Assembly (NCBI RefSeq): GCF_009827395.1
Contig: NZ_WTYX01000002.1
Location: forward strand, 434,001-498,000
DNA from: Pontixanthobacter aquaemixtae
Lineage (GTDB): Bacteria > Pseudomonadota > Alphaproteobacteria > Sphingomonadales > Sphingomonadaceae
Reading direction: 5' to 3'
DNA length: 64,000 bases
Under the pieces are notes generated by a model. It saw nothing but the letters and a program-made list of their open reading frames with translations. It searched no databases and was not told the DNA's origin. Numbering within the stretch: the stretch's first letter is position 1; each line of letters begins with the position of its first letter. Position numbers and translations under genes: made by a program. Below are positions 1 through 64,000 of the stretch, piece by piece.

Positions 1-370
1 CATTGCCTTCGGCCAGTTCATCAAGCTGGGCCGAATAATGCTTGTCAATTTCGGTCTCGACCGCCGCGGTACAAGCCATGGCTGCTTTCGGCCCGATCAA
101 CGCGGTTCCCGCGCCCAGCACATAGCCGGCTGCCGACCAAAATGGGTGGAGCGCAGTCGGGCGCACACCGCGCCGCGCCATCAGCGCGTTAAATTTTGCG
201 TGATGGCCATCTTCTTGCGCGGCCATTGCGGCAATTTCCGCAGAAAGCGGATGGCGATCGCCCATTACCGCCAATTGGCCCGCATAGATCCGCGTTGCGC
301 CAAATTCGCCCGCCTGATCCACTCTGATCATACGTTCGGTGTCGGGTTTGGATGGAGCAATCTTGGTCAT
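1..370 (-). CDS. coq7: Demethoxyubiquinone hydroxylase family protein (COQ7), 3' part missing
   Basis: Di-iron monooxygenase of ubiquinone biosynthesis, hydroxylating demethoxyubiquinone at the inner membrane. The visible N-terminal ~123 residues begin MTKIAPSKPDTERMIRVDQAG and contain GEFGATRIYAGQ and AAQEDGHHAKFN, which carry the first iron-binding Glu and the ExxH pair of the ferritin-like COQ7 fold. The C-terminal part with the remaining ligands lies beyond the left edge. The start ATG (368-370) overlaps the stop of the dsbB-like gene by 4 bp (ATGA), so the two are probably translationally coupled. The family call is strong; completeness cannot be judged. Confidence 0.9.
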   Translation of the reverse strand, partial: MTKIAPSKPDTERMIRVDQAGEFGATRIYAGQLAVMGDRHPLSAEIAAMAAQEDGHHAKFNALMARRGVRPTALHPFWSAAGYVLGAGTALIGPKAAMACTAAVETEIDKHYSAQLDELAEGN

Positions 371-834
371 GCGCGAGCCTTGGCCGACATGGCCACGATC
401 GCGCAACCCGAAACGGTCGAAATCAGGAAATTCCAACCGGCCAGACTGACGCCGAAAAGCGTCCAGGGCGCAACGTCGCAGCGGATCAAAGGCGCATTCA
501 TGATGGCATCGAGCGGGTCGCCGCCACCGGCGCCAATTGCCGTGGCGCAGCTGGTCAGTCCTTCCCACCAGCCATATTCGACGCCGGCATGAAACCCGCC
601 GATCAGGCCCGAGACAATGATCGCAAGGCCCGAAAGCATAATCCAGAACCGCGCGGGCGGGATGAAACAGGACAAGATCGCCAAAGCAAGCGCGGCAAAA
701 TGCGGCCAGCGCTGCCACCAGCACATTTCACAGGGATAGAGGCCAAAACCATACTGCGAAACATATGCGCCACCCAGCAGCAATGCCGGGATAACGAGAG
801 CCAGCGTCCTTGCGGATCTAAGCGATTGGTTCAC
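367..834 (-). CDS. dsbB: Disulfide bond formation protein B (DsbB family)
   Basis: Inner-membrane quinone-linked oxidase that re-oxidises a DsbA-like periplasmic thiol oxidase. The 155-residue protein has four hydrophobic segments, a first periplasmic CEMC motif at residues 35-38, and a second separated cysteine pair (one in LTSC, one in IRCD) in the second periplasmic loop, as in DsbB. A QRWPH stretch follows the first CxxC, similar to the quinone-proximal arginine region of the family. It lies 16 bp downstream of ctpA and overlaps coq7 by 4 bp. No dsbA lies in the window. Confidence 0.9.
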   Translation of the reverse strand: MNQSLRSARTLALVIPALLLGGAYVSQYGFGLYPCEMCWWQRWPHFAALALAILSCFIPPARFWIMLSGLAIIVSGLIGGFHAGVEYGWWEGLTSCATAIGAGGGDPLDAIMNAPLIRCDVAPWTLFGVSLAGWNFLISTVSGCAIVAMSAKARA

Positions 835-850
835 AGGTCTCTATCCGGGG

Positions 851-2209
851 TCAGTTGCGCCGCGCTATATTGCTGGGCCGGGTGCGGCGAAGCGTTTCGA
901 GCGCGTAGTGAAGCTGGAAATCATCGACGCCCTGCTCTTTGAGCTGCGCCGCTGTCAGCTGGAAACGCGGATCGTCGAGCTTGTCGGTCTCGAGTGCTTT
1001 GTCTTCCAAAGCCAGTTCATTGACCAGATGCCCGCGCAGATCGGATTCGCGCAATTGGAACCGCGCGCGTTTCTCCAGATCGGGATCGGATAGCTGCGGG
1101 ACCTTGATGTCGGGGCTGATGCCGCCTTCCTGCACCGAATGGCCAGCCGGAGTGTAATAGCGCGCAGTGGTCAGCTTCACCGCGTCTGTGCGGCTCCGGT
1201 CGAGATAGATCAGGCTTTGCACGCTGCCTTTGCCGAAGCTCTGCTCTCCCATAACCACAGCGCGGCGGTGATCCTGCAGCGCACCGGCGACGATTTCCGA
1301 TGCGGATGCCGAACCCGCATCGATCAGAACCACCATCGGCACATCCGAGGCGATGGTCCCGGGGAATACCGTTTCCGCATCATAATAGACGGTCTCACGC
1401 GCCGCGCGCCCGCGCTGCGACACGATCCGTCCGCGGTCGAGGAACAAGTCCGAAAGGGCAACCGCTTCATCGAGCGAGCCGCCGGGATTCGAACGGAAAT
1501 CGAGCACCAGACCAGTGACATTGCCGGAAGCTTCCTTGCGGATCGCCTGCCACGCTTCATAAACGTCCGCGCCAACATCCGCAGAGAATTCGTTGATCGA
1601 GATAACGCCGATATTGCCGGCTTCGAGCGAATGCGTCACCGGCTCCAGCTCGATTACGCCGCGGGTCACGGTAACATCAAACGGCTCATCACGGCCGGGG
1701 CGGAAAATTGTCAGCTTGATCGATGTGCCGGCCTTTCCGCGCATCTGGCTGACCGCTTCGTCAAGATCGCCGCCATAGATCAGCTTGCCATCGAGATGGG
1801 TGATAAAATCGCCCGCTTTCAGTCCGGCTTCCTCGCCCGGGCTGCCGCGAAACGGCGAAATGATTTTCACTGCGCCATCTTCAAGCGTGACCGACAGGCC
1901 AAGGCCCGAATAATTGCCTTGAATCATTGTTTCGAGCCGCTGGAGAGCGGATCCGTCGAGATAGCCCGAATGCGGGTCGAGCGAGGCCAGCATCCCGTCA
2001 ATCGCGCCGCGAATCAGTTTGTCATCGTCGACATCTTCAACATAGTTCGCTTTGATCTGCTGATAGGTGGCGAACAATTTCGCAAATTCGGGGCCCGCCC
2101 TGCCATCGACCTGGGCAAAACCGGCTGTGGTTGCCGGAATGAGAGCAACAGCCGTTACCAGCGCTGCCGAACGCGCAAGCGCGGCGAATTTAATGCGAGC
2201 CTTCTTCAT
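851..2209 (-). CDS. ctpA: S41 family carboxy-terminal processing peptidase
   Basis: Periplasmic serine protease (CtpA/Prc family) that trims protein C-termini and is often linked to cell-wall hydrolase turnover. From MKKARIKF it has a signal peptide ending near AGFAQ, a PDZ domain (about residues 95-180, GLGLSV to KAGDFITHLDGK), and a catalytic core with the SASASE nucleophile motif near residue 300 and the lysine of GEQSFGKGSVQS near 327. The 452-residue length is usual. I chose ATG 2207-2209 because 13 upstream residues (MRDRQDRNRKAQS) would precede the signal peptide. It follows the envC-like gene, a common arrangement in alphaproteobacteria. Confidence 0.93.
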   Translation of the reverse strand: MKKARIKFAALARSAALVTAVALIPATTAGFAQVDGRAGPEFAKLFATYQQIKANYVEDVDDDKLIRGAIDGMLASLDPHSGYLDGSALQRLETMIQGNYSGLGLSVTLEDGAVKIISPFRGSPGEEAGLKAGDFITHLDGKLIYGGDLDEAVSQMRGKAGTSIKLTIFRPGRDEPFDVTVTRGVIELEPVTHSLEAGNIGVISINEFSADVGADVYEAWQAIRKEASGNVTGLVLDFRSNPGGSLDEAVALSDLFLDRGRIVSQRGRAARETVYYDAETVFPGTIASDVPMVVLIDAGSASASEIVAGALQDHRRAVVMGEQSFGKGSVQSLIYLDRSRTDAVKLTTARYYTPAGHSVQEGGISPDIKVPQLSDPDLEKRARFQLRESDLRGHLVNELALEDKALETDKLDDPRFQLTAAQLKEQGVDDFQLHYALETLRRTRPSNIARRN

Positions 2210-2341
2210 ACTCTGGGCCTTTCGATTTCGGTCCTGTCTATCGCGCACAGTGGCTGAATGCCAGATGAGGATTGATCGACAGTGCCCTGCTGTCCCAAGG
2301 CGGGGCGATTGGCTTTCGATAGGTTACAAACCCGGCCCGAC

Positions 2342-3559
2342 CTATTGCAGATATTCCAGTGGATTGACCGGTTTGCCGTCGCGGCGAATTTCCAGCGTGA
2401 TAATCGGGCGTTCCGATCCGGCAACCCCCAATGGCGCGCCTGACACCAGATCATCGCCGACCCGCACATCGGTTCGTGCAAGCCCGGTTACCAGGCTGGT
2501 CCACCCGCCATCATGTTCGAGAATAACGATACGGTCATATCCGCGATAGGGCCCCGCGAATGCCACCCTGCCTTCCGCCGGGGCGATAACTTGCGCGCCT
2601 TCCCGCGGTGAAAGCGAAATGCCGCTATTGCGCACGCCGCCTTCTCCCGCCTCGCCAAAACCGACAATGGTGCGGCCCGATACGGGGAGCTGAAAACCGG
2701 ATCGCGGCGCTGTCGCTGACGGGCTGGGCGAAGGGTTCGCCGCACCCGCCAATGCATTTTCGGGCTGGCCCGGGCGCATGATCGGCCCCGAAAGCGCGGC
2801 CAGTTCTTTGCGCAGACTGCCCGCGGCATCCACTTTGTCGACCAGCGAATCCAGATCGCGGGCTTCTTCTGCCAATGCCAGCGCGCGTTCGGCTTCGCGA
2901 TCGGCATTTCCGCTTGCCTGGCGCGATTCCAGCCTTTGCCGTGTTTCGATGGCAGCCAAACGGGTCCGCCGGTCTTCCAGCTCTGCTTCGCTGGCTTCCA
3001 GAGCGGCGAGTGCTTGCTGGGCTTCCTGTTCCAGAGCGCGGCCCCGATCGATTTCTGCGCGCAAAACAGCCGTCCGTTCGCGCACTTGCGGGATTGTGCT
3101 TTCAAGCACGGCGCGCAGATAAACCGTTTCGCGCAAGCTGCCCGGTTTGAGCGCGGATAGCGCCAATGGCCGCCGCGCCAGTTTTTGTAGCGCGCCGGTG
3201 AGACGCACCAATGGCCCGCGGCGCTCGGCAAGACGCTTGCTCAGCCCGTCGCGCTGCTCGTTGATCAAGGAAATGCGCGCTTCGGCTGCATCAATGCCCG
3301 CCTCGGCTTGCTGGATGCGCGCGGCCAGCGCGGCTGCCTCGGTCGCTGTTTTTTCCGCAGCTTCGGTCGCAGCACGCGCTTCGGCCTCCAGCTGTTTACC
3401 CCGCTCATCTGCTTCACGCGCTTCGGCCAATGCGCGGTTCAGCGCTTCGCGCGCGCTGCCGGTATCTTCAAATTCGGCCTCGCGCTGCGCATAGGCAACC
3501 GTTCCCACCGAAACCGGGAACAACAGTGCCAAAGCGAGTAAAGGCTTGTTCGCATTCAT
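2342..3559 (-). CDS. EnvC-like murein hydrolase activator with degenerate LytM domain
   Basis: Periplasmic coiled-coil/LytM protein, probably an activator of cell-wall amidases at division. It has an N-terminal signal peptide (MNANKPLLALALLFPVSVG), a long charged heptad-rich region (about residues 25-250, rich in E, A, R), a Pro/Ser linker, then a C-terminal LytM domain. The zinc-ligand positions are lost: the HxGxD site reads NSGISL and the HLHFE site reads IITLEIR, so it is probably not an active peptidase, as in E. coli EnvC. The start ATG at 3557-3559 gives a proper signal peptide. It begins 4 bp after rlmH ends and precedes ctpA. Confidence 0.88.
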   Translation of the reverse strand: MNANKPLLALALLFPVSVGTVAYAQREAEFEDTGSAREALNRALAEAREADERGKQLEAEARAATEAAEKTATEAAALAARIQQAEAGIDAAEARISLINEQRDGLSKRLAERRGPLVRLTGALQKLARRPLALSALKPGSLRETVYLRAVLESTIPQVRERTAVLRAEIDRGRALEQEAQQALAALEASEAELEDRRTRLAAIETRQRLESRQASGNADREAERALALAEEARDLDSLVDKVDAAGSLRKELAALSGPIMRPGQPENALAGAANPSPSPSATAPRSGFQLPVSGRTIVGFGEAGEGGVRNSGISLSPREGAQVIAPAEGRVAFAGPYRGYDRIVILEHDGGWTSLVTGLARTDVRVGDDLVSGAPLGVAGSERPIITLEIRRDGKPVNPLEYLQ

Positions 3560-3563
3560 GCCG

Positions 3564-3989
3564 CTACCCTGCCCGATGATAGGGATGGCCTGCAAGTATC
3601 GCGGTTGCGCGATAGAGCTGTTCCATCAGCATCGCCCGCGCCATCAAATGCGGCCAAGTGGCCTTGCCGAAGGCCAGCAGGACATCGGCCTGCCTGCGCT
3701 CTTCGGGCGAATGGCCATCGGCAGCGCCAAGAACAAAGCGCGCTTCGCGGATGCCATCATCGCGCCAATCGCCCAGCAAGCCTGCGAAATCTTCCGATCC
3801 GAATTGTTTTCCCCGCTCGTCCAGCAGGACGGTGCGGAAAGGGGTCTGTGCGTCAGGGATGCGCCCGCCACTTTCGGGCAATTCGGTGAGTTTGGTCGGC
3901 CAGGTCAGCCGCTTGTCATACCGCGCCACCAGATCGGCTTCCGGAGATCGGGCAATCTTCCCGCGGGCTATGACGTGGAGCAGCATCAA
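3564..3989 (-). CDS. rlmH: 23S rRNA (pseudouridine1915-N3)-methyltransferase RlmH
   Basis: SPOUT-class SAM-dependent methyltransferase acting on helix 69 of 23S rRNA in the assembled 70S ribosome. The 141-residue protein begins MMLLHVIARGK, has the knot-region FVLGAADGHSPEERR (equivalent of LLIGGPEGLSP), and ends with the family signature HPYHR. It is slightly shorter than E. coli RlmH (155). The second ATG (3986) is an equally likely start. It sits between rsfS and the envC-like gene in a conserved nadD-rsfS-rlmH order. The canonical glycine-rich loop is altered (GAADG), a mild oddity. Confidence 0.92.
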   Translation of the reverse strand: MMLLHVIARGKIARSPEADLVARYDKRLTWPTKLTELPESGGRIPDAQTPFRTVLLDERGKQFGSEDFAGLLGDWRDDGIREARFVLGAADGHSPEERRQADVLLAFGKATWPHLMARAMLMEQLYRATAILAGHPYHRAG

Positions 3990-4028
3990 TCAGGCCCGGC
4001 TGGGCAAGCGGGCCTGCAGAGAGCGCAT

Positions 4029-4469
4029 TCAGGCAGTGCCCGACGCAACCGGAGGCGCATCGCCGAACGCCCACATGCGTTCGAGATTGTAGAAACTGCG
4101 GACTTCGGGCCTGAACAGATGGACCACCACATCGCCGCCATCGATCAACACCCAATCGGCAGCCGGCAAGCCTTCCAGCCGAACCGGGCCGTGGCCGTCT
4201 TTCTTCAGCTTTTCAGCCAGTTTCTGCGCCATCGAAGCGACCTGACGCGTCGAACGACCCGATGCGATCACCATATGGTCGGCAATGCTCGATTTGCCCG
4301 CAAGCGGAATGGTTACCACTTCCTGCGCTTGATCATCGTCGAGCTGCGTAAGCACTGTGGCAAGCGGTGTGCCCGGCTCTGCAGTGACTTCATCCATCGT
4401 GGATGCTGGACTGTTCTGGTCCGCAGAACCCGAAGGGTCTGCTGCCGATTGTGTAGGCGCCTGATTCAT
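4029..4469 (-). CDS. rsfS: Ribosome silencing factor RsfS (Iojap/DUF143)
   Basis: Binds uL14 on the large ribosomal subunit and blocks subunit joining under nutrient limitation. After a low-complexity Ala/Ser/Pro leader the RsfS domain starts near DQAQEVVTIPL and holds the signatures IADHMVIASGRSTRQV, VRLEGLPAADWVLIDGGDVV and VHLFRPEVRSFYNLERMW. I chose MNQAPTQSAAD (ATG 4467-4469) because an AGGAG lies upstream; an in-frame ATG at 4496 would add nine residues. It lies downstream of nadD and upstream of rlmH, the usual bacterial neighbourhood. The family call is secure. Confidence 0.92.
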   Translation of the reverse strand: MNQAPTQSAADPSGSADQNSPASTMDEVTAEPGTPLATVLTQLDDDQAQEVVTIPLAGKSSIADHMVIASGRSTRQVASMAQKLAEKLKKDGHGPVRLEGLPAADWVLIDGGDVVVHLFRPEVRSFYNLERMWAFGDAPPVASGTA

Positions 4470-4553
4470 AGGCGTTTCCGATACTCCTGAAATCATGAAT
4501 GGACTTTGTATGGATGGCTGATGTCGGGGACTGCAAAGCGAGCGGCCGACACA

Positions 4554-5210
4554 TCATGCGATTGCGCCCGCTTCGTCTGCCCGAACTGGCTGGTGAGTTA
4601 CTTGGTCGCGCGCGGGTGCCTCTGACAGGCGGGTCGCCCAATTCGGATCGGCGCGGCGGATTGCCGTTGCCGAACGCGGATCAGGATCAAAACGCAATGT
4701 CACCAGTGCCGGTGCGCTCCCAAAATGCCCTTGTCGAAATTGAGCCGCAGACATTTCGTACCGCCTGAGCCAAGCCATCGCAGGGCTCGCGATAGCTTCC
4801 GCATCATAGCCGGGCCGGGCGATGACCGCAATCGGCATTGTGCGGGCGATGTCGCGCCACCGCCGCCACAGGTGGAATTGCGCCAGATTGTCCGACCCCA
4901 TCAGCCACACAAATTCGCGTTTGGGATAGCGGCGCTCGAGCGATTGCAGCGTGTCCACAGTATAGCGGGTGCGCAATTGTTGCTCGATTGCCGAGACCTT
5001 GATCGGCGCGCGCCGCGCTTGCGCGATGGCGGATTTCACCCGCGCCGAAAGCGGTGCCATTCCCGCTTTCGGCTTGAGCGGATTGCCCGGCGAGACCAGC
5101 CACCACACTTCATCCAGGCCCAGTGCATCCTTGGCAAAAAGCGATACGCGCCGGTGGCCGCCATGTGCTGGATTGAAGCTGCCGCCCAGAAGGCCGGTTC
5201 TCAGTGTCAT
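4554..5210 (-). CDS. nadD: Nicotinate-nucleotide adenylyltransferase
   Basis: Transfers AMP from ATP to nicotinate mononucleotide, giving deamido-NAD in NAD biosynthesis. The 218-residue protein begins MTLRTGLLGGSFNPAHGGH, the nucleotidyltransferase signature with its HxGH-type motif (residues 16-19). It continues with WWLVSPGNPLK, TVDTLQ, FVWLMGSDNLAQFHLWRRW and the C-terminal SATAIR motif. It is the first gene of the leftward rsfS-rlmH-envC cluster, with a 253-bp non-coding gap upstream that should hold its promoter. Confidence 0.94.
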   Translation of the reverse strand: MTLRTGLLGGSFNPAHGGHRRVSLFAKDALGLDEVWWLVSPGNPLKPKAGMAPLSARVKSAIAQARRAPIKVSAIEQQLRTRYTVDTLQSLERRYPKREFVWLMGSDNLAQFHLWRRWRDIARTMPIAVIARPGYDAEAIASPAMAWLRRYEMSAAQFRQGHFGSAPALVTLRFDPDPRSATAIRRADPNWATRLSEAPARDQVTHQPVRADEAGAIA

Positions 5211-5463
5211 TGTGTCTGCCTAGCATTGCCCAAGCGGGCTGTCAGCCTGCTGCGAACGGTTACGAATCGGGCTTGCCAGCGGCACAGAATCGTCGTGTTT
5301 GTACAACAAAACGTCCCATTTTGGGTGAATTGCAACGCTTCATCGCGTGACTCGCTCAACTCGGCCCTGAATCCTCAAATGCAAACCTATGCGGATTCGA
5401 CCCGTCGGGGATCGCGTGCTAGCGCGCCGGCACTTGATAATTACAAAGGTCGTGGGGATCATC
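5211..5463. other. Intergenic region between divergent nadD and M23 peptidase genes
   Basis: A 253-bp gap that must contain the promoters of both divergent transcription units. I see no tRNA, repeat or convincing terminator. A GATAAT hexamer near 5436 could be a -10 element for the rightward peptidase gene, but no good -35 partner is visible. In-frame ATG 5389 would extend the peptidase into this gap, so its boundary depends on the start choice. Confidence 0.4.
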
Positions 5464-6633
5464 TTGGGACAAAACGATACAGCAGGCGGTTGGCTAAGCC
5501 GTCTGGCTGACTGGTTTCCAGACCGCGAGTTTTTCATGCGGTCCCAAGGCCAAGTCCGCTTTATAACTTTCACCTCCAGATTCCAGATGATTGCAGCCGC
5601 GATTGTGCTGGCTGCTGTGCTGGCCTGGGCGGTTTCGATGGCTGTGATGGCGTGGAGCCAGTATCAGGCACAGGCAGAGAGATCCTCTTTGCTCGAGCGT
5701 GAAGCGACGGTGGCCACCGCCGAAGAACGCGTGAAAGAATACGCTGACGATATTGACGAGGTTACGCGTGATCTTGCTGCACGGCAGGATTTCCTCGAAG
5801 CGGCTACGGCAGCCCTTCCCGATGATGCGACGGCGGACAAGGCAAACGATACGGTTTCCGATTCGAGCGGTGAAGCCGGAGAAACAGTCGCAAAAGTCAG
5901 CGCGCTGATCCCTGAAGCTGCATCGCTTGCCGAACTGGAAGCGCGACAGCTTGCTTATGTAGAACGCCTGACACGCTATGCTGACCGCCGCGCTGCACGC
6001 GCAGCCACAGCCATTCGTGAGCTTGGGCTCGACCCCAGCACGATCGAGCGTTCGGCTTCCGAAGAAGCGATGGGTGGTCCGCTGGAAATTCTTGCAACGG
6101 GCGCGAATGGAAAGATCGATCCGCGCTTTGAACGGCTGGGCCTGAGCATGGCGCGCATGAATGCGCTGGAGCGCGGATTGCAGGGCATACCGCAATTTGC
6201 CCCGGCCAACCCTGAATCCATCTCTTCGGGTTTTGGTTATCGGCGCGATCCGTTCAATGGCGGCGGCGCGATGCATTCGGGCCTCGATTTCAAAGGGCCG
6301 CGCGGTGCACCGATCTATTCCGCCGCGATTGGCGAAGTGACCTTTTCCGGCTGGAAATCGGGTTATGGTAAAACCGTAGAAATCAGTCACGGTAACGGTT
6401 TGATGACGCGTTACGCCCATATGTCCAATATTCGCGCCACAGTGGGGCAAAGTGTCGCGGCTGGCGACGTAATCGGCGCAATTGGCAGCACTGGTCGTTC
6501 GACCGGTCCGCACTTGCATTTTGAAGTGCGTATTAATGATCGCGCGGTAAACCCGCGCCCGTTCCTGGAGAAAGCCCCCAATGTTCTCAAAGAAGCCCGA
6601 GCGCAGCGTGCCACGCGCCAGCGGAGCCGGTAA
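5464..6633 (+). CDS. M23 family metallopeptidase (bactofilin-associated peptidoglycan endopeptidase)
   Basis: Zinc peptidoglycan endopeptidase anchored in the inner membrane. It has a short cytoplasmic N-terminus (FPDREFFMRSQGQVRFI), a transmembrane segment near residues 40-62, a periplasmic coiled-coil rich in E, A, R, then a C-terminal LytM domain with intact zinc ligands: HSGLDFKG (HxGxD) and GPHLHFEVR (HxH). I favour TTG 5464 because GGGGA lies at good spacing upstream; GTG 5452 and ATG 5389 are in-frame alternatives. Its last 53 bp overlap the bactofilin gene. M23 peptidases of this layout are known partners of bactofilins in alphaproteobacterial morphogenesis. Confidence 0.9.
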   Translation: MGQNDTAGGWLSRLADWFPDREFFMRSQGQVRFITFTSRFQMIAAAIVLAAVLAWAVSMAVMAWSQYQAQAERSSLLEREATVATAEERVKEYADDIDEVTRDLAARQDFLEAATAALPDDATADKANDTVSDSSGEAGETVAKVSALIPEAASLAELEARQLAYVERLTRYADRRAARAATAIRELGLDPSTIERSASEEAMGGPLEILATGANGKIDPRFERLGLSMARMNALERGLQGIPQFAPANPESISSGFGYRRDPFNGGGAMHSGLDFKGPRGAPIYSAAIGEVTFSGWKSGYGKTVEISHGNGLMTRYAHMSNIRATVGQSVAAGDVIGAIGSTGRSTGPHLHFEVRINDRAVNPRPFLEKAPNVLKEARAQRATRQRSR

Positions 6634-7045
6634 ATCGATGGCGAGCAACAATTCGACCTTTTCGGTGATTGGTTCCGATGTCACGATCAAAGGCGATGTG
6701 ACCGCATCGACCGAGCTGCACGTTGATGGCGCGATCGAAGGGGACATTTCCTGTTCCTCGCTCGTGCAGGGCGAAGGCAGCCGGATCGAAGGAGCGATCA
6801 AGGCAGAATCAGCACGGCTCGCCGGTACATTGACCGGTTCGATCGCCGCGCGTGAGCTGGTGATCCTGAAGTCCGCAGAGATCCATGGCGACGTCCAGTA
6901 TGATGCGCTGACGATCGAGCAAGGCGCTCAGGTCGAAGGCCGCTTTGCACCGCAAGGCGCGCAGGCAGCCGCGGCACCGCAGAAAAATTCAGAAGCGGCC
7001 AAGTCATCCAACGAAGATGAGCCCAAGCTGATCATCTCGAACTAA
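6581..7045 (+). CDS. Bactofilin family polymer-forming cytoskeletal protein
   Basis: Self-assembling beta-helical filament protein that positions cell-wall enzymes. The 154-residue protein has an N-terminal MFSKKPERSV tail resembling the membrane-targeting tail of Caulobacter BacA, a core bactofilin domain from FSVIGSDVTIKGDV to IEQGAQVEGRF (about residues 27-120) with regular hydrophobic beta-repeats, and a polar Ala/Gln/Lys C-tail. ATG 6581 has GGAG upstream and lies inside the M23 gene in another frame; the internal ATG 6638, just after the M23 stop, is an alternative. The overlap implies translational coupling to the peptidase. Confidence 0.92.
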   Translation: MFSKKPERSVPRASGAGKSMASNNSTFSVIGSDVTIKGDVTASTELHVDGAIEGDISCSSLVQGEGSRIEGAIKAESARLAGTLTGSIAARELVILKSAEIHGDVQYDALTIEQGAQVEGRFAPQGAQAAAAPQKNSEAAKSSNEDEPKLIISN

Positions 7046-7075
7046 CGATACGGCGTCCGGCAGTTCTCGGAAAAA

Positions 7076-8767
7076 TCAGTCTTGCACTTCGGCGCGTAGC
7101 GCTTTGCGGTCGAGCTTGCCGATCATCGTTTTGGGCAACTCCCCGCGAATAACCACTTGCGACACGCGCTCATGCTTGCCGACACGGTCATTGAGCCATT
7201 TGGCGAGCTCTTCGCCTGAAATCTCAAAGCCGTCATTCAAGGTGATATAGGCATGCGGCGTTTCGCCGAGATAATCATCCGGCCGGCCAATCACCAAAGC
7301 CTCCTTCACGGCCTCATGATCGACCAGAACTTCTTCGACCTGGCTCGGGAAGACTTTGAAACCGCCGACCGCGATCATATCCTTGCTGCGATCGACGATC
7401 TGAACGAAGCCTTCTGCATCGATGGTTGCGATGTCGCCTGTCCGCAGCCACTGCTCACCGTCGAGAGTGACAAATGCGGTTGCCGCCGCGTCGGGCCGGT
7501 TCCAATATCCCTGCATGATTTGCGGGCCGCGAATGACCAGTTCGCCCGGTTCACCATCGGGCGCTGCCTTGGTGGCATCCTCTTTATCGACCAAGCGCAG
7601 CAATGTGCCCGGGACGACCTGACCGATGGTGCCCGATTTGCGAAATCCGTCATAGGGATTGGCGGAGACCACGCCGGAACTCTCCGTAAGCCCGTATCCT
7701 TCGATAACGCGCACGCCCGTTTCTGCCTCAAACCTCTCGCGCAAAGGTATTGAAATCGGTGCCCCGCCCGAAATACATACTTTGAGCGAGCCAAAGTCGG
7801 TCCTGGCAAATTTGGGGTTGTCGAGCAGCGCCTGAAACATCGTCGGCACGCCGGGGAAGCCGGTCGTGCCGCGATTCGAGATTACATCGAGAACCTGATC
7901 GACATCAAAACGCGGGACCATCGCAATCGATGCTCCGGTAGCCACTGCATGATTGAGCAATGCCGTGTTCGCGAACACATGGAACATCGGCAGCGCGCCC
8001 ATGAACACTTCGTCTTGCGGATTGCCGAACGGATTGATCGAAGCAACTTGCTGCGCATTTACGGACAGGTTTGCATGGCTGAGCATGGCGCCTTTGGGTG
8101 CGCCCGTTGTGCCGCCAGTATACTGCAGCAGCGCCAGCGAGTCGGGGGATACTGTCGGCAGGGCGCAATGCGCCTCTCCGCTCGACAGCACATCATCCCA
8201 GCCGAGGATCTCATCCGAATAGGCCACTTTGGCAATTTTGCTGCGCGCAAAGAGCTTCATCGCGAAGCCTTTGAGAGCCGGGAGCATGGTGGAAAGCCTG
8301 CCGACAATGAGCGTTTCGAGAACGGAGTGATGCAAAACGCTTTCAGCCGTTCCCAGCAATTCGGGCACATCCACGGTCACCAGCGTGCGCGTGCCCGAAT
8401 CGGCGACTTGCTGGGCGAGTTCCTCAACCGAATAAAGCGGCGAGAAATTGACCACCACCGCGCCCGCCATCATCGCCCCGTAGTATGCGGCGATATAAAT
8501 CGGGACATTGGGGAGAAACAGGCCAATGCGGTCTCCTTCCGCGATGCCATTGGCCTTCAGGCCGCGCGCAAAACGCTGCGCGTCTTCGAAAATCTCGGAA
8601 TAAGAATATGTCCGGCCCATAAAATGCGCGAGCGGCGCATCGGGTAGACGGCGCGCGGTGCGCGCGAACATATCGGGCAGCGCCATGGGTTCGAACTGCG
8701 TATCCCACGGCGTAGGGTGGTGATAGGCGATGTCGGCGAACGGATTCCTGACGTTACTTACACTCAT
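7076..8767 (-). CDS. Long-chain fatty acid-CoA ligase (AMP-dependent synthetase)
   Basis: ANL-superfamily enzyme that activates a carboxylic acid as acyl-AMP and transfers it to CoA, probably for fatty-acid uptake and beta-oxidation. About 563 residues. Visible signatures are the P-loop TGGTTGAPKGAML, GYGLTESSG, the hinge region LRTGDIATIDAEGF, VDRSKDMI, and the C-terminal lysine context LPKTMIGKLDRKALR. I chose MSVSNVRNPFADIAY (ATG 8765-8767) over an upstream start that adds 12 unsupported residues. Long-chain FadD is the best guess; chain length cannot be read from sequence. It stands alone. Confidence 0.88.
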   Translation of the reverse strand: MSVSNVRNPFADIAYHHPTPWDTQFEPMALPDMFARTARRLPDAPLAHFMGRTYSYSEIFEDAQRFARGLKANGIAEGDRIGLFLPNVPIYIAAYYGAMMAGAVVVNFSPLYSVEELAQQVADSGTRTLVTVDVPELLGTAESVLHHSVLETLIVGRLSTMLPALKGFAMKLFARSKIAKVAYSDEILGWDDVLSSGEAHCALPTVSPDSLALLQYTGGTTGAPKGAMLSHANLSVNAQQVASINPFGNPQDEVFMGALPMFHVFANTALLNHAVATGASIAMVPRFDVDQVLDVISNRGTTGFPGVPTMFQALLDNPKFARTDFGSLKVCISGGAPISIPLRERFEAETGVRVIEGYGLTESSGVVSANPYDGFRKSGTIGQVVPGTLLRLVDKEDATKAAPDGEPGELVIRGPQIMQGYWNRPDAAATAFVTLDGEQWLRTGDIATIDAEGFVQIVDRSKDMIAVGGFKVFPSQVEEVLVDHEAVKEALVIGRPDDYLGETPHAYITLNDGFEISGEELAKWLNDRVGKHERVSQVVIRGELPKTMIGKLDRKALRAEVQD

Positions 8768-8833
8768 GTAAGTGGGAATGGCCCAAGCCCGCGATCCGGG
8801 CAAGGGACAATCCCGCCAATCTGCGTTTTGGCT

Positions 8834-9634
8834 TTACTCTGTTGCTGCTTCGCCATCCTCATCGGGAGTGGCTTCGTGCGGATTCTGCTCGGCTGCTGCG
8901 GCGCTTCCATCCGCTTCGCCCGCCCGCTTGGCCTCCAGCCACGCAGCGGCCTCGGCTTCTTGCGCGGCTTCGGCTGCGGCCTTTTCTTCCGCGGCCCGCT
9001 CAGCGTGGAGTTCGGCGATCAGCTTGTCCTTGTCGCTGACTTTGGATGTTTCCGGCGCTGCATTTTCGGCACCTTCTTCCACTTCAGGAGCAGGAATGTT
9101 CTTGGCAGCTTTCGCCACCACGGCATCCAGTTCGCGCTGGGCGCACAGGCCCAGAGTTACCGGGTCCTTGGGCTGGATGTTCTGGATATTCCAGTGGCTG
9201 CGGTCGCGAATGGCGTTGATCGTATTGCGCGTTGTGCCGATCAGTTTGGAAACCTGCGCGTCGGAAATTTCCGGGTGGTTGCGCAGCAGCCAGGCAATAC
9301 CGTCGGGCTTGTCCTGCCGCTTCGACACAGGGGTATAACGCGGGCCCTTGGTCCGGGTGACTTCGACCGGAGCTTTCTGCATCACCAGACTGTAGGTAGA
9401 ATCCGCTTCGCCCTTGGCGATCTCTTCCTGAGTCAGCTCTCCGGAATGCAGCGGATCGCGGCCGGTATATTTGCTGCCAGCCAGATCATCGGCCATCGCC
9501 TGTACTTCGAGAATGTGCAGCCCGCAGAACTCTGCGATCTGTTCGAAAGCTAGGCCGGTATTGTCGATCAACCATGTGGCCGTTGCATGCGGCATCAGCG
9601 GTTTGGGCTGGATTTTAGTGTCGGATTTAGCCAC
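8834..9634 (-). CDS. trcR: Cell cycle transcriptional regulator TrcR (DUF1013)
   Basis: Alphaproteobacterial DNA-binding regulator; in Caulobacter it associates with RNA polymerase and activates ctrA and other cell-cycle genes (established knowledge). The 266-residue protein has the DUF1013 core: MPHATATWLIDNTGL, FEQIAEFCGLHILEVQAM (helix-turn-helix-like), RYTPVSKRQDKPDGIAWLL and SKLIGTTRNTINAIRDRSHW, followed by an Ala/Glu-rich tail. The start is GTG 9632-9634 preceded by GGAGATTCCC; an upstream ATG would add residues unlike the family. Its presence beside CtrA-type boxes in this window is notable. Confidence 0.9.
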   Translation of the reverse strand: MAKSDTKIQPKPLMPHATATWLIDNTGLAFEQIAEFCGLHILEVQAMADDLAGSKYTGRDPLHSGELTQEEIAKGEADSTYSLVMQKAPVEVTRTKGPRYTPVSKRQDKPDGIAWLLRNHPEISDAQVSKLIGTTRNTINAIRDRSHWNIQNIQPKDPVTLGLCAQRELDAVVAKAAKNIPAPEVEEGAENAAPETSKVSDKDKLIAELHAERAAEEKAAAEAAQEAEAAAWLEAKRAGEADGSAAAAEQNPHEATPDEDGEAATE

Positions 9635-9680
9635 GGGAATCTCCGTAAAATGCGGCTGAAAATAGCGCCAGAAATAGCAG

Positions 9681-9702
9681 GGCCGCCCCTTTCGGAGCGG
9701 CC
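9681..9702 (-). terminator. GC-rich hairpin downstream of glycosyltransferase gene
   Basis: Inverted repeat GGCCGC(C)CC-TTTC-GG(A)GCGGCC with one internal mismatch and a 4-nt loop. It sits between the glycosyltransferase stop (9747) and trcR start (9634), both on the minus strand. Only a weak U-rich tract follows, so it is a probable but imperfect intrinsic terminator separating the two units. Confidence 0.5.
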
Positions 9703-9746
9703 GCTTGGAGTTTGATCTAGTGCAAATGCAGCAGTTCGGCAAGCAA

Positions 9747-10826
9747 TTACCCTACTGGCACCAAGTCCTCATTTGTGGCGACGAGGCCAGACAAAAACTG
9801 CCCGGTTGCGGTTTCCCAGCCGAAACTGGACCCATGCTTTACGCAGTCCTTGCCGTTGCTGAACACTGCGGCGGCGATGGCCCGTTCAAGCTGGTCTGAC
9901 AGGGCCCCCGTTGCCTCGGTCACAATATCGATCGGCCCAGCCACCGGATATGCCGCGACCGGGGTACCGCAAGCCAATGCTTCGATCATCACCAGCCCGA
10001 AAGTATCGGTCTTGCTGGGGAACACAAATACATCTGCGCCAGCATAGCAACCGGCCAGATCGCGCCCGGTTTTCCTGCCGAGGAAATGCGCGTCGGGAAA
10101 GGCTGCCTCGAGCGCAGCGCGCGCCGGGCCGTCGCCGACAACCACTTTGCTACCCGGATAGGGGTTGGCGAGAAATGCCTCGAGATTCTTCTCTACCGAG
10201 ACACGGCCCACATAAAGCTGGATCGGGTGCGGAAGGTCCGCAAATTCGCGGGGCGCAACAGCATCGGGTGTGAAGCAGCTGAGATCCACGCCGCGCCCCC
10301 AATGATGCAGGTTGGTCAGCCCGTTCTTTCGCAATTGAGCGCGGATGCTCTCTGTCGCAACCATAATCCTTTCCGCAGGCCGGTGAAACCAGGTGATGTA
10401 GCGCCAGAATGTCTGGGCAGAGAAAGGTGTCCGGCGAGCGAGATATTCAGGGAATTGGGTGTGGTAAGCAGTCGTGAAGGGGAAATCGACGGCCACGCAG
10501 AAATTGCGGGCAGCGAGCCCGAGCGGCCCCTCTGTGGCAATGTGCACCGCATCGGGAGACAAATCGGAAATGCGCCCCGCCACCGCGCCCGGGCGCGGGA
10601 GAGCGAGCCGTATTTCGGGATATGTGGGGCACGGCACCGACAGAAACTGGTCGGGTGAAATGACATCGACGGTATGCCCCCAATCGCGCAACATCTCGCA
10701 AGTGGCGGTCAGGGTCCGGACCACTCCGTTGGTTTGCGGAAGCCACGCATCCGTAACAATAACAATCCGTTCGGGAAACGGGCGTTGAAACGCGCCGTCT
10801 TCCGGGAATTTGGACATCCTGTTCAT
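9747..10826 (-). CDS. Glycosyltransferase family 4 protein
   Basis: GT-B fold glycosyltransferase, 359 residues, probably adding a sugar to a lipid at the inner membrane. It has the acceptor-domain start IVIVTDAWLPQTNGVVRTL, the AYHTQFPEYL region, and the donor domain with YVGRVSVEKNLEAFL and the EX7E-type KTDTFGLVMIEALACGTPV. This pattern matches the MgtA/PimB-like enzymes often labelled alpha-mannosyl or glycolipid transferases. ATG 10826 overlaps the upstream metallophosphoesterase stop by 4 bp, so the pair is a translational unit. Sugar and acceptor are not predictable here. Confidence 0.85.
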   Translation of the reverse strand: MNRMSKFPEDGAFQRPFPERIVIVTDAWLPQTNGVVRTLTATCEMLRDWGHTVDVISPDQFLSVPCPTYPEIRLALPRPGAVAGRISDLSPDAVHIATEGPLGLAARNFCVAVDFPFTTAYHTQFPEYLARRTPFSAQTFWRYITWFHRPAERIMVATESIRAQLRKNGLTNLHHWGRGVDLSCFTPDAVAPREFADLPHPIQLYVGRVSVEKNLEAFLANPYPGSKVVVGDGPARAALEAAFPDAHFLGRKTGRDLAGCYAGADVFVFPSKTDTFGLVMIEALACGTPVAAYPVAGPIDIVTEATGALSDQLERAIAAAVFSNGKDCVKHGSSFGWETATGQFLSGLVATNEDLVPVG

Positions 10827-11740
10827 GCGGCCACCTTCGTCGTTGAATCGGGATCATCGGCTTTGCCTTCAGGCGCCGCGGCATCAGTGCGTTTGGCGAT
10901 CTCTTCCGGCCAATGGAGCAGCTCCATGGTACCGTCGAAATGTTCGACCAGCGCGTTGCAGCCTTCCACCCAGTCGCCGTCATTGTAATATTGGACGCCG
11001 TCAAAATCGCGGATTTCCGCGGTATGGATATGGCCGCAAACAACCCCGTCGACCCCGCGTTCAGCCGCGGCGCGGGCCACGACTTCTTCATATCGGGAAA
11101 TAAACTCGACGGCATTTTTGACTTTGTGCTTGGCCATTTTCGAAAGCGACCAATAGGGCAGATCGAAAGCCCGGCGGATGCGGTTGACCCAGATATTCAA
11201 GCCCATGGCCAGATGGTAAAGCGCGTCACCAACGAATGCGAGCCAGCGATGGGCCAGCATGATCGTATCGAATTCGTCGCCATGAATGACCATCAGTTTG
11301 CGGCCGTCAGCGGTGGTGTGGAACGCTGCGCGCTCGATCTCGACGCCGCCGAAATTCATGCCTGAAAATGGCCGCACCATTTCGTCATGATTGCCCGGCA
11401 CATAGACGATGCGCGTCCCGCGTTTGGCGCGCTTCAGAATGCGCCAGACAATATCGTTATGTTCGGCAGGCCAGTAAAATTTCTTCTTCAAACGCCAGCC
11501 ATCGATAATGTCGCCAACGAGATACATGGTCTCGCTATCCGTGTGATCTAGGAAGTCGATCAACAAGCCGGAATTGCAGCCTTTGGTGCCCAGATGGACA
11601 TCGCTGATCCATATGGTCCTGAATTTTCGCCTGTCGGTTCCGCTTGGTTCCGGAATTTTGGGGGCATTGAGCGGAAAGTTTGCAACTTTATCAAAAGCCG
11701 GCAGGAGATGTCCGTGTCCACCGAGGGGATTTTCCGTCAT
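10823..11740 (-). CDS. UDP-2,3-diacylglucosamine diphosphatase-like metallophosphoesterase
   Basis: Calcineurin-like phosphoesterase of the LpxH-related group. The metal motifs are complete: WISDVHLGT (DxH), LVGDIIDGW (GD), YVPGNHDE (GNHD), an H in MVIHGDEFD, and the GHIHT C-terminal motif. Family members cleave UDP-diacylglucosamine in lipid A synthesis, but this longer form (305 residues) paired with a GT4 glycosyltransferase may act in another glycolipid path; that is inference. It has a 35-residue N-terminal extension before the fold. Three TGTGAC repeats and a small hairpin lie upstream. Confidence 0.82.
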   Translation of the reverse strand: MTENPLGGHGHLLPAFDKVANFPLNAPKIPEPSGTDRRKFRTIWISDVHLGTKGCNSGLLIDFLDHTDSETMYLVGDIIDGWRLKKKFYWPAEHNDIVWRILKRAKRGTRIVYVPGNHDEMVRPFSGMNFGGVEIERAAFHTTADGRKLMVIHGDEFDTIMLAHRWLAFVGDALYHLAMGLNIWVNRIRRAFDLPYWSLSKMAKHKVKNAVEFISRYEEVVARAAAERGVDGVVCGHIHTAEIRDFDGVQYYNDGDWVEGCNALVEHFDGTMELLHWPEEIAKRTDAAAPEGKADDPDSTTKVAA

Positions 11741-11775
11741 CGAATTCGCCTTGTCAGCGCCGGTCCTAGGCGCTC

Positions 11776-11817
11776 TGTGACAGCAAATTGTGACAAACGA
11801 ATCTCACTTCTGTGACG
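11776..11817. promoter_or_regulatory. Three direct TGTGAC repeats in a divergent promoter region
   Basis: TGTGACA (11776-11782), TGTGACA (11789-11795) and TGTGACG (11811-11817) lie in the gap between the divergent metallophosphoesterase and lipoprotein genes. The first two are 13 bp apart start to start, the third 22 bp further on. Tandem same-strand half-sites are typical of OmpR-type response regulators; the binding protein is unknown. A near CtrA-type box (TTAA-N7-TTTA at 11864-11878) lies nearer the lipoprotein start. Confidence 0.4.
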
Positions 11818-11918
11818 AATTGACGCAAATATTACACCCAGGTTTCGCCGCCTGCTTCCCGATTTAACTAGATTTTTAGCAATTTAATCGAAGGGTTATG
11901 CTTTTCGAGGGGGTGACG

Positions 11919-12608
11919 ATGATGCGCGGAATAGCAGGTGTATGTCTGGCCGTATTGTTAAGCGGGTGCGGCGGCGAAAGCGATGACTTTACCGTCCACA
12001 TCAAGCGTTCTCCCGATGCGGTGGTAAGCAGCCTTGCCAAAGTGGATGTGAGCTCACCCACGGCACTGGTAAGCAAACCGATCTCGCGTACGCTGGCCGA
12101 TGGCGGCATCATCGAATATTCGCTCCCCGCAGCCGATGGATACGATAATGGCATCGTGCGCTTCACCGTTACCGGTGGAGAGAAGGGCGGCAGCTATGTC
12201 GCGGTCATGGTCGATGTTCCGGCGGTCAAAGGCTATGTCGACGGCGGGCAGAAAGTTGTTGCCGAAGACAAGGTCGAGAAAGTCCTGAAGGAAGACTTGG
12301 AGGCGCTGGCCGCAAATCTGGAAAGCGGCAGCGCGGGCGATTTCGCAACTATGCGGCTAGAGGCGTCGCTGATCAGCATCGCCGCGGTTCTGCAGAATAT
12401 CAGCAATGGCGGGCTTATCCCGCAAGGTGGTTCAGATGACGGGGCGACAATGCTCGCCTCCGGGCCGGGCGAAGGCGATTGGGGTGCGGGCGAGCAGGAG
12501 TTCGTGCCCGATGCATCCCCGATGAGCGATCCCGAAGCCGATGTCTCCGCTTATGGCGAACCGATGGATGACACGGCCGGATACGATGATGGCGGCTGGG
12601 GCGGCTAA
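11919..12608 (+). CDS. Hypothetical lipoprotein
   Basis: Unrecognised 229-residue protein. It has a lipoprotein signal: MMRGIAGVCLAVLLSGC with lipobox LSGC, so it is probably acylated on the first cysteine and attached to a membrane facing the periplasm. The middle has DADG-like acidic segments and a helical stretch (about 105-165). The C-terminus is very acidic and Gly/Asp-rich (ends YDDGGWGG). The start ATG 11919 is preceded by GAGGGGG; the track-longest start at 11898 would spoil the signal peptide. It ends 6 bp before the convergent GST gene. No function is proposed. Confidence 0.72.
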   Translation: MMRGIAGVCLAVLLSGCGGESDDFTVHIKRSPDAVVSSLAKVDVSSPTALVSKPISRTLADGGIIEYSLPAADGYDNGIVRFTVTGGEKGGSYVAVMVDVPAVKGYVDGGQKVVAEDKVEKVLKEDLEALAANLESGSAGDFATMRLEASLISIAAVLQNISNGGLIPQGGSDDGATMLASGPGEGDWGAGEQEFVPDASPMSDPEADVSAYGEPMDDTAGYDDGGWGG

Positions 12609-12614
12609 GCCGCT

Positions 12615-13250
12615 CTATTGCATCGGAACAAAGCCGGGCAGAGCCTCCACGCGCGCGATCCAAGCGCAGATATTGGTATAATCGCTGAGCGGGAAACCGC
12701 CCGCATCGGCAACATGCGTATAGGGATAAAGCACGATGTCGGCCAGACTTGGCGCATCGCCCGCCATCCATTCGCGCGCGGACAAATGACCATCCAGCAA
12801 TTCGAGCGCCTCTGCTCCGCCAGCGCGCTTTGCCATGATCTGCGCTTTCTGCTGCGCGGAGAGATTGGCCTCGCCAACAAATTGCAGCCAGAAACGCAGC
12901 GTCGCAATATTGGGTTCGTGGCTGTATTGTTCAAAAAACATCCAGCGCAGCATTTCGGCGCGAGCGAAGCGATCTTCGGGAATTAGGGCCGAACCTTCGG
13001 CGAGATACCAGCATGCGGCATTGCTTTCGGGCAGAAAGCGATCATTGATCTGGAGCACCGGAATTCGGCCGTTGGGATTAACCTCTGCCATGAATTCGGG
13101 GGTGCGCGTTTCGCCCTTGAGAATATCATATTGCCTAGTCTCCAGCGGGAGCCCGAGCAGCGCCGCCGTGAGCTTGATCTTGTAGCAATTGCCGCTGCGC
13201 GGATCTTCGTGGAGCGTGTAATTCTCAGCTATGATCCATCTCCAACACAA
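12615..13250 (-). CDS. Glutathione S-transferase family protein, start uncertain
   Basis: Cytosolic GST: N-terminal thioredoxin fold (EDPRSGNCYKIKLTAALLG, NPNGRIPVLQI, LPESNAACWYLAEG) and an all-helical C-domain (LDGHLSAREWMAGDAPSLAD). The conserved region begins at ...AENYTLHEDPRSGN but no ATG or GTG precedes it nearby in frame. The options are TTG 13248-13250 (used here), or a very rare ATA at 13230-13232 that sits 7 nt after a GGAG and aligns with where such GSTs normally begin. The ORF overlaps the 3' end of the quinone oxidoreductase gene by up to 26 bp, so coupling is likely. Substrate unknown. Confidence 0.85.
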   Translation of the reverse strand: MCWRWIIAENYTLHEDPRSGNCYKIKLTAALLGLPLETRQYDILKGETRTPEFMAEVNPNGRIPVLQINDRFLPESNAACWYLAEGSALIPEDRFARAEMLRWMFFEQYSHEPNIATLRFWLQFVGEANLSAQQKAQIMAKRAGGAEALELLDGHLSAREWMAGDAPSLADIVLYPYTHVADAGGFPLSDYTNICAWIARVEALPGFVPMQ

Positions 13251-14235
13251 TCTTTCCGATATGGCCGCCGTCCTCCATATGCGCGTGAGCGGCGGCGGCT
13301 TGTGCCAAGGGAAAAATCTGATCCATCTCCGGCCGCAGCGAGCCATCTTCGACATGCGGCCATGCGATCTGGTAGATTTCATCGCACAGCAGGGCCTTAA
13401 ACTCGTCAGGCCGCGCGCGCAGGGTCGATCCTGTCAGCGTCAGGCGCCGCGCCATAATCTGCGCCATATTGAGTTCAGCCTTCATACCCCCAAGCACCGC
13501 GATCGTCACATGCCGGCCGTCTTCGCCAAGGCAGGCAAGGTTGCGCGGAACATAATCACCCGAAACCATATCGAGCACCAGCTCCACCCCCGCGCCACCG
13601 GTAATACACTTCACTTCCTCGACAAAGTCGGCTGTCTTGTAATTGATCGCATGATCCGCACCGATCTTGGTGGCGGCTTCGCATTTGGCATCATCGCCGC
13701 AGGTGACGATCACAGTCAGCCCGAACAGCTTACCCAGCTTGATCGCCATTGTGCCGATACCGCTGGTCCCGCCATGAACAAGCAAAGTCTCGCCCTCCGA
13801 CGCCCAGCCGCGCTCGAACACATTGTGCCATACGGTGAACAAGGTCTCGGGCAGTGCGGCCGCTTGGGCGAGCGGCAAACCGTCCGGAACCGGCAGGCAG
13901 TGCGCCATCTTGGCCACGCAATATTCGGAATAGCCGCCACCGGTCACCAATGCGCAGACATTCTGGCCAACCGTATCCTGGCTCAATTCCGCACCACAGG
14001 CCACTATTTCGCCTGCAATCTCCAGCCCCGGTATCGGCGATGCACCTGCTGGGGGCGGGTAATGGCCCATCCGCTGGATCACGTCGGGCCGGTTGACTCC
14101 GGCATAGGCCACGCGGATCAGAACTTCGTCTTTTGCCGGAGAGGGAACCGGCAGGGTTTCAAGCCGCAGCACCTGCGGCCCTCCCGGTTCGTCAAAGCCC
14201 GCGGCCTGCATCGTTTCAGGAATTGTCCCGGTCAT
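13225..14235 (-). CDS. NAD(P)H-quinone oxidoreductase (PIG3-type zinc-independent MDR)
   Basis: Medium-chain dehydrogenase/reductase of the quinone oxidoreductase class, about 336 residues, reducing quinones or enones with NADPH. It has the N-terminal GroES-like domain (VRVAY-like AYAGVNRPDVIQRMGHYPPP), lacks the zinc cysteines, and has the nucleotide motif LLVHGGTSGIGTMAIKLGK. GADHAINYKTADF and LVLDMVSGDY are further family signatures. I chose MTGTIPETMQ (ATG 14233-14235) because GAGGGGTGGA precedes it. It is followed by the overlapping GST gene, a plausible electrophile-detoxification pair. Confidence 0.9.
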   Translation of the reverse strand: MTGTIPETMQAAGFDEPGGPQVLRLETLPVPSPAKDEVLIRVAYAGVNRPDVIQRMGHYPPPAGASPIPGLEIAGEIVACGAELSQDTVGQNVCALVTGGGYSEYCVAKMAHCLPVPDGLPLAQAAALPETLFTVWHNVFERGWASEGETLLVHGGTSGIGTMAIKLGKLFGLTVIVTCGDDAKCEAATKIGADHAINYKTADFVEEVKCITGGAGVELVLDMVSGDYVPRNLACLGEDGRHVTIAVLGGMKAELNMAQIMARRLTLTGSTLRARPDEFKALLCDEIYQIAWPHVEDGSLRPEMDQIFPLAQAAAAHAHMEDGGHIGKIVLEMDHS

Positions 14236-14373
14236 TCCACCCCTCATCTCTCATTCGCCCGTCGCTGTTTGCAAAACACGACGAAACGCTTGATTGTCTG
14301 CGAACTAACTCCACCTGCCATTGACAGCAAGCACTCGCGCTTGCGAAACTGCGCTGCATGAAAGAATTTACAT

Positions 14374-14574
14374 ATGGATGACGATCTTCCCCGGGAAAAG
14401 GGTGATGCCGCGAGCAAGCTGGCATCCGAAGATCTGGGGCCATACTCTCAAGACGAATTGACCGAACGCATTGCCCTGCTGGAGGCCGAAATTGCCCGCG
14501 TTGCCGCGCATCGCGACAAAGCCGCTACGCATATGGCCGCCGCCGATGCGTTGTTCGGGAAAAAGGGTTCCTGA
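14374..14574 (+). CDS. DUF1192 family small protein
   Basis: A 66-residue protein with an acidic N-terminus (MDDDLPREKG), then the DUF1192 signature LGPYSQDELTERIALLEAEIARV and an Ala/His-rich helix ending ADALFGKKGS. Family members are small alphaproteobacterial proteins of unknown function, predicted to be a short coiled coil. It lies between the divergent quinone oxidoreductase gene and clpA. Confidence 0.85.
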   Translation: MDDDLPREKGDAASKLASEDLGPYSQDELTERIALLEAEIARVAAHRDKAATHMAAADALFGKKGS

Positions 14575-14631
14575 TGGTGGTTTGCGGCCTGTCCCATCGC
14601 AATTTTGCCAGCGCTTCCTATTTAGTTTTGG

Positions 14632-14639
14632 TTAACCAT
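14632..14639 (+). promoter_or_regulatory. TTAACCAT half-site upstream of clpA
   Basis: An exact TTAACCAT octamer 57 bp before the clpA start. This octamer is reported as a CtrA-type half-site in several alphaproteobacteria. It lies in a 121-bp gap that also carries the repeat ATTCCCTC at 14650-14657 and 14671-14678, flanking GGGAAATCA, which produces overlapping TTCCC/GGGAA dyads. One octamer is weak evidence. Confidence 0.3.
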
Positions 14640-14695
14640 ACCTCTTCATATTCCCTCGCAATGGGAAATCATTCCCTCATGTGGAAAGTTATCTA

Positions 14696-17077
14696 ATGCC
14701 CAGCTTTGCCCAGAATCTCGAAAAGACGCTGCACAATGCGCTCGCCAATGCATCCGACCGGCGGCACGAATACGCCACGCTGGAACATTTGCTGTTGGCG
14801 CTGATCGACGATGAGGATGCAGCCGCGGTTATGACGAGCTGCGGCGTCGATCTGGGCGAGCTCAGCGAGGTGGTGAAAACCTATCTCGATCAGGAATATC
14901 AGTCGCTCAAGACCGAAGAAGATGCAGACCCGCAGCCAACGGCCGGGTTCCAGCGCGTTATCCAGCGCGCAATCCTGCATGTGCAGTCCAGCGGCAAGGA
15001 CACGGTCAGCGGCGCAAATGTGCTGGTAGCCCTGTTTTCCGAACGCGACTCCTATGCGGTTTATTTCCTCCAGCAGCAGGATATGAGCCGGCTCGATGCG
15101 GTCAGTTTCATCAGCCACGGCATTGGCAAGGGCGGCAAACAGCTGGACGCGCCCACTCCGCAAGGGGTCGAGGACACTGCCGGAGATGAAAAATCCGGCG
15201 AAGCGGGCGGCAAGAAAGAAACTGCGCTCGACCAGTTCACGGTCAATCTCAATAAGAAGGCCGAAAACGGCAAGATCGACCCGTTGATCGGCCGCGGCCC
15301 CGAAGTGGACCGGACGATCCAGATCCTGTGCCGCCGGAGCAAGAACAATCCGCTCTATGTTGGCGATCCCGGGGTCGGCAAAACCGCCATTGCCGAAGGC
15401 CTGGCGCGCAAGATTGTCGAAGGCGATGTGCCCGAAGTGCTCCAGGATGCGGTGATTTACTCGCTCGATATGGGCGCGCTGCTCGCGGGCACACGTTATC
15501 GCGGCGATTTCGAAGAGCGGCTCAAACAAGTTGTCGGCGAGCTAGAGCAACTGCCCGAAGCGGTGCTGTTTATCGACGAGATTCACACTGTGATTGGTGC
15601 TGGCGCAACCAGCGGCGGGGCAATGGACGCGTCCAACCTGCTCAAACCAGCGCTCAGCGGCGGAACAATCCGCTGTGTCGGCTCGACAACCTATAAGGAA
15701 TTCCGCAACCACTTCGAAAAGGACCGCGCATTGCTGCGCCGGTTCCAGAAAATCGATGTGAACGAGCCTTCGATTGGCGATACGATCAAGATTCTCAAAG
15801 GGCTGCGCGAAGCCTTTGAGCAGCATCACAAGGTGAAATACACGCCCGATGCGCTGAAGACTGCAGTCGAATTGTCCGCGCGCTATATCAATGATCGCAA
15901 ACTGCCCGACAAAGCCATCGACGTTATCGACGAGGTAGGCGCGATGCAGATGCTTCTGCCGCCAAGCCGCCGGAAGAAGAAAATCACAGCGCGCGAAATC
16001 GAAGCAGTGGTTGCGACAATGGCGCGCATTCCGCCCAAATCAGTGTCCAAAGATGACAAGAAGGCGCTTGAGAATCTCGAGCGCGATCTCAAACATGTCG
16101 TATTCGGACAGGACGAGGCGATCCAGCGTCTGTCTTCAGCAATGAAGCTCAGCCGCGCGGGTCTGCGCGATCCGGACAAGCCGATTGGCTCGTTCCTGTT
16201 CAGCGGCCCGACCGGCGTCGGCAAGACCGAAGTTGCGCGCCAGCTTGCCAGCATCATGGGCATCGAGCTCAAGCGTTTCGATATGTCCGAATATATGGAG
16301 CGGCACAGCGTCAGCCGCCTGATCGGCGCGCCTCCGGGCTATGTCGGCTATGATCAGGGCGGTCTGCTGACCGATGCGATCGACCAGAACCCGCATTGTG
16401 TGTTGCTTCTCGATGAGATCGAGAAAGCGCACCCTGACTTGTTCAACATCCTGCTGCAGGTGATGGATAATGGCGCGCTGACCGATCATCACGGAAAGAC
16501 AGTGGATTTCCGCAATGTCGTTCTGATCATGACCACCAATGCGGGCGCATCGATGATGGCAACGCAGGGCATAGGCTTTGGCGACGTGTCGAAAGAGGAT
16601 GCGGGCAGCGAGGCGGTGAAGAAGATGTTCACCCCCGAATTCCGCAACCGTCTGGATGCGATTGTGCCTTTCGCCTATCTCGGCAAGAGCACCGTCAGCC
16701 GCGTGGTCGACAAGTTCATTCTCGAACTCGAACTCCAGCTGGCCGACCAGAATGTACACATCCAGTTCGACAGCGAGGCACGCGACTGGCTGGCCGATAA
16801 GGGCTATGACAAGCTCTATGGCGCCCGCCCGATGGGCCGCGTCATCCAGGAGAAGATCAAGCAACCGCTGGCCGAGGAGCTGCTGTTCGGCAAGCTGTCA
16901 GACGGCGGCGAGGTGCATGTCGGCGTGAAGGATGGCAAGCCGAGCTTCGAGCTTACGCCCGCTCCGCCGAAGTCCGCGAGCAAGCGCAAGCCGAAGAAGA
17001 AGGCAGCCTCCAAGAAAGCGCCGCCGAAAGAGCCAGGGGCAGAGGCTGGCGACGCCAAGGGCGAAGACAAAGGGTAA
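14696..17077 (+). CDS. clpA: ATP-dependent Clp protease ATP-binding subunit ClpA
   Basis: Hexameric AAA+ unfoldase that feeds substrates to ClpP. About 793 residues from MPSFAQNLEKTL. It has an N-terminal Clp-N domain, a first AAA+ module with GDPGVGKTAIAEG and VLFIDEIHTVIGAG, a second with GPTGVGKTEVARQ and VLLLDEIEKAHPD, and a ClpP-docking IGF loop (QGIGFG). The ClpA type lacks the ClpB middle coiled coil. Odd points: a lysine-rich C-terminal tail of about 40 residues beyond the usual end, and no clpS gene upstream, where it normally lies. ATG 14696 follows GGAAAGTTATCTA. Confidence 0.95.
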   Translation: MPSFAQNLEKTLHNALANASDRRHEYATLEHLLLALIDDEDAAAVMTSCGVDLGELSEVVKTYLDQEYQSLKTEEDADPQPTAGFQRVIQRAILHVQSSGKDTVSGANVLVALFSERDSYAVYFLQQQDMSRLDAVSFISHGIGKGGKQLDAPTPQGVEDTAGDEKSGEAGGKKETALDQFTVNLNKKAENGKIDPLIGRGPEVDRTIQILCRRSKNNPLYVGDPGVGKTAIAEGLARKIVEGDVPEVLQDAVIYSLDMGALLAGTRYRGDFEERLKQVVGELEQLPEAVLFIDEIHTVIGAGATSGGAMDASNLLKPALSGGTIRCVGSTTYKEFRNHFEKDRALLRRFQKIDVNEPSIGDTIKILKGLREAFEQHHKVKYTPDALKTAVELSARYINDRKLPDKAIDVIDEVGAMQMLLPPSRRKKKITAREIEAVVATMARIPPKSVSKDDKKALENLERDLKHVVFGQDEAIQRLSSAMKLSRAGLRDPDKPIGSFLFSGPTGVGKTEVARQLASIMGIELKRFDMSEYMERHSVSRLIGAPPGYVGYDQGGLLTDAIDQNPHCVLLLDEIEKAHPDLFNILLQVMDNGALTDHHGKTVDFRNVVLIMTTNAGASMMATQGIGFGDVSKEDAGSEAVKKMFTPEFRNRLDAIVPFAYLGKSTVSRVVDKFILELELQLADQNVHIQFDSEARDWLADKGYDKLYGARPMGRVIQEKIKQPLAEELLFGKLSDGGEVHVGVKDGKPSFELTPAPPKSASKRKPKKKAASKKAPPKEPGAEAGDAKGEDKG

Positions 17078-17078
17078 G

Positions 17079-17098
17079 ATCGCGGCGCCCGGCGCGAT
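17079..17098. other. Small hairpin after clpA
   Basis: ATCGCG-GCGCCCGG-CGCGAT directly after the clpA stop is a 6-bp perfect stem with an 8-nt loop. There is no U-tract, so termination is uncertain. The rest of the 174-bp gap to the DUF1993 gene shows no gene; a strong AAGGAG ribosome binding site lies at its end. Confidence 0.35.
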
Positions 17099-17251
17099 GT
17101 GACAGAGTGAATGGCACGGCCGGCAGCGGTTCGCGCGCATTCCAGCCCTTCTCAGCCTGCTCTCTCAGTCCTGCCTACCACCGAATCCGCGCCCCACAAT
17201 AAGTTGCCAATTGAAACTTTTTGCTTATTCTGGGTGGGAAGGAGATCGCCA

Positions 17252-17767
17252 ATGACACTCTATGACCAAACAATCGCCGTCTACCGCCAATCTTTGAAGA
17301 CGCTATCGGGCATTCTCGACAAGGCTGCCGCGCACGAAAAAGGACCGTCCCTGCTGGAAGCCCGGCTTGCGGAGGATATGCATCCGCTGGCGACGCAGAT
17401 CCGCTTTGTCGGCAACCTTCCCGGCGAAGCGATGGAGCGGCTGACCGGCCGCAGCTTCACTTCACGCGAGGAGAATGACACGTCCTTCGCCGATGCCAAG
17501 CAAGCTCTTGCGGATATTGATGAATTTCTTGCCTCGATCGAGGCAGCTGAATTGAAGGATGCCGGGGAGACCATGGTGCTCGACATTCCCAACGGCATGG
17601 AATTCACATTGAAAGTCGAAGAATATGTTCGCGACTGGTCAATACCCAATTTCTATTTTCACCTGACCACTGCCTATGCCATCCTGCGTTCGGAAGGCGT
17701 GGAATTGGGTAAAGCAGATTTCATGTCGCATATGTTCAAATATGTGACCAAGGGCCCCGATAGCTAG
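17252..17767 (+). CDS. DUF1993 domain-containing protein
   Basis: A 171-residue protein of the DinB-like/DUF1993 group, predicted four-helix bundle. Visible are MTLYDQTIAVYRQSLKTLSGIL, a histidine in AAHEKG, LAEDMHPLATQIRFV, and a late YFHLTTAYAILRSEGVELGK typical of DUF1993. These bundles may bind a metal through histidines but no activity is established. The start ATG 17252 has AAGGAG 7 nt upstream; the longer in-frame ORF (from 17111) reads through non-coding sequence. The gene stands alone. Confidence 0.88.
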   Translation: MTLYDQTIAVYRQSLKTLSGILDKAAAHEKGPSLLEARLAEDMHPLATQIRFVGNLPGEAMERLTGRSFTSREENDTSFADAKQALADIDEFLASIEAAELKDAGETMVLDIPNGMEFTLKVEEYVRDWSIPNFYFHLTTAYAILRSEGVELGKADFMSHMFKYVTKGPDS

Positions 17768-17842
17768 GATCCGGCCGGCCAGGGCGCAGTCGGCAAGCGG
17801 CACGAGTTGCGCCGCGCAACAAGTGCTGTCTTGCTGTCACCT

Positions 17843-18418
17843 TCAAGTTAGGCCTGCCTCTTCGATTGCCGCGGCATGGTGCTTCGCATTTTCGGCATAA
17901 TGCGCGACGCCCACTTGCATACCGGCAATCGCCGGATCGGGCAGATCGCGGAGGAATTTCGCGGGGCGTCCCGCCCATAATTGGCGCGGCTCCATTACTT
18001 TGCCTTCGGTCAGCATCGCGCCAGCCGCCAGCATTGCGTCGCTGCCGATACGCGAATCGTTCATGGCAATTGCCCCAAGCCCGATAAAGCCGCGATCCTC
18101 GACAGTGCAGCCATGGACCATGGCCATATGTCCGACCAGCACATCATCCCCGATTATGCAGGGGGATCCGCCCGGGCTGCCCGGCCGTTCGGGATCGCAA
18201 TGGACAACGCTGCCATCCTGGATGTTGGTGCGCTCTCCGATCACGATACGGCTGACATCAGCGCGCAGAACGCAATTGTACCAAACCGATGAATCCGCCC
18301 CGATCTCGACATCACCCACCAATACACAGCCCGGCGCAATAAACGCGCTGTCGTGAATTTTCGGGCTCTTACCGTGGATCGGGATGATCGATACGCCGGG
18401 GCGGTTGGCATTGCTCAT
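17843..18418 (-). CDS. Gamma carbonic anhydrase family protein
   Basis: Left-handed beta-helix hexapeptide-repeat protein, 191 residues, trimeric in the family. The zinc-histidine positions are present: VVHCDPERP, and GHMAMVHGC with two histidines. It also shows VWYNCVLRADVSRIVIG and GLGAIAMNDSRIG. Many homologues annotated as YrdA/PaaY hydrate CO2 weakly or have no proven activity. I chose MSNANRPGVSIIP (ATG 18416-18418), whose start overlaps the stop of the upstream GNAT gene by 4 bp (ATGA). Confidence 0.9.
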   Translation of the reverse strand: MSNANRPGVSIIPIHGKSPKIHDSAFIAPGCVLVGDVEIGADSSVWYNCVLRADVSRIVIGERTNIQDGSVVHCDPERPGSPGGSPCIIGDDVLVGHMAMVHGCTVEDRGFIGLGAIAMNDSRIGSDAMLAAGAMLTEGKVMEPRQLWAGRPAKFLRDLPDPAIAGMQVGVAHYAENAKHHAAAIEEAGLT

Positions 18419-18986
18419 AATGTGGTTTCCTGTGTTTTGGTCCATTCCTCGCGCGTGATGGAATAGACGATAATTTCTTCTGCGCCGAATTCGTCATTGG
18501 CAAAGTCCAGATCCTTGCGGCGCGTCATTCCCATACGCTTCATCAGACCCCAGCTGCCGATATTCTCGTCGACCGTGAGCGCAATAATATGCGGTGCGCC
18601 GAATTGTTCGAAGCCAGCCTTCAGCGTCGCTTCGGCTGCTTCGCGCGCATAGCCTTTACCCCAGGCATCCTCGCGCAAGCGCCAGCCGGCCTCATGCTCG
18701 CCCATCGGGCCACCTTCCTGATTGGAACGTTTGAGCCCGCAAAAGCCAAGCAGCTCACCCGCCAGATGGCCGCCATCATCCTTGCGTTCGACCACCCAGA
18801 AAGTGAAACCGTGATCGCGGCGATAGCCCTCCAGCCGGTCGCGCATCCATTGTTTCTTACCCTCGTCCAGCACACCCCCGAGCCAGCGCATCACCGCGGG
18901 GGTATTCGTGTGCTGAAAGAAAGGAGCCCAATCCTTTTCGCGCCAATCGCGCAGGATCAACCGGTCGGTTTCGAGGTAAAAGCCGC

Positions 18987-18990
<4 letters not shown>
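18415..18990 (-). CDS. GNAT family N-acetyltransferase (RimJ/RimL type)
   Basis: Acetyl-CoA-dependent N-acetyltransferase, about 191 residues, of the Acetyltransf_3 group. It has LETDRLILRDWREKDW, ELLGFCGLKR, AGWRLREDAWGKGYAREAA (acetyl-CoA loop) and ENIGSWGLMKRMGM. The substrate is unknown; relatives modify ribosomal proteins or small molecules. The start MSGFYLETDRL (18990) overlaps the stop of the preceding GNAT by 4 bp. The two adjacent GNATs share the same motif order and probably arose by tandem duplication. Confidence 0.88.
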
Positions 18991-20559
<1,569 letters not shown>

Positions 20560-20592
20560 TCACGGTTCAATCGCAGAACGGCGCGTGCGCGT

Positions 20593-22248
20593 TCAATTGG
20601 CGCTTTTGGGCCGCTCCAGCTTCTCGATCTCTCTTTCGGGCTCGCTCCGTTCGGACGCCTCGGGAACAAGATCGGCAAGCGCGGCGCCTTCTTCGACCAG
20701 TTTGAGCTTGGCCAGCGCGGCGCGGAATTTGCGCAGATCATCGCCAGACAATTGCGCCCGCGTCACAAAGCGCACCGAAGCAGGATTTACCGAACGGCCA
20801 TTGCGATACATCTCATAATGGAGGTGCGGGCCGGTGGAGAGGCCTGTCGATCCGACATAGCCGATCACTTGCCCGCGCTGCACCGATTGGCCGCCGCGCA
20901 CTGCGATGCGGCTCATATGGCAATATCGGGTGGCGAGCCCGCCCGCATGGTTCAGTCGTACCGCATTGCCGCAGCCGCCCATCCGCCCCGCACCAACCAC
21001 GCGCCCGTCAGTAACGGCGACAATCGGAGTGCCGCGGCTGGCGCGGAAATCAAGCCCGGCATGCATCCGCCGATATCCGAGTATCGGGTGCCGGCGCATG
21101 CCATAGCGCGAGCTGATCGGCCCGGGGACAGGCGCGACTAAGCCGCTGCGCTGCTCGCCCACGCCCGATGCTTCGTAGAAACGGCCATCGCTGCCCCAGC
21201 GCATCAGCTGTGTTCTCGATTCACCGCCGCGGTCGATCCCGGCATAGAGCAATTTGCCCGCCTGGCGCTCACCTGTGGCGGCGCGGCGGTGCGAAATGAT
21301 AATGTCGAACGTGTCAGTCGGGCGGACCGAACGGTCGAGATCGATCTGGTCGCCCAAAGCTTCAAGATATTGTTGAACCGCGCTTGCCGGAGCGCCCGCG
21401 GCGCGTGCCGAGCGGTACAGGCTTTGGCCAACGGTTCCGCGAATCCTCAGCGGTGTGTCATCGACACGAATGGGTACGCGCTTGAGCGCCAGATTGCCGT
21501 CAATCCGATCGATCTGCAGCGCCAGATCGAAGCGCGCGCGAAAATTGAGATTGTCGAGCGGGCGCGTTTGACCTGCAGCAGGGCGGCGGCCCAGCGTTAT
21601 GTCAACCTGAGTGCCCGATTCGATGTCGCCCAGCGGCATGGTTCGCGCGATCAACTCGCTGACCCGCTGTGCATCGGCAGAACCCACGCCCGCACGCTGC
21701 AGCATCCGGCCAAAACTGTCGCCGCGCGCCAGCGTGGCCAGAATATCGATGCTAGGCCGTTCGGGCGCGCTTTCCAGTTCTACCACGGCAGGGGTCGCGC
21801 CCATTCTGCGCCCGGTATCGGCGCCCAGCGCCAAAGGCAGGATCATCTGGCTGCGAAACTCGTCGCGCGCGGCTTCATCCACTTGCATGGCAGGCGCCGC
21901 TTCGAGCGGGGAGAAATCGGGCCACATCAACAAAGACAGCGCCGACAGGCCGAGCAGGGTTCCAAGTCCCCTGAACCAGCGCCGGCTGCCAATCCCTTCC
22001 GCCAGATCCGGCGCGAGATCGGCCTTTTCAAGCTTTTCCGAGGCAGCGAAGCGCCACTCGTCAAATTTTTCTGTCAGTCCCTTCGCGCGAAGGAGGATCT
22101 TGGGTTCTCCGGAAACTGCGGCATGGTCATGCGCGGGATCGTACGCAGAGTCATGCGCAAGCACAGCGCTACGCCATGACGTCTCGTCATTGTTCCCGGG
22201 CTCTCCGGAACCTTCAATTTCGCGAGGTGTAAACAACCCGCTCTCCAA
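20593..22248 (-). CDS. M23 family metallopeptidase with N-terminal membrane segment and LysM/OapA-like region
   Basis: A 551-residue cell-wall endopeptidase. It has a long cytoplasmic N-terminus, one transmembrane helix (about 92-110, LGTLLGLSALSLLMWP), then a periplasmic region with SIDILATLARGDSFGRMLQRAGV like the Csd3/OapA-type domains of large M23 peptidases. The C-terminal LytM domain has intact ligands: MHAGLDFRASRG (HxGxD) and GPHLHYEMYRNG (HxH). A perfect palindrome and a CtrA-type TTAA-N7-TTAA box lie 60-86 bp upstream of the start, suggesting cell-cycle control. It probably opens peptide crosslinks during growth or division. Confidence 0.88.
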   Translation of the reverse strand: MESGLFTPREIEGSGEPGNNDETSWRSAVLAHDSAYDPAHDHAAVSGEPKILLRAKGLTEKFDEWRFAASEKLEKADLAPDLAEGIGSRRWFRGLGTLLGLSALSLLMWPDFSPLEAAPAMQVDEAARDEFRSQMILPLALGADTGRRMGATPAVVELESAPERPSIDILATLARGDSFGRMLQRAGVGSADAQRVSELIARTMPLGDIESGTQVDITLGRRPAAGQTRPLDNLNFRARFDLALQIDRIDGNLALKRVPIRVDDTPLRIRGTVGQSLYRSARAAGAPASAVQQYLEALGDQIDLDRSVRPTDTFDIIISHRRAATGERQAGKLLYAGIDRGGESRTQLMRWGSDGRFYEASGVGEQRSGLVAPVPGPISSRYGMRRHPILGYRRMHAGLDFRASRGTPIVAVTDGRVVGAGRMGGCGNAVRLNHAGGLATRYCHMSRIAVRGGQSVQRGQVIGYVGSTGLSTGPHLHYEMYRNGRSVNPASVRFVTRAQLSGDDLRKFRAALAKLKLVEEGAALADLVPEASERSEPEREIEKLERPKSAN

Positions 22249-22308
22249 TAGAGATCGCGCGAGAATGCCGCGCGACCGACCCTGCGGTCTCCTATGCGCA
22301 GTTCTGTG

Positions 22309-22328
22309 CGGAATTAAAGTTAATTCCG
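22309..22328. promoter_or_regulatory. Perfect 9-bp palindrome between divergent M23 peptidase and helicase genes
   Basis: CGGAATTAA-AG-TTAATTCCG: both 9-base arms match perfectly around a 2-base centre. It lies 61 bp upstream of the minus-strand M23 start (22248) and 114 bp before the helicase start (22442). Its right arm overlaps the CtrA-type box at 22320-22334. A dimeric repressor operator is one reading; the palindrome may also simply include paired TTAA half-sites. Confidence 0.55.
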
Positions 22329-22334
22329 GCTTAA
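22320..22334. promoter_or_regulatory. Putative CtrA box TTAA-N7-TTAA
   Basis: TTAATTCCGGCTTAA matches the CtrA consensus TTAA-N7-TTAA exactly. It lies in the 193-bp gap between the divergent M23 peptidase and helicase genes. CtrA is the master cell-cycle regulator of alphaproteobacteria and controls cell-wall and division genes. ctrA itself is not in the window. Confidence 0.5.
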
Positions 22335-22441
22335 ATTGCGGCCATCAGACTCGCTGGCGGGATGGATTGTTGATCGCTTGCGTCCGGTGGTTGCTGGAGC
22401 GGCTGCCCAATGCCACACTAGACGCGCAACAATCCTATACC

Positions 22442-24964
22442 ATGCGCAACCAATCCACTCTCAAGGCGGTCCTCGGGCCAACCAATACCGGCAAGACCCA
22501 TCTCGCCATCGAGCGCATGTGCGCTCATTCGAGCGGTGCGATGGGTTTTCCCCTGAGGCTCCTTGCGCGCGAGGTTTATGACCGGGTGGTTGCGATCAAG
22601 GGCGAGAGCCAGGTTGCGCTGATCACGGGTGAAGAGCGGATCGAGCCGCCCAATGCCCGCTATTTCCTGTGCACGGCCGAAGCGATGCCCAAAAATGGCG
22701 GGGGCCACGCATTTGTTGCGCTCGACGAGGCGCAGCTCGCCGGAAATCGCGAACGCGGTCATATCTTCACCGATCATCTGCTTCATGCGCGCGGGCGGGA
22801 GGAAACGCTGATGCTTGGCGCGGCAACGCTCGAGCCGCTGGTTCGTTCGCTGCTGCCAGAGGCAGAAATCACCGGGCGCCCGCGTTTCTCCACTCTCACC
22901 CATATCGGGCCGCGCAAGCTCTCGCGATTGCCCCCGCGCAGCGCGATCGTCGCCTTTTCTGCAGAGCAGGTTTACACAGTGGCGGAGATGCTGCGCCGTT
23001 TTCGTGGTGGTTCGGCGATTGTCATGGGGGCGCTCAGCCCCGAAACGCGCAATCGTCAGGTCGAATTGTTCCAGTCGGGCGAAGTGGATTACATCGTTGC
23101 CACCGATGCGATCGGGATGGGGCTCAATCTCGATATCAATCACGTGGCCTTCGCCTCGCTCAAGAAATTTGACGGAATGCGCATGCGGCGGCTCCGCCCC
23201 GCGGAAATGGCACAGATTGCCGGTCGTGCGGGGCGTCACCAACGCGATGGTACATTCGGGACGCTGGCTGGTGCGGGTGACACCAATGCCGAACCCGCCG
23301 AATTTACCGAAGAAGAAGTATACGCGATCGAAGAGCACAAATTTGCTCCGATGACCAAGCTCTATTGGCGGGAGTCGCAGCCGCGTTTTGACACGATCAA
23401 GACGCTGATCGGCGATCTTGAACGCGTTCCCCACGAACCGGAACTCAAGATTGTTCCGGAAACGGTGGATCTCGCGATCCTCAAGCGGCTGGCGGACGAA
23501 TCCGAGGGAGCGGCGGAGAGATTAGGCGTCAAGACGGCGTCACAAGTACGCAGATTCTGGGAAGTTTGTTCGCTTCCTGACTTCCGTCAGCAAGGCGCGG
23601 AAACCCATTCCCGCTTTGTCGCGCGCTTGTGGCAAGATCTGCGGCAAGACTATATCGGGGCCGATTATATCGCCGCGCGTATTTCCGAGCTCGACAATAT
23701 GCAGGGTGACATTCATGCCCTTCAGGGACGGATCGCCGCGATCCGCAGCTGGGCCTATATCTGCCAGCGCCCCGATTGGGTGCTTGCCCGCGATGAAATG
23801 GCTGCGCGGGCCAGAGCGGTGGAAGCCAAGCTGTCCGATGCGCTACACGGGCGGTTGACCGAACGATTTGTAAATAGAAGGACCGCGATCCTGATGAAAT
23901 CTCTGGGCCAGGATGCCTCGCTGCTGGCAGTGTCGCTCGCCGATGACGGTACGCTATGTGTGGAAGACGAGCCGATTGGCAAAGTGGAGGGCTTCCGCTT
24001 CACCGTTGATCCCAGCGCCAATCACACCGACCGGAAAATGTTGCTCTCTGCCGGAGAAAAGGCGTTGCCGCGTATTCTGGGGGAGAAAGCGCGGAAACTT
24101 GTTGCCGAGGGGCTGGACGAACTCGCCTTGAAGAAGGGCGGCATCTGGTGGGCGGGGCAGCGCATCGCGAAGATTGATCCGGGCAAGAATTCGGTGGAAG
24201 CGAAGATCATCCTTTCGCGTGAGCTGGATGTTCTGACCGAACGGGACCGCGCCCAGTTGCTTGCAGCACACGAAGGGTGGCTGGCGAAGCAGATCGAGCC
24301 AATCGCGCCTTTGGGTAAAATGGAACAAGCCACGCACGATGCCGATGCGAGCTCGCAAGCGCGCGCATTGCTGCTGACGCTGATCGCGGGGCATGGCTTT
24401 ATCACGCGCGAGAAAGCCGGGCTTGAGCATTTGCCCAAGGAAGTCAGGCCTTTCTTGCGCCGCCTTGGTGTCACGTTCGGCGCGCTCGACATATTTGCGC
24501 CGGCATTGCTCAAGCCTGCTCCGCGGATGGTGCTTCACGCGATGGGTGTTGACCGCAGGCCTCTGAACGAAGCGATGATCCCGGTTATCGACGGGAAGGG
24601 CAAGCACCCGTCCGGCTATCGCCCGGCCGGAAAGCAGGCGGTTCGGATCGATGTGGCCGAAAAGATCTTGAAGGCCGCTTTTGAGGCGCGCGCAAATTCG
24701 GGCAAGAGGCGCTTTCTCATTGATCCTTCGCTGGCAATTTCGACGGGGCTGACATTCGATAGTTTCAAACGGCTTCTGGGTGCGGCGGGTTTTCGCAACC
24801 ATCCGGGCAAGGCTTTGGCCGAAGGCGCTCTGGGGCCGCCATCGCCGGACAATTGGGAATGGCGTCCGTCGCGCAAGAAGCAGCAGCGCTCCAGCAAGGG
24901 CAAACGCCCCGGCAAACCGCCACAGAACAACGCGTTTTCCGCCTTGGCTGATTTGATCACCTGA
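22442..24964 (+). CDS. SUV3-like DEAD/DExH helicase-related protein
   Basis: Superfamily 2 RNA helicase-like ATPase of the mitochondrial SUV3 group, about 840 residues. It has Walker A GPTNTGKTH near residues 12-20, motif II DEAQ (VALDEAQLAG), motif III-like GAATLEP, a second RecA domain with VATDAIGMGLNLDI, and motif VI AQIAGRAGRHQ. A long C-terminal region (about residues 330-840) follows, ending in a basic KKQQRSSKGKRPGK tail that may bind RNA. Bacterial homologues have no settled role; RNA turnover or ribosome assembly is inference. The start is ATG 22442. The next gene, an S4 RNA-binding protein, starts 13 bp downstream, supporting an RNA link. Confidence 0.9.
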   Translation: MRNQSTLKAVLGPTNTGKTHLAIERMCAHSSGAMGFPLRLLAREVYDRVVAIKGESQVALITGEERIEPPNARYFLCTAEAMPKNGGGHAFVALDEAQLAGNRERGHIFTDHLLHARGREETLMLGAATLEPLVRSLLPEAEITGRPRFSTLTHIGPRKLSRLPPRSAIVAFSAEQVYTVAEMLRRFRGGSAIVMGALSPETRNRQVELFQSGEVDYIVATDAIGMGLNLDINHVAFASLKKFDGMRMRRLRPAEMAQIAGRAGRHQRDGTFGTLAGAGDTNAEPAEFTEEEVYAIEEHKFAPMTKLYWRESQPRFDTIKTLIGDLERVPHEPELKIVPETVDLAILKRLADESEGAAERLGVKTASQVRRFWEVCSLPDFRQQGAETHSRFVARLWQDLRQDYIGADYIAARISELDNMQGDIHALQGRIAAIRSWAYICQRPDWVLARDEMAARARAVEAKLSDALHGRLTERFVNRRTAILMKSLGQDASLLAVSLADDGTLCVEDEPIGKVEGFRFTVDPSANHTDRKMLLSAGEKALPRILGEKARKLVAEGLDELALKKGGIWWAGQRIAKIDPGKNSVEAKIILSRELDVLTERDRAQLLAAHEGWLAKQIEPIAPLGKMEQATHDADASSQARALLLTLIAGHGFITREKAGLEHLPKEVRPFLRRLGVTFGALDIFAPALLKPAPRMVLHAMGVDRRPLNEAMIPVIDGKGKHPSGYRPAGKQAVRIDVAEKILKAAFEARANSGKRRFLIDPSLAISTGLTFDSFKRLLGAAGFRNHPGKALAEGALGPPSPDNWEWRPSRKKQQRSSKGKRPGKPPQNNAFSALADLIT

Positions 24965-24977
24965 TGGCCATGCGCGC

Positions 24978-25244
24978 ATGAGGATAGACCGGCTGCTGTG
25001 CTATTTGCGCTTCGTCAAAACACGAAGCCAGGCACATCAATTGGTCGAAGCCGCCCATATCCGCTGCAATGGAATACGTGTTGATCGTGATAGCCACGCT
25101 GTTGCGGTGGGCGACGTGCTGGTCATTCCCGTAGGGGCAGAGGTTCGGATCGTGGAAATTCTGGCGCTTCCGCAGCGGCGCGGGCCGGCCGCTGAAGCGC
25201 AGTCATGCTATCGCCTTCTTGACCCGCAAGCAGAACGACCATAG
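24978..25244 (+). CDS. S4 domain RNA-binding protein (Hsp15-like)
   Basis: An 88-residue protein made of one S4 domain: MRIDRLLCYLRFVKTRSQAHQLVEAAHIRCNG is the helical S4 core, followed by VGDVLVIPV. Hsp15 family proteins bind free 50S subunits carrying nascent chains. It is shorter than E. coli Hsp15 (133) and lacks the basic C-tail. It follows the helicase by 13 bp and precedes fdxA; this helicase-S4-fdxA-carD order is common in alphaproteobacteria. Confidence 0.9.
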   Translation: MRIDRLLCYLRFVKTRSQAHQLVEAAHIRCNGIRVDRDSHAVAVGDVLVIPVGAEVRIVEILALPQRRGPAAEAQSCYRLLDPQAERP

Positions 25245-25284
25245 CAGGCTGAAAAGCGTTTCAGAGTAAAGGGAATACGCCGCA

Positions 25285-25623
25285 ATGACCTATGTCGTCA
25301 CTGACGCATGCATCAAATGCAAATATACCGACTGCGTCGAAGTCTGTCCGGTGGACTGCTTCTACGAAGGTGAAAACATGCTGGTCATCAATCCCAGCGA
25401 ATGCATCGATTGCGGCGTTTGCGAGCCTGAATGTCCGGCGGAAGCGATCCTGCCCGATACCGAAGACGGCCTTGAGAAGATCCTCGAGCTGAACACCAAA
25501 TACTCAGCCGAATGGCCCAATATCACCAGCCAGAAAGAACCCCCAGTCGATGCCGACGACTACAAGGGCATGGAAGGCAAGATGGAGCAATTCTTCTCTC
25601 CAGAGCCGGGCGAAGGCGACTAA
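25285..25623 (+). CDS. fdxA: Ferredoxin FdxA (7Fe, [3Fe-4S][4Fe-4S])
   Basis: Small soluble electron carrier, 112 residues. The cysteine pattern [18 protein letters not shown] and [16 protein letters not shown] is that of seven-iron ferredoxins, and the C-terminal acidic extension (about residues 57-112) matches the FdxA type. The redox partner is not known. It lies in the helicase-S4-fdxA-carD block. Confidence 0.95.
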
Positions 25624-25896
25624 CTCCATCCTGCAAAGCTGATTTTCGAGTCCGAATCCACGAGGATTCTGGCCCAATTTGCTGCACCCGCGAATGCGAC
25701 TCGCAATTTTGCGCGATTCGTGTTATATAATGTCGCATCCACGTTGGTTTGTACCAATTGCAAGCCGGCGTTGGGCGGATATCTGAAAGGGCGCAGACCA
25801 CTCACCACAGCGCAAAAGAGGTTTCGACCGGACCGCGTGTCCGGCCGCAGGTTAATTTGACTGTTCGGTGGTGTAGCCCGCACGAAAGGACTTTTT
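25624..25896 (+). promoter_or_regulatory. carD leader and promoter region
   Basis: A 273-bp gap between fdxA and carD. A perfect -10 TATAAT occurs at 25726-25731 with no clear -35 at 16-18 bp. The transcript would have a leader of about 160 nt containing a perfect hairpin CCGGAC-CGCGT-GTCCGG (25828-25844). GGTTAATTTGAC lies at 25850-25861 and an AAGGA ribosome binding site precedes the ATG. No ORF or known RNA family is visible. Confidence 0.5.
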
Positions 25897-26433
25897 ATGG
25901 CAGCCAAAGGCTTGGCCTTCGATGTCGGCGACTATGTCGTCTACCCAAAACACGGCGTTGGCCGTGTGACAGAAATCGAGAATCAAGAAATCGCCGGAAT
26001 GGAGCTGGAGCTGTATGTTCTGCGGTTTGAAAAAGAGCGGATGACGCTGCGGGTGCCCACCAACAAGGTCGAAGCCATCGGCATGCGGAAACTGTCGAGC
26101 GACAAGACGCTGAAAGAAGCGATGGAAACGCTCAAGGGCAAACCCAAAGTGAAGCGGACCATGTGGAGCCGCCGTGCGCAGGAATATGAAGCGAAGATCA
26201 ATTCGGGCGATCTGGTGTCGATCGCCGAAGTGACGCGCGACCTGTTCCGCCCCGACGACCAGCCAGAGCAAAGCTATTCCGAGCGGCAGATTTTTGAAGC
26301 CGCCTCCAGCCGTCTCGCCCGCGAGCTTGCAGCGATGGACAAGACCGACGAGCCCACAGCGCTCGAAAAGGTACTCGAAGTGCTGCGCGAACACGCTCCG
26401 CAATATTACGACAATGATGACGAAGATAGCTGA
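25897..26433 (+). CDS. carD: CarD family transcriptional regulator
   Basis: Binds the RNA polymerase beta subunit and the -10 upstream edge, stabilising open complexes. The 178-residue protein has an N-terminal RNAP-interacting Tudor-like domain (FDVGDYVVYPKHGVGRVTEIE) and a helical C-terminal DNA-binding domain (MWSRRAQEYEAKINSGDL, ERQIFEAASSRLARELA), with an acidic tail DNDDEDS. An intrinsic terminator lies 27 bp downstream, so it is probably monocistronic with a long leader. Confidence 0.94.
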   Translation: MAAKGLAFDVGDYVVYPKHGVGRVTEIENQEIAGMELELYVLRFEKERMTLRVPTNKVEAIGMRKLSSDKTLKEAMETLKGKPKVKRTMWSRRAQEYEAKINSGDLVSIAEVTRDLFRPDDQPEQSYSERQIFEAASSRLARELAAMDKTDEPTALEKVLEVLREHAPQYYDNDDEDS

Positions 26434-26460
26434 TCGACCAAGCGTCATTTAGCTTCGATG

Positions 26461-26487
26461 AGGGCCGTCCATCAGGGCGGCCCTTTT
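26461..26487 (+). terminator. Intrinsic terminator of carD
   Basis: AGGGCCG-10-nt loop-CGGCCCT followed by TTTT. The 7-bp GC-rich perfect stem and U-tract immediately after carD make a convincing rho-independent terminator. Confidence 0.85.
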
Positions 26488-26566
26488 CATATGCGGCCTT
26501 GTTCCCGCCTGCTTAGTGTATTATGTAGGCAATACGCTATCGCGAGTTTAGAGGAGGAAGCGCGCC

Positions 26567-27358
26567 GTGATCCAAAGATTATTCAAGAAAGTGATTCCAG
26601 CTGCCGCCGTCGCATTGTCCGTCGGCCTTGCTGGTTGCGACATGAACGTAAATATCGGCGATTCCGATGGCGTTCCGCTTGCCGAGCTCGACCAATCGGG
26701 CGATCCCCCGACCGAATTGGTCATGGCCGGCCCTGACAAGATTATCATTACCGATGGTGACGAACTGAGCATCGAAGTCGAAGGCGATGATGATGCGGTT
26801 GCCGATCTCCGCTTCTCTCTTGAAGGCGGAAAACTGGCAATCTCCCGCAAAAGCGAGTCATGGGGCAAAAGCCAGACCGCGACCGTTCGGGTGACCATGC
26901 CATCTCCCGAGGAGCTGGTTATCGCCGGATCGGGCACTGTCGAAGCGCAATCGCTCGCTCGCGATGCTGAGATCTCGATTGGTGGAAGCGGCAACGTCAC
27001 CATCGCAACCATCGACGCCGATCGCCTGAACATAAATGTTGGTGGATCAGGTTCGGTTAAATCCACCGGTTCGGTTGACAGGCTGGATGTGAATATTGGC
27101 GGTTCGGGCAATATCGATTTCAGCGAAGTCCAGGTCGATCGCGCAGAGATTAACATCGGCGGCAACGGGAATCTCAAATTTGCTTCCGATGGCACTGTTG
27201 AAGCCAACATTATGGGTTCGGGCAGTATCGATGTTGTTGGCTCTGCCGAATGCAAGCTCAACGCCTTCGGTTCGGGCAAGCTCAACTGCAAACCGGTTGC
27301 TGAAGGGTCAGACGACGCACCGGAAGCAGATGTGAAAGACGGCGACGAGGAAGCCTAA
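26567..27358 (+). CDS. Head GIN domain lipoprotein (DUF2807)
   Basis: A 263-residue protein with a lipobox signal peptide (VALSVGLAGC), probably outer-membrane attached and periplasmic. The DUF2807 beta-helix carries repeating GSG/GGSG turns: EELVIAGSGTVEAQSL, ISIGGSGNVTIATI, INVGGSGSVKS, VNIGGSGNIDF, INIGGNGNLKF. The family is implicated in adhesion or binding but function is unknown. The C-terminus is acidic (DAPEADVKDGDEEA). The start is GTG 26567 with GAGGAGG upstream. Confidence 0.88.
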   Translation: MIQRLFKKVIPAAAVALSVGLAGCDMNVNIGDSDGVPLAELDQSGDPPTELVMAGPDKIIITDGDELSIEVEGDDDAVADLRFSLEGGKLAISRKSESWGKSQTATVRVTMPSPEELVIAGSGTVEAQSLARDAEISIGGSGNVTIATIDADRLNINVGGSGSVKSTGSVDRLDVNIGGSGNIDFSEVQVDRAEINIGGNGNLKFASDGTVEANIMGSGSIDVVGSAECKLNAFGSGKLNCKPVAEGSDDAPEADVKDGDEEA

Positions 27359-27386
27359 TGGATCATTCAGCCTTTTGAGGCTATGC

Positions 27387-27426
27387 AGCGTCTGGAAAGG
27401 TCATTTCATGCTCCATTCCAGACGCT
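27387..27426 (+). promoter_or_regulatory. 11-bp hairpin enclosing the start of the next gene
   Basis: AGCGTCTGGAA (27387-27397) and TTCCAGACGCT (27416-27426) are perfect complements around an 18-nt loop. The loop holds the ATG (27408) of the small lipoprotein gene, and the Shine-Dalgarno-like GGAAAGG (27394-27400) is partly in the left arm. If formed in mRNA this would limit ribosome access. A second smaller hairpin AGCCT-TTTG-AGGCT lies at 27369-27382. Confidence 0.6.
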
Positions 27427-27722
27427 ACAAAGCCTGTTGTCTTGCCGCCTTCTTCGCGCTTGCGCTGCAAGGCTGCATTGCAAAGACCGCAGTCGACGTG
27501 GTGACTGCACCGGTCCGAATGGCCAGCAAAGCGGTCGATTTTGCGACAGTCAGTCAATCAGAACGTGACGAGAGGCGCGGCCGGGAGATCCGCGAGGAAG
27601 AAGAGCGGATCGGCAAACTGGAACGCCAGTATGACAGCTATCAAAGAGACTGTGAAAATGGCGATCGGCGCGCCTGCAAGAAAGCGCGCGAAACCTATGC
27701 CGAACTCTATCCCGACGACTAG
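27408..27722 (+). CDS. Small hypothetical lipoprotein
   Basis: A 104-residue protein with a signal peptide and lipobox (LAAFFALALQGC), so probably membrane-attached in the periplasm. The mature part starts with IAKTAVDVVTAPVRMASKAVDF, followed by a highly charged helix (SERDERRGREIREEEERIGK) and a C-terminal pair of cysteines in YQRDCENGDRRACKKAR. The latter resembles the end of Sel1-like helical pairs but only one is present. The start ATG 27408 gives the best signal peptide; TTG 27375 is upstream. Function unknown; it follows the DUF2807 lipoprotein by 49 bp. Confidence 0.75.
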   Translation: MLHSRRYKACCLAAFFALALQGCIAKTAVDVVTAPVRMASKAVDFATVSQSERDERRGREIREEEERIGKLERQYDSYQRDCENGDRRACKKARETYAELYPDD

Positions 27723-27731
27723 CTATCGCGC

Positions 27732-28697
27732 CTAGGCCGCGGCGCGTCGCAAGCGGTCATTGATTGCCTTGCCGATCCCTTCCTCCGGAACCGGGGCCAC
27801 GGCGATACGCGGGCAACCAGAATGCGCCGCTTCATGCAGACTGGAATATAGTCGGGCGGCGGCCTGACCTAGGTCGCCGGCTGGCGACAGGCTGCAGTCG
27901 CCCCCGATCGATCCGAATCCAATAAGAAATTCACCCTGTGCCGCCTGATGCGCGTTCAGCCGCACCGGCTTTCCCGGCGAATAATGCCGCGCTAGCTGGC
28001 CCGGAGCTTCGATTTTGCCTGACGCTGCGGAGCGTTCCATCGGCCCATCGAAGAAATGTTGGTGAAGCATGTCCAGATCGACCGGCCCCGGGCGCAATTC
28101 TTCCCATACGCCCTTTTGGGCGCCGTCATGACGGATCGCCAAAATACTGGATTCAAGGCCTTTTCCGCTGGGCCCGCCATCGAGCACCAGATCGATCCGG
28201 CCATCCAGAGTTTCGATGACATGCGCCGCGGTTGTCGGGCTGATCGCGTTGCTGCGGTTCGCGGAAGGTGCGGCCAGCGGAAACCCGCAAGCCTCGATCA
28301 GCGCCTGCATAACCGGATGATCCGGTTGGCGTAGCGCGACAGTCTCCAATCCGGCGCTCACCGCAGCGGCGAGCGGCGCATCGGCGCGGCGGCGCACCAC
28401 CAAGGTCAGCGCGCCAGGCCACGCCGCCCCGGCCACTGCCTCCTCTATCTCTGAAAAATGAGCCAGTTCGCGCGCCTGTTCGATAGATCCGACATGGACG
28501 ATTAGCGGATTGAACGACGGGCGGCCCTTGGCTTCATAAATTCGCTCCACCGCCGCATCACTGTCCGCGCGCGCAGCCAGGCCGTAAACAGTCTCGGTCG
28601 GCACCGCGACCAGACCGCCAGCACGAAGGATTTCGGCCGCGCGGGCGATCCCGGCAGCGGTTGCATCTATCGTTTCCGTAGCGTCCTTGTCGCTCAT
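27732..28697 (-). CDS. tsaC: L-threonylcarbamoyladenylate synthase (Sua5/YwlC type)
   Basis: Makes threonylcarbamoyl-AMP for the tRNA t6A37 modification. The 321-residue two-domain form includes the YrdC domain (LVAVPTETVYGLAARA, KGRPSFNPLIVHV with its KxR, SANRSNAISPT with its SxN) and a C-terminal Sua5 domain (about residues 200-321). Single-domain TsaC is about 190 residues, so this is the Sua5 form. It is convergent with the small lipoprotein, with a 9-bp gap. Confidence 0.93.
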   Translation of the reverse strand: MSDKDATETIDATAAGIARAAEILRAGGLVAVPTETVYGLAARADSDAAVERIYEAKGRPSFNPLIVHVGSIEQARELAHFSEIEEAVAGAAWPGALTLVVRRRADAPLAAAVSAGLETVALRQPDHPVMQALIEACGFPLAAPSANRSNAISPTTAAHVIETLDGRIDLVLDGGPSGKGLESSILAIRHDGAQKGVWEELRPGPVDLDMLHQHFFDGPMERSAASGKIEAPGQLARHYSPGKPVRLNAHQAAQGEFLIGFGSIGGDCSLSPAGDLGQAAARLYSSLHEAAHSGCPRIAVAPVPEEGIGKAINDRLRRAAA

Positions 28698-28770
28698 GGC
28701 GTGGCGCTATAGGTGAGGGGCTGAAAAAGCCAAGGGAATCGCACTCCCGCCAGAGCCAAAGGAATCCGAA

Positions 28771-30525
28771 TTGACACCCTTCACACCGCCCACTCAGGAC
28801 CAACTGCTTGCGATCAAGATCAATGCCGGCATCGGTGAATTGGCCCAAAGCGAACGCTTCGCCGCGGCCGAGGACGATATGGTCGAGGCTATTGTCGAAG
28901 GCGTTGGTACTTTTGCCGCGGGCGAATTTGCGCCGCTCAATCGCGCGGGCGACCTTGAGGGCGCCACGCTGGAGAATGGCGTGGTACGATTGCCCGATGG
29001 CTATGAGGCCGCATACCAAGCCTATGTCGAACAAGGCTGGAATGCGATCGCCTCGCCGGAAGAATTTGGCGGGCAGGGATTGCCCTTCACGCTGTCGTGC
29101 AATGTGATCGAAAATCTGGGCGCGGCGAATATGGCCTTTACGCTGCTTCCAATGCTGTCGGTCGGGGCGCTTGAGGCGATCGAGCATCACGGAAGCGACG
29201 CGCAAAAGGCGGCCTATATGCCCAAGCTGGTCAGCGGCGCGTGGTCGGGGACGATGAACCTGACAGAACCGCAAGCGGGCAGCGATGTTGGCGCCTTGAG
29301 GTCAACCGCTACACCAATCACCCCTGATCAGTTTGGCGGCGAACATGCGGGCAAATATCTGATCAAGGGGCAGAAGATCTTCATCACCTGGGGTGAGCAT
29401 GATCTGGCGGAAAATATCGTCCATCTGGTGCTTGCGCGGCTTCCCGATGCGCCCGAAGGAAGCCGGGGGATTTCGCTGTTCCTTGTGCCCAAATACCATC
29501 TGAAGGACGACGGCTCGCTTGGGCCGCGTAACGATCTGCGCTGCGTCAATCTCGAACATAAGCTGGGCATCAACGCCTCGCCCACATGTGTGATGAGCTA
29601 TGGCGATAATGACGAATGTATTGGCGAATTGATCGGCGCGGAAAACCGCGGTCTCGCGGCGATGTTCACGATGATGAACAATGCGCGGATCAATGTCGGC
29701 AGCCAGGGTGTGCAAATCGCCGAACGCGCAACGCAGCAAGCGCTCGCTTTCGCGGCAGAGCGTGTGCAGTCCTCGCGCGCCGGATCGCCCGACAAAACCC
29801 CCGTTGCCATTATCGAGCACCCCGATGTGCGGCGCATGCTGCTGCGAATGAAGGCGTTGACCGAAGCGGCGCGCGCTTTGCTTTACTACACCACCGGGCA
29901 GGTCGATCGCGGAACATTGGGAGATAAAGCCGCGGGGATGCGCGGCGATGTACTGGTCCCGATGATCAAGGCGTGGGGCACCGATACAGGAATCGAAGTC
30001 GCCAGCATTGGCGTTCAGGTCCATGGCGGTATGGGCTTTGTCGAAGAAACCGGCGCAGCGCAGCATTATCGCGACGCACGAATCGCGCCGATTTACGAAG
30101 GGACCAACGGGATCCAGGCTGCCGACCTTGTTACGCGCAAGCTGGGTTTCGAAAATGATGAAGTCTATGCCCGCCTGATGGCCGATATTGTGCGCGATGC
30201 GGCAGGAGAGCCCGCGCTACTGGCTTTGGCACAGGACTGCGCCGCGATCGCCAAATGGATGGGCGGCGAAGCCTCGCTCGACGACAAATTGGCGGGCAGC
30301 GTTCCGTTCTGCACGATGTCTGCTGTGGCGGTGGCCGGATGGCAGATGCTTCTGCAAAGAAACGCTGTCGAAAAGGGCGCATCGCCCGCGCTTGCAGCAA
30401 CCAAGCCGGTCACTACGCGCTATTTCCTCGATCACATTGTGCCCGAAGCCGCAGGACTCAAACCTTCCGCGCTCAGCGGAGCTGATTTGTTCTACGCGCT
30501 CACTCCGGAACAATTGACGGGTTAG
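28771..30525 (+). CDS. Acyl-CoA dehydrogenase with C-terminal extension (DmdC-like)
   Basis: A 584-residue flavoenzyme that introduces a trans-2 double bond into acyl-CoA. It shows the ACAD N-domain (ENLGAANMAFTLLPM), the substrate loop MNLTEPQAGSDVGALRS, the FAD region KIFITWGEHDLAENI, the catalytic base in YEGTNGIQAADLVTRKL, and a C-terminal helical extra domain (about residues 470-584). This layout matches the long ACADs that include 3-methylmercaptopropionyl-CoA dehydrogenase DmdC; substrate cannot be assigned. The start is TTG 28771 with AAAGGA upstream. The 3' end overlaps the convergent gene by 4 bp. Confidence 0.9.
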   Translation: MTPFTPPTQDQLLAIKINAGIGELAQSERFAAAEDDMVEAIVEGVGTFAAGEFAPLNRAGDLEGATLENGVVRLPDGYEAAYQAYVEQGWNAIASPEEFGGQGLPFTLSCNVIENLGAANMAFTLLPMLSVGALEAIEHHGSDAQKAAYMPKLVSGAWSGTMNLTEPQAGSDVGALRSTATPITPDQFGGEHAGKYLIKGQKIFITWGEHDLAENIVHLVLARLPDAPEGSRGISLFLVPKYHLKDDGSLGPRNDLRCVNLEHKLGINASPTCVMSYGDNDECIGELIGAENRGLAAMFTMMNNARINVGSQGVQIAERATQQALAFAAERVQSSRAGSPDKTPVAIIEHPDVRRMLLRMKALTEAARALLYYTTGQVDRGTLGDKAAGMRGDVLVPMIKAWGTDTGIEVASIGVQVHGGMGFVEETGAAQHYRDARIAPIYEGTNGIQAADLVTRKLGFENDEVYARLMADIVRDAAGEPALLALAQDCAAIAKWMGGEASLDDKLAGSVPFCTMSAVAVAGWQMLLQRNAVEKGASPALAATKPVTTRYFLDHIVPEAAGLKPSALSGADLFYALTPEQLTG

Positions 30526-31988
30526 TTCACCGGCATCGGTGGCGGCGCTTCACGCGCAAACTCATCGGTAAAGGCATCACGCGGATCGCCGCGCAATGCG
30601 CGCTGCGGCGGAAGCGAATCGGTGGTAAACCGCTTGATCTCCGCGCCGGGCTCCGCACCGGGTGCAACCACGCGCCAGATGATCCCGGCGGTATCATCGC
30701 TGACCAACAGCGAACCGTCGCCCGCCCATTCGACCCATGTTGGCCGGCCCCGCGTAGTCCCTTCACCCGTCAGAAAGCCGGTCAAAACAGGCAGTGGCTT
30801 GGCCAGCGGGTTTCCGCGTTCGTCAAAGGGGACATAGACCACATCATAGCCCGAGGCGGGTTTGCGGTTCCACGATCCATGGCGGGCAATGAAGGCGCCC
30901 TGCCCGAAAGTGTCTCCCATCCGGTGCCCGCCCTTGCTGAACACCAGCCCAAGCGCCGCAACATGCGGTCCAAGCGCATATTCGGGCCGGCGGACATAGC
31001 TCGGCAGGATTGCCGGCATCGGCGCGTCGACGCGGTGGTCAACAGTGTCACCGTAATAGAACCACGGCCAGCCATAATTTACGCCCAGCGGCACATTGGT
31101 CAGATAATCGGGGACCAGATCGGAACCAAGCATGTCGCGTTCGTTGACCGTGGTCCACAATTCGCCGCTCCAAGGATTCCAGTCGAGGCCGTTGGGATTG
31201 CGCAGCCCGGTGGCATAGAGGCGGCTGCGTTCTTTCTCCAAGTCATATTCATGAATAGCAGCGCGGCCTTTTTCGACCTCCATGCCCTTTTCACCAATAT
31301 TGGAAACAGAACCAACCGCGACGAAGACTTTGGTACCGTCCGGATCAAGCTCCACATTGCGCATCCAATGTCCGCCGCCGCCAGGCAGGTCCATCAATTT
31401 GCGCGGCTCGCCCGCCAGTGAGGTTTCGCCAAGCGTGTAGGGAAATGCGAGAAGCGCATCATGATTGGCAATGTAAAGCGTGCCATCGCCCCATGCGATG
31501 CCCGAAGGCGAATCGAGCGCGCTGGTGAGCGTAAAGCGTTCATCGGAGACGCCGTCGCCATCCTTGTCGCGCAGGAGGACCAGCTCGTTTGCGGAATCGC
31601 CCGTTGCGCCCGCCTTTGTCAGAAGCAGATCGGCGATCCAGGCGGTAATCCCGCCCTCATCCGATTTGGGTGCGCGGGTCAGCGTGACCAGCACGTCGCC
31701 ATTGGGCAGCGTGTGGATGATACGCGGATGATCGAGCCCGTCGGCGAAGCGGGTCACCGCCAATCCTTCTGCTGCGGTTGGCAGCTCGCCATCTTTCCAG
31801 CCGACCGGTTCGGCAATGTTGACCGTTGGAATGGCTTCGGCGCTTTCTTCGGTCAGAACCGGATCGCCCCCGGATACTTCGTCCACCGAAAGGTCCGCGG
31901 TGTGGCCGCGGGTCAACCAGAAGGCCGCCACTGCAATTGCGGCAAGGATGGCGAGGATCCAGTAAAGGATTTTGCGTTTGGTCGTCAT
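30522..31988 (-). CDS. PQQ-dependent sugar dehydrogenase (sorbosone dehydrogenase family)
   Basis: Beta-propeller protein of the glucose/sorbosone dehydrogenase family, about 488 residues. It has an N-terminal signal anchor (MTTKRKILYWILAILAAIAVAAF), then HPRIIHTLPNGDVLVT, SGIAWGDGTLYIANHDALLAF, ATGLRNPNGLDWNPWSGELW, VNYGWPWFYY, FIARHGSWNRKPASGY and a C-terminal DDTAGIIWRV. These match the PQQ-pocket residues by family knowledge. It probably oxidises a sugar in the periplasm, but the family has many members without shown activity. The start is ATG 31988 because 12 further residues would precede the signal. It is divergent from the fRMsr gene. Confidence 0.88.
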   Translation of the reverse strand: MTTKRKILYWILAILAAIAVAAFWLTRGHTADLSVDEVSGGDPVLTEESAEAIPTVNIAEPVGWKDGELPTAAEGLAVTRFADGLDHPRIIHTLPNGDVLVTLTRAPKSDEGGITAWIADLLLTKAGATGDSANELVLLRDKDGDGVSDERFTLTSALDSPSGIAWGDGTLYIANHDALLAFPYTLGETSLAGEPRKLMDLPGGGGHWMRNVELDPDGTKVFVAVGSVSNIGEKGMEVEKGRAAIHEYDLEKERSRLYATGLRNPNGLDWNPWSGELWTTVNERDMLGSDLVPDYLTNVPLGVNYGWPWFYYGDTVDHRVDAPMPAILPSYVRRPEYALGPHVAALGLVFSKGGHRMGDTFGQGAFIARHGSWNRKPASGYDVVYVPFDERGNPLAKPLPVLTGFLTGEGTTRGRPTWVEWAGDGSLLVSDDTAGIIWRVVAPGAEPGAEIKRFTTDSLPPQRALRGDPRDAFTDEFAREAPPPMPVN

Positions 31989-32050
31989 GGATCGGTGAAT
32001 AGGCACAGACGGGGCTTGCGGCAATGGCGCATCGCCCTAGATTCAAACGC

Positions 32051-32548
32051 ATGTTCGATTTTGCCCCTGACCAATCCAATGCCGATCTGCCCAAAGCGGA
32101 ACTGTACCGACAATTGGCCGAAGCCGCCGCCGCACTTACCGAAGGGGAGAGCGATGGCGTTGCCAATATGGCGAATATTGCCGCGCTGATGTGGGAATCT
32201 CTGCCCGATCTGAATTGGGCAGGATTCTATCGCGTGGTGGAAGGGGAGCTGGTTCTGGGCCCCTTTGTTGGCCGCCCTGCCTGTATCAGGATTCCGGTGG
32301 GCAAGGGAGTTTGCGGAGCCGCCGCCGCTACGGCCGAAACACAATTGGTCGAGGATGTGCATGCGTTTCCCGGGCATATCGCCTGCGACGCGATCACCAA
32401 GTCGGAACTGGTCGTACCGGTTGTTTGCGGCGGAGAGATTTGCGCGGTGATTGATCTGGACAGCCCCAATCTGGCCCGCTTCGATGCCGACGATGCGAAG
32501 GGCATTGAACTGCTCGCCAGTCAGATCTCGCCCTCAATCCAGATATAG
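32051..32548 (+). CDS. msrC: Free methionine-(R)-sulfoxide reductase (GAF domain)
   Basis: Reduces free L-methionine-(R)-sulfoxide using thioredoxin. The 165-residue single GAF domain has three cysteines (C78 in GRPACIRI, C88 in GKGVCGAAAA, C112 in GHIACDA). Their spacing (10 and 24) equals that of the E. coli enzyme (C84, C94, C118), which supports activity. NWAGFYRV and ICAVIDLDSP are other signatures. The start ATG 32051 was preferred over a 9-residue longer form. Confidence 0.93.
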   Translation: MFDFAPDQSNADLPKAELYRQLAEAAAALTEGESDGVANMANIAALMWESLPDLNWAGFYRVVEGELVLGPFVGRPACIRIPVGKGVCGAAAATAETQLVEDVHAFPGHIACDAITKSELVVPVVCGGEICAVIDLDSPNLARFDADDAKGIELLASQISPSIQI

Positions 32549-32697
32549 AACATTTTACGTGCCGCAGCGGCGACCGCCCCGAAACGGGACAGGGCCGCGC
32601 TGAAGGCTTTGGTTTCCGGCGCTTCTAATGGTAAGTTTTCCCTTAACGCCGGGAATCATCCGGCACGCCTATGCGTATAGTCTCTAAGGGGAATAGA

Positions 32698-33654
32698 ATG
32701 ACAACCCGCCGTTTCATGTCTGCCGGAGCTGCCATTGGCGCGCTCATCATTGCTACTCCAGCCTTGGCTCAGGCCAATACCGGTCCGGAAATGACCTATG
32801 AGGATCGCGGTTACGAATATGCGCAGCCTGCGCCGCAATATCCCGCTGTCAATCAACGCGTCCAGCCGCAAGCACCGCCCGCCGCGCCCGTAACCTATCG
32901 CCAGGAAGCGGTGGTTCAGCCGGTCCCCGTGCGCGCCGAATATGCGGCTCCTGTCCGTTACGTGAAAGACGCGCCTGTACGATACGTCAAAGACCAATAC
33001 GAAACCGAATATGAGTATGAGGTCGAATATGACTCCCCGCCGCCAGCTCCGCATGGCGAGCATCACGGAGCCCGCGCCCATCCGATGCCGCATCCCATGC
33101 CGCACCCGGCACCGCAGCACCATGCACAGCAACCACAGTTTGACCGCGACGCATGGCTTGATGAATGCGTCGATCGCGTTCGTGGCCGCAAAGGCGGAAA
33201 CGGTGGAGTCATTGGCGGTCTTGTGGGTGCAGCCGCAGGGGGACTAATCGGCAACAGGATTGCCGGTCGCGGCGACCGTCTCGCCGGATCGCTCATCGGT
33301 GCTGGCGTAGGCGGCCTTGCAGGGTTGGCGATTGGTTCTGCGGCTGATGGCAGCAAGAAGAGTGAAGCCGAAGCCTACTGCGAGGATTATCTCGCGCGCT
33401 ATTCCTATGGCGGTTACGGCTACAATTACGGCTACGCCTATCAATATGCGCAGCCGGTCGTGCTGGTTCCGGTCTGGGTTCAGGTCCCGCAACAAGCGGT
33501 CGTAACCGAATATGTGACCGAAGAAGTGGAAGAAGTTGAAGTGGTTACCTACGAACAGGCGCCGGTACGCCGCCGCGTGATCGAACGCGCTCCAGCACCG
33601 GTCAAACGGGTAAAGGTCCGCTCTTCCAAACCGCGTTACACCAAAGGTAACTAA
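32698..33654 (+). CDS. Glycine-zipper 2TM-domain envelope protein
   Basis: A 318-residue secreted or envelope protein. It has a signal peptide (SAGAAIGALIIATPALAQ), a Gln/Pro/Tyr-rich region, a perfect tandem repeat APVRYVKD-APVRYVKD (about residues 90-105), an acidic YEYEVEYD tract, a histidine-rich stretch (about residues 120-145), then two glycine-zipper hairpins (GGVIGGLVGAAAGGLIGNR and GSLIGAGVGGLAGLAIGSA). It ends in a Val/Glu then basic tail. Glycine-zipper proteins such as SlyB are outer-membrane associated. The His stretch could bind metal (inference). The start is ATG 32698 after AAGGGG. Confidence 0.8.
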   Translation: MTTRRFMSAGAAIGALIIATPALAQANTGPEMTYEDRGYEYAQPAPQYPAVNQRVQPQAPPAAPVTYRQEAVVQPVPVRAEYAAPVRYVKDAPVRYVKDQYETEYEYEVEYDSPPPAPHGEHHGARAHPMPHPMPHPAPQHHAQQPQFDRDAWLDECVDRVRGRKGGNGGVIGGLVGAAAGGLIGNRIAGRGDRLAGSLIGAGVGGLAGLAIGSAADGSKKSEAEAYCEDYLARYSYGGYGYNYGYAYQYAQPVVLVPVWVQVPQQAVVTEYVTEEVEEVEVVTYEQAPVRRRVIERAPAPVKRVKVRSSKPRYTKGN

Positions 33655-33679
33655 AGGTTTTCAATAGGTTACATAGTTT

Positions 33680-33708
33680 CTGAAAAGTTGCGCCGCGCGA
33701 CTTTTCAG
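33680..33708. terminator. Strong hairpin between convergent genes, overlapping the usher stop
   Basis: CTGAAAAGT (33680-33688) and ACTTTTCAG (33700-33708) are perfect complements, and inner bases extend the stem to about 13 bp around a 3-nt loop. It separates the plus-strand glycine-zipper gene (stop 33654) from the minus-strand usher (stop 33705-33707, within the right arm). A convergent, possibly bidirectional terminator is likely, although free U-tracts are short. Confidence 0.55.
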
Positions 33709-36143
33709 GGGCCGCCTTCGGTTGCACCTCCTTCATTCTCACCGCGAGTCTGCGCGATGGTGAGCGGAGTACAATCGGCCTGTGCTTCGGGAAGGTCGAA
33801 GCTGTCCTCTCCCATATCGGGCAAGACGATCTCGCATGAGCCGCCTGCATGGCCCAGCGTTAGCGTCCGGTCACCGGACAGGGCATTGAAGTCGATCAAC
33901 CCGTCAAAGGCGACCATATAGTCCTTTCCTGACGGCTGCGCCACGAGGTTCGTACCAACCGGCAGGGGCTTGCCCGAGCTATCGAGCAACTTGATCAGCT
34001 GGGAGCGATAGGCGGCTACATCAAGATTGACCGCGGCAACCGCTCCACGCGAGACCACGACCCTGCGATAGGTGGACCGGGCCACCGCATCGAATGGCAG
34101 TTTGTCGGGGTCGAGATCGAACTGGACCGGCACCAGCGGGGTGAGGTCCTCGACCAGCAATCGCCCTTTGGAGTCGGTCACGCCGGCATCGCGGTTCTCC
34201 CGCGTCACAGTGATGCCCCCGACCTTACCCGTGCGCACCAGGGCATAGGACCCGCCGGTCTGGTTACGCGCGTAGAAGGTGTTACCCGCAAAGATCAGCG
34301 TGCCACGCGCGCTGGCCCGGGCGGCGAGGCTACCGGCATTGTACTCCGCCTCGGCTTCGAGCCGTGTGTGGCGCGTACGGGTCGATAGACGGCCCGCGAG
34401 GCGCGGGCGATCAGCAGCCAGGCCTTCGATCATATAGCCTATATCGCCCACCTCAGCGTCGGGACGGAAGAATGCAGCCTGGGCGCTGTTCTGGCCTCCA
34501 TTGCGGGTCAGAGAGGCCTGTGCGGCCCGTTTGCGGCCCAACTGGATATTTACCCCCACCATGGCCGAGAAATTGCCCTGAGAGCCCGTGCGGTATGAGA
34601 AATCGCTGTAGAAATCGATCCGTTCGGTCAGTTTTGCCTGAATACTGGCGCGAACAAGGTCCAATTTGAGCGCTTGGCGGGGATAGCGGGGGTCAAACTG
34701 GCGTCGTTGGCGGCTCGCGGTGAGCTGGACCTTGAGCGTATCGCGCAAATCGAAGCTGATCGAGCCGTTAAATTGCTTTGCGGGAAGCGGATCGCCCGCC
34801 TGGGCAGCGAGATCCCGGTATCCGGAGGAAGGCACAATCGCCTCTGCCCGCACGGAAAAGCCGGGTCCGGCCGATTCCAACCCGCCGCGCAGCAAAAACC
34901 CGTTGTTTTCGGCTGTTTTCGAGAAACGGACCTCAGAAAAGGCCAAAGCGCGGTCAAACAAAGTCATTTCGGCTTGCGCGCCGAAGTTTTTGACTCCGAT
35001 TCCTACTTCCCCAGAAACACCGAAGGAGAGACTTTTTGAAAAGCCTCTCCTCAGGAAAAACGTGCTGGTCAGGTCACGATAATCATTGCTGACTTGTCCA
35101 AACCTTCGTCGGACATAGCCGATATTGGCGGCCCCCTCCCATAATCCGGGGGCCAGCAACTCTCTCGAGACATATATTCGGGCGCTTTGAACAACCTCGC
35201 GCCCCAATTCGTCGCGGACAATGACCGAAACTTCGCCCCTGCCGGGACTGACCGGGATATTGCGTACCTGAAACCGGCCGGCTTCGATCTCGCCACCGGT
35301 GAAACGCCGGTCATTGACGATAAGGTCCAGTCCGGTGGGTACCGCAACGTTTCCTTCGAAAGCGGGCAGTGGATTTGTGACCAGATCGGGGCGGAGCGCA
35401 AAATCGGTGCCGATTTGCAGCCCGCCGATCCGCAGCGGTCGCTGGCTCTGCGTACCAGCGGTGATGGTGTCGCCCACCCGCGTAACCAGCCCCTTGTCAG
35501 GCATCGCAAAGGTTACGGTGGTATCAAGACGTCGTATTTTTGACCGGCCAGGCGCAGGATTGGATACAAATTGCATTGCCCCGCCCGCCTGGATGTTTCC
35601 GTAAACGAGGCGCGGTGCAACGACGCCCGCGGCCGAAACTCCGTCGCCGGTAACGGTGGCATTGAGGTTGTAATCGATCAGCATCGCCGGAAGCGGTGAG
35701 CGCTCCCCGGTTCCACCGGTGAAGCGCGCCATGTTGACGTCATTCGCACCATCCCCGTCGCGGAACTTTGTAATGCTGAGCTGTTGGCTCAGCTTGTCAA
35801 ATGTCCAATTAGCGATCTCGATGTCTTTGAGCTTGATATAGCCGGTAGCGCTCGGATCGATCGGCAATCCAGCCATTTGTGCCGATTCCGCTTTGATGGC
35901 CAGATCGCCATCGACCCATAGGAGGTCAACCATCCGGACGAGCGAGCGCCCGTCGACTTTGGCGGCGCTTAGACCGGGCCCGTCAGCCTCTCTGGCGCGG
36001 GCATCATTGATGGAAAGGTCTGTCGGAAGCGCAAACGGGTCGGAGGCCTGCGCCGATGCAGGATTTTGCCCCGATATCAGCGCTGCGAACGCAAACGGTA
36101 GGGCAAGAAAGGCCTTAGCCGCAGGTGTTGGTCGCCTGAACAT
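33705..36143 (-). CDS. Fimbrial outer-membrane usher protein (archaic/Csu-type)
   Basis: Outer-membrane beta-barrel that assembles and secretes pilus subunits handed over by the chaperone. 812 residues with a signal peptide (ALISGQNPASAQA), an N-terminal periplasmic domain, a central barrel with many aromatic/basic beta-strands and an apparent plug region, and C-terminal domains (VPVQFDLDPDKLPFDAV, SSGKPLPVGTNL). Features such as GNVAVPTGLDLIVNDRRF and FQVRNIPVSPGRGEVSV are typical of FimD-like ushers. The start overlaps the chaperone 3' end by 29 bp. It is the last gene of the locus. Confidence 0.9.
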   Translation of the reverse strand: MFRRPTPAAKAFLALPFAFAALISGQNPASAQASDPFALPTDLSINDARAREADGPGLSAAKVDGRSLVRMVDLLWVDGDLAIKAESAQMAGLPIDPSATGYIKLKDIEIANWTFDKLSQQLSITKFRDGDGANDVNMARFTGGTGERSPLPAMLIDYNLNATVTGDGVSAAGVVAPRLVYGNIQAGGAMQFVSNPAPGRSKIRRLDTTVTFAMPDKGLVTRVGDTITAGTQSQRPLRIGGLQIGTDFALRPDLVTNPLPAFEGNVAVPTGLDLIVNDRRFTGGEIEAGRFQVRNIPVSPGRGEVSVIVRDELGREVVQSARIYVSRELLAPGLWEGAANIGYVRRRFGQVSNDYRDLTSTFFLRRGFSKSLSFGVSGEVGIGVKNFGAQAEMTLFDRALAFSEVRFSKTAENNGFLLRGGLESAGPGFSVRAEAIVPSSGYRDLAAQAGDPLPAKQFNGSISFDLRDTLKVQLTASRQRRQFDPRYPRQALKLDLVRASIQAKLTERIDFYSDFSYRTGSQGNFSAMVGVNIQLGRKRAAQASLTRNGGQNSAQAAFFRPDAEVGDIGYMIEGLAADRPRLAGRLSTRTRHTRLEAEAEYNAGSLAARASARGTLIFAGNTFYARNQTGGSYALVRTGKVGGITVTRENRDAGVTDSKGRLLVEDLTPLVPVQFDLDPDKLPFDAVARSTYRRVVVSRGAVAAVNLDVAAYRSQLIKLLDSSGKPLPVGTNLVAQPSGKDYMVAFDGLIDFNALSGDRTLTLGHAGGSCEIVLPDMGEDSFDLPEAQADCTPLTIAQTRGENEGGATEGGP

Positions 36144-36879
36144 TTACGACCTGATTGTCGATCGATGCGCTGACCGTTACCGGGCCAGTCGGACATCCCC
36201 CGGGGATGGTCCAGCTGCGCGAGCTCCCCCCGTGAATGTAATGGAGCCCGCCGGTTTCGGCTGTGACCGGTTGGCCAGCCGCATCGGTTAGGCTCAAATT
36301 AACCATACGGGCGGTTTGCTGACCGGAATTTGTCGCGGTCAATCCGTCGCTCCCGATAGACCAGGCGATTTGTGCCGGTTGGGCGGTCTCGCGGTCGATG
36401 AACATCGGAATGGTAAAGCGGATCCGGGCCTGGGCCTCTCCGCCGCGGAGCAGTTCTGGATCGGGCAGCTGGTCAACGGCGACGCGATAGCGACGTTCGC
36501 CTGCAGCGGGTAGATCTCTGCGAACCACTCGGAAAATCTGGGTATCGCCGGGTGCGATCGTGATGATCGAGGGCGAAATCATGACGTCATTCGATGGAAA
36601 GTAGACATCCGCACCGGATTCCTGCTTCCAACCAAACGCACGGACCTGAACGCCAATGGCCCGCGGTGATGGATTGTAAACACGCAGCGTTTCCGCCCGT
36701 TGTTCACCGTCCATTTCGATGCGAAGCGGTGCCAATGAAACATTTGCTCCTCGCGACAGAACATCGTCTGACACGGTGGGAGTGGAGGTGTCTTCTTGCG
36801 CCCCGGCTACGCCGCTCGAAAGCAGCGCAGCCAAGGGCAGCATAACACCTGCGCAAAGTTTCATGGCACCGTTCGTCAT
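36115..36879 (-). CDS. Periplasmic pilus chaperone (PapD/CsuC-like)
   Basis: Two-domain Ig-like chaperone that donates a strand to pilin subunits. The 254-residue protein has a signal peptide (LPLAALLSSGVAGAQ), ANVSLAPLRIEM, ETLRVYNPSPRAIGVQVRAFGW, the strand region ITIAPGDTQIFRVVRRDLP and FTIPMFIDRETAQ. A C-terminal cysteine pair (GGCPTG and TNTCG) could form a disulfide, as in several archaic chaperones. The start ATG 36879 precedes a short cytoplasmic tail; ATG 36864 is an alternative. It is between the pilin and usher genes. Confidence 0.88.
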   Translation of the reverse strand: MTNGAMKLCAGVMLPLAALLSSGVAGAQEDTSTPTVSDDVLSRGANVSLAPLRIEMDGEQRAETLRVYNPSPRAIGVQVRAFGWKQESGADVYFPSNDVMISPSIITIAPGDTQIFRVVRRDLPAAGERRYRVAVDQLPDPELLRGGEAQARIRFTIPMFIDRETAQPAQIAWSIGSDGLTATNSGQQTARMVNLSLTDAAGQPVTAETGGLHYIHGGSSRSWTIPGGCPTGPVTVSASIDNQVVNVQATNTCG

Positions 36880-36892
36880 CTGGTTTACTCGA

Positions 36893-37384
36893 TTAGAATT
36901 CGACGGTGACCGTCACGCTGTCCGAGTAAGAACCTGCGGTTACAGCAGTCGCAGTCGAAGGAATGCGGCCGTAAGCAGTCAAAGAAGCAACGCCGCCAGC
37001 AGCAGTGCCGGTTACAGTGTTGCCTGCGCCAGAACCCCAAGCAGAGGTGCGCGCAGCGTCAGTGTAGACGTCATATGGAATGCGTTGAGTTGTATCAGCG
37101 CCATTTACCAGCTCGCGCTGGGTGCCGGCACCCGCGTTCAAGCCGAGGTCAAGCGATACTTCGTAAGCAGCGTCTGGGGTACAAGCCAGAACGATCGAAG
37201 CCGACGAATCAATGTTGCTCGAACCAAGACCGGTCAGAGTACCGAAAGCCATTGGTGAAGCGGTTACTGTGCAGCTGTTGATGACAGTTGCAGTGACGAG
37301 CATATCGTCGGTGTCAGTTGCAGCGAAAGCTGGCGACGCCGACAGAGCAGCAGCACCGGCTGCCATCATTATAATTTTACGCAT
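36893..37384 (-). CDS. Spore coat U (SCPU) domain pilus subunit, main pilin candidate
   Basis: A 163-residue secreted pilin of the archaic chaperone-usher class. It has a signal peptide (AAGAAALSASPAFA), a short donor-strand N-terminus (DTDDMLVTATVINSC), a cysteine pair (NSC and LAC) expected to form a disulfide, PMAFGTLTGLG, and the conserved C-terminal strand YSDSVTVTVEF. It directly precedes the chaperone. The upstream 220-bp region contains three AT-rich repeats, so it likely has its own promoter and strong expression. Confidence 0.88.
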   Translation of the reverse strand: MRKIIMMAAGAAALSASPAFAATDTDDMLVTATVINSCTVTASPMAFGTLTGLGSSNIDSSASIVLACTPDAAYEVSLDLGLNAGAGTQRELVNGADTTQRIPYDVYTDAARTSAWGSGAGNTVTGTAAGGVASLTAYGRIPSTATAVTAGSYSDSVTVTVEF

Positions 37385-37404
37385 TTAATAGTCTCCTTGC
37401 CCCT

Positions 37405-37536
37405 GGTTAATTAGGCAAGCGAATCAATAGGGAAGACCCGTAAGGAAACAGTTAATTTGGCGAAGGCTTCTTCGGGAATTGCTCGAAGCGTCCTGCAGAA
37501 TCCGGCGCAAACGGCCCGTTTCAATAGTTAATTTGG
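37405..37536 (-). repeat. Three spaced GTTAATT repeats in the pilin upstream region
   Basis: AGTTAATTTGG occurs exactly at 37450-37460 and 37526-37536, and the related GGTTAATTAGG at 37405-37415. They lie in the 220-bp gap between the two SCPU genes, upstream of the main pilin start (37384). Same-orientation copies suggest a regulator binding array; on the minus strand each carries AATTAACT. None makes a complete TTAA-N7-TTAA box. Confidence 0.45.
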
Positions 37537-37604
37537 AATGATGCGCAGATTGATAATTTTATTGCGCAGGCTAGTCCAAATTGCTCGGCCGGCGAATCAA
37601 CCGG

Positions 37605-38111
37605 TCAAAATTCCACTGTGATCGTGACGGTATCGGCGAAGACGCCCGCACCCGCATTTGCGGGGGCCAGATTCCGGATCTGCCCATAAGCGGTATGGCT
37701 GGCGATCCCCGTCACCCCCGAATTGCCACTTACCTTCCGGTTGTTTCGCGTGTCCCACGCCCCGGTAAAATTGGCGTTCCGGTATATATTGTAGCGCATG
37801 TAGCGATTGGTCGTCGGGTTATACATGCGCCGGTTGCGAGCGCCCTGCGTGTGCAGACCGGCATCGATCGCAATCTCGTAATCCGTATTGGGAGTGCACA
37901 GCAGCGATATCGTTGAAGTTGTCGTTGGACGGCCTGTCAAACCGGTAATATTGCCGAAATTCATGGTGGTGGCAGAAATCTGGCACCCCGAAACGACCGT
38001 TGCCTCGATGTCCATCGACTCGACCTCGGTACCCGCCCACGCGGGCACAGCAGCCAAAAGGCCGCCAAAGCCGACTGTAATCAATCGGATAAAGGCAAAA
38101 CGGTTACGCAT
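37605..38111 (-). CDS. Spore coat U (SCPU) domain protein, second pilus subunit
   Basis: A 168-residue SCPU protein with a signal peptide (LITVGFGGLLAAVPAWAG), the donor strand EVESMDIEATVVSGC, cysteines in VSGC and LLC, MNFGNITGLTG, and the C-terminal FADTVTITVEF. It is related by eye to the neighbouring subunit but more Arg/Asn-rich (NRRMYNPTTNRYMR). It is first in the pilus order, so it may be the tip or minor subunit. The start is MRNRFAF (ATG 38111). Whether it is co-transcribed with the main pilin is unclear because of the 220-bp gap. Confidence 0.86.
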   Translation of the reverse strand: MRNRFAFIRLITVGFGGLLAAVPAWAGTEVESMDIEATVVSGCQISATTMNFGNITGLTGRPTTTSTISLLCTPNTDYEIAIDAGLHTQGARNRRMYNPTTNRYMRYNIYRNANFTGAWDTRNNRKVSGNSGVTGIASHTAYGQIRNLAPANAGAGVFADTVTITVEF

Positions 38112-38167
38112 AGCTAGCTCTATGAGCACGATCATAGAGGCGAAGAGTTAACAAATATTGCGATTCT

Positions 38168-38186
38168 GGTTAGCCCGCCGCTAACC
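38168..38186. other. Perfect inverted repeat between parB and pilus locus
   Basis: GGTTAGC-CCGCC-GCTAACC, 7-bp arms with a 5-nt loop. It lies 46 bp beyond the parB stop and 57 bp before the first pilus gene start, both on the minus strand. A second partial dyad GCGAT/ATCGC follows at about 38196-38213. It could be a parB terminator (no U-tract) or an operator of the pilus genes. Confidence 0.45.
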
Positions 38187-38231
38187 CTCTATGCTGGCGA
38201 TTAAATAGCATCGCTATATCAGAGGCTTGCC

Positions 38232-39239
38232 CTAGATATCTCCGCCGGTCAAACGCTGGCAGATCAAGTCTAGCTGATCGAGAGTCCGGTATCGGATTGT
38301 GACCGCGCCCGATCGCGGATCGCTATCGGTTTTGATCTTTACGGGAAGTCCGAGGAATTCCTCCAGATGGCCCTGGACTGCGACGATATCGGCATCTTTC
38401 GCCGGATCGCGTGACGGCCGGGCCTGACGGCGCGTATTATCCGCGTCACTATCACCGCGTTTGGCCAGTTTCTCTACATCTCTGACAGAAAGCTTTGCCG
38501 AAACCGCACGCTTGGCCAGCGCAACCGCATTGTCATGCCCGATTAGCGCACGAGCATGCCCCATCGACAGGCTGCCATCCTCTACCAAATCCAGAACATC
38601 GCCCGGAAGCGCCAAGAGCCGCTGGAAATTGGCAACATGGCTACGCGATTTGTCGACCAGCCGGGCGATCTCTGCCTGAGTCATCGATTCCTGATCGGCC
38701 AACCGTTGATAGGCGCGCGCCTCTTCGACCGGATTGAGATCTTCACGTTGCAAATTTTCAATCAGGGCAAGCGCCATGACCTCGCGATCGTTCAACTCGC
38801 GAACAATCGCCGGAATCTGGTGCAATTGCGCCTTTTGCGCCGCGCGCCAGCGACGCTCGCCGGCCACCAGCTGGTATTTACCCTTTCCGGTCGGGCGCAC
38901 GATGATCGGTTGGATAACTCCGCGTGCCGCAATCGAAGCCGCCAGTTCGTCCAGTGCGGATTCGTCAAATTGCGTTCGCGGCTGACCCGGCAGCGGCTCG
39001 ATCGAGGAAATTGCAAGCGATGCGAGGCCTGTTTGCGCCGCTACATCGCCCGTTTTTTGGGCCGCCTCCAAAGCATCAACTTCGCTTTGCGAACGAACCA
39101 ATGGTTCTTCTTTGCGTGTTTCGCCCATCAGAGCCCCAAGCCCGCGGCCGAGCTTCTTCTTTTTGTCAGCAGCACGCGGGGGAACGGTCAGGCGAATGGG
39201 ATCGCTGGGATCGCCCTTGAGATATGGGGGCTTACTCAT
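38232..39239 (-). CDS. parB: Chromosome partitioning protein ParB
   Basis: CTP-dependent DNA clamp that loads at parS and spreads, segregating the origin. About 335 residues. The N-terminal LGRGLGALMGE motif contacts ParA, the ParB/Srx core has the CTP-binding GERRWRAAQ and ENLQREDLNPVEEA, the helix-turn-helix is MTQAEIARLVDKSRSHVANF, and the C-terminal dimerisation domain follows a basic linker. The start MSKPPYLK (ATG 39239) overlaps parA by 4 bp. Three parS sites lie within 4 kb. Confidence 0.96.
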   Translation of the reverse strand: MSKPPYLKGDPSDPIRLTVPPRAADKKKKLGRGLGALMGETRKEEPLVRSQSEVDALEAAQKTGDVAAQTGLASLAISSIEPLPGQPRTQFDESALDELAASIAARGVIQPIIVRPTGKGKYQLVAGERRWRAAQKAQLHQIPAIVRELNDREVMALALIENLQREDLNPVEEARAYQRLADQESMTQAEIARLVDKSRSHVANFQRLLALPGDVLDLVEDGSLSMGHARALIGHDNAVALAKRAVSAKLSVRDVEKLAKRGDSDADNTRRQARPSRDPAKDADIVAVQGHLEEFLGLPVKIKTDSDPRSGAVTIRYRTLDQLDLICQRLTGGDI

Positions 39240-40012
39240 GCGGCTTTCCTTTTCTCTGGCAGGCGTCCGATCAGCTCGCGGGCCAATGCGATATAGGCGC
39301 GGCTTCCGGCGCAAGAATGGTCATAGACGAGCGCCGGCAGACCATGGCTGGGTGCCTCGGACAGACGGACATTGCGCGGGATGACGGATTCGAAAACGAG
39401 ATCGCCGAGTACTTCGCGAACATCATCGGCGACCTGATCGGTCAAGCGATTGCGGCGATCAAACATGGTCAGAACCACGCCGACAATACCCAAATCGGGA
39501 TTGAAGCGCTGCTGCACCTGTTCGACGGTCTTGAGGAGCTGGCTGAGCCCCTCCAGTGCGAAGAATTCGCATTGCAGCGGAACCATCAGCGTATCTGCCG
39601 CGCCGAGCGCGTTCAGTGTTAACAGACCGAGCGATGGCGGGCAGTCGATAAAACAGATGTCATGGCCCGTATGCGATGCGAGCGCAGAACCGAGACGCGC
39701 GGTACGATCCTCGACCGACACAAGCTCAACTTCGGCGCCGCTCAGATCTACGGTTGCGGGAACAACATCCAATCCGGGAATATTACTCGCCGAAACGCAC
39801 TCTTCCAGCGGGGTCTCATCGACCAACAGATCATAAGAACTGTTCTCTCGGTCGTCGGCGTCGATTCCCATGCCTGTCGAAGCATTTCCCTGCGGATCGA
39901 GATCGATCAACAGCGTTTTCCAACCGGTCGCGGCCATTGCGGTGGCAATATTGATGGCAGTGGTGGTTTTTCCCACTCCGCCCTTTTGGTTGGCAATAGC
40001 GATCGTGATCAT
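39236..40012 (-). CDS. parA: Chromosome partitioning ATPase ParA
   Basis: Deviant Walker ATPase (KGGVGKTTT at about residues 10-18) that drives ParB-parS movement along the nucleoid. 258 residues, with DLDPQGNAS, YDLL, FIDCPPSLGLLTLNAL, and FDRRNRLTDQV, plus the C-terminal VRLSEAPSHGLPAL. It lies downstream of rsmG with a 4-bp start/stop overlap and upstream of parB. The gene order mnmE-mnmG-rsmG-parA-parB is the classic near-origin cluster. Confidence 0.96.
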   Translation of the reverse strand: MITIAIANQKGGVGKTTTAINIATAMAATGWKTLLIDLDPQGNASTGMGIDADDRENSSYDLLVDETPLEECVSASNIPGLDVVPATVDLSGAEVELVSVEDRTARLGSALASHTGHDICFIDCPPSLGLLTLNALGAADTLMVPLQCEFFALEGLSQLLKTVEQVQQRFNPDLGIVGVVLTMFDRRNRLTDQVADDVREVLGDLVFESVIPRNVRLSEAPSHGLPALVYDHSCAGSRAYIALARELIGRLPEKRKAA

Positions 40013-40644
40013 GCTTTCCCTCGTAACCCTTTCGCCAGTTTGCCGACCAATATACCCGCATCATCATCGGTCAAAGACTGTTCCACGTGAAACATCTTCC
40101 GTACCTTTCGCGGCATTTCGGCCAATTCTTGCGCCGCAGACCGGCCTTTGGGCAACACAAAGGTGGTTTGCCCTGTGGAGAATCTTGCGGACAAGTCGAT
40201 GATAGATGGAAGCGGAGCAAACGCTCTCGCCGAGATGACCGAAGCTGGCACAGTTTCCACAAGTTCGAGCCGCGATCCCGCTACTTCGCATTTGGGCAGC
40301 GCCAGTTCGGCGCACATCCGCAAAAGCCAGTCGATTCGCTTCCGCCGCGATTCGACCAGCATTACGGGTCGTTGCGGGCGCATAATCGCGATTACCAAGC
40401 CTGGAAGCCCTGCCCCGCTTCCAAGATCGAGCCACAAGCCTGTTTCACGTGGAACATGTTCGAGCAGCTGGGCGCTATCCGCGATGTGGCGTTGCCAAGC
40501 GATATCCAGCGTTGGCTTTGCAACAAGGTTCTGCCGGGTGTTTTCTTCGCGCAAAGCCGCAACGAAGCGATCGAGCTTCTCGATGGCCTCTGCGTCGCAC
40601 AATGTGCTGACATAGCTGCGGGCGCCGGCCTCGTCGCCGATCAT
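40009..40644 (-). CDS. rsmG: 16S rRNA (guanine527-N7)-methyltransferase RsmG
   Basis: SAM-dependent methyltransferase of 16S rRNA. The 211-residue protein has the GidB signatures [23 protein letters not shown], the SAM loop [17 protein letters not shown], and [15 protein letters not shown]. Two parS sites are embedded in its coding sequence, encoding HVPRE (40441-40456) and FHVEQ (40079-40094); these residues are less conserved than the core. It starts 4 bp inside the mnmG 3' end. Confidence 0.95.
40079..40094. promoter_or_regulatory. parS site within rsmG (site 1)
   Basis: TGTTCCACGTGAAACA matches the ParB-binding consensus TGTTNCACGTGAAACA at all 16 positions. It lies near the 3' end of rsmG, just upstream of parA on the minus strand. 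Confidence 0.92.
40441..40456. promoter_or_regulatory. parS site within rsmG (site 2)
   Basis: TGTTTCACGTGGAACA is the exact reverse complement of site 1, so it too matches the parS consensus. Sites 1 and 2 are inverted relative to each other, 362 bp apart, and both inside rsmG. Confidence 0.92.
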
Positions 40645-42497
40645 GCCGCGATCTGCTCCAAACGGCGGGCATGGACCAACAGGGCAGACAAGGCCGCAGG
40701 GGTCACACCCTGCACGCGCCCGGCCGCAGCAAGCGAGGTTGGTTTGGCTTTGGAAAGGCGCTCCACCATCTCGTTCGAAAGCCCCGGAACGCTGGAAAAG
40801 GGAAAGTCAGGTGTCAGGCGCACCGCCTCGCTCGCACGCAGGTCGCGAAGTTCCGCCTCTTGCCGCGCCAGATAGGGCGCATAGGCGGCATCTTCTACCA
40901 GCTCGCTCGCAAGCTCGCTTTCAGTATCGAATCCTTCACCCAGCCATGGGGCGAGGGCAGCCAGATCAACACCGCCAAATCGCAACCACTCGCTCAGCGG
41001 CTTCTTCCCCCCGTCGCGGCGGACCGGCAGGCCAGCGTCACTCAGTTCGGTCGCCGCGGTTTCCATCTCGAGCCGCGCAGCCCAATCGACCCTCTGTTCC
41101 TCGCGTGCCGCGAACCACTCCATCCGCTCTGCACCAACACAGCCAGCCGCCACTGCTACGGGTGTGAGGCGCGTGGTCGCATTATTGGCCCGAAGGCGAA
41201 GTCGATACTCCGCACGCGAGGTCAGCATCCGGTAAGGTTCGCTCACACCATGGAGCGTGAGATCGTCAACCATCACCGCCATATAGGAATTGGCGCGATC
41301 GAGCTTTGGCGCTTCCTTGCCAACCACTTCGCACGCCGCGTGCATCCCGGCGACCAACCCTTGCGCCGCCGCTTCTTCATACCCAGTGGTCCCGTTGATC
41401 TGCCCCGCGCAATAAAGACCAGGCATATCGCGGAGCTCCAACGCGCTGTTCAGAGCGCGCGGATCGATATGATCGTACTCGACAGCATAACCCGGTACGA
41501 CCATGTCCACTTGTGACAGTCCCTCCATCGCGCGCAGCATATCGTGCTGCACATCAACCGGGAGCGACGTGCTGATCCCGTTGGGGTAAACCAGATGTGT
41601 GTCCAACCCCTCTGGCTCGAGGAATATCTGGTGACCATCGCGGTCACCAAAACGGTGGATCTTGTCTTCAATCGAGGGGCAATAGCGCGGACCCTCCGCA
41701 TCGATCGCGCCGGAAAACAATGGCGAGCGATCGAGGTTGGCGCGAATGATATCGTGGCTCTTCGCGTTGGTCCGGGTGATCGCGCAGAAAATCTGCGGAT
41801 TGCAGCGCGCACCGGTCATTGGCGACATCGTCCAATGATCCACATCGGAAGGCTGTTCGGGTAAACTGGCCCAATCGATAGTGCGGCCATCCAGCCGCGG
41901 CGGCGTCCCCGTCTTCAACCGTGCCATCGGCAGTGCGGCATCGCGCATCTGCTGCGCAAGCTTTTGCGCAGAGCCCTCGCCAATGCGCCCGCCGGTTAGG
42001 CGCTCCTCACCCCGGAACAAAGTGCCACCAAGGAATGTGCCCGTACACAATATGACCGCCTGCGCGGCCAATTCGGTGCCATCGCCGAGCGCCAGCCCAG
42101 CCACGCGCTCGCCCTTAAACACCAGCCCGGCGGCTTCGCCTTCGATCAGAGTCAAATCACCCTGCCGCTCGATTGCGCATTGGACATAGGCCTTGAACAA
42201 TGTCCGGTCGGCCTGGATGCGCGGACCCCAGACCGCGCTGCCTTTAGAACGGTTGAGCATCCGGTAATGGATCGCCGCAGCATCGGCTGCTCGCCCGATA
42301 ATACCATCAAAGGCGTCGACTTCGCGAACCAGATGCCCCTTGCCCAATCCGCCAATCGCCGGATTGCAGCTCATCGCGCCGATGGCGGCCAAATCGAAGC
42401 TAACCAGCCCGACACGCGCACCCATTCGCGCAGCGACAGACGCCGCTTCCACGCCAGCATGACCGCCGCCAACAACAAGGATGTCGAACTTTTGCAT
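40641..42497 (-). CDS. mnmG: tRNA uridine-5-carboxymethylaminomethyl synthesis enzyme MnmG
   Basis: FAD-dependent partner of MnmE in wobble uridine (U34) modification. About 618 residues, with the dinucleotide motif [12 protein letters not shown] near residue 10, [26 protein letters not shown], and [17 protein letters not shown] in the C-terminal half. The start is MQKFDILVV (ATG 42497) because 12 residues upstream are not family-like. It lies between mnmE and rsmG, and a parS site sits in the 69-bp gap to mnmE. Confidence 0.95.
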
Positions 42498-42548
42498 GCC
42501 CTGCCCGATAGTCGAGCGGCGTTGGAGCGTCAAAGACAGAATGCGCGA

Positions 42549-42564
42549 TGTTTCACGTGAAACA
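42549..42564. promoter_or_regulatory. parS site between mnmG and mnmE (site 3)
   Basis: TGTTTCACGTGAAACA is a perfect 16-bp palindrome and an exact consensus parS. It sits in the intergenic gap, 2 bp beyond the mnmE stop. Confidence 0.95.
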
Positions 42565-42566
42565 CT

Positions 42567-43841
42567 CTACTTCCCGATGCAAAATCGCCCGAACAGCGTG
42601 TCGAGCATGTCTTCGGTCGAGGTTCGCCCGAGCAAACGGTCAAATGCCAGCCGGACCAGACGCAAGCGTTCGCCAATCAACAGGGGATCGCTTTCACTCT
42701 CAATTCCCATCAACGCGTCATGCGCCTCTGCCACAACGTCGTGCTGGCGTGCATTCAGTGCAACTGCGCCGGGTGCCGGCATGGCTCCGCGAGCGCGCTC
42801 GATCAATTCCTCGCGCAATTCCGCAATGCCTTCACCGGTTGCTGCTGAGATGCGCAAGAATGGAGCTGACTTCTGGACATGATCAACCGAATCGCATTTC
42901 GGATCAATTTCCCACGCGCCCTCAGGTCCCTGCCCCTCCTCACCAAGCCACAGAACCAGATCGGCCAGATCGCTTTGTTGCCTCGCGCGTTCAATGCCAA
43001 TCGTTTCAATCGCGTCTTCGGTGCTTGCGCGTAGACCCGCCGTATCAACAAAGGTGAATGGCACCCCTCCCATCGCCACCGAACGCTCCAGCACATCGCG
43101 CGTGGTACCCGCTGTTGGCGTAACAATTGCCGCCTCATCCTCAAGTAACGCGTTGAAAAGTGTCGATTTCCCTGCGTTGGGTGGCCCCGCGAGAACCACG
43201 CGGAATCCTTCGTGCAATTTGTCAGCTCTTGGCCGCGCCAGAAAATCACTCAGTTCCGATGCAAATTCAGTCACTTGTGCAGAGAAAGCAGCAGGTAAAG
43301 CGGCAACATCGTCCTCGTCCGAAAAATCGAGCACGGCTTCGACCTGCGCGGATAATTTCAGAACGGTTTCGCGCCAAGCCTCCGCCCAGCGAGACAAAGC
43401 CCCACCAGCCATTGCCAGAGCAGAACGGCGCTGCAGCTCGGTCTCTGCCGAAAGGAGGTCAGCCAAACCTTCTGCTTCGGCCAGATCGATCCGGCCATTG
43501 GCAAAGGCACGGCGCGTAAACTCGCCCGGCCCCGCCTTACGCAGACCACCAATCGCACCAAGCGCAGCCTCTATCGCCGCGACAACGGCGCGCCCGCCAT
43601 GCAAATGCAGCTCGACAAGATCTTCGCCGGTTGCCGTTCCCGGGCCGGGAAGCCAGAGAACCAGTGCCTCATCAAGCGGGCTTCCCTGATTGTCTCTGAG
43701 AGTTCTCGCTGTCGCCCGCCGCGGTTCGGGCATGGCACCGGCCAAACCTTCTAACGCGATAGCCGCTTTCGGCCCGCTGACGCGAATTACAGCGATACCG
43801 GCGGGCGGACTTCCGCTGGAAAGGGCAAATATCGTATCCAT
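42567..43841 (-). CDS. mnmE: tRNA modification GTPase MnmE
   Basis: K+-dependent GTPase that, with MnmG, modifies U34 of tRNAs. 424 residues with N-terminal formyl-THF-binding domain (TIFALSSGSPPAGIAVIRVSG), GEFTRRAFANGRIDL, the G domain P-loop AGPPNAGKSTLFNALL, TPTAGTTRD, and the C-terminal FCIGK motif with the conserved cysteine. It is somewhat shorter than E. coli MnmE (454), with a shorter G-domain/helical region. It lies upstream of mnmG on the minus strand. Confidence 0.95.
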   Translation of the reverse strand: MDTIFALSSGSPPAGIAVIRVSGPKAAIALEGLAGAMPEPRRATARTLRDNQGSPLDEALVLWLPGPGTATGEDLVELHLHGGRAVVAAIEAALGAIGGLRKAGPGEFTRRAFANGRIDLAEAEGLADLLSAETELQRRSALAMAGGALSRWAEAWRETVLKLSAQVEAVLDFSDEDDVAALPAAFSAQVTEFASELSDFLARPRADKLHEGFRVVLAGPPNAGKSTLFNALLEDEAAIVTPTAGTTRDVLERSVAMGGVPFTFVDTAGLRASTEDAIETIGIERARQQSDLADLVLWLGEEGQGPEGAWEIDPKCDSVDHVQKSAPFLRISAATGEGIAELREELIERARGAMPAPGAVALNARQHDVVAEAHDALMGIESESDPLLIGERLRLVRLAFDRLLGRTSTEDMLDTLFGRFCIGK

Positions 43842-43864
43842 TGCGCCCTTCTATCGGATCGCGA

Positions 43865-44125
43865 TCAATCCTTCTTGGATGATTTGGGTTTGCTCGCCGC
43901 AGCGCTGCTCGCGCCCTCAACAAAGTTCTGGAACAGTTTGAAACCAATTTGGCCCATCGGCGCGAGCTGCTTGGCAAATTGCTGGATTTGCTCCGGATCG
44001 CTCACGCCTTTCATCGCTTTCGAAACGGTATCGACATAAATGTCGTTCGCTTTGGTTACATCGGGAAGCCCCAAAAAGGTCCGTGCCTCTTCGGGCGAGC
44101 AATCGATTTCGATATTGACCTTCAT
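43865..44125 (-). CDS. DUF6489 family small protein
   Basis: An 86-residue protein beginning MKVNIEIDCSPEEARTFLGLPDVTKAND, then AMKGVSDPEQIQQFAKQLAP and a Lys/Ser-rich end. It matches what I recall as DUF6489, a small family common in Sphingomonadales; no function is known. It is probably cytosolic. The longer in-frame ORF (from 44347) has no likely start; ATG 44125 has AGAGAGGAAC upstream. It is divergent from the NTF2-like gene. Confidence 0.78.
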   Translation of the reverse strand: MKVNIEIDCSPEEARTFLGLPDVTKANDIYVDTVSKAMKGVSDPEQIQQFAKQLAPMGQIGFKLFQNFVEGASSAAASKPKSSKKD

Positions 44126-44228
44126 TGTAGTTCCTCTCTCGATACCCGTGTCGTTCTGACAATCTGGGTTTGATATCGTCCCGCTGCAAGGGCTAAGCGC
44201 TTTTGTGCAAAACCCCAAGGAGAGAATC

Positions 44229-44642
44229 GTGAGCGCAGCGACAGGATTGAAGAACTGGCATCGTGTCGTCAGCACGGGAAGCAAGCCAGAAGATCTCGCC
44301 CAGATTTTGGCCGAAGATGCCGTGTTCCATTCCCCGGTGGTGCACACACCGCAGGAAGGCCGCGCGAAGGTAATGGCTTATCTCACCGCCGCGGGATCGG
44401 TTCTGGGTAATGACACGTTCCAATATGTGCGCGAGATCGTAGACGGCGAGAATGCCGTTCTCGAATTCACCAACGAGCTGGACGGAATACACATTAATGG
44501 GGTCGACATCATCCGCTTCAATAAAGAGGGGAAGATCACCGACTTCAAAGTGATGGTGCGCCCTATGAAGGCAATGAACAAAGTGTGGGAGATGATGGCC
44601 GCACAGCTAGAGGCCACTCAGGCTGAGGGCGGCGCCAGATAG
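44229..44642 (+). CDS. Nuclear transport factor 2 (NTF2/SnoaL-like) family protein
   Basis: A 137-residue cone-shaped alpha+beta fold protein: GLKNWHRVVSTGSKPEDLAQIL, EDAVFHSPVVHTPQEGRAKV and FTNELDGIHINGVDIIRFNKEGKITDFKVMVRP. Members bind or isomerise small ligands; the ligand here is unknown. The start is GTG 44229 with AAGGAG upstream. Its 3' end overlaps the convergent DUF2007-like gene by 25 bp. It is the only plus-strand gene between the origin and the pilus locus. Confidence 0.85.
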   Translation: MSAATGLKNWHRVVSTGSKPEDLAQILAEDAVFHSPVVHTPQEGRAKVMAYLTAAGSVLGNDTFQYVREIVDGENAVLEFTNELDGIHINGVDIIRFNKEGKITDFKVMVRPMKAMNKVWEMMAAQLEATQAEGGAR

Positions 44643-45046
44643 TAATCGCCCGATCCCTGCGGGTTCACGGGTAGTGAGAAAAGCGAGAAAATCGGAAAGA
44701 CCACGCCAAGCGGGCCTGAATTCTGATTTTCCCACTCAATCGCACTGATAATCATGAAGGGCAGAACAAAAACCACCGCCCAAAATGCCATCAGACGCAG
44801 CACCGCACGTTGCATAGATCGGCTAAACTCCCAATGGTCAGCCGTGCCAGCCTCCCGAATCAAATCGGAAGCCGCCTGATAGTCAGCCTTTGCGATCCAA
44901 AGACGATGGCCGCCCAGCGCAAGCGAGATCACTTCGGTCGAAGCATGGTGCGACGCGCCCACATGGACCGCAATGCCCTGTGCCTCCAGCATTGAGGCGA
45001 CACACAAAGCTTCAACGCGAGAGACCAGGATGGCAATGGTGACCAT
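44618..45046 (-). CDS. DUF2007-like membrane protein
   Basis: A 142-residue protein with an N-terminal domain like DUF2007 (MVTIAILVSRVEALCVASMLEAQGI to WIAKADYQAASDLIREAG, a ferredoxin-like fold also called putative signal transducing protein) and a C-terminal transmembrane helix (LMAFWAVVFVLPFMIISAI). The start is MVTIAIL (ATG 45046). It follows the 2OG-oxygenase gene by 44 bp. Function unknown. Confidence 0.75.
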   Translation of the reverse strand: MVTIAILVSRVEALCVASMLEAQGIAVHVGASHHASTEVISLALGGHRLWIAKADYQAASDLIREAGTADHWEFSRSMQRAVLRLMAFWAVVFVLPFMIISAIEWENQNSGPLGVVFPIFSLFSLPVNPQGSGDYYLAPPSA

Positions 45047-45090
45047 TGCATCCGGGGTGCATTCTTGCGGCACAGGCCTGGAACCGTCGA

Positions 45091-46038
45091 TCAGAATTCA
45101 CCCCATGGGTGGTATTTCTCCGCCCTGATCCAGCGCGTAGCAATCCATTTCTCTCCGGCATCGACCGGCAGGCCTGCATGGAAACTGCCTTCGTGCTGCT
45201 TTCCGCTTTCGTCGAGATTGTCGAACAGCAGCATGTCCCCTTCCCCGACACGGATTTCCAGATCAAGCTTGGGAAAAGTGGTTGCCCCGCCTTCAAAGTC
45301 AGCGTTTAGATAGAGGATCGCGGTTTTGATACGCTGATTGGTCACATTCGGCAGCGCATCGAAATGCGGGCGATATTGCTGGCCCGGGCGATAGCGCAGA
45401 ATGTGAAGCGGCTCTCCAGCGGCATATTGCGTGCCGCTGAGCCGCGCGATCCGGTGATTGATCCGGTTGATCACCAGATCTTCCTGTGCAGGGCCAAAGC
45501 TCATCCCGTCGGATGTCCTGATCGGGTGAGGAATCCGCCTACCGGTGCGCGGATCCTCGACGAAGGATGGTTGAACCTGCGAAGCGGCAACCATGCGAAT
45601 CCAGTGACACTCCGCTTGCGACAGCACCCCTCGCCGCACTTCCACCGCCGGATCGGAGGCAAGGTTTTCGCGGACAATCTCCGCAGGTTCGGGGTTCTGC
45701 TCCAGCAACAACAATTGCTGCGCGCAAAGCCCGTCATGGTCGCGGATCTTCTCGACAATCTCTTTGGCGCGGTCGGGATCCGCGGGGGTTCCCGTCCCGG
45801 TCAGCAACAGCGGATAGAGCCTCCACAGGCTTTGAATATGGTCCTGCGCAGCGCCTTTTTCGAGCAAGGCCACCGCTCCGGGCACATCGCGCTTCATCCC
45901 TTGCCCTACAAGCTTCCAGTCACCCAGACAGAAACACGCCCAAGCATCACCTTCGCTCGCGCCCTTTTCAGCGCAGGCAATAGCCTCTGCATATTTGCCG
46001 GATTGCATGAATGCACCGACTTGCTGTTCGAAAGTCAT
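45091..46038 (-). CDS. 2OG-Fe(II) oxygenase (prolyl 4-hydroxylase-like) with Sel1-like repeats
   Basis: Two-part 315-residue protein. The N-terminal ~115 residues form Sel1-like TPR helices (KYAEAIACAEKGASEGDAWACFCLG, DVPGAVALLEKGAAQDH). The C-terminal domain is a double-stranded beta-helix dioxygenase: iron ligands H225, D227 (RPHFDAL) and H287 (FHAGLPV), 2-oxoglutarate lysine K297 (EKWIATRW), and HILRYRPGQQY. Family members hydroxylate prolines in target proteins; the Sel1 part may recruit a substrate (inference). Confidence 0.87.
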   Translation of the reverse strand: MTFEQQVGAFMQSGKYAEAIACAEKGASEGDAWACFCLGDWKLVGQGMKRDVPGAVALLEKGAAQDHIQSLWRLYPLLLTGTGTPADPDRAKEIVEKIRDHDGLCAQQLLLLEQNPEPAEIVRENLASDPAVEVRRGVLSQAECHWIRMVAASQVQPSFVEDPRTGRRIPHPIRTSDGMSFGPAQEDLVINRINHRIARLSGTQYAAGEPLHILRYRPGQQYRPHFDALPNVTNQRIKTAILYLNADFEGGATTFPKLDLEIRVGEGDMLLFDNLDESGKQHEGSFHAGLPVDAGEKWIATRWIRAEKYHPWGEF

Positions 46039-46133
46039 TCCGCCCGTTCACACGGTCCGTGGGAAATTGCAAATCGGAACATATTGGCCGCAGGAATCAC
46101 ACCAAGCATCGCTCAAGGACCGAGCGATCGATC

Positions 46134-46529
46134 TTAATTCAAACTGGCGAAGTTCAAAATTATCCTACGCAAACGCGGGTTGAGCACTTCGGGCAATTGT
46201 TCATCCAGCCGTTTGCGGCGATCTTCAACGTCATCGAGCAGGCGAATATGGCGCATTAGCCAATCCGGGCACGCCCTCTGTTCGCACGGCTCATCCTCAA
46301 GCGTCGAGATACCGCTATGGCGCGCGTCCAGCTTGATCCGGTCGAGCACCCATTTGAGGTCTGCCTCTTCACCTTCCAGCAATTGAAGGAAATTGCGCCC
46401 GTTATAGAGCAACAGCCCGGTAACGCCCTTCTCCTTGTTGTGCCGCATGCACGATTCAAGGATCGAGCGGATATCGTCTTCCTGCAGCTCAAGCGCTGTG
46501 CTGATATAGATATATTGACGCAAACTCAT
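46134..46529 (-). CDS. BLUF domain blue-light photoreceptor
   Basis: A 131-residue single-domain flavin photoreceptor. The key photocycle residues appear: Y8 (YIYIS), N31 (RHNKEKGVTG) and Q49 (FLQLLEG), matching Y21/N45/Q63 in AppA. GLLLYNGRNFLQLLEG is the family hallmark. The C-terminal ~35 residues (MRHIRLLDDVEDRRKR) are helical. There is no effector domain, so signalling must pass through a partner protein. The start is MSLRQYIYIS (ATG 46529). No obvious output gene is adjacent; rho lies upstream. Confidence 0.9.
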   Translation of the reverse strand: MSLRQYIYISTALELQEDDIRSILESCMRHNKEKGVTGLLLYNGRNFLQLLEGEEADLKWVLDRIKLDARHSGISTLEDEPCEQRACPDWLMRHIRLLDDVEDRRKRLDEQLPEVLNPRLRRIILNFASLN

Positions 46530-46603
46530 CGAATGGCCCAACCTCCTGTTAAGGCTGTCACTCGCGATATTTCAGGTTCAAAGTCAACCGTTTAAGCGGA
46601 GAA

Positions 46604-46623
46604 TTTCCGCCGTGGGCGGGAAA
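46604..46623 (-). terminator. Hairpin after rho
   Basis: TTTCCGCC-GTG-GGC(G)GGAAA with a single bulged G, 41 bp beyond the rho stop on the minus strand. It is followed by only a weak U-tract, so it is a probable rather than certain terminator. Confidence 0.45.
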
Positions 46624-46663
46624 TATCCAATGGAATCAAGCAAAGCATGATCCCATTTTTTGC

Positions 46664-47929
46664 TTACTGGTTCATGTTCTCGAAGAAATCTTCGTTGGTC
46701 TTTGAATCTTTCATCTTGTCGAGCAGGAATTCCATCGCGTCGACGGTTCCCATCTGCATCAAGATACGGCGCAGCACCCACATTTTGGAAAGCTTGTCCT
46801 TCTCGACCAGCAGCTCTTCCTTGCGGGTACCCGATTTGCCCACATCCAATGCGGGGAAGATCCGTTTGTCGGACACTTTGCGGTCGAGCACGATTTCCGA
46901 GTTACCCGTACCTTTGAACTCTTCAAAGATAACCTCGTCCATCCGGCTGCCGGTATCGATCAGCGCGGTTGCAATGATGGAAAGCGATCCGCCTTCCTCG
47001 ATATTACGCGCCGCACCGAAGAAACGCTTCGGCCGCTGGAGCGCATTGGCATCAACACCGCCCGTCAGGACTTTGCCCGAACTTGGCACAACAGTGTTGT
47101 AAGCGCGGCCTAGACGGGTGATCGAATCGAGCAGGATCACGACATCGCGTTTGTGCTCAACCAGACGTTTCGCCTTTTCGATCACCATTTCGGCGACCTG
47201 CACGTGGCGTGTGGCAGGCTCGTCAAAAGTTGAAGAGATCACTTCGCCCTTCACGCTGCGCTGCATGTCGGTAACTTCTTCCGGACGTTCATCCACCAGC
47301 AGAACCAGCAGGAAAACTTCGGGGTGGTTGTCTGTGATCGCCTTGGCAATGTTCTGCAGCAGAACGGTTTTACCGGTGCGCGGCGGGGCCACAATCAGCG
47401 CGCGCTGTCCCTTGCCTTGCGGACTGATGATGTCGATGACCCGGGCTGACTTGTCCTTGACCGTCGGATCAAGCGTATCGAGCGACAATTTCTCTTCCGG
47501 ATAAAGCGGGGTGAGATTGTCGAAATTGGTCCGCATCCGAACCTGCTCGGGATCTTCGTAATTGACGCTGGTCAGTTTCTCGATCGCGAAATAGCGTTCG
47601 CCTTCCTTGGGCGCGCGGATTTCACCTTCGACAGTGTCGCCAGTGCGCAGGCCCCATTTGCGAACCTGGTTTGGCGAGACGTAGATATCATCGGGCCCGG
47701 CGAGATAATTCGCCTCGGGACTGCGCAGGAACCCAAAACCGTCCTGCAGGACTTCGATCGTGCCGATGCCCATAATATTTTCGCTGTAGTCTTCATCCTC
47801 GGCCAGCTCGCGCAGGATGCAGAACATCAAATCCTGCCGGCGCATGGTGGAGGCACCCTCAACACCAAGCTCTTCTGCCATGCTGACAAGCTCGGCCGGT
47901 GCTTTGAGTTTGAGATCTTTAAGATGCAT
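46664..47929 (-). CDS. rho: Transcription termination factor Rho
   Basis: Hexameric RNA-dependent helicase. 421 residues: N-terminal helix bundle ([22 protein letters not shown]), cold-shock RNA-binding domain ([29 protein letters not shown]), and ATPase domain with Walker [15 protein letters not shown], Walker [17 protein letters not shown], the Q-loop region [20 protein letters not shown] and [21 protein letters not shown]. It follows hemJ and is near the origin, as in Caulobacter. Confidence 0.97.
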
Positions 47930-48122
47930 GTGTGGTGTCTTTCAAAGTTCAATTCGTGGCGCTTGATGGAAAAGCGCGATTGAGAATGGCCGGCACGTCA
48001 AAATGACAAGTCATTGGGCTTGGAGAAAGCAGACCTGGCTGGCAGTTGCGCCAACCTAAGCCGGATATGCGATTCAAATAGGCCTGGTGAAGGCGCGCGT
48101 CAATTTGTTTGCGCAGTCAGCT
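47930..48122 (-). other. Upstream region of rho
   Basis: A 193-bp gap between hemJ and rho, both on the minus strand. It probably carries the rho leader. Rho genes are often autoregulated through their leader, but I see no clear terminator or small ORF here. No repeat or tRNA is visible. Confidence 0.35.
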
Positions 48123-48575
48123 TCAGAACGGCCTTACCACCACCAAAATCACGATTATTGCCGCGGCAATGCCGGGCACTTCGTTGAGCAAGCGCAGTTT
48201 CTTGCCTTCCAGCGGACGCTCCCCGCGGGCCAGCTTCTTGGCATAGGATGCCATGTAACCATGATAACCGGACAGCAGCAGGACAAACAGCAGCTTCGCA
48301 TGGAACCACCCCTGCAAATGCGCCCCGGTCGCGGACATCAGCGCAAGACCCAGCAACCAGACAATGATGATCGAGGGCAACAATATGATCTTGAGAAGTT
48401 TTTGTTCACGCTCGGCCCAGATTGCTTCTTCAGCCGAACCAGCTTCCGCTTCTTGGTGATAGACAAAGAAGCGCGGGAGCATGAACAGCCCCGCCATCCA
48501 GAAAATGACGAAAATGATATGGCCGGCTTTCAGCCACAGATAAATCGGCGCGAGATATTCCTGCATGGAGCCCAT
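48123..48575 (-). CDS. hemJ: Protoporphyrinogen IX oxidase HemJ
   Basis: Integral membrane oxidase for the last-but-one step of heme synthesis in many alphaproteobacteria. The 150-residue protein has four membrane helices and the conserved histidine in WLKAGHIIFVIFWMAGLF and lysine in HAKLLFVLLLSGYHGY, essential in Acinetobacter and Rhodobacter homologues. It follows hemE by 22 bp (HemE, HemJ in one operon). Internal ATG 48566 is an alternative start. Confidence 0.92.
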   Translation of the reverse strand: MGSMQEYLAPIYLWLKAGHIIFVIFWMAGLFMLPRFFVYHQEAEAGSAEEAIWAEREQKLLKIILLPSIIIVWLLGLALMSATGAHLQGWFHAKLLFVLLLSGYHGYMASYAKKLARGERPLEGKKLRLLNEVPGIAAAIIVILVVVRPF

Positions 48576-48597
48576 TTAGGGATTGGAATCGCGAAAG

Positions 48598-49623
48598 TCA
48601 TCCCGCCCAGTTGCGGACTGTCGCCACCAATTGTTCGACATTGGCAATCGGCGTGTGCTGCCCGATACCATGCCCCAGATTGAAAATATGCGGCCGGTCC
48701 GCAAAAACTTCGAGAATGCGCTGCACCGCCTGATCGAGCGCGTTTCCGCCCGACAACAGCATCAAGGGATCAAGATTGCCCTGGACCGGCAACTCTTTGG
48801 GTAGGACCTTGGCTGCCCATAGCGGATCGACCGTTTCATCAAGACCGGCGCCGGATACATCCGTCTCGCGCATGTAAGCAGGCAATTTCTCGCCCGCACC
48901 TTTGGGAAAGCCGATAATGGGAACATCTGGGTGTAATTCGCGCAATTGAGCAACGATGCGGGCGTTGGGCGCAATGACCCAGCGTTCAAATTCGCTCGGC
49001 GCCAAGGTTCCCGACCAACTGTCGAACAATTGCACCGCTTCCGCGCCTGCCTTGATCTGGCCGCTCAGATATTCAACCGTCAGCTGTGCAATCGCATCGA
49101 TGATAGCGCCAAAGGCATCTGGGTCACGATAGGCCATTGCGCGCGTTTCATGCTGGTCGCGGCTGCCCTCGCCTGCGGTCATATAGGTCGCCACGGTCCA
49201 CGGCGATCCTGCAAAGCCCAGCAAGGTCGTTTCCGGGCCGAGTCCCGCCTTCACCTTGGCCACGGTGTCATAAATCGGGGAAAGGCGCTGTGGCACCGCT
49301 TCAAGGCTTCCCAGCGCATGATCCACCAGCTTAGGGGAAAGCTTCGGCCCCTCTCCAGCCAAGAATTCGAGTTTCTGACCCATCGCATAGGGAATAATCA
49401 GAATGTCGGAGAACAAAATTGCGCCATCAAATCCAAACCGCCGGATCGGTTGCAGAGTCACCTCTGCGGCGGCATCGCTGTCATAAACCAGTTCGAGAAA
49501 ACCGCCTTTGTCGGCGCGTAATTCGCGGTATTCGGGCAAGTACCGGCCAGCCTGGCGCATGAGCCAAAGCGGGACCTTGTCAGCACGTTTACCGTGCAAC
49601 GTATCGAGTAGAATTCCGGGCAT
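48598..49623 (-). CDS. hemE: Uroporphyrinogen decarboxylase
   Basis: Decarboxylates the four acetate groups of uroporphyrinogen III to give coproporphyrinogen III. 341 residues with the signatures WLMRQAGRYLPEYRELRA, FSDILIIPYAMGQ, GFAGSPWTVATYM, and FNLGHGIGQHTPIANVEQL. It is transcribed away from the putative origin; its ATG lies about 15 bp from the AT-rich stretch. hemE beside oriC is the known arrangement in Caulobacter and Rickettsia. Confidence 0.96.
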   Translation of the reverse strand: MPGILLDTLHGKRADKVPLWLMRQAGRYLPEYRELRADKGGFLELVYDSDAAAEVTLQPIRRFGFDGAILFSDILIIPYAMGQKLEFLAGEGPKLSPKLVDHALGSLEAVPQRLSPIYDTVAKVKAGLGPETTLLGFAGSPWTVATYMTAGEGSRDQHETRAMAYRDPDAFGAIIDAIAQLTVEYLSGQIKAGAEAVQLFDSWSGTLAPSEFERWVIAPNARIVAQLRELHPDVPIIGFPKGAGEKLPAYMRETDVSGAGLDETVDPLWAAKVLPKELPVQGNLDPLMLLSGGNALDQAVQRILEVFADRPHIFNLGHGIGQHTPIANVEQLVATVRNWAG

Positions 49624-49952
49624 CGAGCGGCCTCTTACTAAATAATATTATATTATAAATAGGATGATGGTGTTTGTTGGCCCTGTGGATTTCGGGGATG
49701 GCGCGCCCTTGCCTGACTTCTCCTGCAATGAACAGCATTTTGGGCAGAGCGAATCTGCATGAATGCTGAGTCGAGTCTTTCTTTTCCTCACTATCACCAG
49801 CCTGTCGAAAAGCGGGTCTGCTTGTCCATAAAGGGACTCGGCAAGGGCTGGGATTGGGCATGGAATCGGCCCCCTCACTTGTCGCCAGCTTTGTCCCGTG
49901 GTTTATGCCGGTAACTGTCCACAGCCAAATATGACCGGAATCCTCTACAGAT
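49624..49952. other. Putative chromosomal replication origin (oriC)
   Basis: A 329-bp non-coding gap between divergent hemE and ppsR, the Caulobacter Cori locus by synteny. Contents: an AT-rich tract (about 49636-49662, A/T except few bases) fit for a DNA-unwinding element; three 9-mers one or two bases off the DnaA box at 49684-49692 (TGTGGATTT), 49822-49830 (TTGTCCATA) and 49915-49923 (CTGTCCACA), each 7/9; and six GANTC sites. Genes on both sides point outward. No TTAA-N7-TTAA CtrA box was found here, unlike Caulobacter. Confidence 0.8.
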
Positions 49953-50798
49953 ATGAGCCGTCTGCATCTTCATCTCGTATCGGATTCGACCGGTGAAACA
50001 CTCGAAATGGTCGCCAAGGCTGCTCTCGCCCAGTTCGAGGATGCCGACATCGTTCGGCATTTCTGGCCAATGGTACGGTCCAAACAGCATCTTGACCGGA
50101 TTGTTCCCGAACTTGCTGCTAATCCGGGCTTGGTTCTGTTTACGCTCGTCAATCCCGATACGCGCGGGCGGCTGGAAGATCACTGCCGGCAGCTCAGCCT
50201 GCCTTCAGTGCCGGCAATCGATGCGGTGACCGAGGCGCTTGAAGAACAGCTCGGGCAGGAAGCGCATGGCCGCCCCGGCCGCCAGCACTTGATGGACGAT
50301 GCCTATTTCAAGCGGGTCGATGCGATTCACTATACGATCGCGCATGATGACGGGATCGGATGGGAGAATTGGGAAGAAGCCGATATTGTCCTGGCAGGCG
50401 TATCGCGTTCCTCCAAAACCCCGACCAGCATCTATCTCGCCAATCGCGGCTATAAGACAGCCAATATTCCGCTGGTTATCGAAAGCCCGCCGCCGGAGAT
50501 TCTCTACAAGTTGGAAAACCCGCTGGTGGTTGGTTTGACCACAGCGCCCGAAAGACTTGTCCAGATCCGGCGAAACCGTTTGCTCAGCCTCAACGAGCAA
50601 GCCGAGACATCCTATATCGATGACGAGCGCGTGCGCGAGGAAGTGAAATTCGCCCGGCGCATGTTTGCCGATAATGGCTGGCCAGTGATCGATGTGACGC
50701 GCCGCTCGATTGAGGAAACCGCTGCTGCTGTCATCAATCTGGTGGGCGAACGCGATCGCCGCGAAATTCCGCCGCGCATCGGGCCCAAACCGATATGA
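49953..50798 (+). CDS. ppsR: Pyruvate, water dikinase regulatory protein (DUF299 kinase-pyrophosphorylase)
   Basis: Bifunctional enzyme that phosphorylates (inactivates) and dephosphorylates PEP synthase or pyruvate phosphate dikinase. 281 residues with HLVSDSTGETLEMVAKA, the P-loop-like GVSRSSKTPTSIYLANRG, and LVVGLTTAPERLVQIRRNRL. It is the first rightward gene from the origin, equal to Caulobacter CC0001. It overlaps maf by 4 bp. Confidence 0.94.
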   Translation: MSRLHLHLVSDSTGETLEMVAKAALAQFEDADIVRHFWPMVRSKQHLDRIVPELAANPGLVLFTLVNPDTRGRLEDHCRQLSLPSVPAIDAVTEALEEQLGQEAHGRPGRQHLMDDAYFKRVDAIHYTIAHDDGIGWENWEEADIVLAGVSRSSKTPTSIYLANRGYKTANIPLVIESPPPEILYKLENPLVVGLTTAPERLVQIRRNRLLSLNEQAETSYIDDERVREEVKFARRMFADNGWPVIDVTRRSIEETAAAVINLVGERDRREIPPRIGPKPI

Positions 50799-51382
50799 CA
50801 CTCATACTCGCTTCAAAAAGCGCGTCGCGGCGGGCCATGCTCGATGCGGCGGGGGTTCATTATGAATCCATGCCCGCCGAGATTGATGAGCGCGCGGTTG
50901 AAAAGAGTCTGTCGGGAGAAAAGCCCGGCGAAATTGCTCGCGCGCTTGGAGTCGCAAAAGCAAGGGCTGTGTCGCTGTTAGAGCCTCACTCATTGGTCCT
51001 CGGCAGCGACTCGCTGGTCGTGTGCGACGGCGAGCGCTTTGACAAACCTGCGAGCCGTGACGCTGCGGTGGATCACCTTCGCTTCTTTTCGGGCAAGGTG
51101 ATGGAATTGCACAGCGGTGCCGCTTTGGTGCGGGACGGCGAAGTGCTGTGGACGGGCACAGCCATGGCATCGCTGCATGTTCGCGAATTGTCGGACGCAT
51201 TTATCCAAAACTATCTTGATGTAGAATGGCCGGCGGTGGCAGGCTGCGTTGGTGTGTTTCGGATTGAAGCGATTGGCGTGCAATTGTTCGAGCGTATTGA
51301 AGGCGACCAGTTCACTGTCTTGGGAATGCCTTTGCTTCCCGTCTTGGCGGCGCTGCGCGAATTGGGCGAGCTTCCTGAATGA
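50795..51382 (+). CDS. maf: Maf family nucleoside triphosphate pyrophosphatase
   Basis: Hydrolyses non-canonical or UTP/dTTP nucleotides to monophosphates. The 195-residue protein starts MTLILASKSASRRAMLDAAG and has IDERAVE, VLGSDSLVVCDGERFDKPAS, and WPAVAGCVGVFRIEAIGVQLFERIEGDQFTVLGMP. The VLGSDSLV variant resembles the YceF branch. It is translationally coupled to ppsR and aroE by 4-bp overlaps. Confidence 0.93.
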   Translation: MTLILASKSASRRAMLDAAGVHYESMPAEIDERAVEKSLSGEKPGEIARALGVAKARAVSLLEPHSLVLGSDSLVVCDGERFDKPASRDAAVDHLRFFSGKVMELHSGAALVRDGEVLWTGTAMASLHVRELSDAFIQNYLDVEWPAVAGCVGVFRIEAIGVQLFERIEGDQFTVLGMPLLPVLAALRELGELPE

Positions 51383-52242
51383 CTGCGGAAACCCCTTTTG
51401 CCCAAGTCATCGGAGATCCGATTGCCCAGTCGAAATCGCCGGTGATTCACGGATTCTGGCTTGAGAATCTGGGCTTGGAGGCAAGCTACAGCAAAGCCCG
51501 CGTCGAACCGGCTGCGCTCGCTACTTATCTGGATGCAGGACGCGAGCTGCCCGGTTGGCGCGGTTGCAATGTCACGATGCCGCATAAACAAGTCATCATG
51601 ACGCATCTCGACAGTCTGGACCCTTTGGCTGAGCGGATCGGTGCAGTGAACACCGTCGTCAAACAGGAGGACGGATCGCTTCGCGGATACAACACCGATG
51701 TTTCCGGCTTTCTCGAACCGTTGACCGCGATGCTTGCTGACAAACATCTGTTCCGCATGGCGCGCATTCTTGGAACCGGCGGCGCAGCGCGGGCCATTAT
51801 TGCCGGGTTGTCAGACCATGGGATGGTGTTGGTGCTGGCGGGTCGAAATCCGCAGAAAGCCCGGTCGCTCCTCAAGGAGCTGGCGGCGCAGGGCGATCAT
51901 CACGTCACAACGCTTGAACATTTTTCCGCTCCGACAGAATTTGAATTTGATGACCGTGAGGGCTGCCTGGATATTGTCGTCAATGCGAGCCCGCTGGGTA
52001 TGCGCGGCCAACCCCCACTTGCGTTTGATTTCAGCCACGCGCCGCCGGGAAGCATAGTCTACGATATTGTCACCGATCCGATCGAAACCGATTTTCTGAA
52101 ACGCGCGTGCGACGCCGGATTTGCAACGATAGACGGATATTCGATGCTGATCGGTCAGGCTGCTGCGGCGTTCGAGCTGTTCTTTGGCAAGGCGCCACCG
52201 CGGGAACATGATGCCGAATTGCGCGAAAGGTTGATGACATGA
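51379..52242 (+). CDS. aroE: Shikimate dehydrogenase
   Basis: NADPH-dependent reduction of 3-dehydroshikimate in aromatic amino-acid synthesis. 287 residues with the substrate motif GDPIAQSKSPVIHGFW, the catalytic lysine in GCNVTMPHKQVIM, the AVNTVV and NTDVSGF motifs with catalytic Asp, and the nucleotide loop LGTGGAARAII. Order maf-aroE-coaE-dnaQ is conserved at the alphaproteobacterial origin. Confidence 0.95.
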   Translation: MTAETPFAQVIGDPIAQSKSPVIHGFWLENLGLEASYSKARVEPAALATYLDAGRELPGWRGCNVTMPHKQVIMTHLDSLDPLAERIGAVNTVVKQEDGSLRGYNTDVSGFLEPLTAMLADKHLFRMARILGTGGAARAIIAGLSDHGMVLVLAGRNPQKARSLLKELAAQGDHHVTTLEHFSAPTEFEFDDREGCLDIVVNASPLGMRGQPPLAFDFSHAPPGSIVYDIVTDPIETDFLKRACDAGFATIDGYSMLIGQAAAAFELFFGKAPPREHDAELRERLMT

Positions 52243-52838
52243 GTAAACCTCTGATCATAGGGCTGACCGGCTCCATCGGAATGGGCAAATCAACCGTTGC
52301 CGCCATGTTTGAAAGCGCGGGCGTGCCGGTTTTCGATGCCGATGCCCAAGTGCGCGCAATGCAGGGTCCGGGCGGTGTCTTGCTTGAACCGATCGAAGCC
52401 GCCTTTCCCGGCAGTACCGGGCACGAAGGGGTCAACCGCGACGCGCTGGGCAAACAAGTCTTTGCCGATCCTGAGGCGCTCGCCCGGCTGGAGGCGATTG
52501 TACACCCCGCGGTCGCAGCCAAGCGGATGGCGTTCTTGGCGGACAATGCCGATGCGCCGATGGTGGTGTTTGATATTCCGTTGTTGTTCGAAAAGGGTGG
52601 GCACGAATCGGTCGATACGGTGGTTGTGGTCTCCGCCCCCGCAGCGGAGCAACGCAAACGCGTGCTTGCTCGCCCCGAAATGACGGTTGAGAAGTTCGAG
52701 CACATTCTCTCGCTGCAGACTCCGGATGCGGAAAAGCGCGATCGAGCCGATCACATCATCGACACCGGATGCCCACTCGCAGAGACCGGGAAGCAGGTTG
52801 AAAGATTGATCAAACGCCTGACCGCCGGCGCTGCATAA
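52239..52838 (+). CDS. coaE: Dephospho-CoA kinase
   Basis: Final step of CoA synthesis, phosphorylating the 3' hydroxyl of dephospho-CoA. 199 residues with the P-loop GLTGSIGMGKST, the VFDADAQVRAM substrate motif, HPAV, and the lid VVSAPAAEQRKRVLARPEMT. Its start overlaps aroE by 4 bp. It precedes dnaQ by 54 bp. Confidence 0.94.
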   Translation: MSKPLIIGLTGSIGMGKSTVAAMFESAGVPVFDADAQVRAMQGPGGVLLEPIEAAFPGSTGHEGVNRDALGKQVFADPEALARLEAIVHPAVAAKRMAFLADNADAPMVVFDIPLLFEKGGHESVDTVVVVSAPAAEQRKRVLARPEMTVEKFEHILSLQTPDAEKRDRADHIIDTGCPLAETGKQVERLIKRLTAGAA

Positions 52839-52892
52839 AAAGTCCGTCAAAGCCCCTTGCCTAACGCAGATTGCGGGCCGATATTGATTCCA

Positions 52893-53579
52893 ATGCGTGA
52901 GATAGTCTTCGACACCGAGACAACCGGCCTAGACCCCAAGAGCGGGGACCGGATGGTTGAAATGGGCTGCGTCGAGATGGTCAATCGAGTCGCCACCGGC
53001 GCGACCTACCACGCCTATTACAACCCAGAACGCGATATGCCCCCCGGCGCAGAGGCGGTTCACGGATTGTCCAGCGCATTTCTTTCGGACAAACCTTTGT
53101 TCCGCGACACGGCACAGGAATTTCTTGAATTTATCGGCGATGCGCCATTGGTGGCGCATAATGCGGGGTTCGACTTCGGGTTTCTCAACAACGAATTGGA
53201 AATGATCGACCTTGAGCCGATCAGCCTTGACCGGATGGTCGATACGGTCGCGATTGCCCGCAAAAAACACCCTGGCGCAAAGAATTCGCTAGATGCCTTG
53301 TGCTCGCGATACGGGGTGGATCGCAGCCACCGGATCAAACACGGCGCGCTACTCGATGCCGAATTGCTGGCGCAGGTCTATGTCGAATTGCTTGGTGGGC
53401 GCCAGATCGGGCTGGAGCTTGCCGCCGAGCAAGCCGCGGAAGAGTCTGCTCCGGCAAAGGTGGCGGTCGCCGTTTCCCGAGAATTTCGCGCGCCTCGGGC
53501 GCACTCGGCTTCACCGGAGGAACTTGCTCGCCACCAGGCATTCATAAAGACAATTGAAACACCCCTTTGGGATAAATAA
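52893..53579 (+). CDS. dnaQ: DNA polymerase III subunit epsilon
   Basis: 3'-5' proofreading exonuclease of the replicative polymerase. About 228 residues with ExoI FDTETTGLDP, ExoII VAHNAGFDFGFLNNEL, and ExoIII HGALLDAELLAQVYVELLGG (H and D). A C-terminal tail should bind the alpha subunit. The start MREIVFDTETTG (ATG 52893) fits the family. It lies close to the origin, as in Caulobacter. Confidence 0.95.
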   Translation: MREIVFDTETTGLDPKSGDRMVEMGCVEMVNRVATGATYHAYYNPERDMPPGAEAVHGLSSAFLSDKPLFRDTAQEFLEFIGDAPLVAHNAGFDFGFLNNELEMIDLEPISLDRMVDTVAIARKKHPGAKNSLDALCSRYGVDRSHRIKHGALLDAELLAQVYVELLGGRQIGLELAAEQAAEESAPAKVAVAVSREFRAPRAHSASPEELARHQAFIKTIETPLWDK

Positions 53580-53582
53580 TCC

Positions 53583-53595
53583 GGGGCGCTGCCCC
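53583..53595 (+). other. Short GC hairpin between dnaQ and hpf
   Basis: GGGGC-GCT-GCCCC, a 5-bp perfect stem with 3-nt loop, 3 bp after the dnaQ stop and 21 bp before the hpf ATG (AAGGAGAAGG at 53602). No U-tract follows, so it may be a processing or attenuator element rather than a terminator. Confidence 0.35.
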
Positions 53596-53616
53596 AATAT
53601 AAGGAGAAGGTCGACT

Positions 53617-54198
53617 ATGGATATTCGCGTTTCAGGCCATCAAGTGGAAACCGGTGCAGCACTTCAGGAACATGTAGCGGATCGTCTGAACGGAGTAGTC
53701 GAGAAATATTTTAGTCGAGCGATCTCCTCGCATGTGACTTTCGGCAAGGCACCCGCCGGCGCTTTCAGCTGCGATATTGTGACGCATGTTATGCAAGGGA
53801 TGATCATTAAAGGTCATGCCGAAGCGCATGATGCGCATCAGGCCTTGGACAAGGCATCAACCAAGATCGAAACGCAATTGCGCCGCTACAAACGGCGTCT
53901 CAAGGACCGGCACGAACAAGCCGATCACGCCGCGCGCGAGGAAGAAGCGGCATATACGATCTTTGCCGGCTCGGCCCCTGAGACGGAGGAGCCCGAGATT
54001 GAAGAAAGCGGCGATTTTGCGCCGATGGTCATTGCGGAAACCAAAGTGGACATTCCCGAAGCCAGTGTTGCCGATGCGGTGATGATGCTCGACCTGCGCG
54101 ATACAAATGCGATGTTCTTTAAAAATGCTGGCTCTGGACGGCATAATATGGTTTATCGCCGCCGAGACGGTTCGATCGGGTGGGTTGAGCCTCATTAA
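53617..54198 (+). CDS. hpf: Ribosome hibernation promoting factor, long form
   Basis: Forms 100S inactive ribosome dimers in stationary phase. The 193-residue protein has an N-terminal HPF/YfiA domain (MDIRVSGHQVETGAALQEHV, VTFGKAP, DAHQALDKASTKIETQLRRYKRRLKDRHEQ) and a C-terminal dimerisation domain (VADAVMMLDLRDTNAMFFKNAGSGR). Long HPF is usual in alphaproteobacteria. ATG 53617 has AAGGAGAAGG upstream. ptsN follows, as in many genomes. Confidence 0.95.
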   Translation: MDIRVSGHQVETGAALQEHVADRLNGVVEKYFSRAISSHVTFGKAPAGAFSCDIVTHVMQGMIIKGHAEAHDAHQALDKASTKIETQLRRYKRRLKDRHEQADHAAREEEAAYTIFAGSAPETEEPEIEESGDFAPMVIAETKVDIPEASVADAVMMLDLRDTNAMFFKNAGSGRHNMVYRRRDGSIGWVEPH

Positions 54199-54336
54199 TG
54201 GCTCGGTCAGGGCCCCTTTCCTAGACCTGAGCTTTCGATTGAAATTGACAGGATCGGCCGGGTTCTCCGGCGAAGGGTCTATTGGAATATGCCCTTTGCG
54301 AGCATGGCCCGCATTAGATATTGAACCAGTAAACAC

Positions 54337-54798
54337 ATGAATGCGAACGTAAAAATTCTTCCTGAAGCGGTCGGGGTTATCAGCGCCGACAACAAGCAGG
54401 CTATTCTCGACGCATTGGCGGACCGGTTTGCTGCTGTGTACGACGTTGATCGATTGACGGTCCTCGAATCGCTTGAACAACGCGAAGCGCTTGGCAGCAC
54501 CGGATTTGGTCGCGGAGTGGCGATTCCCCATGCGCGAATCGATCCTCTGAATCGCCCGGTCGCGGTTTTGCTCAGGCTGGAAGCACCGGTGGATTTCGGT
54601 GCGGCTGACGGGTTGCCCGTCGATCTAGTGTTCGGGCTGCTGTCATCAACCAATGCCGGAGTGGGCCATTTGCACGCGCTCGCGGCGATTTCGCGAATTG
54701 TCCGCGATGATGCTATTCGCCAAGCAATGGGCGAAGCACAAACACCCGAAGCGCTGTTTTCCTTGCTGACCAACGTGTCGGATCGGGACGCTGCCTGA
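54337..54798 (+). CDS. ptsN: PTS IIA-like nitrogen regulatory protein PtsN
   Basis: EIIA-Ntr phosphocarrier that regulates nitrogen, potassium and carbon functions. 153 residues with the phosphorylation histidine in GFGRGVAIPHARID and the fold segments LVFGLLSST and HLHALAAISRIV. It follows hpf after a 138-bp gap. No rpoN is adjacent (in many genomes rpoN-hpf-ptsN is joined). Confidence 0.94.
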   Translation: MNANVKILPEAVGVISADNKQAILDALADRFAAVYDVDRLTVLESLEQREALGSTGFGRGVAIPHARIDPLNRPVAVLLRLEAPVDFGAADGLPVDLVFGLLSSTNAGVGHLHALAAISRIVRDDAIRQAMGEAQTPEALFSLLTNVSDRDAA

Positions 54799-54802
54799 GT
54801 AG

Positions 54803-55264
54803 ATGGCGCAGGACGAACACTCTCCTGGCGAGGAATTGCACTTTCGCGCGCTCGAATCGCTTTATCGATCTGCGCCGGTCAACCAACTGTTCGATTCCAG
54901 ACTGGAAATCACCAAGCAGGGCCGCTCGCGGCTGATCTTTGACGTGACAGAGGCGTCTTATCACGCTGCGGGCGCGGCGCATGGCACGATCTATTTCAAA
55001 ATGCTCGACGATGCCGCATTCTATGCGGCCAATACGCTCGTGACCGACCGGTTTTTGCTCACCACCTCTTTCAACCTGCACTTCACGAAGCCCGTTCGCG
55101 AAGGGCGCGTTGTTGCCGAGGGGAAATGGGTAAGCGGTAAGCGGCGGGTTTTTGTCGCAGAATCACGTCTGATAGATGAAGAGGGCGATGAGATAGGCCG
55201 CGGCACGGGGACATTTATGAAATCGCACATCTCGCTTTCGGGCCTCGACGGATATGGCTCCTGA
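54803..55264 (+). CDS. PaaI-type acyl-CoA thioesterase (hotdog fold)
   Basis: A 153-residue hotdog protein with HGTIYFKMLDDAAFYAANTL (family motif HGG-type, here AHGTI), LTTSFNLHFTKPVREGRVVAEG and GTGTFMKS. It should hydrolyse an acyl-CoA thioester; substrate unknown. It begins 4 bp after the ptsN stop and is followed by a DUF1491 gene. ATG 54803 lacks a strong ribosome site, as expected for coupled translation. Confidence 0.87.
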   Translation: MAQDEHSPGEELHFRALESLYRSAPVNQLFDSRLEITKQGRSRLIFDVTEASYHAAGAAHGTIYFKMLDDAAFYAANTLVTDRFLLTTSFNLHFTKPVREGRVVAEGKWVSGKRRVFVAESRLIDEEGDEIGRGTGTFMKSHISLSGLDGYGS

Positions 55265-55275
55265 CAGAGTGTAGA

Positions 55276-55617
55276 ATGGACGCGCGGCTCCCTGCTCACC
55301 TTGAAATCTCCGGAATAATTCGCGCTGTGCAGAACGAAGGTGGTTTCGCCACGGTTCTGTCGAAAGGAGAGCGTGACGCGGGAACAATCCTGATCGTGAC
55401 GCTGGAGCGCGGGGGCCCGGCGCGACTTTATGAGCGGATGCCGCAGTTGGATGGATCCCGGCCATTTGTCTTTTCTCGCGAGCAAGATATTGATAATCCA
55501 TCAGAATTTAACGATTATTTAACGAAAAGAAGCGCCCGCGACCCCGATTTGTGGGTTCTTGAACTGGATATCGCGAATCCTGAACGCTTTGCCGCACTGC
55601 AACATAAGACGGGTTGA
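55276..55617 (+). CDS. DUF1491 family protein
   Basis: A 113-residue alphaproteobacterial protein of unknown function: MDARLPAHLEISGIIRAVQNEGGFATVL, GTILIVTLERGGPARLYERMP and DYLTKRSARDPDLWVLELDI are family features. Probably cytosolic. It closes the ptsN-thioesterase-DUF1491 unit. A CtrA-consensus box lies inside its 3' third (55508-55523). Confidence 0.88.
   Translation: MDARLPAHLEISGIIRAVQNEGGFATVLSKGERDAGTILIVTLERGGPARLYERMPQLDGSRPFVFSREQDIDNPSEFNDYLTKRSARDPDLWVLELDIANPERFAALQHKTG
55508..55523. promoter_or_regulatory. Putative CtrA box inside DUF1491 gene
   Basis: TTAACGATTATTTAAC matches the CtrA consensus TTAA-N7-TTAAC at every fixed base. It lies within the DUF1491 coding region, 283 bp before the SleB hydrolase start. 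The distance is long but the hydrolase has a 188-bp upstream gap whose promoter is unknown. Confidence 0.45.
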
Positions 55618-55805
55618 TCTAATTTCAATTGCAACTAAATGAACCCCCGAACTTCCGATGCGTAGGCGGCGGAATGGCACACGGTCATTCTGTTAGCACG
55701 CAGACGGGGGGCGGCCGGCAGGCCCTATCTGGACCCTAATAATTTGAATTCTTCCATGGTCCCGGCCTGCGCCAGTGCTCGTCCACCGCACAAAGTAGTT
55801 AGAAC

Positions 55806-56462
55806 ATGGCTCGCAAGACCCATTTTGCAGGCGCAGCGATTGTCGCAACACTGGCATTCACGCTTGCAAGCGCCGAACTTTCTGGCGCCAATGCCCAACA
55901 AGGCGTTGAAACAGAGAGCGATACCGCCGCTTCGGCGGTCCTGGTAACCGAAGAAACGGTACCACTGTTTGTATCCGAGGAAGTTGTTCAACCGCTTCCC
56001 GAACCGGACACAAGCGAAGAAACAACCACCGAAGTCCCTGTCGCTTCGACATTGCGCGAATTGGTGCGCAAGATCGACACCAGCGCTCCGCTTTCCAACG
56101 AACTGGAATGCCTTGCGGGCACGGTCTATTTCGAATCGCGCGGTGAACCCCTGAACGGCCAGCTGGCTGTTGCCCAAGTGGTAATCAATCGCGCCGAATC
56201 GTCGAGCTTCCCATCAAGCTATTGCGGCGTTGTGTACCAGCGTTCGCAATTCAGCTTCGTGCGCAACGGCAGCATGCCGCGCATCCGCCGCGGATCAACC
56301 GCATGGCAGAACGCCAAGGCAATCGCGCGCATTGCTCACGAAGGCCACTGGGAAAGCGAAGCAGCAGATTCGCTCTATTTCCACGCGACCTATGTCCGCC
56401 CGAGCTGGAGCTATCGCAAAGCCAAACGCGCTGCGATCAAGACCCACGTTTTCTACCGCTAG
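55806..56462 (+). CDS. Cell wall hydrolase (SleB family)
   Basis: Secreted peptidoglycan lytic enzyme, 218 residues. It has a signal peptide (AAIVATLAFTLASAEL), an acidic Thr/Glu/Pro linker (about residues 35-95), and a C-terminal SleB domain: ECLAGTVYFESRGEPLNGQL (catalytic Glu region), VVINRAESSSFPSSYCGVVYQ and QFSFVRNG, ending with AIKTHVFYR. It may act in remodelling or division. A terminator lies 28 bp downstream. A CtrA-type box lies upstream in the neighbouring gene. Confidence 0.9.
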   Translation: MARKTHFAGAAIVATLAFTLASAELSGANAQQGVETESDTAASAVLVTEETVPLFVSEEVVQPLPEPDTSEETTTEVPVASTLRELVRKIDTSAPLSNELECLAGTVYFESRGEPLNGQLAVAQVVINRAESSSFPSSYCGVVYQRSQFSFVRNGSMPRIRRGSTAWQNAKAIARIAHEGHWESEAADSLYFHATYVRPSWSYRKAKRAAIKTHVFYR

Positions 56463-56490
56463 AACTCGCGGTTCAACGCTGAATTGAGGA

Positions 56491-56521
56491 AGCCCTCTCC
56501 AGATCACGGAGGGGGCTTTTT
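56491..56521. terminator. Intrinsic terminator between SleB hydrolase and xth
   Basis: AGCCC(T)CTCC-7 nt-GGAG(G)GGGCT followed by TTTTT. A strong stem with U-tract for the plus-strand hydrolase; the convergent xth ends at 56533 so it may serve both. Confidence 0.85.
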
Positions 56522-56532
56522 CGCTTGGGAAC

Positions 56533-57324
56533 TTAACCGGCCGCGGCGATCTCGACCCAGACAGGGGTGTGATCGCTCGGTTTCTCGCGTCCGCGATATT
56601 CCTTGTCGACGCCCACTGCCGTAATCCGGTCGGCAAGCTCTGGTGTCAGCAGCAAATGGTCTATCCGGAAACCGTGATCGCGCTGCCATGCGCCCGACTG
56701 GAAGTCCCAATAGGTCCATACTCCGCCGCGCGGATTGAGTGTGCGCACCGCGTCGGTCCATCCATCGGCAAGCAATTGCGCATATGCATTGCGCGATTCG
56801 GGCTGCATCAATGCGTCGGCCGCCATTGCCTTGGGCGCCCAAACATCATCATCTTCGGGAATGACATTATAGTCGCCTACCACCGCGCAGGGGATTTCCT
56901 CTGCCCACAATTCGGCCATTCGCGCGCGCAGCTTCTCCATCCACGCGATTTTGTAGTCAAATTTGGGCCCGGGATGCGGGTTGCCATTGGGCAAATAGAT
57001 ACAAGCGACCCGAACGCCGCCAACATCCGCCTCCAGATATCGCGCCTGTTCGCCCTCGCCTTCCTTGGGCCCGTCGATACCGAGCCCGCGCTTGGTCTCT
57101 ATCGGCTCGACGCCATCGGCAAGGATGGCAACGCCGTTGAAGCTCTTCTGCCCATGCCAGATCGCCTTATAGCCAATCTTCTCGAACTCATGCGCAGGGA
57201 AACCGTCATCTTGCGATTTGATCTCCTGCAAACAGGCCACTTTGGGGCGGGTTTCCTCGAGCCATTCGAGCAACCGCGGCAGGCGCGCCTTCACGCCGTT
57301 GATATTGTAAGTGGCGATCCGCAC
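56533..57324 (-). CDS. xth: Exodeoxyribonuclease III
   Basis: AP endonuclease/3'-exonuclease of base-excision repair. 263 residues with MRIATYNINGVKARLPRLLEWL, CLQEIKSQDDGFP, VVGDYNVIPEDDDVW, GWTDAVRTLNPRGGVWTYWDFQ and the RIDHLLLTP, EKPSDHTPVWVEI catalytic motifs. The start is GTG at 57322-57324, overlapping the erpA stop by one base (TAGTG), so the two are coupled. Confidence 0.95.
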   Translation of the reverse strand: MRIATYNINGVKARLPRLLEWLEETRPKVACLQEIKSQDDGFPAHEFEKIGYKAIWHGQKSFNGVAILADGVEPIETKRGLGIDGPKEGEGEQARYLEADVGGVRVACIYLPNGNPHPGPKFDYKIAWMEKLRARMAELWAEEIPCAVVGDYNVIPEDDDVWAPKAMAADALMQPESRNAYAQLLADGWTDAVRTLNPRGGVWTYWDFQSGAWQRDHGFRIDHLLLTPELADRITAVGVDKEYRGREKPSDHTPVWVEIAAAG

Positions 57325-57653
57325 TAGATGCCGAAGCTCGATCCGCAGCCGCAGCCTGCCGCGGCATTGGGGTTTTCCACCTTAAACGCGGCGCCGCCCA
57401 GCGATTCGACAAAATCGACCACGCTTCCGCCAACCAGATCCAGACTAACCGGATCGACCACCAACTTCACACCATCGGTTTCGCTGACCATATCATCATC
57501 CTCGGATCCGTCGGCCAAATCAAATTTGTATTGAAAACCCGAGCACCCTCCGCCCTCGACGGAAAGGCGCAAAATTGCCGGCTTGGCTTGCTTCTCTGCA
57601 ATCCAAGCGACGCGTTTCGCAGCAGATTCGGTTAGTGTCAGCGTGTTCGACAT
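57324..57653 (-). CDS. erpA: Iron-sulfur cluster insertion protein ErpA (A-type carrier)
   Basis: Delivers Fe-S clusters to apo-proteins. 109 residues with the three conserved cysteines: GGGCSGFQYKF and GCGCGSSF near the C-terminus. SVVDFVESLGGAAFKVENPNA is the HesB signature. The start MSNTLTLTESAAKRV (ATG 57653) fits the family length; upstream codons would add 26 atypical residues. It precedes xth on the minus strand. Confidence 0.93.
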   Translation of the reverse strand: MSNTLTLTESAAKRVAWIAEKQAKPAILRLSVEGGGCSGFQYKFDLADGSEDDDMVSETDGVKLVVDPVSLDLVGGSVVDFVESLGGAAFKVENPNAAAGCGCGSSFGI

Positions 57654-57684
57654 AGGGCCTATGTAGGCATTCGAATGGAATGGC

Positions 57685-58116
57685 TCAAGCGGTCTGGATG
57701 TAGCTCCGCATCGCTTCTGCCTCCAGAACAACCTGATCCATACGCGCCTTCACCAGATCACCGATCGAAATAAATCCGCACATCACCCCATTCTCGACCA
57801 CGGGCAAGTGGCGGATGCGGCGGCGAGTCATCAGGCCAAGGGCTTCATCGACCTTGGCAGTCGTCTCGACCGTAATCGCCGGGGCGGTCATCACTTCTCC
57901 GACTTTCTTTTCAAGACAGGCCGAGCCTTCATCAGCCATACGATAAATCACGTCGCGTTCGGAAAAAATTCCGGCGAGCTGACTTCCCTCCATAACCGGC
58001 AAAGCGCCAATCCGTTTTCCTGCAAGCGTGGCGACAACATCGCCCACAGCATCATTGACGTCGCATGTGAAAATGTCGGAGCTCGCCCGGCCCGCTATCA
58101 ATTGGGAAATTTCCAT
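57685..58116 (-). CDS. CBS domain protein
   Basis: A 143-residue protein with two CBS motifs forming one Bateman module: VGDVVATLAGKRIGALPVME with GIFSERDVIYRM, then VDEALGLMTRRRIRHLPVVENG with GFISIGDLVKARM. Such stand-alone modules bind adenine nucleotides and regulate partners. Its partner is unknown. It is divergent from the small membrane protein gene at 58226. Confidence 0.9.
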   Translation of the reverse strand: MEISQLIAGRASSDIFTCDVNDAVGDVVATLAGKRIGALPVMEGSQLAGIFSERDVIYRMADEGSACLEKKVGEVMTAPAITVETTAKVDEALGLMTRRRIRHLPVVENGVMCGFISIGDLVKARMDQVVLEAEAMRSYIQTA

Positions 58117-58225
58117 CTATCTATCCCTCTTTTCCGCGCAGAGTGTGCCACGAAGCGCGGGTAATTGCGAATCGGTTTGGTAAACAGATATTGCATGCGC
58201 TGCTTCGCAAGAGCATGAGGCGCGT

Positions 58226-58522
58226 ATGTTGCCCAAATCGCCACTCGATAATCCGGAAACTGCCGCCTTCGCTTGGGCCCGGTATAAGCGGCTGATGCGC
58301 TTTATGCTGTTTGTCACAATCGGCGTGGTCGTGCTGGCCCTGGCGCTCCTCTATGATGGTGAAAGCCCGGCCTCGGTGCATTTCTACATCGCAACCGCGC
58401 TGGCGATCGGGGGCATGATGCTGCTGACGTCGGCCTTGATGGGGCTGGTGTTCCTGTCGAACGCCAGCGGCCATGATGAAAGCATAACTGGCAAATCAGA
58501 AGATAGCGAAGCTGGCGACTAA
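58226..58522 (+). CDS. Hypothetical two-TM membrane protein
   Basis: A 98-residue protein with two hydrophobic helices (FMLFVTIGVVVLALALLY and IATALAIGGMMLLTSALMG), a polar N-terminus and an acidic C-tail (SEDSEAGD). I do not recognise a named family. It lies between divergent CBS and convergent ferredoxin-domain genes, with a 28-bp gap to the latter. Confidence 0.72.
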   Translation: MLPKSPLDNPETAAFAWARYKRLMRFMLFVTIGVVVLALALLYDGESPASVHFYIATALAIGGMMLLTSALMGLVFLSNASGHDESITGKSEDSEAGD

Positions 58523-58550
58523 GCCTGCCGGCTGGCTTCATATTCCAGTT

Positions 58551-58952
58551 TCATGTGCCGGCTTCATGGGCCGGATCGCGCAGCCTGAATTCCTCCACCG
58601 GCTCCCCGCCAATAAGATGCTCCTGGATGATCCGTTCGAGAACGTCCTCTGTACACGAATGATACCAGACACGGTCGGGCCACACGACCGCTATTGGGCC
58701 TGAGGCGCAAATCTGCAGGCAATCGGCTTTGGCACGCTGTACGCCGCCCGAGCCATCGGCCTGTTTCGGGCCGACCAGCTTCAGTTCCTTGAGCCTCCGC
58801 TTGAGGAAATTCCACGCGCGCGCGCCGTCTTCATAGGCGCAGCACTTTTGTTTTTCCGACACCGCGCAGAGAAAAATCTCTCGCTCGACCGTTTCTCCGC
58901 CTATTTTAGCGAGGGCAAGCTGCGCGCGGACCAGATCCGCCTGATTGCTCAT
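58551..58952 (-). CDS. Thioredoxin-like [2Fe-2S] ferredoxin domain protein
   Basis: A 133-residue protein of the (2Fe-2S) ferredoxin superfamily. Cysteines in [16 protein letters not shown] and [15 protein letters not shown] provide the expected cluster ligands (C-x-C..C-x3-C spacing by eye). It may be an electron carrier. The start ATG 58952 overlaps the S9 peptidase stop by 4 bp, so it is downstream of it in one unit. The longer reading from 59036 would lie inside the peptidase gene. Confidence 0.83.
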
Positions 58953-61138
58953 TCTTCGGCAATTGCTGGTGCCGACGGAGCAATCGAATCCTTGCCCAAC
59001 CACCGATCGAGCCAGGCAAATACTGTATTGTGCCATTGCAGCGAGTTCTTCGGCTTGAGCACCCAGTGGTTTTCGTCGGGGAAGACCAGAAGCTGCGCGG
59101 GAACGCCGCGCTCCTGCAGGGCGGTGAAACTTTGCAACCCTTGCGAATAGGGAACGCGATAATCCTTTTCGCCGGTAATCACGAGCATTGGCGTTTTCCA
59201 GTTCTCGACGTGATTGACCGGGTTGTATTTCTCATACTCTTCGCTTGCCTCGGCATAGGAGCCGCCAAAATCCCACCGCGGAAACCACAGTTCTTCGGTC
59301 GAATAATAGAAGCTGCGCATGTCGAACAAACCGTCATGCTGGACCAGACAATCGAACCGGTCGGGCCATTTTCCGGCGATCCAGTTCATCATGAAGCCGC
59401 CATAGGATGCGCCCACCGCGCACGCCTTGCTGCCGTCAATCTGCGGGTCCGAAGCGAGCGCCGCGGCGAGACCTTTCTGCAGATCCTCCAGCGGCTTGCC
59501 GCCCCAATCGCGGTTGATCGAGTCCGTGAAATCCTGCCCGTAACCGGTGCTGCCGTGGAAATCGACTGAGATCACTGCATAACCTTGGCTGGCAAGCACT
59601 TTGGGATTCCAGCGAGTGGACCAACCATCATTGAAGGACCCTTGCGGGCCGCCATGAACGTAAAGAATTGCGGGGAGACGACCTGTGTGATTTTCGGGCT
59701 TGGTGATCTGGCCCCACACCGTTTCACCCTCTGCCCCGGCAAAGTTGAACCGGGTCGTCACAACCGATGCGCGCTCGCCCATGAATGTGGTCGCGACATC
59801 GGAAAGCGGTTCAGCCTGGCCAAAGTTTCTGGACAGGAACAGCTCCGAAGGGGCGCCGATTGAGTTGCGGGTGAACAACATGCGGTTGCCCGGCAGGGGC
59901 GTGACATCGCCAATACGCGCTTCGTTTCCGGCCATCAGATCGAGCCGCTCCACCGCGCCGGTTCTCGGATCGATTTTGAAAGCTGGCGTGTCGAGAACGT
60001 CCTGCGCACCCGCGATGATCCACCGGGAATCGGGTGTCCAAGTGAACGAACCGAAGGATCGGTCAAATCCTTCGGTCAATGCGCGCGTTTCGCCTGTCGC
60101 GACATTGCGCAGATGGATAACCAACCGGTCGGATTCATACCCCGCGCGTTCCATTGCCGCATAGGCAAGCCATTTTCCGTCGGGCGAGGGTGCCGGGTAA
60201 TTGTCATAGGCTTCATTGGCATCGGTCAGATTGACCGGCGCATTGCCATCGAGCGACGACCAATAGATATCGACATTGGTTGAGGCCGGTTCATCCCGGT
60301 CCACTTTCCGGGCAGAGAAATACAATCCGGAGCTGTCGGGCGCCCAGGCGATCTGTTCGCCGCCACCGAACGGTTTGGTCGGCGTGTCTCCAACCAGCGC
60401 ATCTTCGCCATCGGGCCCGTCGGCCGCCGAACCGGTGCCCACTGCTTTGCCATCCACCATATCGAAAGCGAATAGGCGGTTATAGGTTCCCGGCGTTTCC
60501 CATGTGTCCCAATGCCGGTAGAAACCGCCTTCGGCATCATAGAGCCGGCCCGTTCCCGGTCCGGGCAAATGGGCTTTTGCATCGCCTTCGCAACCGAAGG
60601 CAACGCAGTCGCGGCCTACATCACCAAAAACCGCGATCTTTGCCGCGTCGGGGGACACTTGAAACCCCTGCACATCGGTGGGGAGATCGGTCACTTGCAT
60701 AGGACCGGTGACATTGCCGCTCGCTTCGAGTGCGGCTCTCCATACTTGTGTCGATCCGATTTCACCCTCTTGTGCGTCACTCGCCGGGCGATCGGACAGG
60801 AAATACAGCCAACTGTCTGAACCGAAAGCAAGACTATGCGCCGATCCACCCAGATCAACCGCGACTGGGGCGGAGCTGGTATCGGTCAAATCCTGCAGAA
60901 AATGCGCCGTGGAGCGCGCGAAACTCTCCGGTTCTGTCGTAGTGACCGAATAGAGGGCGAACTTCCCATCGGGCGTTGTCGTGGGGGAACCAAGCCGCGG
61001 CATGGTGACCAGATCGGCCGCGCTCATCGGCGGACGATCTTCAGAGCTGGCGGCTGGTGCGGAATGGTCATCCGCGCGGGCGGGGCTGGCGATTGCCAAT
61101 GCGGCGAGTGAAGCGGAAAGCGCTAGTTTTTTGATCAT
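58949..61138 (-). CDS. S9 family peptidase (prolyl oligopeptidase, DPP/acylaminoacyl type)
   Basis: A 729-residue secreted or periplasmic peptidase. It has a signal peptide ([22 protein letters not shown]), an N-terminal beta-propeller ([15 protein letters not shown] to about residue 430), and a C-terminal alpha/beta-hydrolase domain. The catalytic triad is visible: Ser in [11 protein letters not shown], Asp in [10 protein letters not shown], His in DENHWVL. The HGGPQG oxyanion region precedes. It probably cleaves oligopeptides after Pro or N-blocked residues. The ferredoxin-like gene is coupled downstream. Confidence 0.92.
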
Positions 61139-61216
61139 GCGCGAAGGATTAGACGCTCACCCGTAAGGCGCAAGCCCCGTCATCTCTCTATTTGTGCGAG
61201 CTGGTTCAAAGCTGGC

Positions 61217-61708
61217 TTAGTCGCGTTTCCCGGCAATCCGCGAAATCTCGTCTTTGACCATCTTTTCGACCATGCCAGGCAAGTTGGCATCAAGCCATTC
61301 GGCAAGCATTGGCCGCAACATTTCGCGGACCAGACCTTCCAAGGAAGTTTCTCCGGAACGGACGATTTGTGGCGGGACGCCGGGTTCCGCCATCATGGCC
61401 AAGGCCGCTAGATTTTCCCGCATAGTTGTCCGCGCAGAATCTGTGGTCAGCGGCGTATCGTCTTCCTCTGAGTCGGAGAGATCGGCATCCTCGAATTCGA
61501 GATCGCCTTCTTCAATAAGCTCAGCCGTGCCCAGATCGAGAATCTCTTCGGCATCCGCGTCGTCACCGGTTTCAGCTGCGCCTTCGATTAAGCCTTCTTC
61601 TTCACGCTTGCGCCGCTGTGCTCCAGCGCTTGCACGGTTGTCGCGCGCAATCACTTTCTTGATCGATTCAAGAATTTCCTCAACTGACGCTTCGCCTTGC
61701 TGGCGCAT
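61217..61708 (-). CDS. popZ: Polar organizing protein PopZ (DUF2497)
   Basis: Self-assembling polar scaffold that tethers ParB-parS at the cell pole in alphaproteobacteria. The 163-residue protein has an N-terminal helix SVEEILESIKKVIARDN, a long disordered acidic region rich in Glu and Asp (about residues 35-95), and a C-terminal helical domain (LVREMLRPMLAEWLDANLPGMVEKMVKDEI). This three-part layout is that of PopZ. It lies in the TolC-popZ neighbourhood common in sphingomonads, about 12 kb from the putative origin. Confidence 0.9.
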   Translation of the reverse strand: MRQQGEASVEEILESIKKVIARDNRASAGAQRRKREEEGLIEGAAETGDDADAEEILDLGTAELIEEGDLEFEDADLSDSEEDDTPLTTDSARTTMRENLAALAMMAEPGVPPQIVRSGETSLEGLVREMLRPMLAEWLDANLPGMVEKMVKDEISRIAGKRD

Positions 61709-61734
61709 GATAGCTTCGCCCCCGATATCGCGGC

Positions 61735-63240
61735 TTATTGACCGCTGTCTGATTCGACCTGTGTCGCCTCTGTTGCGGGAATGTCTGCGTCAGGAGCAGG
61801 AATGTCAACGGTGCGTGTCGAAACCGCGACCGGATCAGGGTCACGGTCCCAATCCCAGAACTTGTCCTTAACGCGGTCAAAATTGACTGTCGGATCGTAA
61901 AGCAGACCCTCGCCATCGAGACCCAGATCACGAGCTTCAGCGCGGCCCATCGCAGCCAGTAGGCTGAAGCCGGCAACATAGGCATTGCGGCGGGCTGTGA
62001 CCAATTGGACACGCGCAGCCAACAATTCCTGTTCAGCGTTGAGCACATCAAGAATGGTGCGGTTGCCGATCGAGTTTTCGGCGCGGGTTCCTTCGAGGCT
62101 CAGTTCAGCGGCAGCCACCGCCGTTCGTGAACTTTCGATAATCGCATTGGCCGCCTGCCAGCTGGAGTAAGCAGCGCGGACTTGGGCGATGACGTCGCGC
62201 TCGGCAGCGATCACTTGTTCAAACGCAGCGCTGGCACGCGCGCTGGCTTGCCGCTGCAAGGCGGCGGGCCGTCCACCCTGAAAAATCGGGATGCTCAGCC
62301 GCACGCCGGCTTGCGCGCCGGTGGCGGTTTGCGCGCTCGGCACGGTCGGGCCGTTCGGATCGTTGGGATCTACCGGAATATCGGGGACGCTACCGAGGAA
62401 ATTCTGGTAATTGTAGCGCGTGAACAGGCTGACAGTGGGCAGCCGACCTGCGCCTGCGACATCCACATCATATCCGGCAGCTTCTGCGCGCTCCTTGGCG
62501 GCAATCAGATCGGGGTTGTTTTCTAAAGCGAAAAATACCGCTTCTTGCGCCGTGTCGGGAAGGCCGGGCAATGGCGGAGGCGGCTGCAGATCATCAGGCG
62601 CTGATCCGACCAGACGGATATAGGTTTCGCGCGCTGAAATTAGATTGGCCTGTGCAGAGCGCAAATCGCTTTGGGACACGGCCAGCCGCGACTGAGATTG
62701 CGCAATATCGGTGCGGGTCAAATCACCAATTTCGAAGCGATCCTCGGTGGCCTGTAGGTTGACCGAGAGAACATCTACCTGATTGGCCGACAAGGCAACG
62801 ATCGCCTCGTTGCGGATCACGTCCATATAGGCTGCAACGACCTGGCTGAAAATTGCCGATTCGGTTCCGCGCAAATCCGCTCGACCCGCTTCGACACGCT
62901 CTTTCGCGGCGCGAATTCCGTTCTTGACCGAGCCGCCCAAATAAATCGGCACACCCAGATCGACATCGGCGTTGAGCACGCGGTTCGGCGTAAAGAAACT
63001 GGTCGAATTCTGCTTGAGAAATTCTGTCTGTGTAACCGTACTGCTGACACTGGGCAGTCCGCTGGCCTTCTGGATCGGCACATTCTCATCGGTAGCGCGC
63101 TGGTTTGCCCGCGCAGCCTGCAGCGTCGGATTGGTCTGGTACGCCTCAACCAAGGCTTCGCGCAGCGTATCTGCATAAGCGGGGGTAGCGACAATTGCCG
63201 CACCGGCGAGCAGCGCCAATTTGCCGAACCGCTTTGACAT
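61735..63240 (-). CDS. tolC: TolC family outer membrane channel protein
   Basis: Trimeric outer-membrane efflux or type I secretion channel. About 501 residues with a signal peptide (LALLAGAAIVATPAYA), DTLREALVEAYQTNPTLQAARANQRA, two repeated coiled-coil regions, GVPIYLGGSVKNGIRAAK and the IPIFQGGRPAALQRQA second-half equivalent, and a Pro/Ala-rich C-tail. No partner ABC transporter is in the window. The start ATG 63240 lies 4 bp after the PIMT-like stop, so the two are likely one operon. Confidence 0.93.
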   Translation of the reverse strand: MSKRFGKLALLAGAAIVATPAYADTLREALVEAYQTNPTLQAARANQRATDENVPIQKASGLPSVSSTVTQTEFLKQNSTSFFTPNRVLNADVDLGVPIYLGGSVKNGIRAAKERVEAGRADLRGTESAIFSQVVAAYMDVIRNEAIVALSANQVDVLSVNLQATEDRFEIGDLTRTDIAQSQSRLAVSQSDLRSAQANLISARETYIRLVGSAPDDLQPPPPLPGLPDTAQEAVFFALENNPDLIAAKERAEAAGYDVDVAGAGRLPTVSLFTRYNYQNFLGSVPDIPVDPNDPNGPTVPSAQTATGAQAGVRLSIPIFQGGRPAALQRQASARASAAFEQVIAAERDVIAQVRAAYSSWQAANAIIESSRTAVAAAELSLEGTRAENSIGNRTILDVLNAEQELLAARVQLVTARRNAYVAGFSLLAAMGRAEARDLGLDGEGLLYDPTVNFDRVKDKFWDWDRDPDPVAVSTRTVDIPAPDADIPATEATQVESDSGQ

Positions 63241-63244
63241 ATTT

Positions 63245-63883
63245 CTAGAAGCTCCAGCCCTTAGGCGCGTCAAATTCCGCGAGGCGGGGGATGCCGGTTT
63301 CGGCAAGCGGAAGGAGCGCAAGATCGCTACCCGTTTTCTGTCCGATGGCCAGCTTGGTCACACCCTTTGTGGCAATTCCGGTTACGATCCGCCCATTTGC
63401 TGCCAGGCGCTTCACAAGCGTCGCTGGAATGGCTTCAGCAGCACCATCAACGAGAATGAGCGAATAGGTCTTGCGCTTGCTGGTTTTTGCGGCCGCCTCT
63501 TGCGGGTCGATCACATCAACCGAAGCGACAATGGGTTTAACCAGAGCCGGAAGGTATCCACTTCCTGCATCCACCACCAGGACGCTATCCTCGGCAGTCG
63601 GCCGGGCTTCGGTCAGAACCATTCCGTAAAATAATGGCGCCGCAATCCGGCGGCCGTTTTCAAGCGGAATTGACCGGTCAATATAGGCGGTTCCCAGCGC
63701 GCTTGCGGGAACGTGCTTTTCGCGCGGAACGTCCAGCATCCGCGCGAGAACGAATTCGTCATTCACGCCGCTTGTGCGCAGCTGGCTATCGATCATCGAA
63801 CGCCGTGCAGCGGCAAAACCGGCACTGTCGCCAGCGGGCGATCCCGGCTTTGTTTTGGTCAAAGTCATAGCATCTCTACTCAT
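63245..63883 (-). CDS. Protein-L-isoaspartate O-methyltransferase family protein, divergent
   Basis: A 212-residue protein of the PIMT family with MIDSQLRTSGVNDEFVLARM, VPREKHVP, a SAM-loop equivalent VLVVDAGSGYLPALV and VDGAAEAIPATLVKRLAANG. It differs from active PIMTs. The TISQP active-site region reads RIAAPL, so the usual Ser is Ala. About 25 residues between the SAM loop and the VTAAP-like strand are missing. It may therefore not repair isoaspartate. ATG 63883 or 63868 could be the start. A perfect dyad lies 6 bp upstream. Confidence 0.82.
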   Translation of the reverse strand: MSRDAMTLTKTKPGSPAGDSAGFAAARRSMIDSQLRTSGVNDEFVLARMLDVPREKHVPASALGTAYIDRSIPLENGRRIAAPLFYGMVLTEARPTAEDSVLVVDAGSGYLPALVKPIVASVDVIDPQEAAAKTSKRKTYSLILVDGAAEAIPATLVKRLAANGRIVTGIATKGVTKLAIGQKTGSDLALLPLAETGIPRLAEFDAPKGWSF

Positions 63884-63888
63884 TTGAT

Positions 63889-63910
63889 CTGTATTACATC
63901 GATAATACAG
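63889..63910. promoter_or_regulatory. Perfect 8-bp dyad upstream of the PIMT-like gene
   Basis: CTGTATTA-CATCGA-TAATACAG: both 8-base arms match around a 6-nt spacer. It lies 6 bp upstream of the PIMT-like start at the right edge, so it may overlap the promoter or leader. Spacing and arm length suit a TetR- or MarR-type dimer, whose gene could lie beyond the edge. Confidence 0.6.
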
Positions 63911-64000
63911 CTAGTCAATTCTCCGAAATCGGTCAGAGACTTCAAAAATCGAAACGGCCTTAGTGGCAAGGTAGCGGTGGGCCAAGTGCTTTGACGCTAG
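63911..64000. other. Right-edge intergenic sequence
   Basis: The last 90 bp carry no recognisable gene or RNA. Any plus-strand start or minus-strand end of the neighbour lies beyond the edge, so no function is assigned. Confidence 0.3.

Follow-up and report, generated by a model that had tools for sequence, protein, structure and literature searches.

The hemE–ppsR intergenic region as the probable chromosomal replication origin of an Erythrobacter-like alphaproteobacterium

Where does chromosome replication start in an Erythrobacter-like sphingomonad, and which elements may open the DNA and time the event? In the Alphaproteobacteria, Cori of Caulobacter was the sole origin identified by experiment as of a 2007 paper, according to which hemE and COG1806 (ppsR) bound the origins of Caulobacter and Rickettsia (PMC1914354). 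For most Sphingomonadaceae, Sphingopyxis granuli TFA among them, origins near hemE have been predicted in DoriC (PMC4741004). We analyzed a 64,000-bp stretch (the window; C2:434001–498000) of a 2.98-Mb genome that is available in three contigs, and conclude with a probability of roughly 0.94 that a 329-bp gap between hemE and ppsR is the chromosomal oriC of this Erythrobacter-like (sphingomonad) alphaproteobacterium. This places the origin of an Erythrobacter-like genome at a location already predicted for Sphingomonadaceae; a strikingly conserved methylation site in it could link replication to the cell cycle. The locus comprises the following elements.

49624–49952, no strand assigned: hemE/ppsR intergenic gap, 329 bp, the oriC candidate (C2:483.6–484.0 kb)
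48598–49623, minus strand: hemE, uroporphyrinogen decarboxylase, left boundary gene (TIGR01464, 384 bits)
49953–50798, plus strand: ppsR, DUF299 kinase-pyrophosphorylase (PPDK/PEP-synthase regulator), right boundary gene

The gene coordinates and the hemE family match confirm the preliminary description of a 329-bp gap between divergent hemE and ppsR with genes pointing outward on both sides: hemE, a UPF0093 gene, and rho lie on the minus strand to the left, and ppsR, maf, aroE, coaE, and the gene of a DnaQ-like exonuclease on the plus strand to the right. Its statement that the same genes flank Cori in Caulobacter crescentus agrees with the published boundaries (PMC1914354). The closest PpsR proteins among the 80 kept loci, a set from which near copies of the window's own genome are perhaps absent, come from Pontixanthobacter (L048, 96%; L049, 93%) and other Erythrobacter-like sphingomonads. 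The order hemE–gap–ppsR is retained in 79 of these 80 related loci. It was also found in 56 of 60 genomes from across the class, the other four being without a hemE match in the piece; these 60 were picked among the matches listed (240 of 372 genomes matched), and nearly all are of different families, with one from the window's own. The gap has a GC content of 0.50 compared with 0.54–0.64 in 2-kb bins of the window, which agrees with the AT content used as an origin criterion.

GC skew was evaluated in 1.254 Mb (1,254,000 bp, 42%) of the genome, sampled in stretches, by a two-arm change-point fit that treats C2 and C1 as one circle. The best fit places the origin at C2:495 kb (bootstrap median 485 kb, quartiles 455–495 kb, 5–95% range 225–510 kb), with a score of 2.76 versus a maximum of 1.40 among 500 permutations. 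The preliminary description had named a skew minimum far from 49.6–50 kb as evidence against an origin here, and no such displacement was found in this 42% of the genome. The skew is weak and therefore places the origin to some tens of kb at best; in a coarser fit the 480-kb bin (1.649) and the 500-kb bin (1.656) nearly tie, and within the window the cumulative minimum lies at 61957, the position around 50 kb being merely a local dip. The fitted terminus at about C1:1.12 Mb yields arms of 1.71 and 1.27 Mb and rests on the skew, since no dif was found: a dif-like pattern gave two matches with three mismatches, which were rejected because the reversed control gave nine. Fits to ∼0.42 Mb sampled from each of two relatives placed the origin at 2675 kb (5–95% range 2330–2678 kb) in the single-contig genome of E. 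rubeus, where the gap lies at 2676.7 kb, and at 2725 kb (quartiles 2670–2725 kb, 5–95% range spanning 0–3095 kb) in NAP1, 48 kb off its gap at 2677 kb.

The partition locus lies to the left of the gap.

40079–40094, no strand assigned: perfect parS
40441–40456, no strand assigned: perfect parS
42549–42564, no strand assigned: perfect parS
39236–40012, minus strand: ParA-like partition ATPase, adjoining gidB–gidA–mnmE (family matches below curated cut-offs)

These three perfect parS sites (C2:474.1–476.6 kb) are found 7.1–9.5 kb from the gap and nowhere else in the genome; at up to two mismatches, the pattern otherwise occurs in five places, each with two, compared with ten for the reversed control. 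Among the 79 gap-bearing relatives, 62 of the fetched loci contain parS (61 of the 68 that extend at least 9.5 kb upstream), and in all four relatives' genomes searched every perfect parS lies at most 10 kb from the gap. The dnaA gene is located at C2:814 kb, 330 kb from the gap and off the skew change-point; dnaA is reported not to be retained near the origin in Sphingomonadales (PMC8116508). It encodes a full-length DnaA (TIGR00362, 473 bits), whose domain IV aligns through GGRDHSTVIHA with the solved DnaA 8btg.

The gap itself is densely occupied by weak DnaA-like boxes.

49684–49692, minus strand: DnaA box AAATCCACA, 2 mismatches (1–2 mismatches in 79/79 relatives)
49782–49790, plus strand: DnaA-like box TTTTCCTCA (at most 2 mismatches in 48/79 relatives)
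49803–49811, minus strand: DnaA-like box TTTTCGACA (at most 2 mismatches in 34/79 relatives)
49822–49831, both strands: overlapping DnaA-like boxes TTGTCCATA (49822, plus) and TTATGGACA (49823, minus), weakly conserved (at most 2 mismatches in 14/79 and 26/79 relatives)
49915–49923, plus strand: DnaA-like box CTGTCCACA (at most 2 mismatches in 69/79 relatives; 5 rows too short)

All six 9-mers carry two mismatches to TTATCCACA, and no 9-mer of the gap matches it with zero or one. The preliminary description had rightly noted that perfect boxes are absent and that boxes matching at 7 of 9 bases are present, but its count of three was too low. In 300 first-order Markov simulations of the gap the mean was 0.83 DnaA-like boxes and none reached six. 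Six boxes in 329 bp occur nowhere else in the 1.254-Mb sample, and five are reached by seven clusters including the gap. According to the alignment of relatives, only two of the six boxes are well conserved. Cori likewise relies on weak DnaA boxes (PMC4468827). Perfect copies of TTATCCACA number four in 2.98 Mb, none of them on C2, versus 12 for the reversed pattern, and may be avoided in this genome.

The best conserved of these boxes, at 49684, borders a candidate unwinding module of ∼55 bp (49639–49692).

49639–49661, no strand assigned: AT-rich tract, 23/23 A/T, putative duplex unwinding element
49651–49668, plus strand: six consecutive 3′-NAN-5′ DnaA-trio-like triplets, TAG TAG GAT AAA TAT TAT read 3′ to 5′ (criteria of PMC8287927)
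49669–49683, plus strand: 15-nt spacer between box and trios
49676–49689: conserved core GTTGGNCCTGTGGA, in 76/79 relatives

The AT-rich tract that had been placed at about 49636–49662 is thus real. An all-A/T run of 21 nt is unique to the gap in the 1,254,000 sampled bp, and all 80 rows of the family alignment contain a 21-mer with at least 18 A/T within the first 60 nt of the gap. In the minus-strand direction, the 15-nt spacer comes directly after the 49684 box, and beyond it six triplets, the complement of which reads 3′-NAN-5′, lead into the AT tract. The published BUS search rule asks for a box with at most two mismatches, a spacer of 0–16 nt, and at least three NAN trios (PMC8287927), and this arrangement falls within it. 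Of the 2097 boxes in the sample, 5 have six or more triplets behind them, so the run by itself is no proof. We also scored box, GAT-like triplets, and AT content together against shuffled gaps, with the score and the 150- and 160-bp cut-offs chosen after the gaps had been seen. In 79 of the 80 rows of the family, the module scored above shuffles (p ≤ 0.05, 20 shuffles each) with its strand and position retained.

Similar signals were found beyond the family. In the 56 class gaps, the module score exceeded shuffles (p ≤ 0.05, 60 shuffles each) in 37, and the best match lay on the expected strand in 42 and on the opposite strand in 14; 28 had it on the expected strand within 160 bp of hemE, compared with 10.0 expected. 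A matrix built from the family core performed better than shuffles in 27 of the 56 and gave its best match on the expected strand within 150 bp in 22 (9.9 expected). These comparisons suggest that origins across much of the Alphaproteobacteria may share a box/trio/AT module on their hemE side. The exact core GTTGGNCCTGTGGA occurs in 25 of 385 class genomes, of which only six show it next to hemE in the proper arrangement (the own genome and L148, L149, and L150 of the same family, and L135 and L146 outside it). The core in L147 was dropped: despite a nearby hemE, ppsR is ∼3 kb away and no AT tract adjoins the core; the other 18 core-bearing genomes showed no hemE match in the fetched piece (up to 3 kb). 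The exact core is not universal even within the family, since L196 is without it. This genome keeps hemE–gap–ppsR and has neither core nor the GANTC composite described below; its origin may be built differently.

From the module we consider BUS-type opening at the gap likely. DnaA would bind the conserved 49684 box, helped by the weaker boxes at 49782–49831 and 49915, and a DnaA filament would then extend over the 3′-GAT-5′-like trios of the plus strand (49651–49668). The AT tract (49639–49661) would be opened and the helicase loaded there, from where the left fork would proceed through hemE–rho–mnmE/gidA–parS and the right fork through ppsR–maf–aroE–coaE–dnaQ. DnaA-trio predictions have been published for 1755 of 2070 species (PMC8287927) and may already cover the module, for which we claim no priority. 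The preliminary description, which was correct in location, had overlooked the trio/BUS module, half of the boxes, and a cluster of GANTC (CcrM) sites.

49750–49755, minus strand: GANTC (49751–49755) within CGAATC on plus, equal to GATTCG (GAKTCG) on minus (79/79 relatives)
49770–49774, minus strand: −35-like T[TC]GAC (GTC and A at 49774 fixed in 80/80 rows, 49773 A or G in 77/80)
49768–49777, no strand assigned: two adjoining GANTC (49768–49772 in 37/79, 49773–49777 in 26/79 relatives)
49835–49839, no strand assigned: GANTC, kept in 2/79 relatives
49863–49867, no strand assigned: GANTC, kept in 19/79 relatives
49938–49942, no strand assigned: GANTC, kept in 0/79 relatives

The six GANTC sites of the gap compare with a sample mean of 0.53 per 329 bp, a count of six being reached in five places including the gap, and with 1.14 per 329 bp on average in the other intergenic DNA of the genome. 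In the relatives, the gap carries 4.53 sites per 329 bp versus 0.74 in other intergenic and 0.73 in coding DNA of the same loci. The intergenic controls come from a crude gene caller, which called a false ORF over part of the gap; another stretch called non-coding, 53580–53856, can be aligned in almost the same number of relatives (mean 73.5 versus 77.8 loci). All 80 rows share the four defined bases (G, A, T, and C) of the site at 49751; its N is C in 46 rows and A in 34, and 79 rows have the preceding C. Neighboring columns (e.g. 49745–49748 and 49756–49766) vary freely, so shared ancestry alone does not explain the invariant site. With N limited to A or C and preceded by C, the site reads GAKTCG on the minus strand, which is the core of YGAKTCG, the motif of GcrA (PMC7987155, where the extended motif was reported as not recovered in Brevundimonas); the Y is not conserved at this site in the 80 rows. 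A second stretch, TGAGTCG at 49767–49773, fits YGAKTCG.

Together with the −35-like element, the invariant site forms a composite, T[TC]GAC-N13/14-GAKTCG, which is found on the minus strand, facing hemE, in 76 of the 80 rows (N14 in 58, N13 in 18). It is absent from L048, L059, L060, and L076, among which is the nearest relative. The N14 form occurs once in the 1.254-Mb sample, at the gap, and the looser form 11 times in 4000 shuffled gaps. Three more family loci (L148, L149, and L150) carry the composite, whereas none of the 56 class gaps does on either strand, making it a family feature. The composite resembles a GcrA-type promoter, without a recognized −10 element. A CcrM-type methyltransferase with a RAMA domain (C1:468.6 kb) and a GcrA-family protein (C1:1863 kb) are both encoded. 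The literature covered on Erythrobacter oriC, DnaA-trios, and CcrM/GcrA, to which subscription papers mostly do not belong, yielded no description of the invariant GANTC or the composite.

In the class gaps, GANTC is 1.35-fold enriched over shuffles (157 versus a mean of 117 and a maximum of 148 among 200), but ACNGT (1.44-fold) and GCNGC (1.38-fold) are enriched as much, so that only the excess in the family is strong. Within the box–trio spacer, column 49670 carries a GANTC in 59 of 79 relatives that is absent from the window; methylation at this column could affect how DnaA binds the opened strand. In 8 of the 56 class gaps (L198, L206, L213, L214, L217, L225, L250, and L252), GANTC lies 0–3 nt before the hemE-proximal CTGTG box end, compared with at most two for other palindromic 5-mers, which may partly reflect a second DnaA box.

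What might the conserved GANTC do? Timing of initiation would be set by the weak boxes and possibly by CcrM methylation of conserved GANTC sites, in place of CtrA. A more specific proposal, which we hold tentatively and judge rather unlikely as a whole, is that the origin of this family takes its cell-cycle input from DNA methylation and not from CtrA. The invariant CcrM site, 13–14 nt behind the −35-like element, would then belong to a promoter within oriC that depends on GcrA and becomes active when the methylation state of the site changes upon replication. Transcription from it would run across the unwinding module toward hemE and would tie transcription at the origin, and with it re-initiation, to the CcrM cycle. 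If true, a DnaA-dependent origin would use GcrA/CcrM components for a Dam/SeqA-like logic. GANTC 49751–49755 is the single site that bears on whether methylation times initiation where a DnaA origin has no CtrA sites. A timed promoter class of Caulobacter is marked by GANTC lying between −10 and −35, and transcription that starts at a promoter within Cori is described as essential (PMC4287350).

We give somewhat better than even chances to a rival account, in which the gap is the origin and the GANTC cluster and composite serve transcription of hemE or ppsR only, with no role in replication timing. GANTC is enriched intergenically in most alphaproteobacterial chromosomes (PMC8116508), and in Caulobacter, loss of CcrM is reported to leave initiation control undisturbed, with a wild type–like DNA content profile in cells without ccrM (PMC3973325). 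The six-fold excess of GANTC relative to the remaining intergenic sequence in the relatives' loci argues against this account, as do the extra chromosome copies caused by CcrM overexpression in Caulobacter (cited in PMC3973325). Transcription of hemE at Cori is called important for replication (PMC8959179), so roles in transcription and timing need not be separate.

Far less probable is that the gap is a divergent promoter region only and that replication truly starts elsewhere nearby (e.g. next to parA/gidAB) or close to dnaA. Positions within some tens of kb of each other are not resolved by skew alone, and besides the T[TC]GAC-N14-GAKTCG composite one further element looks promoter-like.

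49879–49907, plus strand: conserved non-coding block, TTGTCG-N17-TTTATG, possible ppsR promoter

This block (49879–49909 in a slightly longer delimitation) lies ∼45–75 bp before ppsR and contains CCGTGGTTTATG in 56 of 79 relatives; a scan of 49500–50060 for sigma-70 promoter and terminator consensus sequences and an Rfam search of 48500–51000 returned no hits. A promoter region alone would leave unexplained the box density and AT run that are unique in the sampled genome, and a module whose strand and position are retained in 79 of the 80 rows of the family; dnaA, 330 kb off, lies away from the skew change-point. The proposal of a candidate chromosomal origin at the gap is supported by the skew change-point, parS, the boundary genes, the dense weak boxes, and the unique AT tract.

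A Caulobacter-type origin switched off by CtrA has a negligible probability; identical boundary genes (PMC1914354) are set against the absence of TTAA-N7-TTAA from the gap and from 79 of 79 relatives and against a loss of ctrA without growth effect in Sphingomonas melonis (cited in PMC8116508).

Read as oriC, the gap is not a copy of Cori. Both share boundary genes, an AT-rich region, low-affinity DnaA boxes, and several GANTC (PMC1914354, PMC4468827, PMC3973325), and parS is close in both (within 8 kb at Cori, 7.1–9.5 kb at the gap). In contrast to Cori with its five CtrA sites, the gap has none, as the preliminary description had stated when calling it unlike Cori in detail; it has no near-perfect DnaA box and is even devoid of TTAA, at least one of which occurs in 32 of 79 relatives. 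It also lacks an IHF consensus: the loose form WATCAN5WTR, absent from the gap, occurs in 15 of 79 relatives and a stricter form in none of the 79. An IHF site is a listed oriC criterion, although not all criteria are required according to the authors (PMC1914354). A further difference is the GANTC-bearing composite pointing to hemE.

The gap agrees with the oriC regions of Sphingomonadaceae in DoriC in its location and in the conserved putative DnaA boxes and unwinding element within intergenic DNA, whereas the accessible account of those regions describes no trio/BUS module, CcrM site, or composite (PMC4741004). Similar to the Bacillus subtilis BUS, it follows the box/spacer/trio rule with triplets on the complementary strand and AT-rich DNA beyond (PMC8287927, PMC6669920), but it has one clear box beside the trios, and its unwinding is putative. 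GANTC within an origin is also known from the CcrM-sensitive ori2 (RepABC) of Agrobacterium tumefaciens, whose authors propose that hemimethylation limits re-firing and liken this to Dam/SeqA (PMC11514494). Unlike the gap, ori2 is a RepC-dependent secondary origin and not of the DnaA/hemE type, and the GcrA target there is the repABC operon.

Dense GANTC clusters were also seen elsewhere in the genome. The highest intergenic count in the sample, ten sites in 581 bp (L191 13158–13738; C2:753158–753738), lies upstream of a ribonucleotide reductase-like gene, and a 228-bp gap of the window (25624–25851) between ferredoxin-like and CarD-like genes contains five, both sets of neighbors being assigned by eye.
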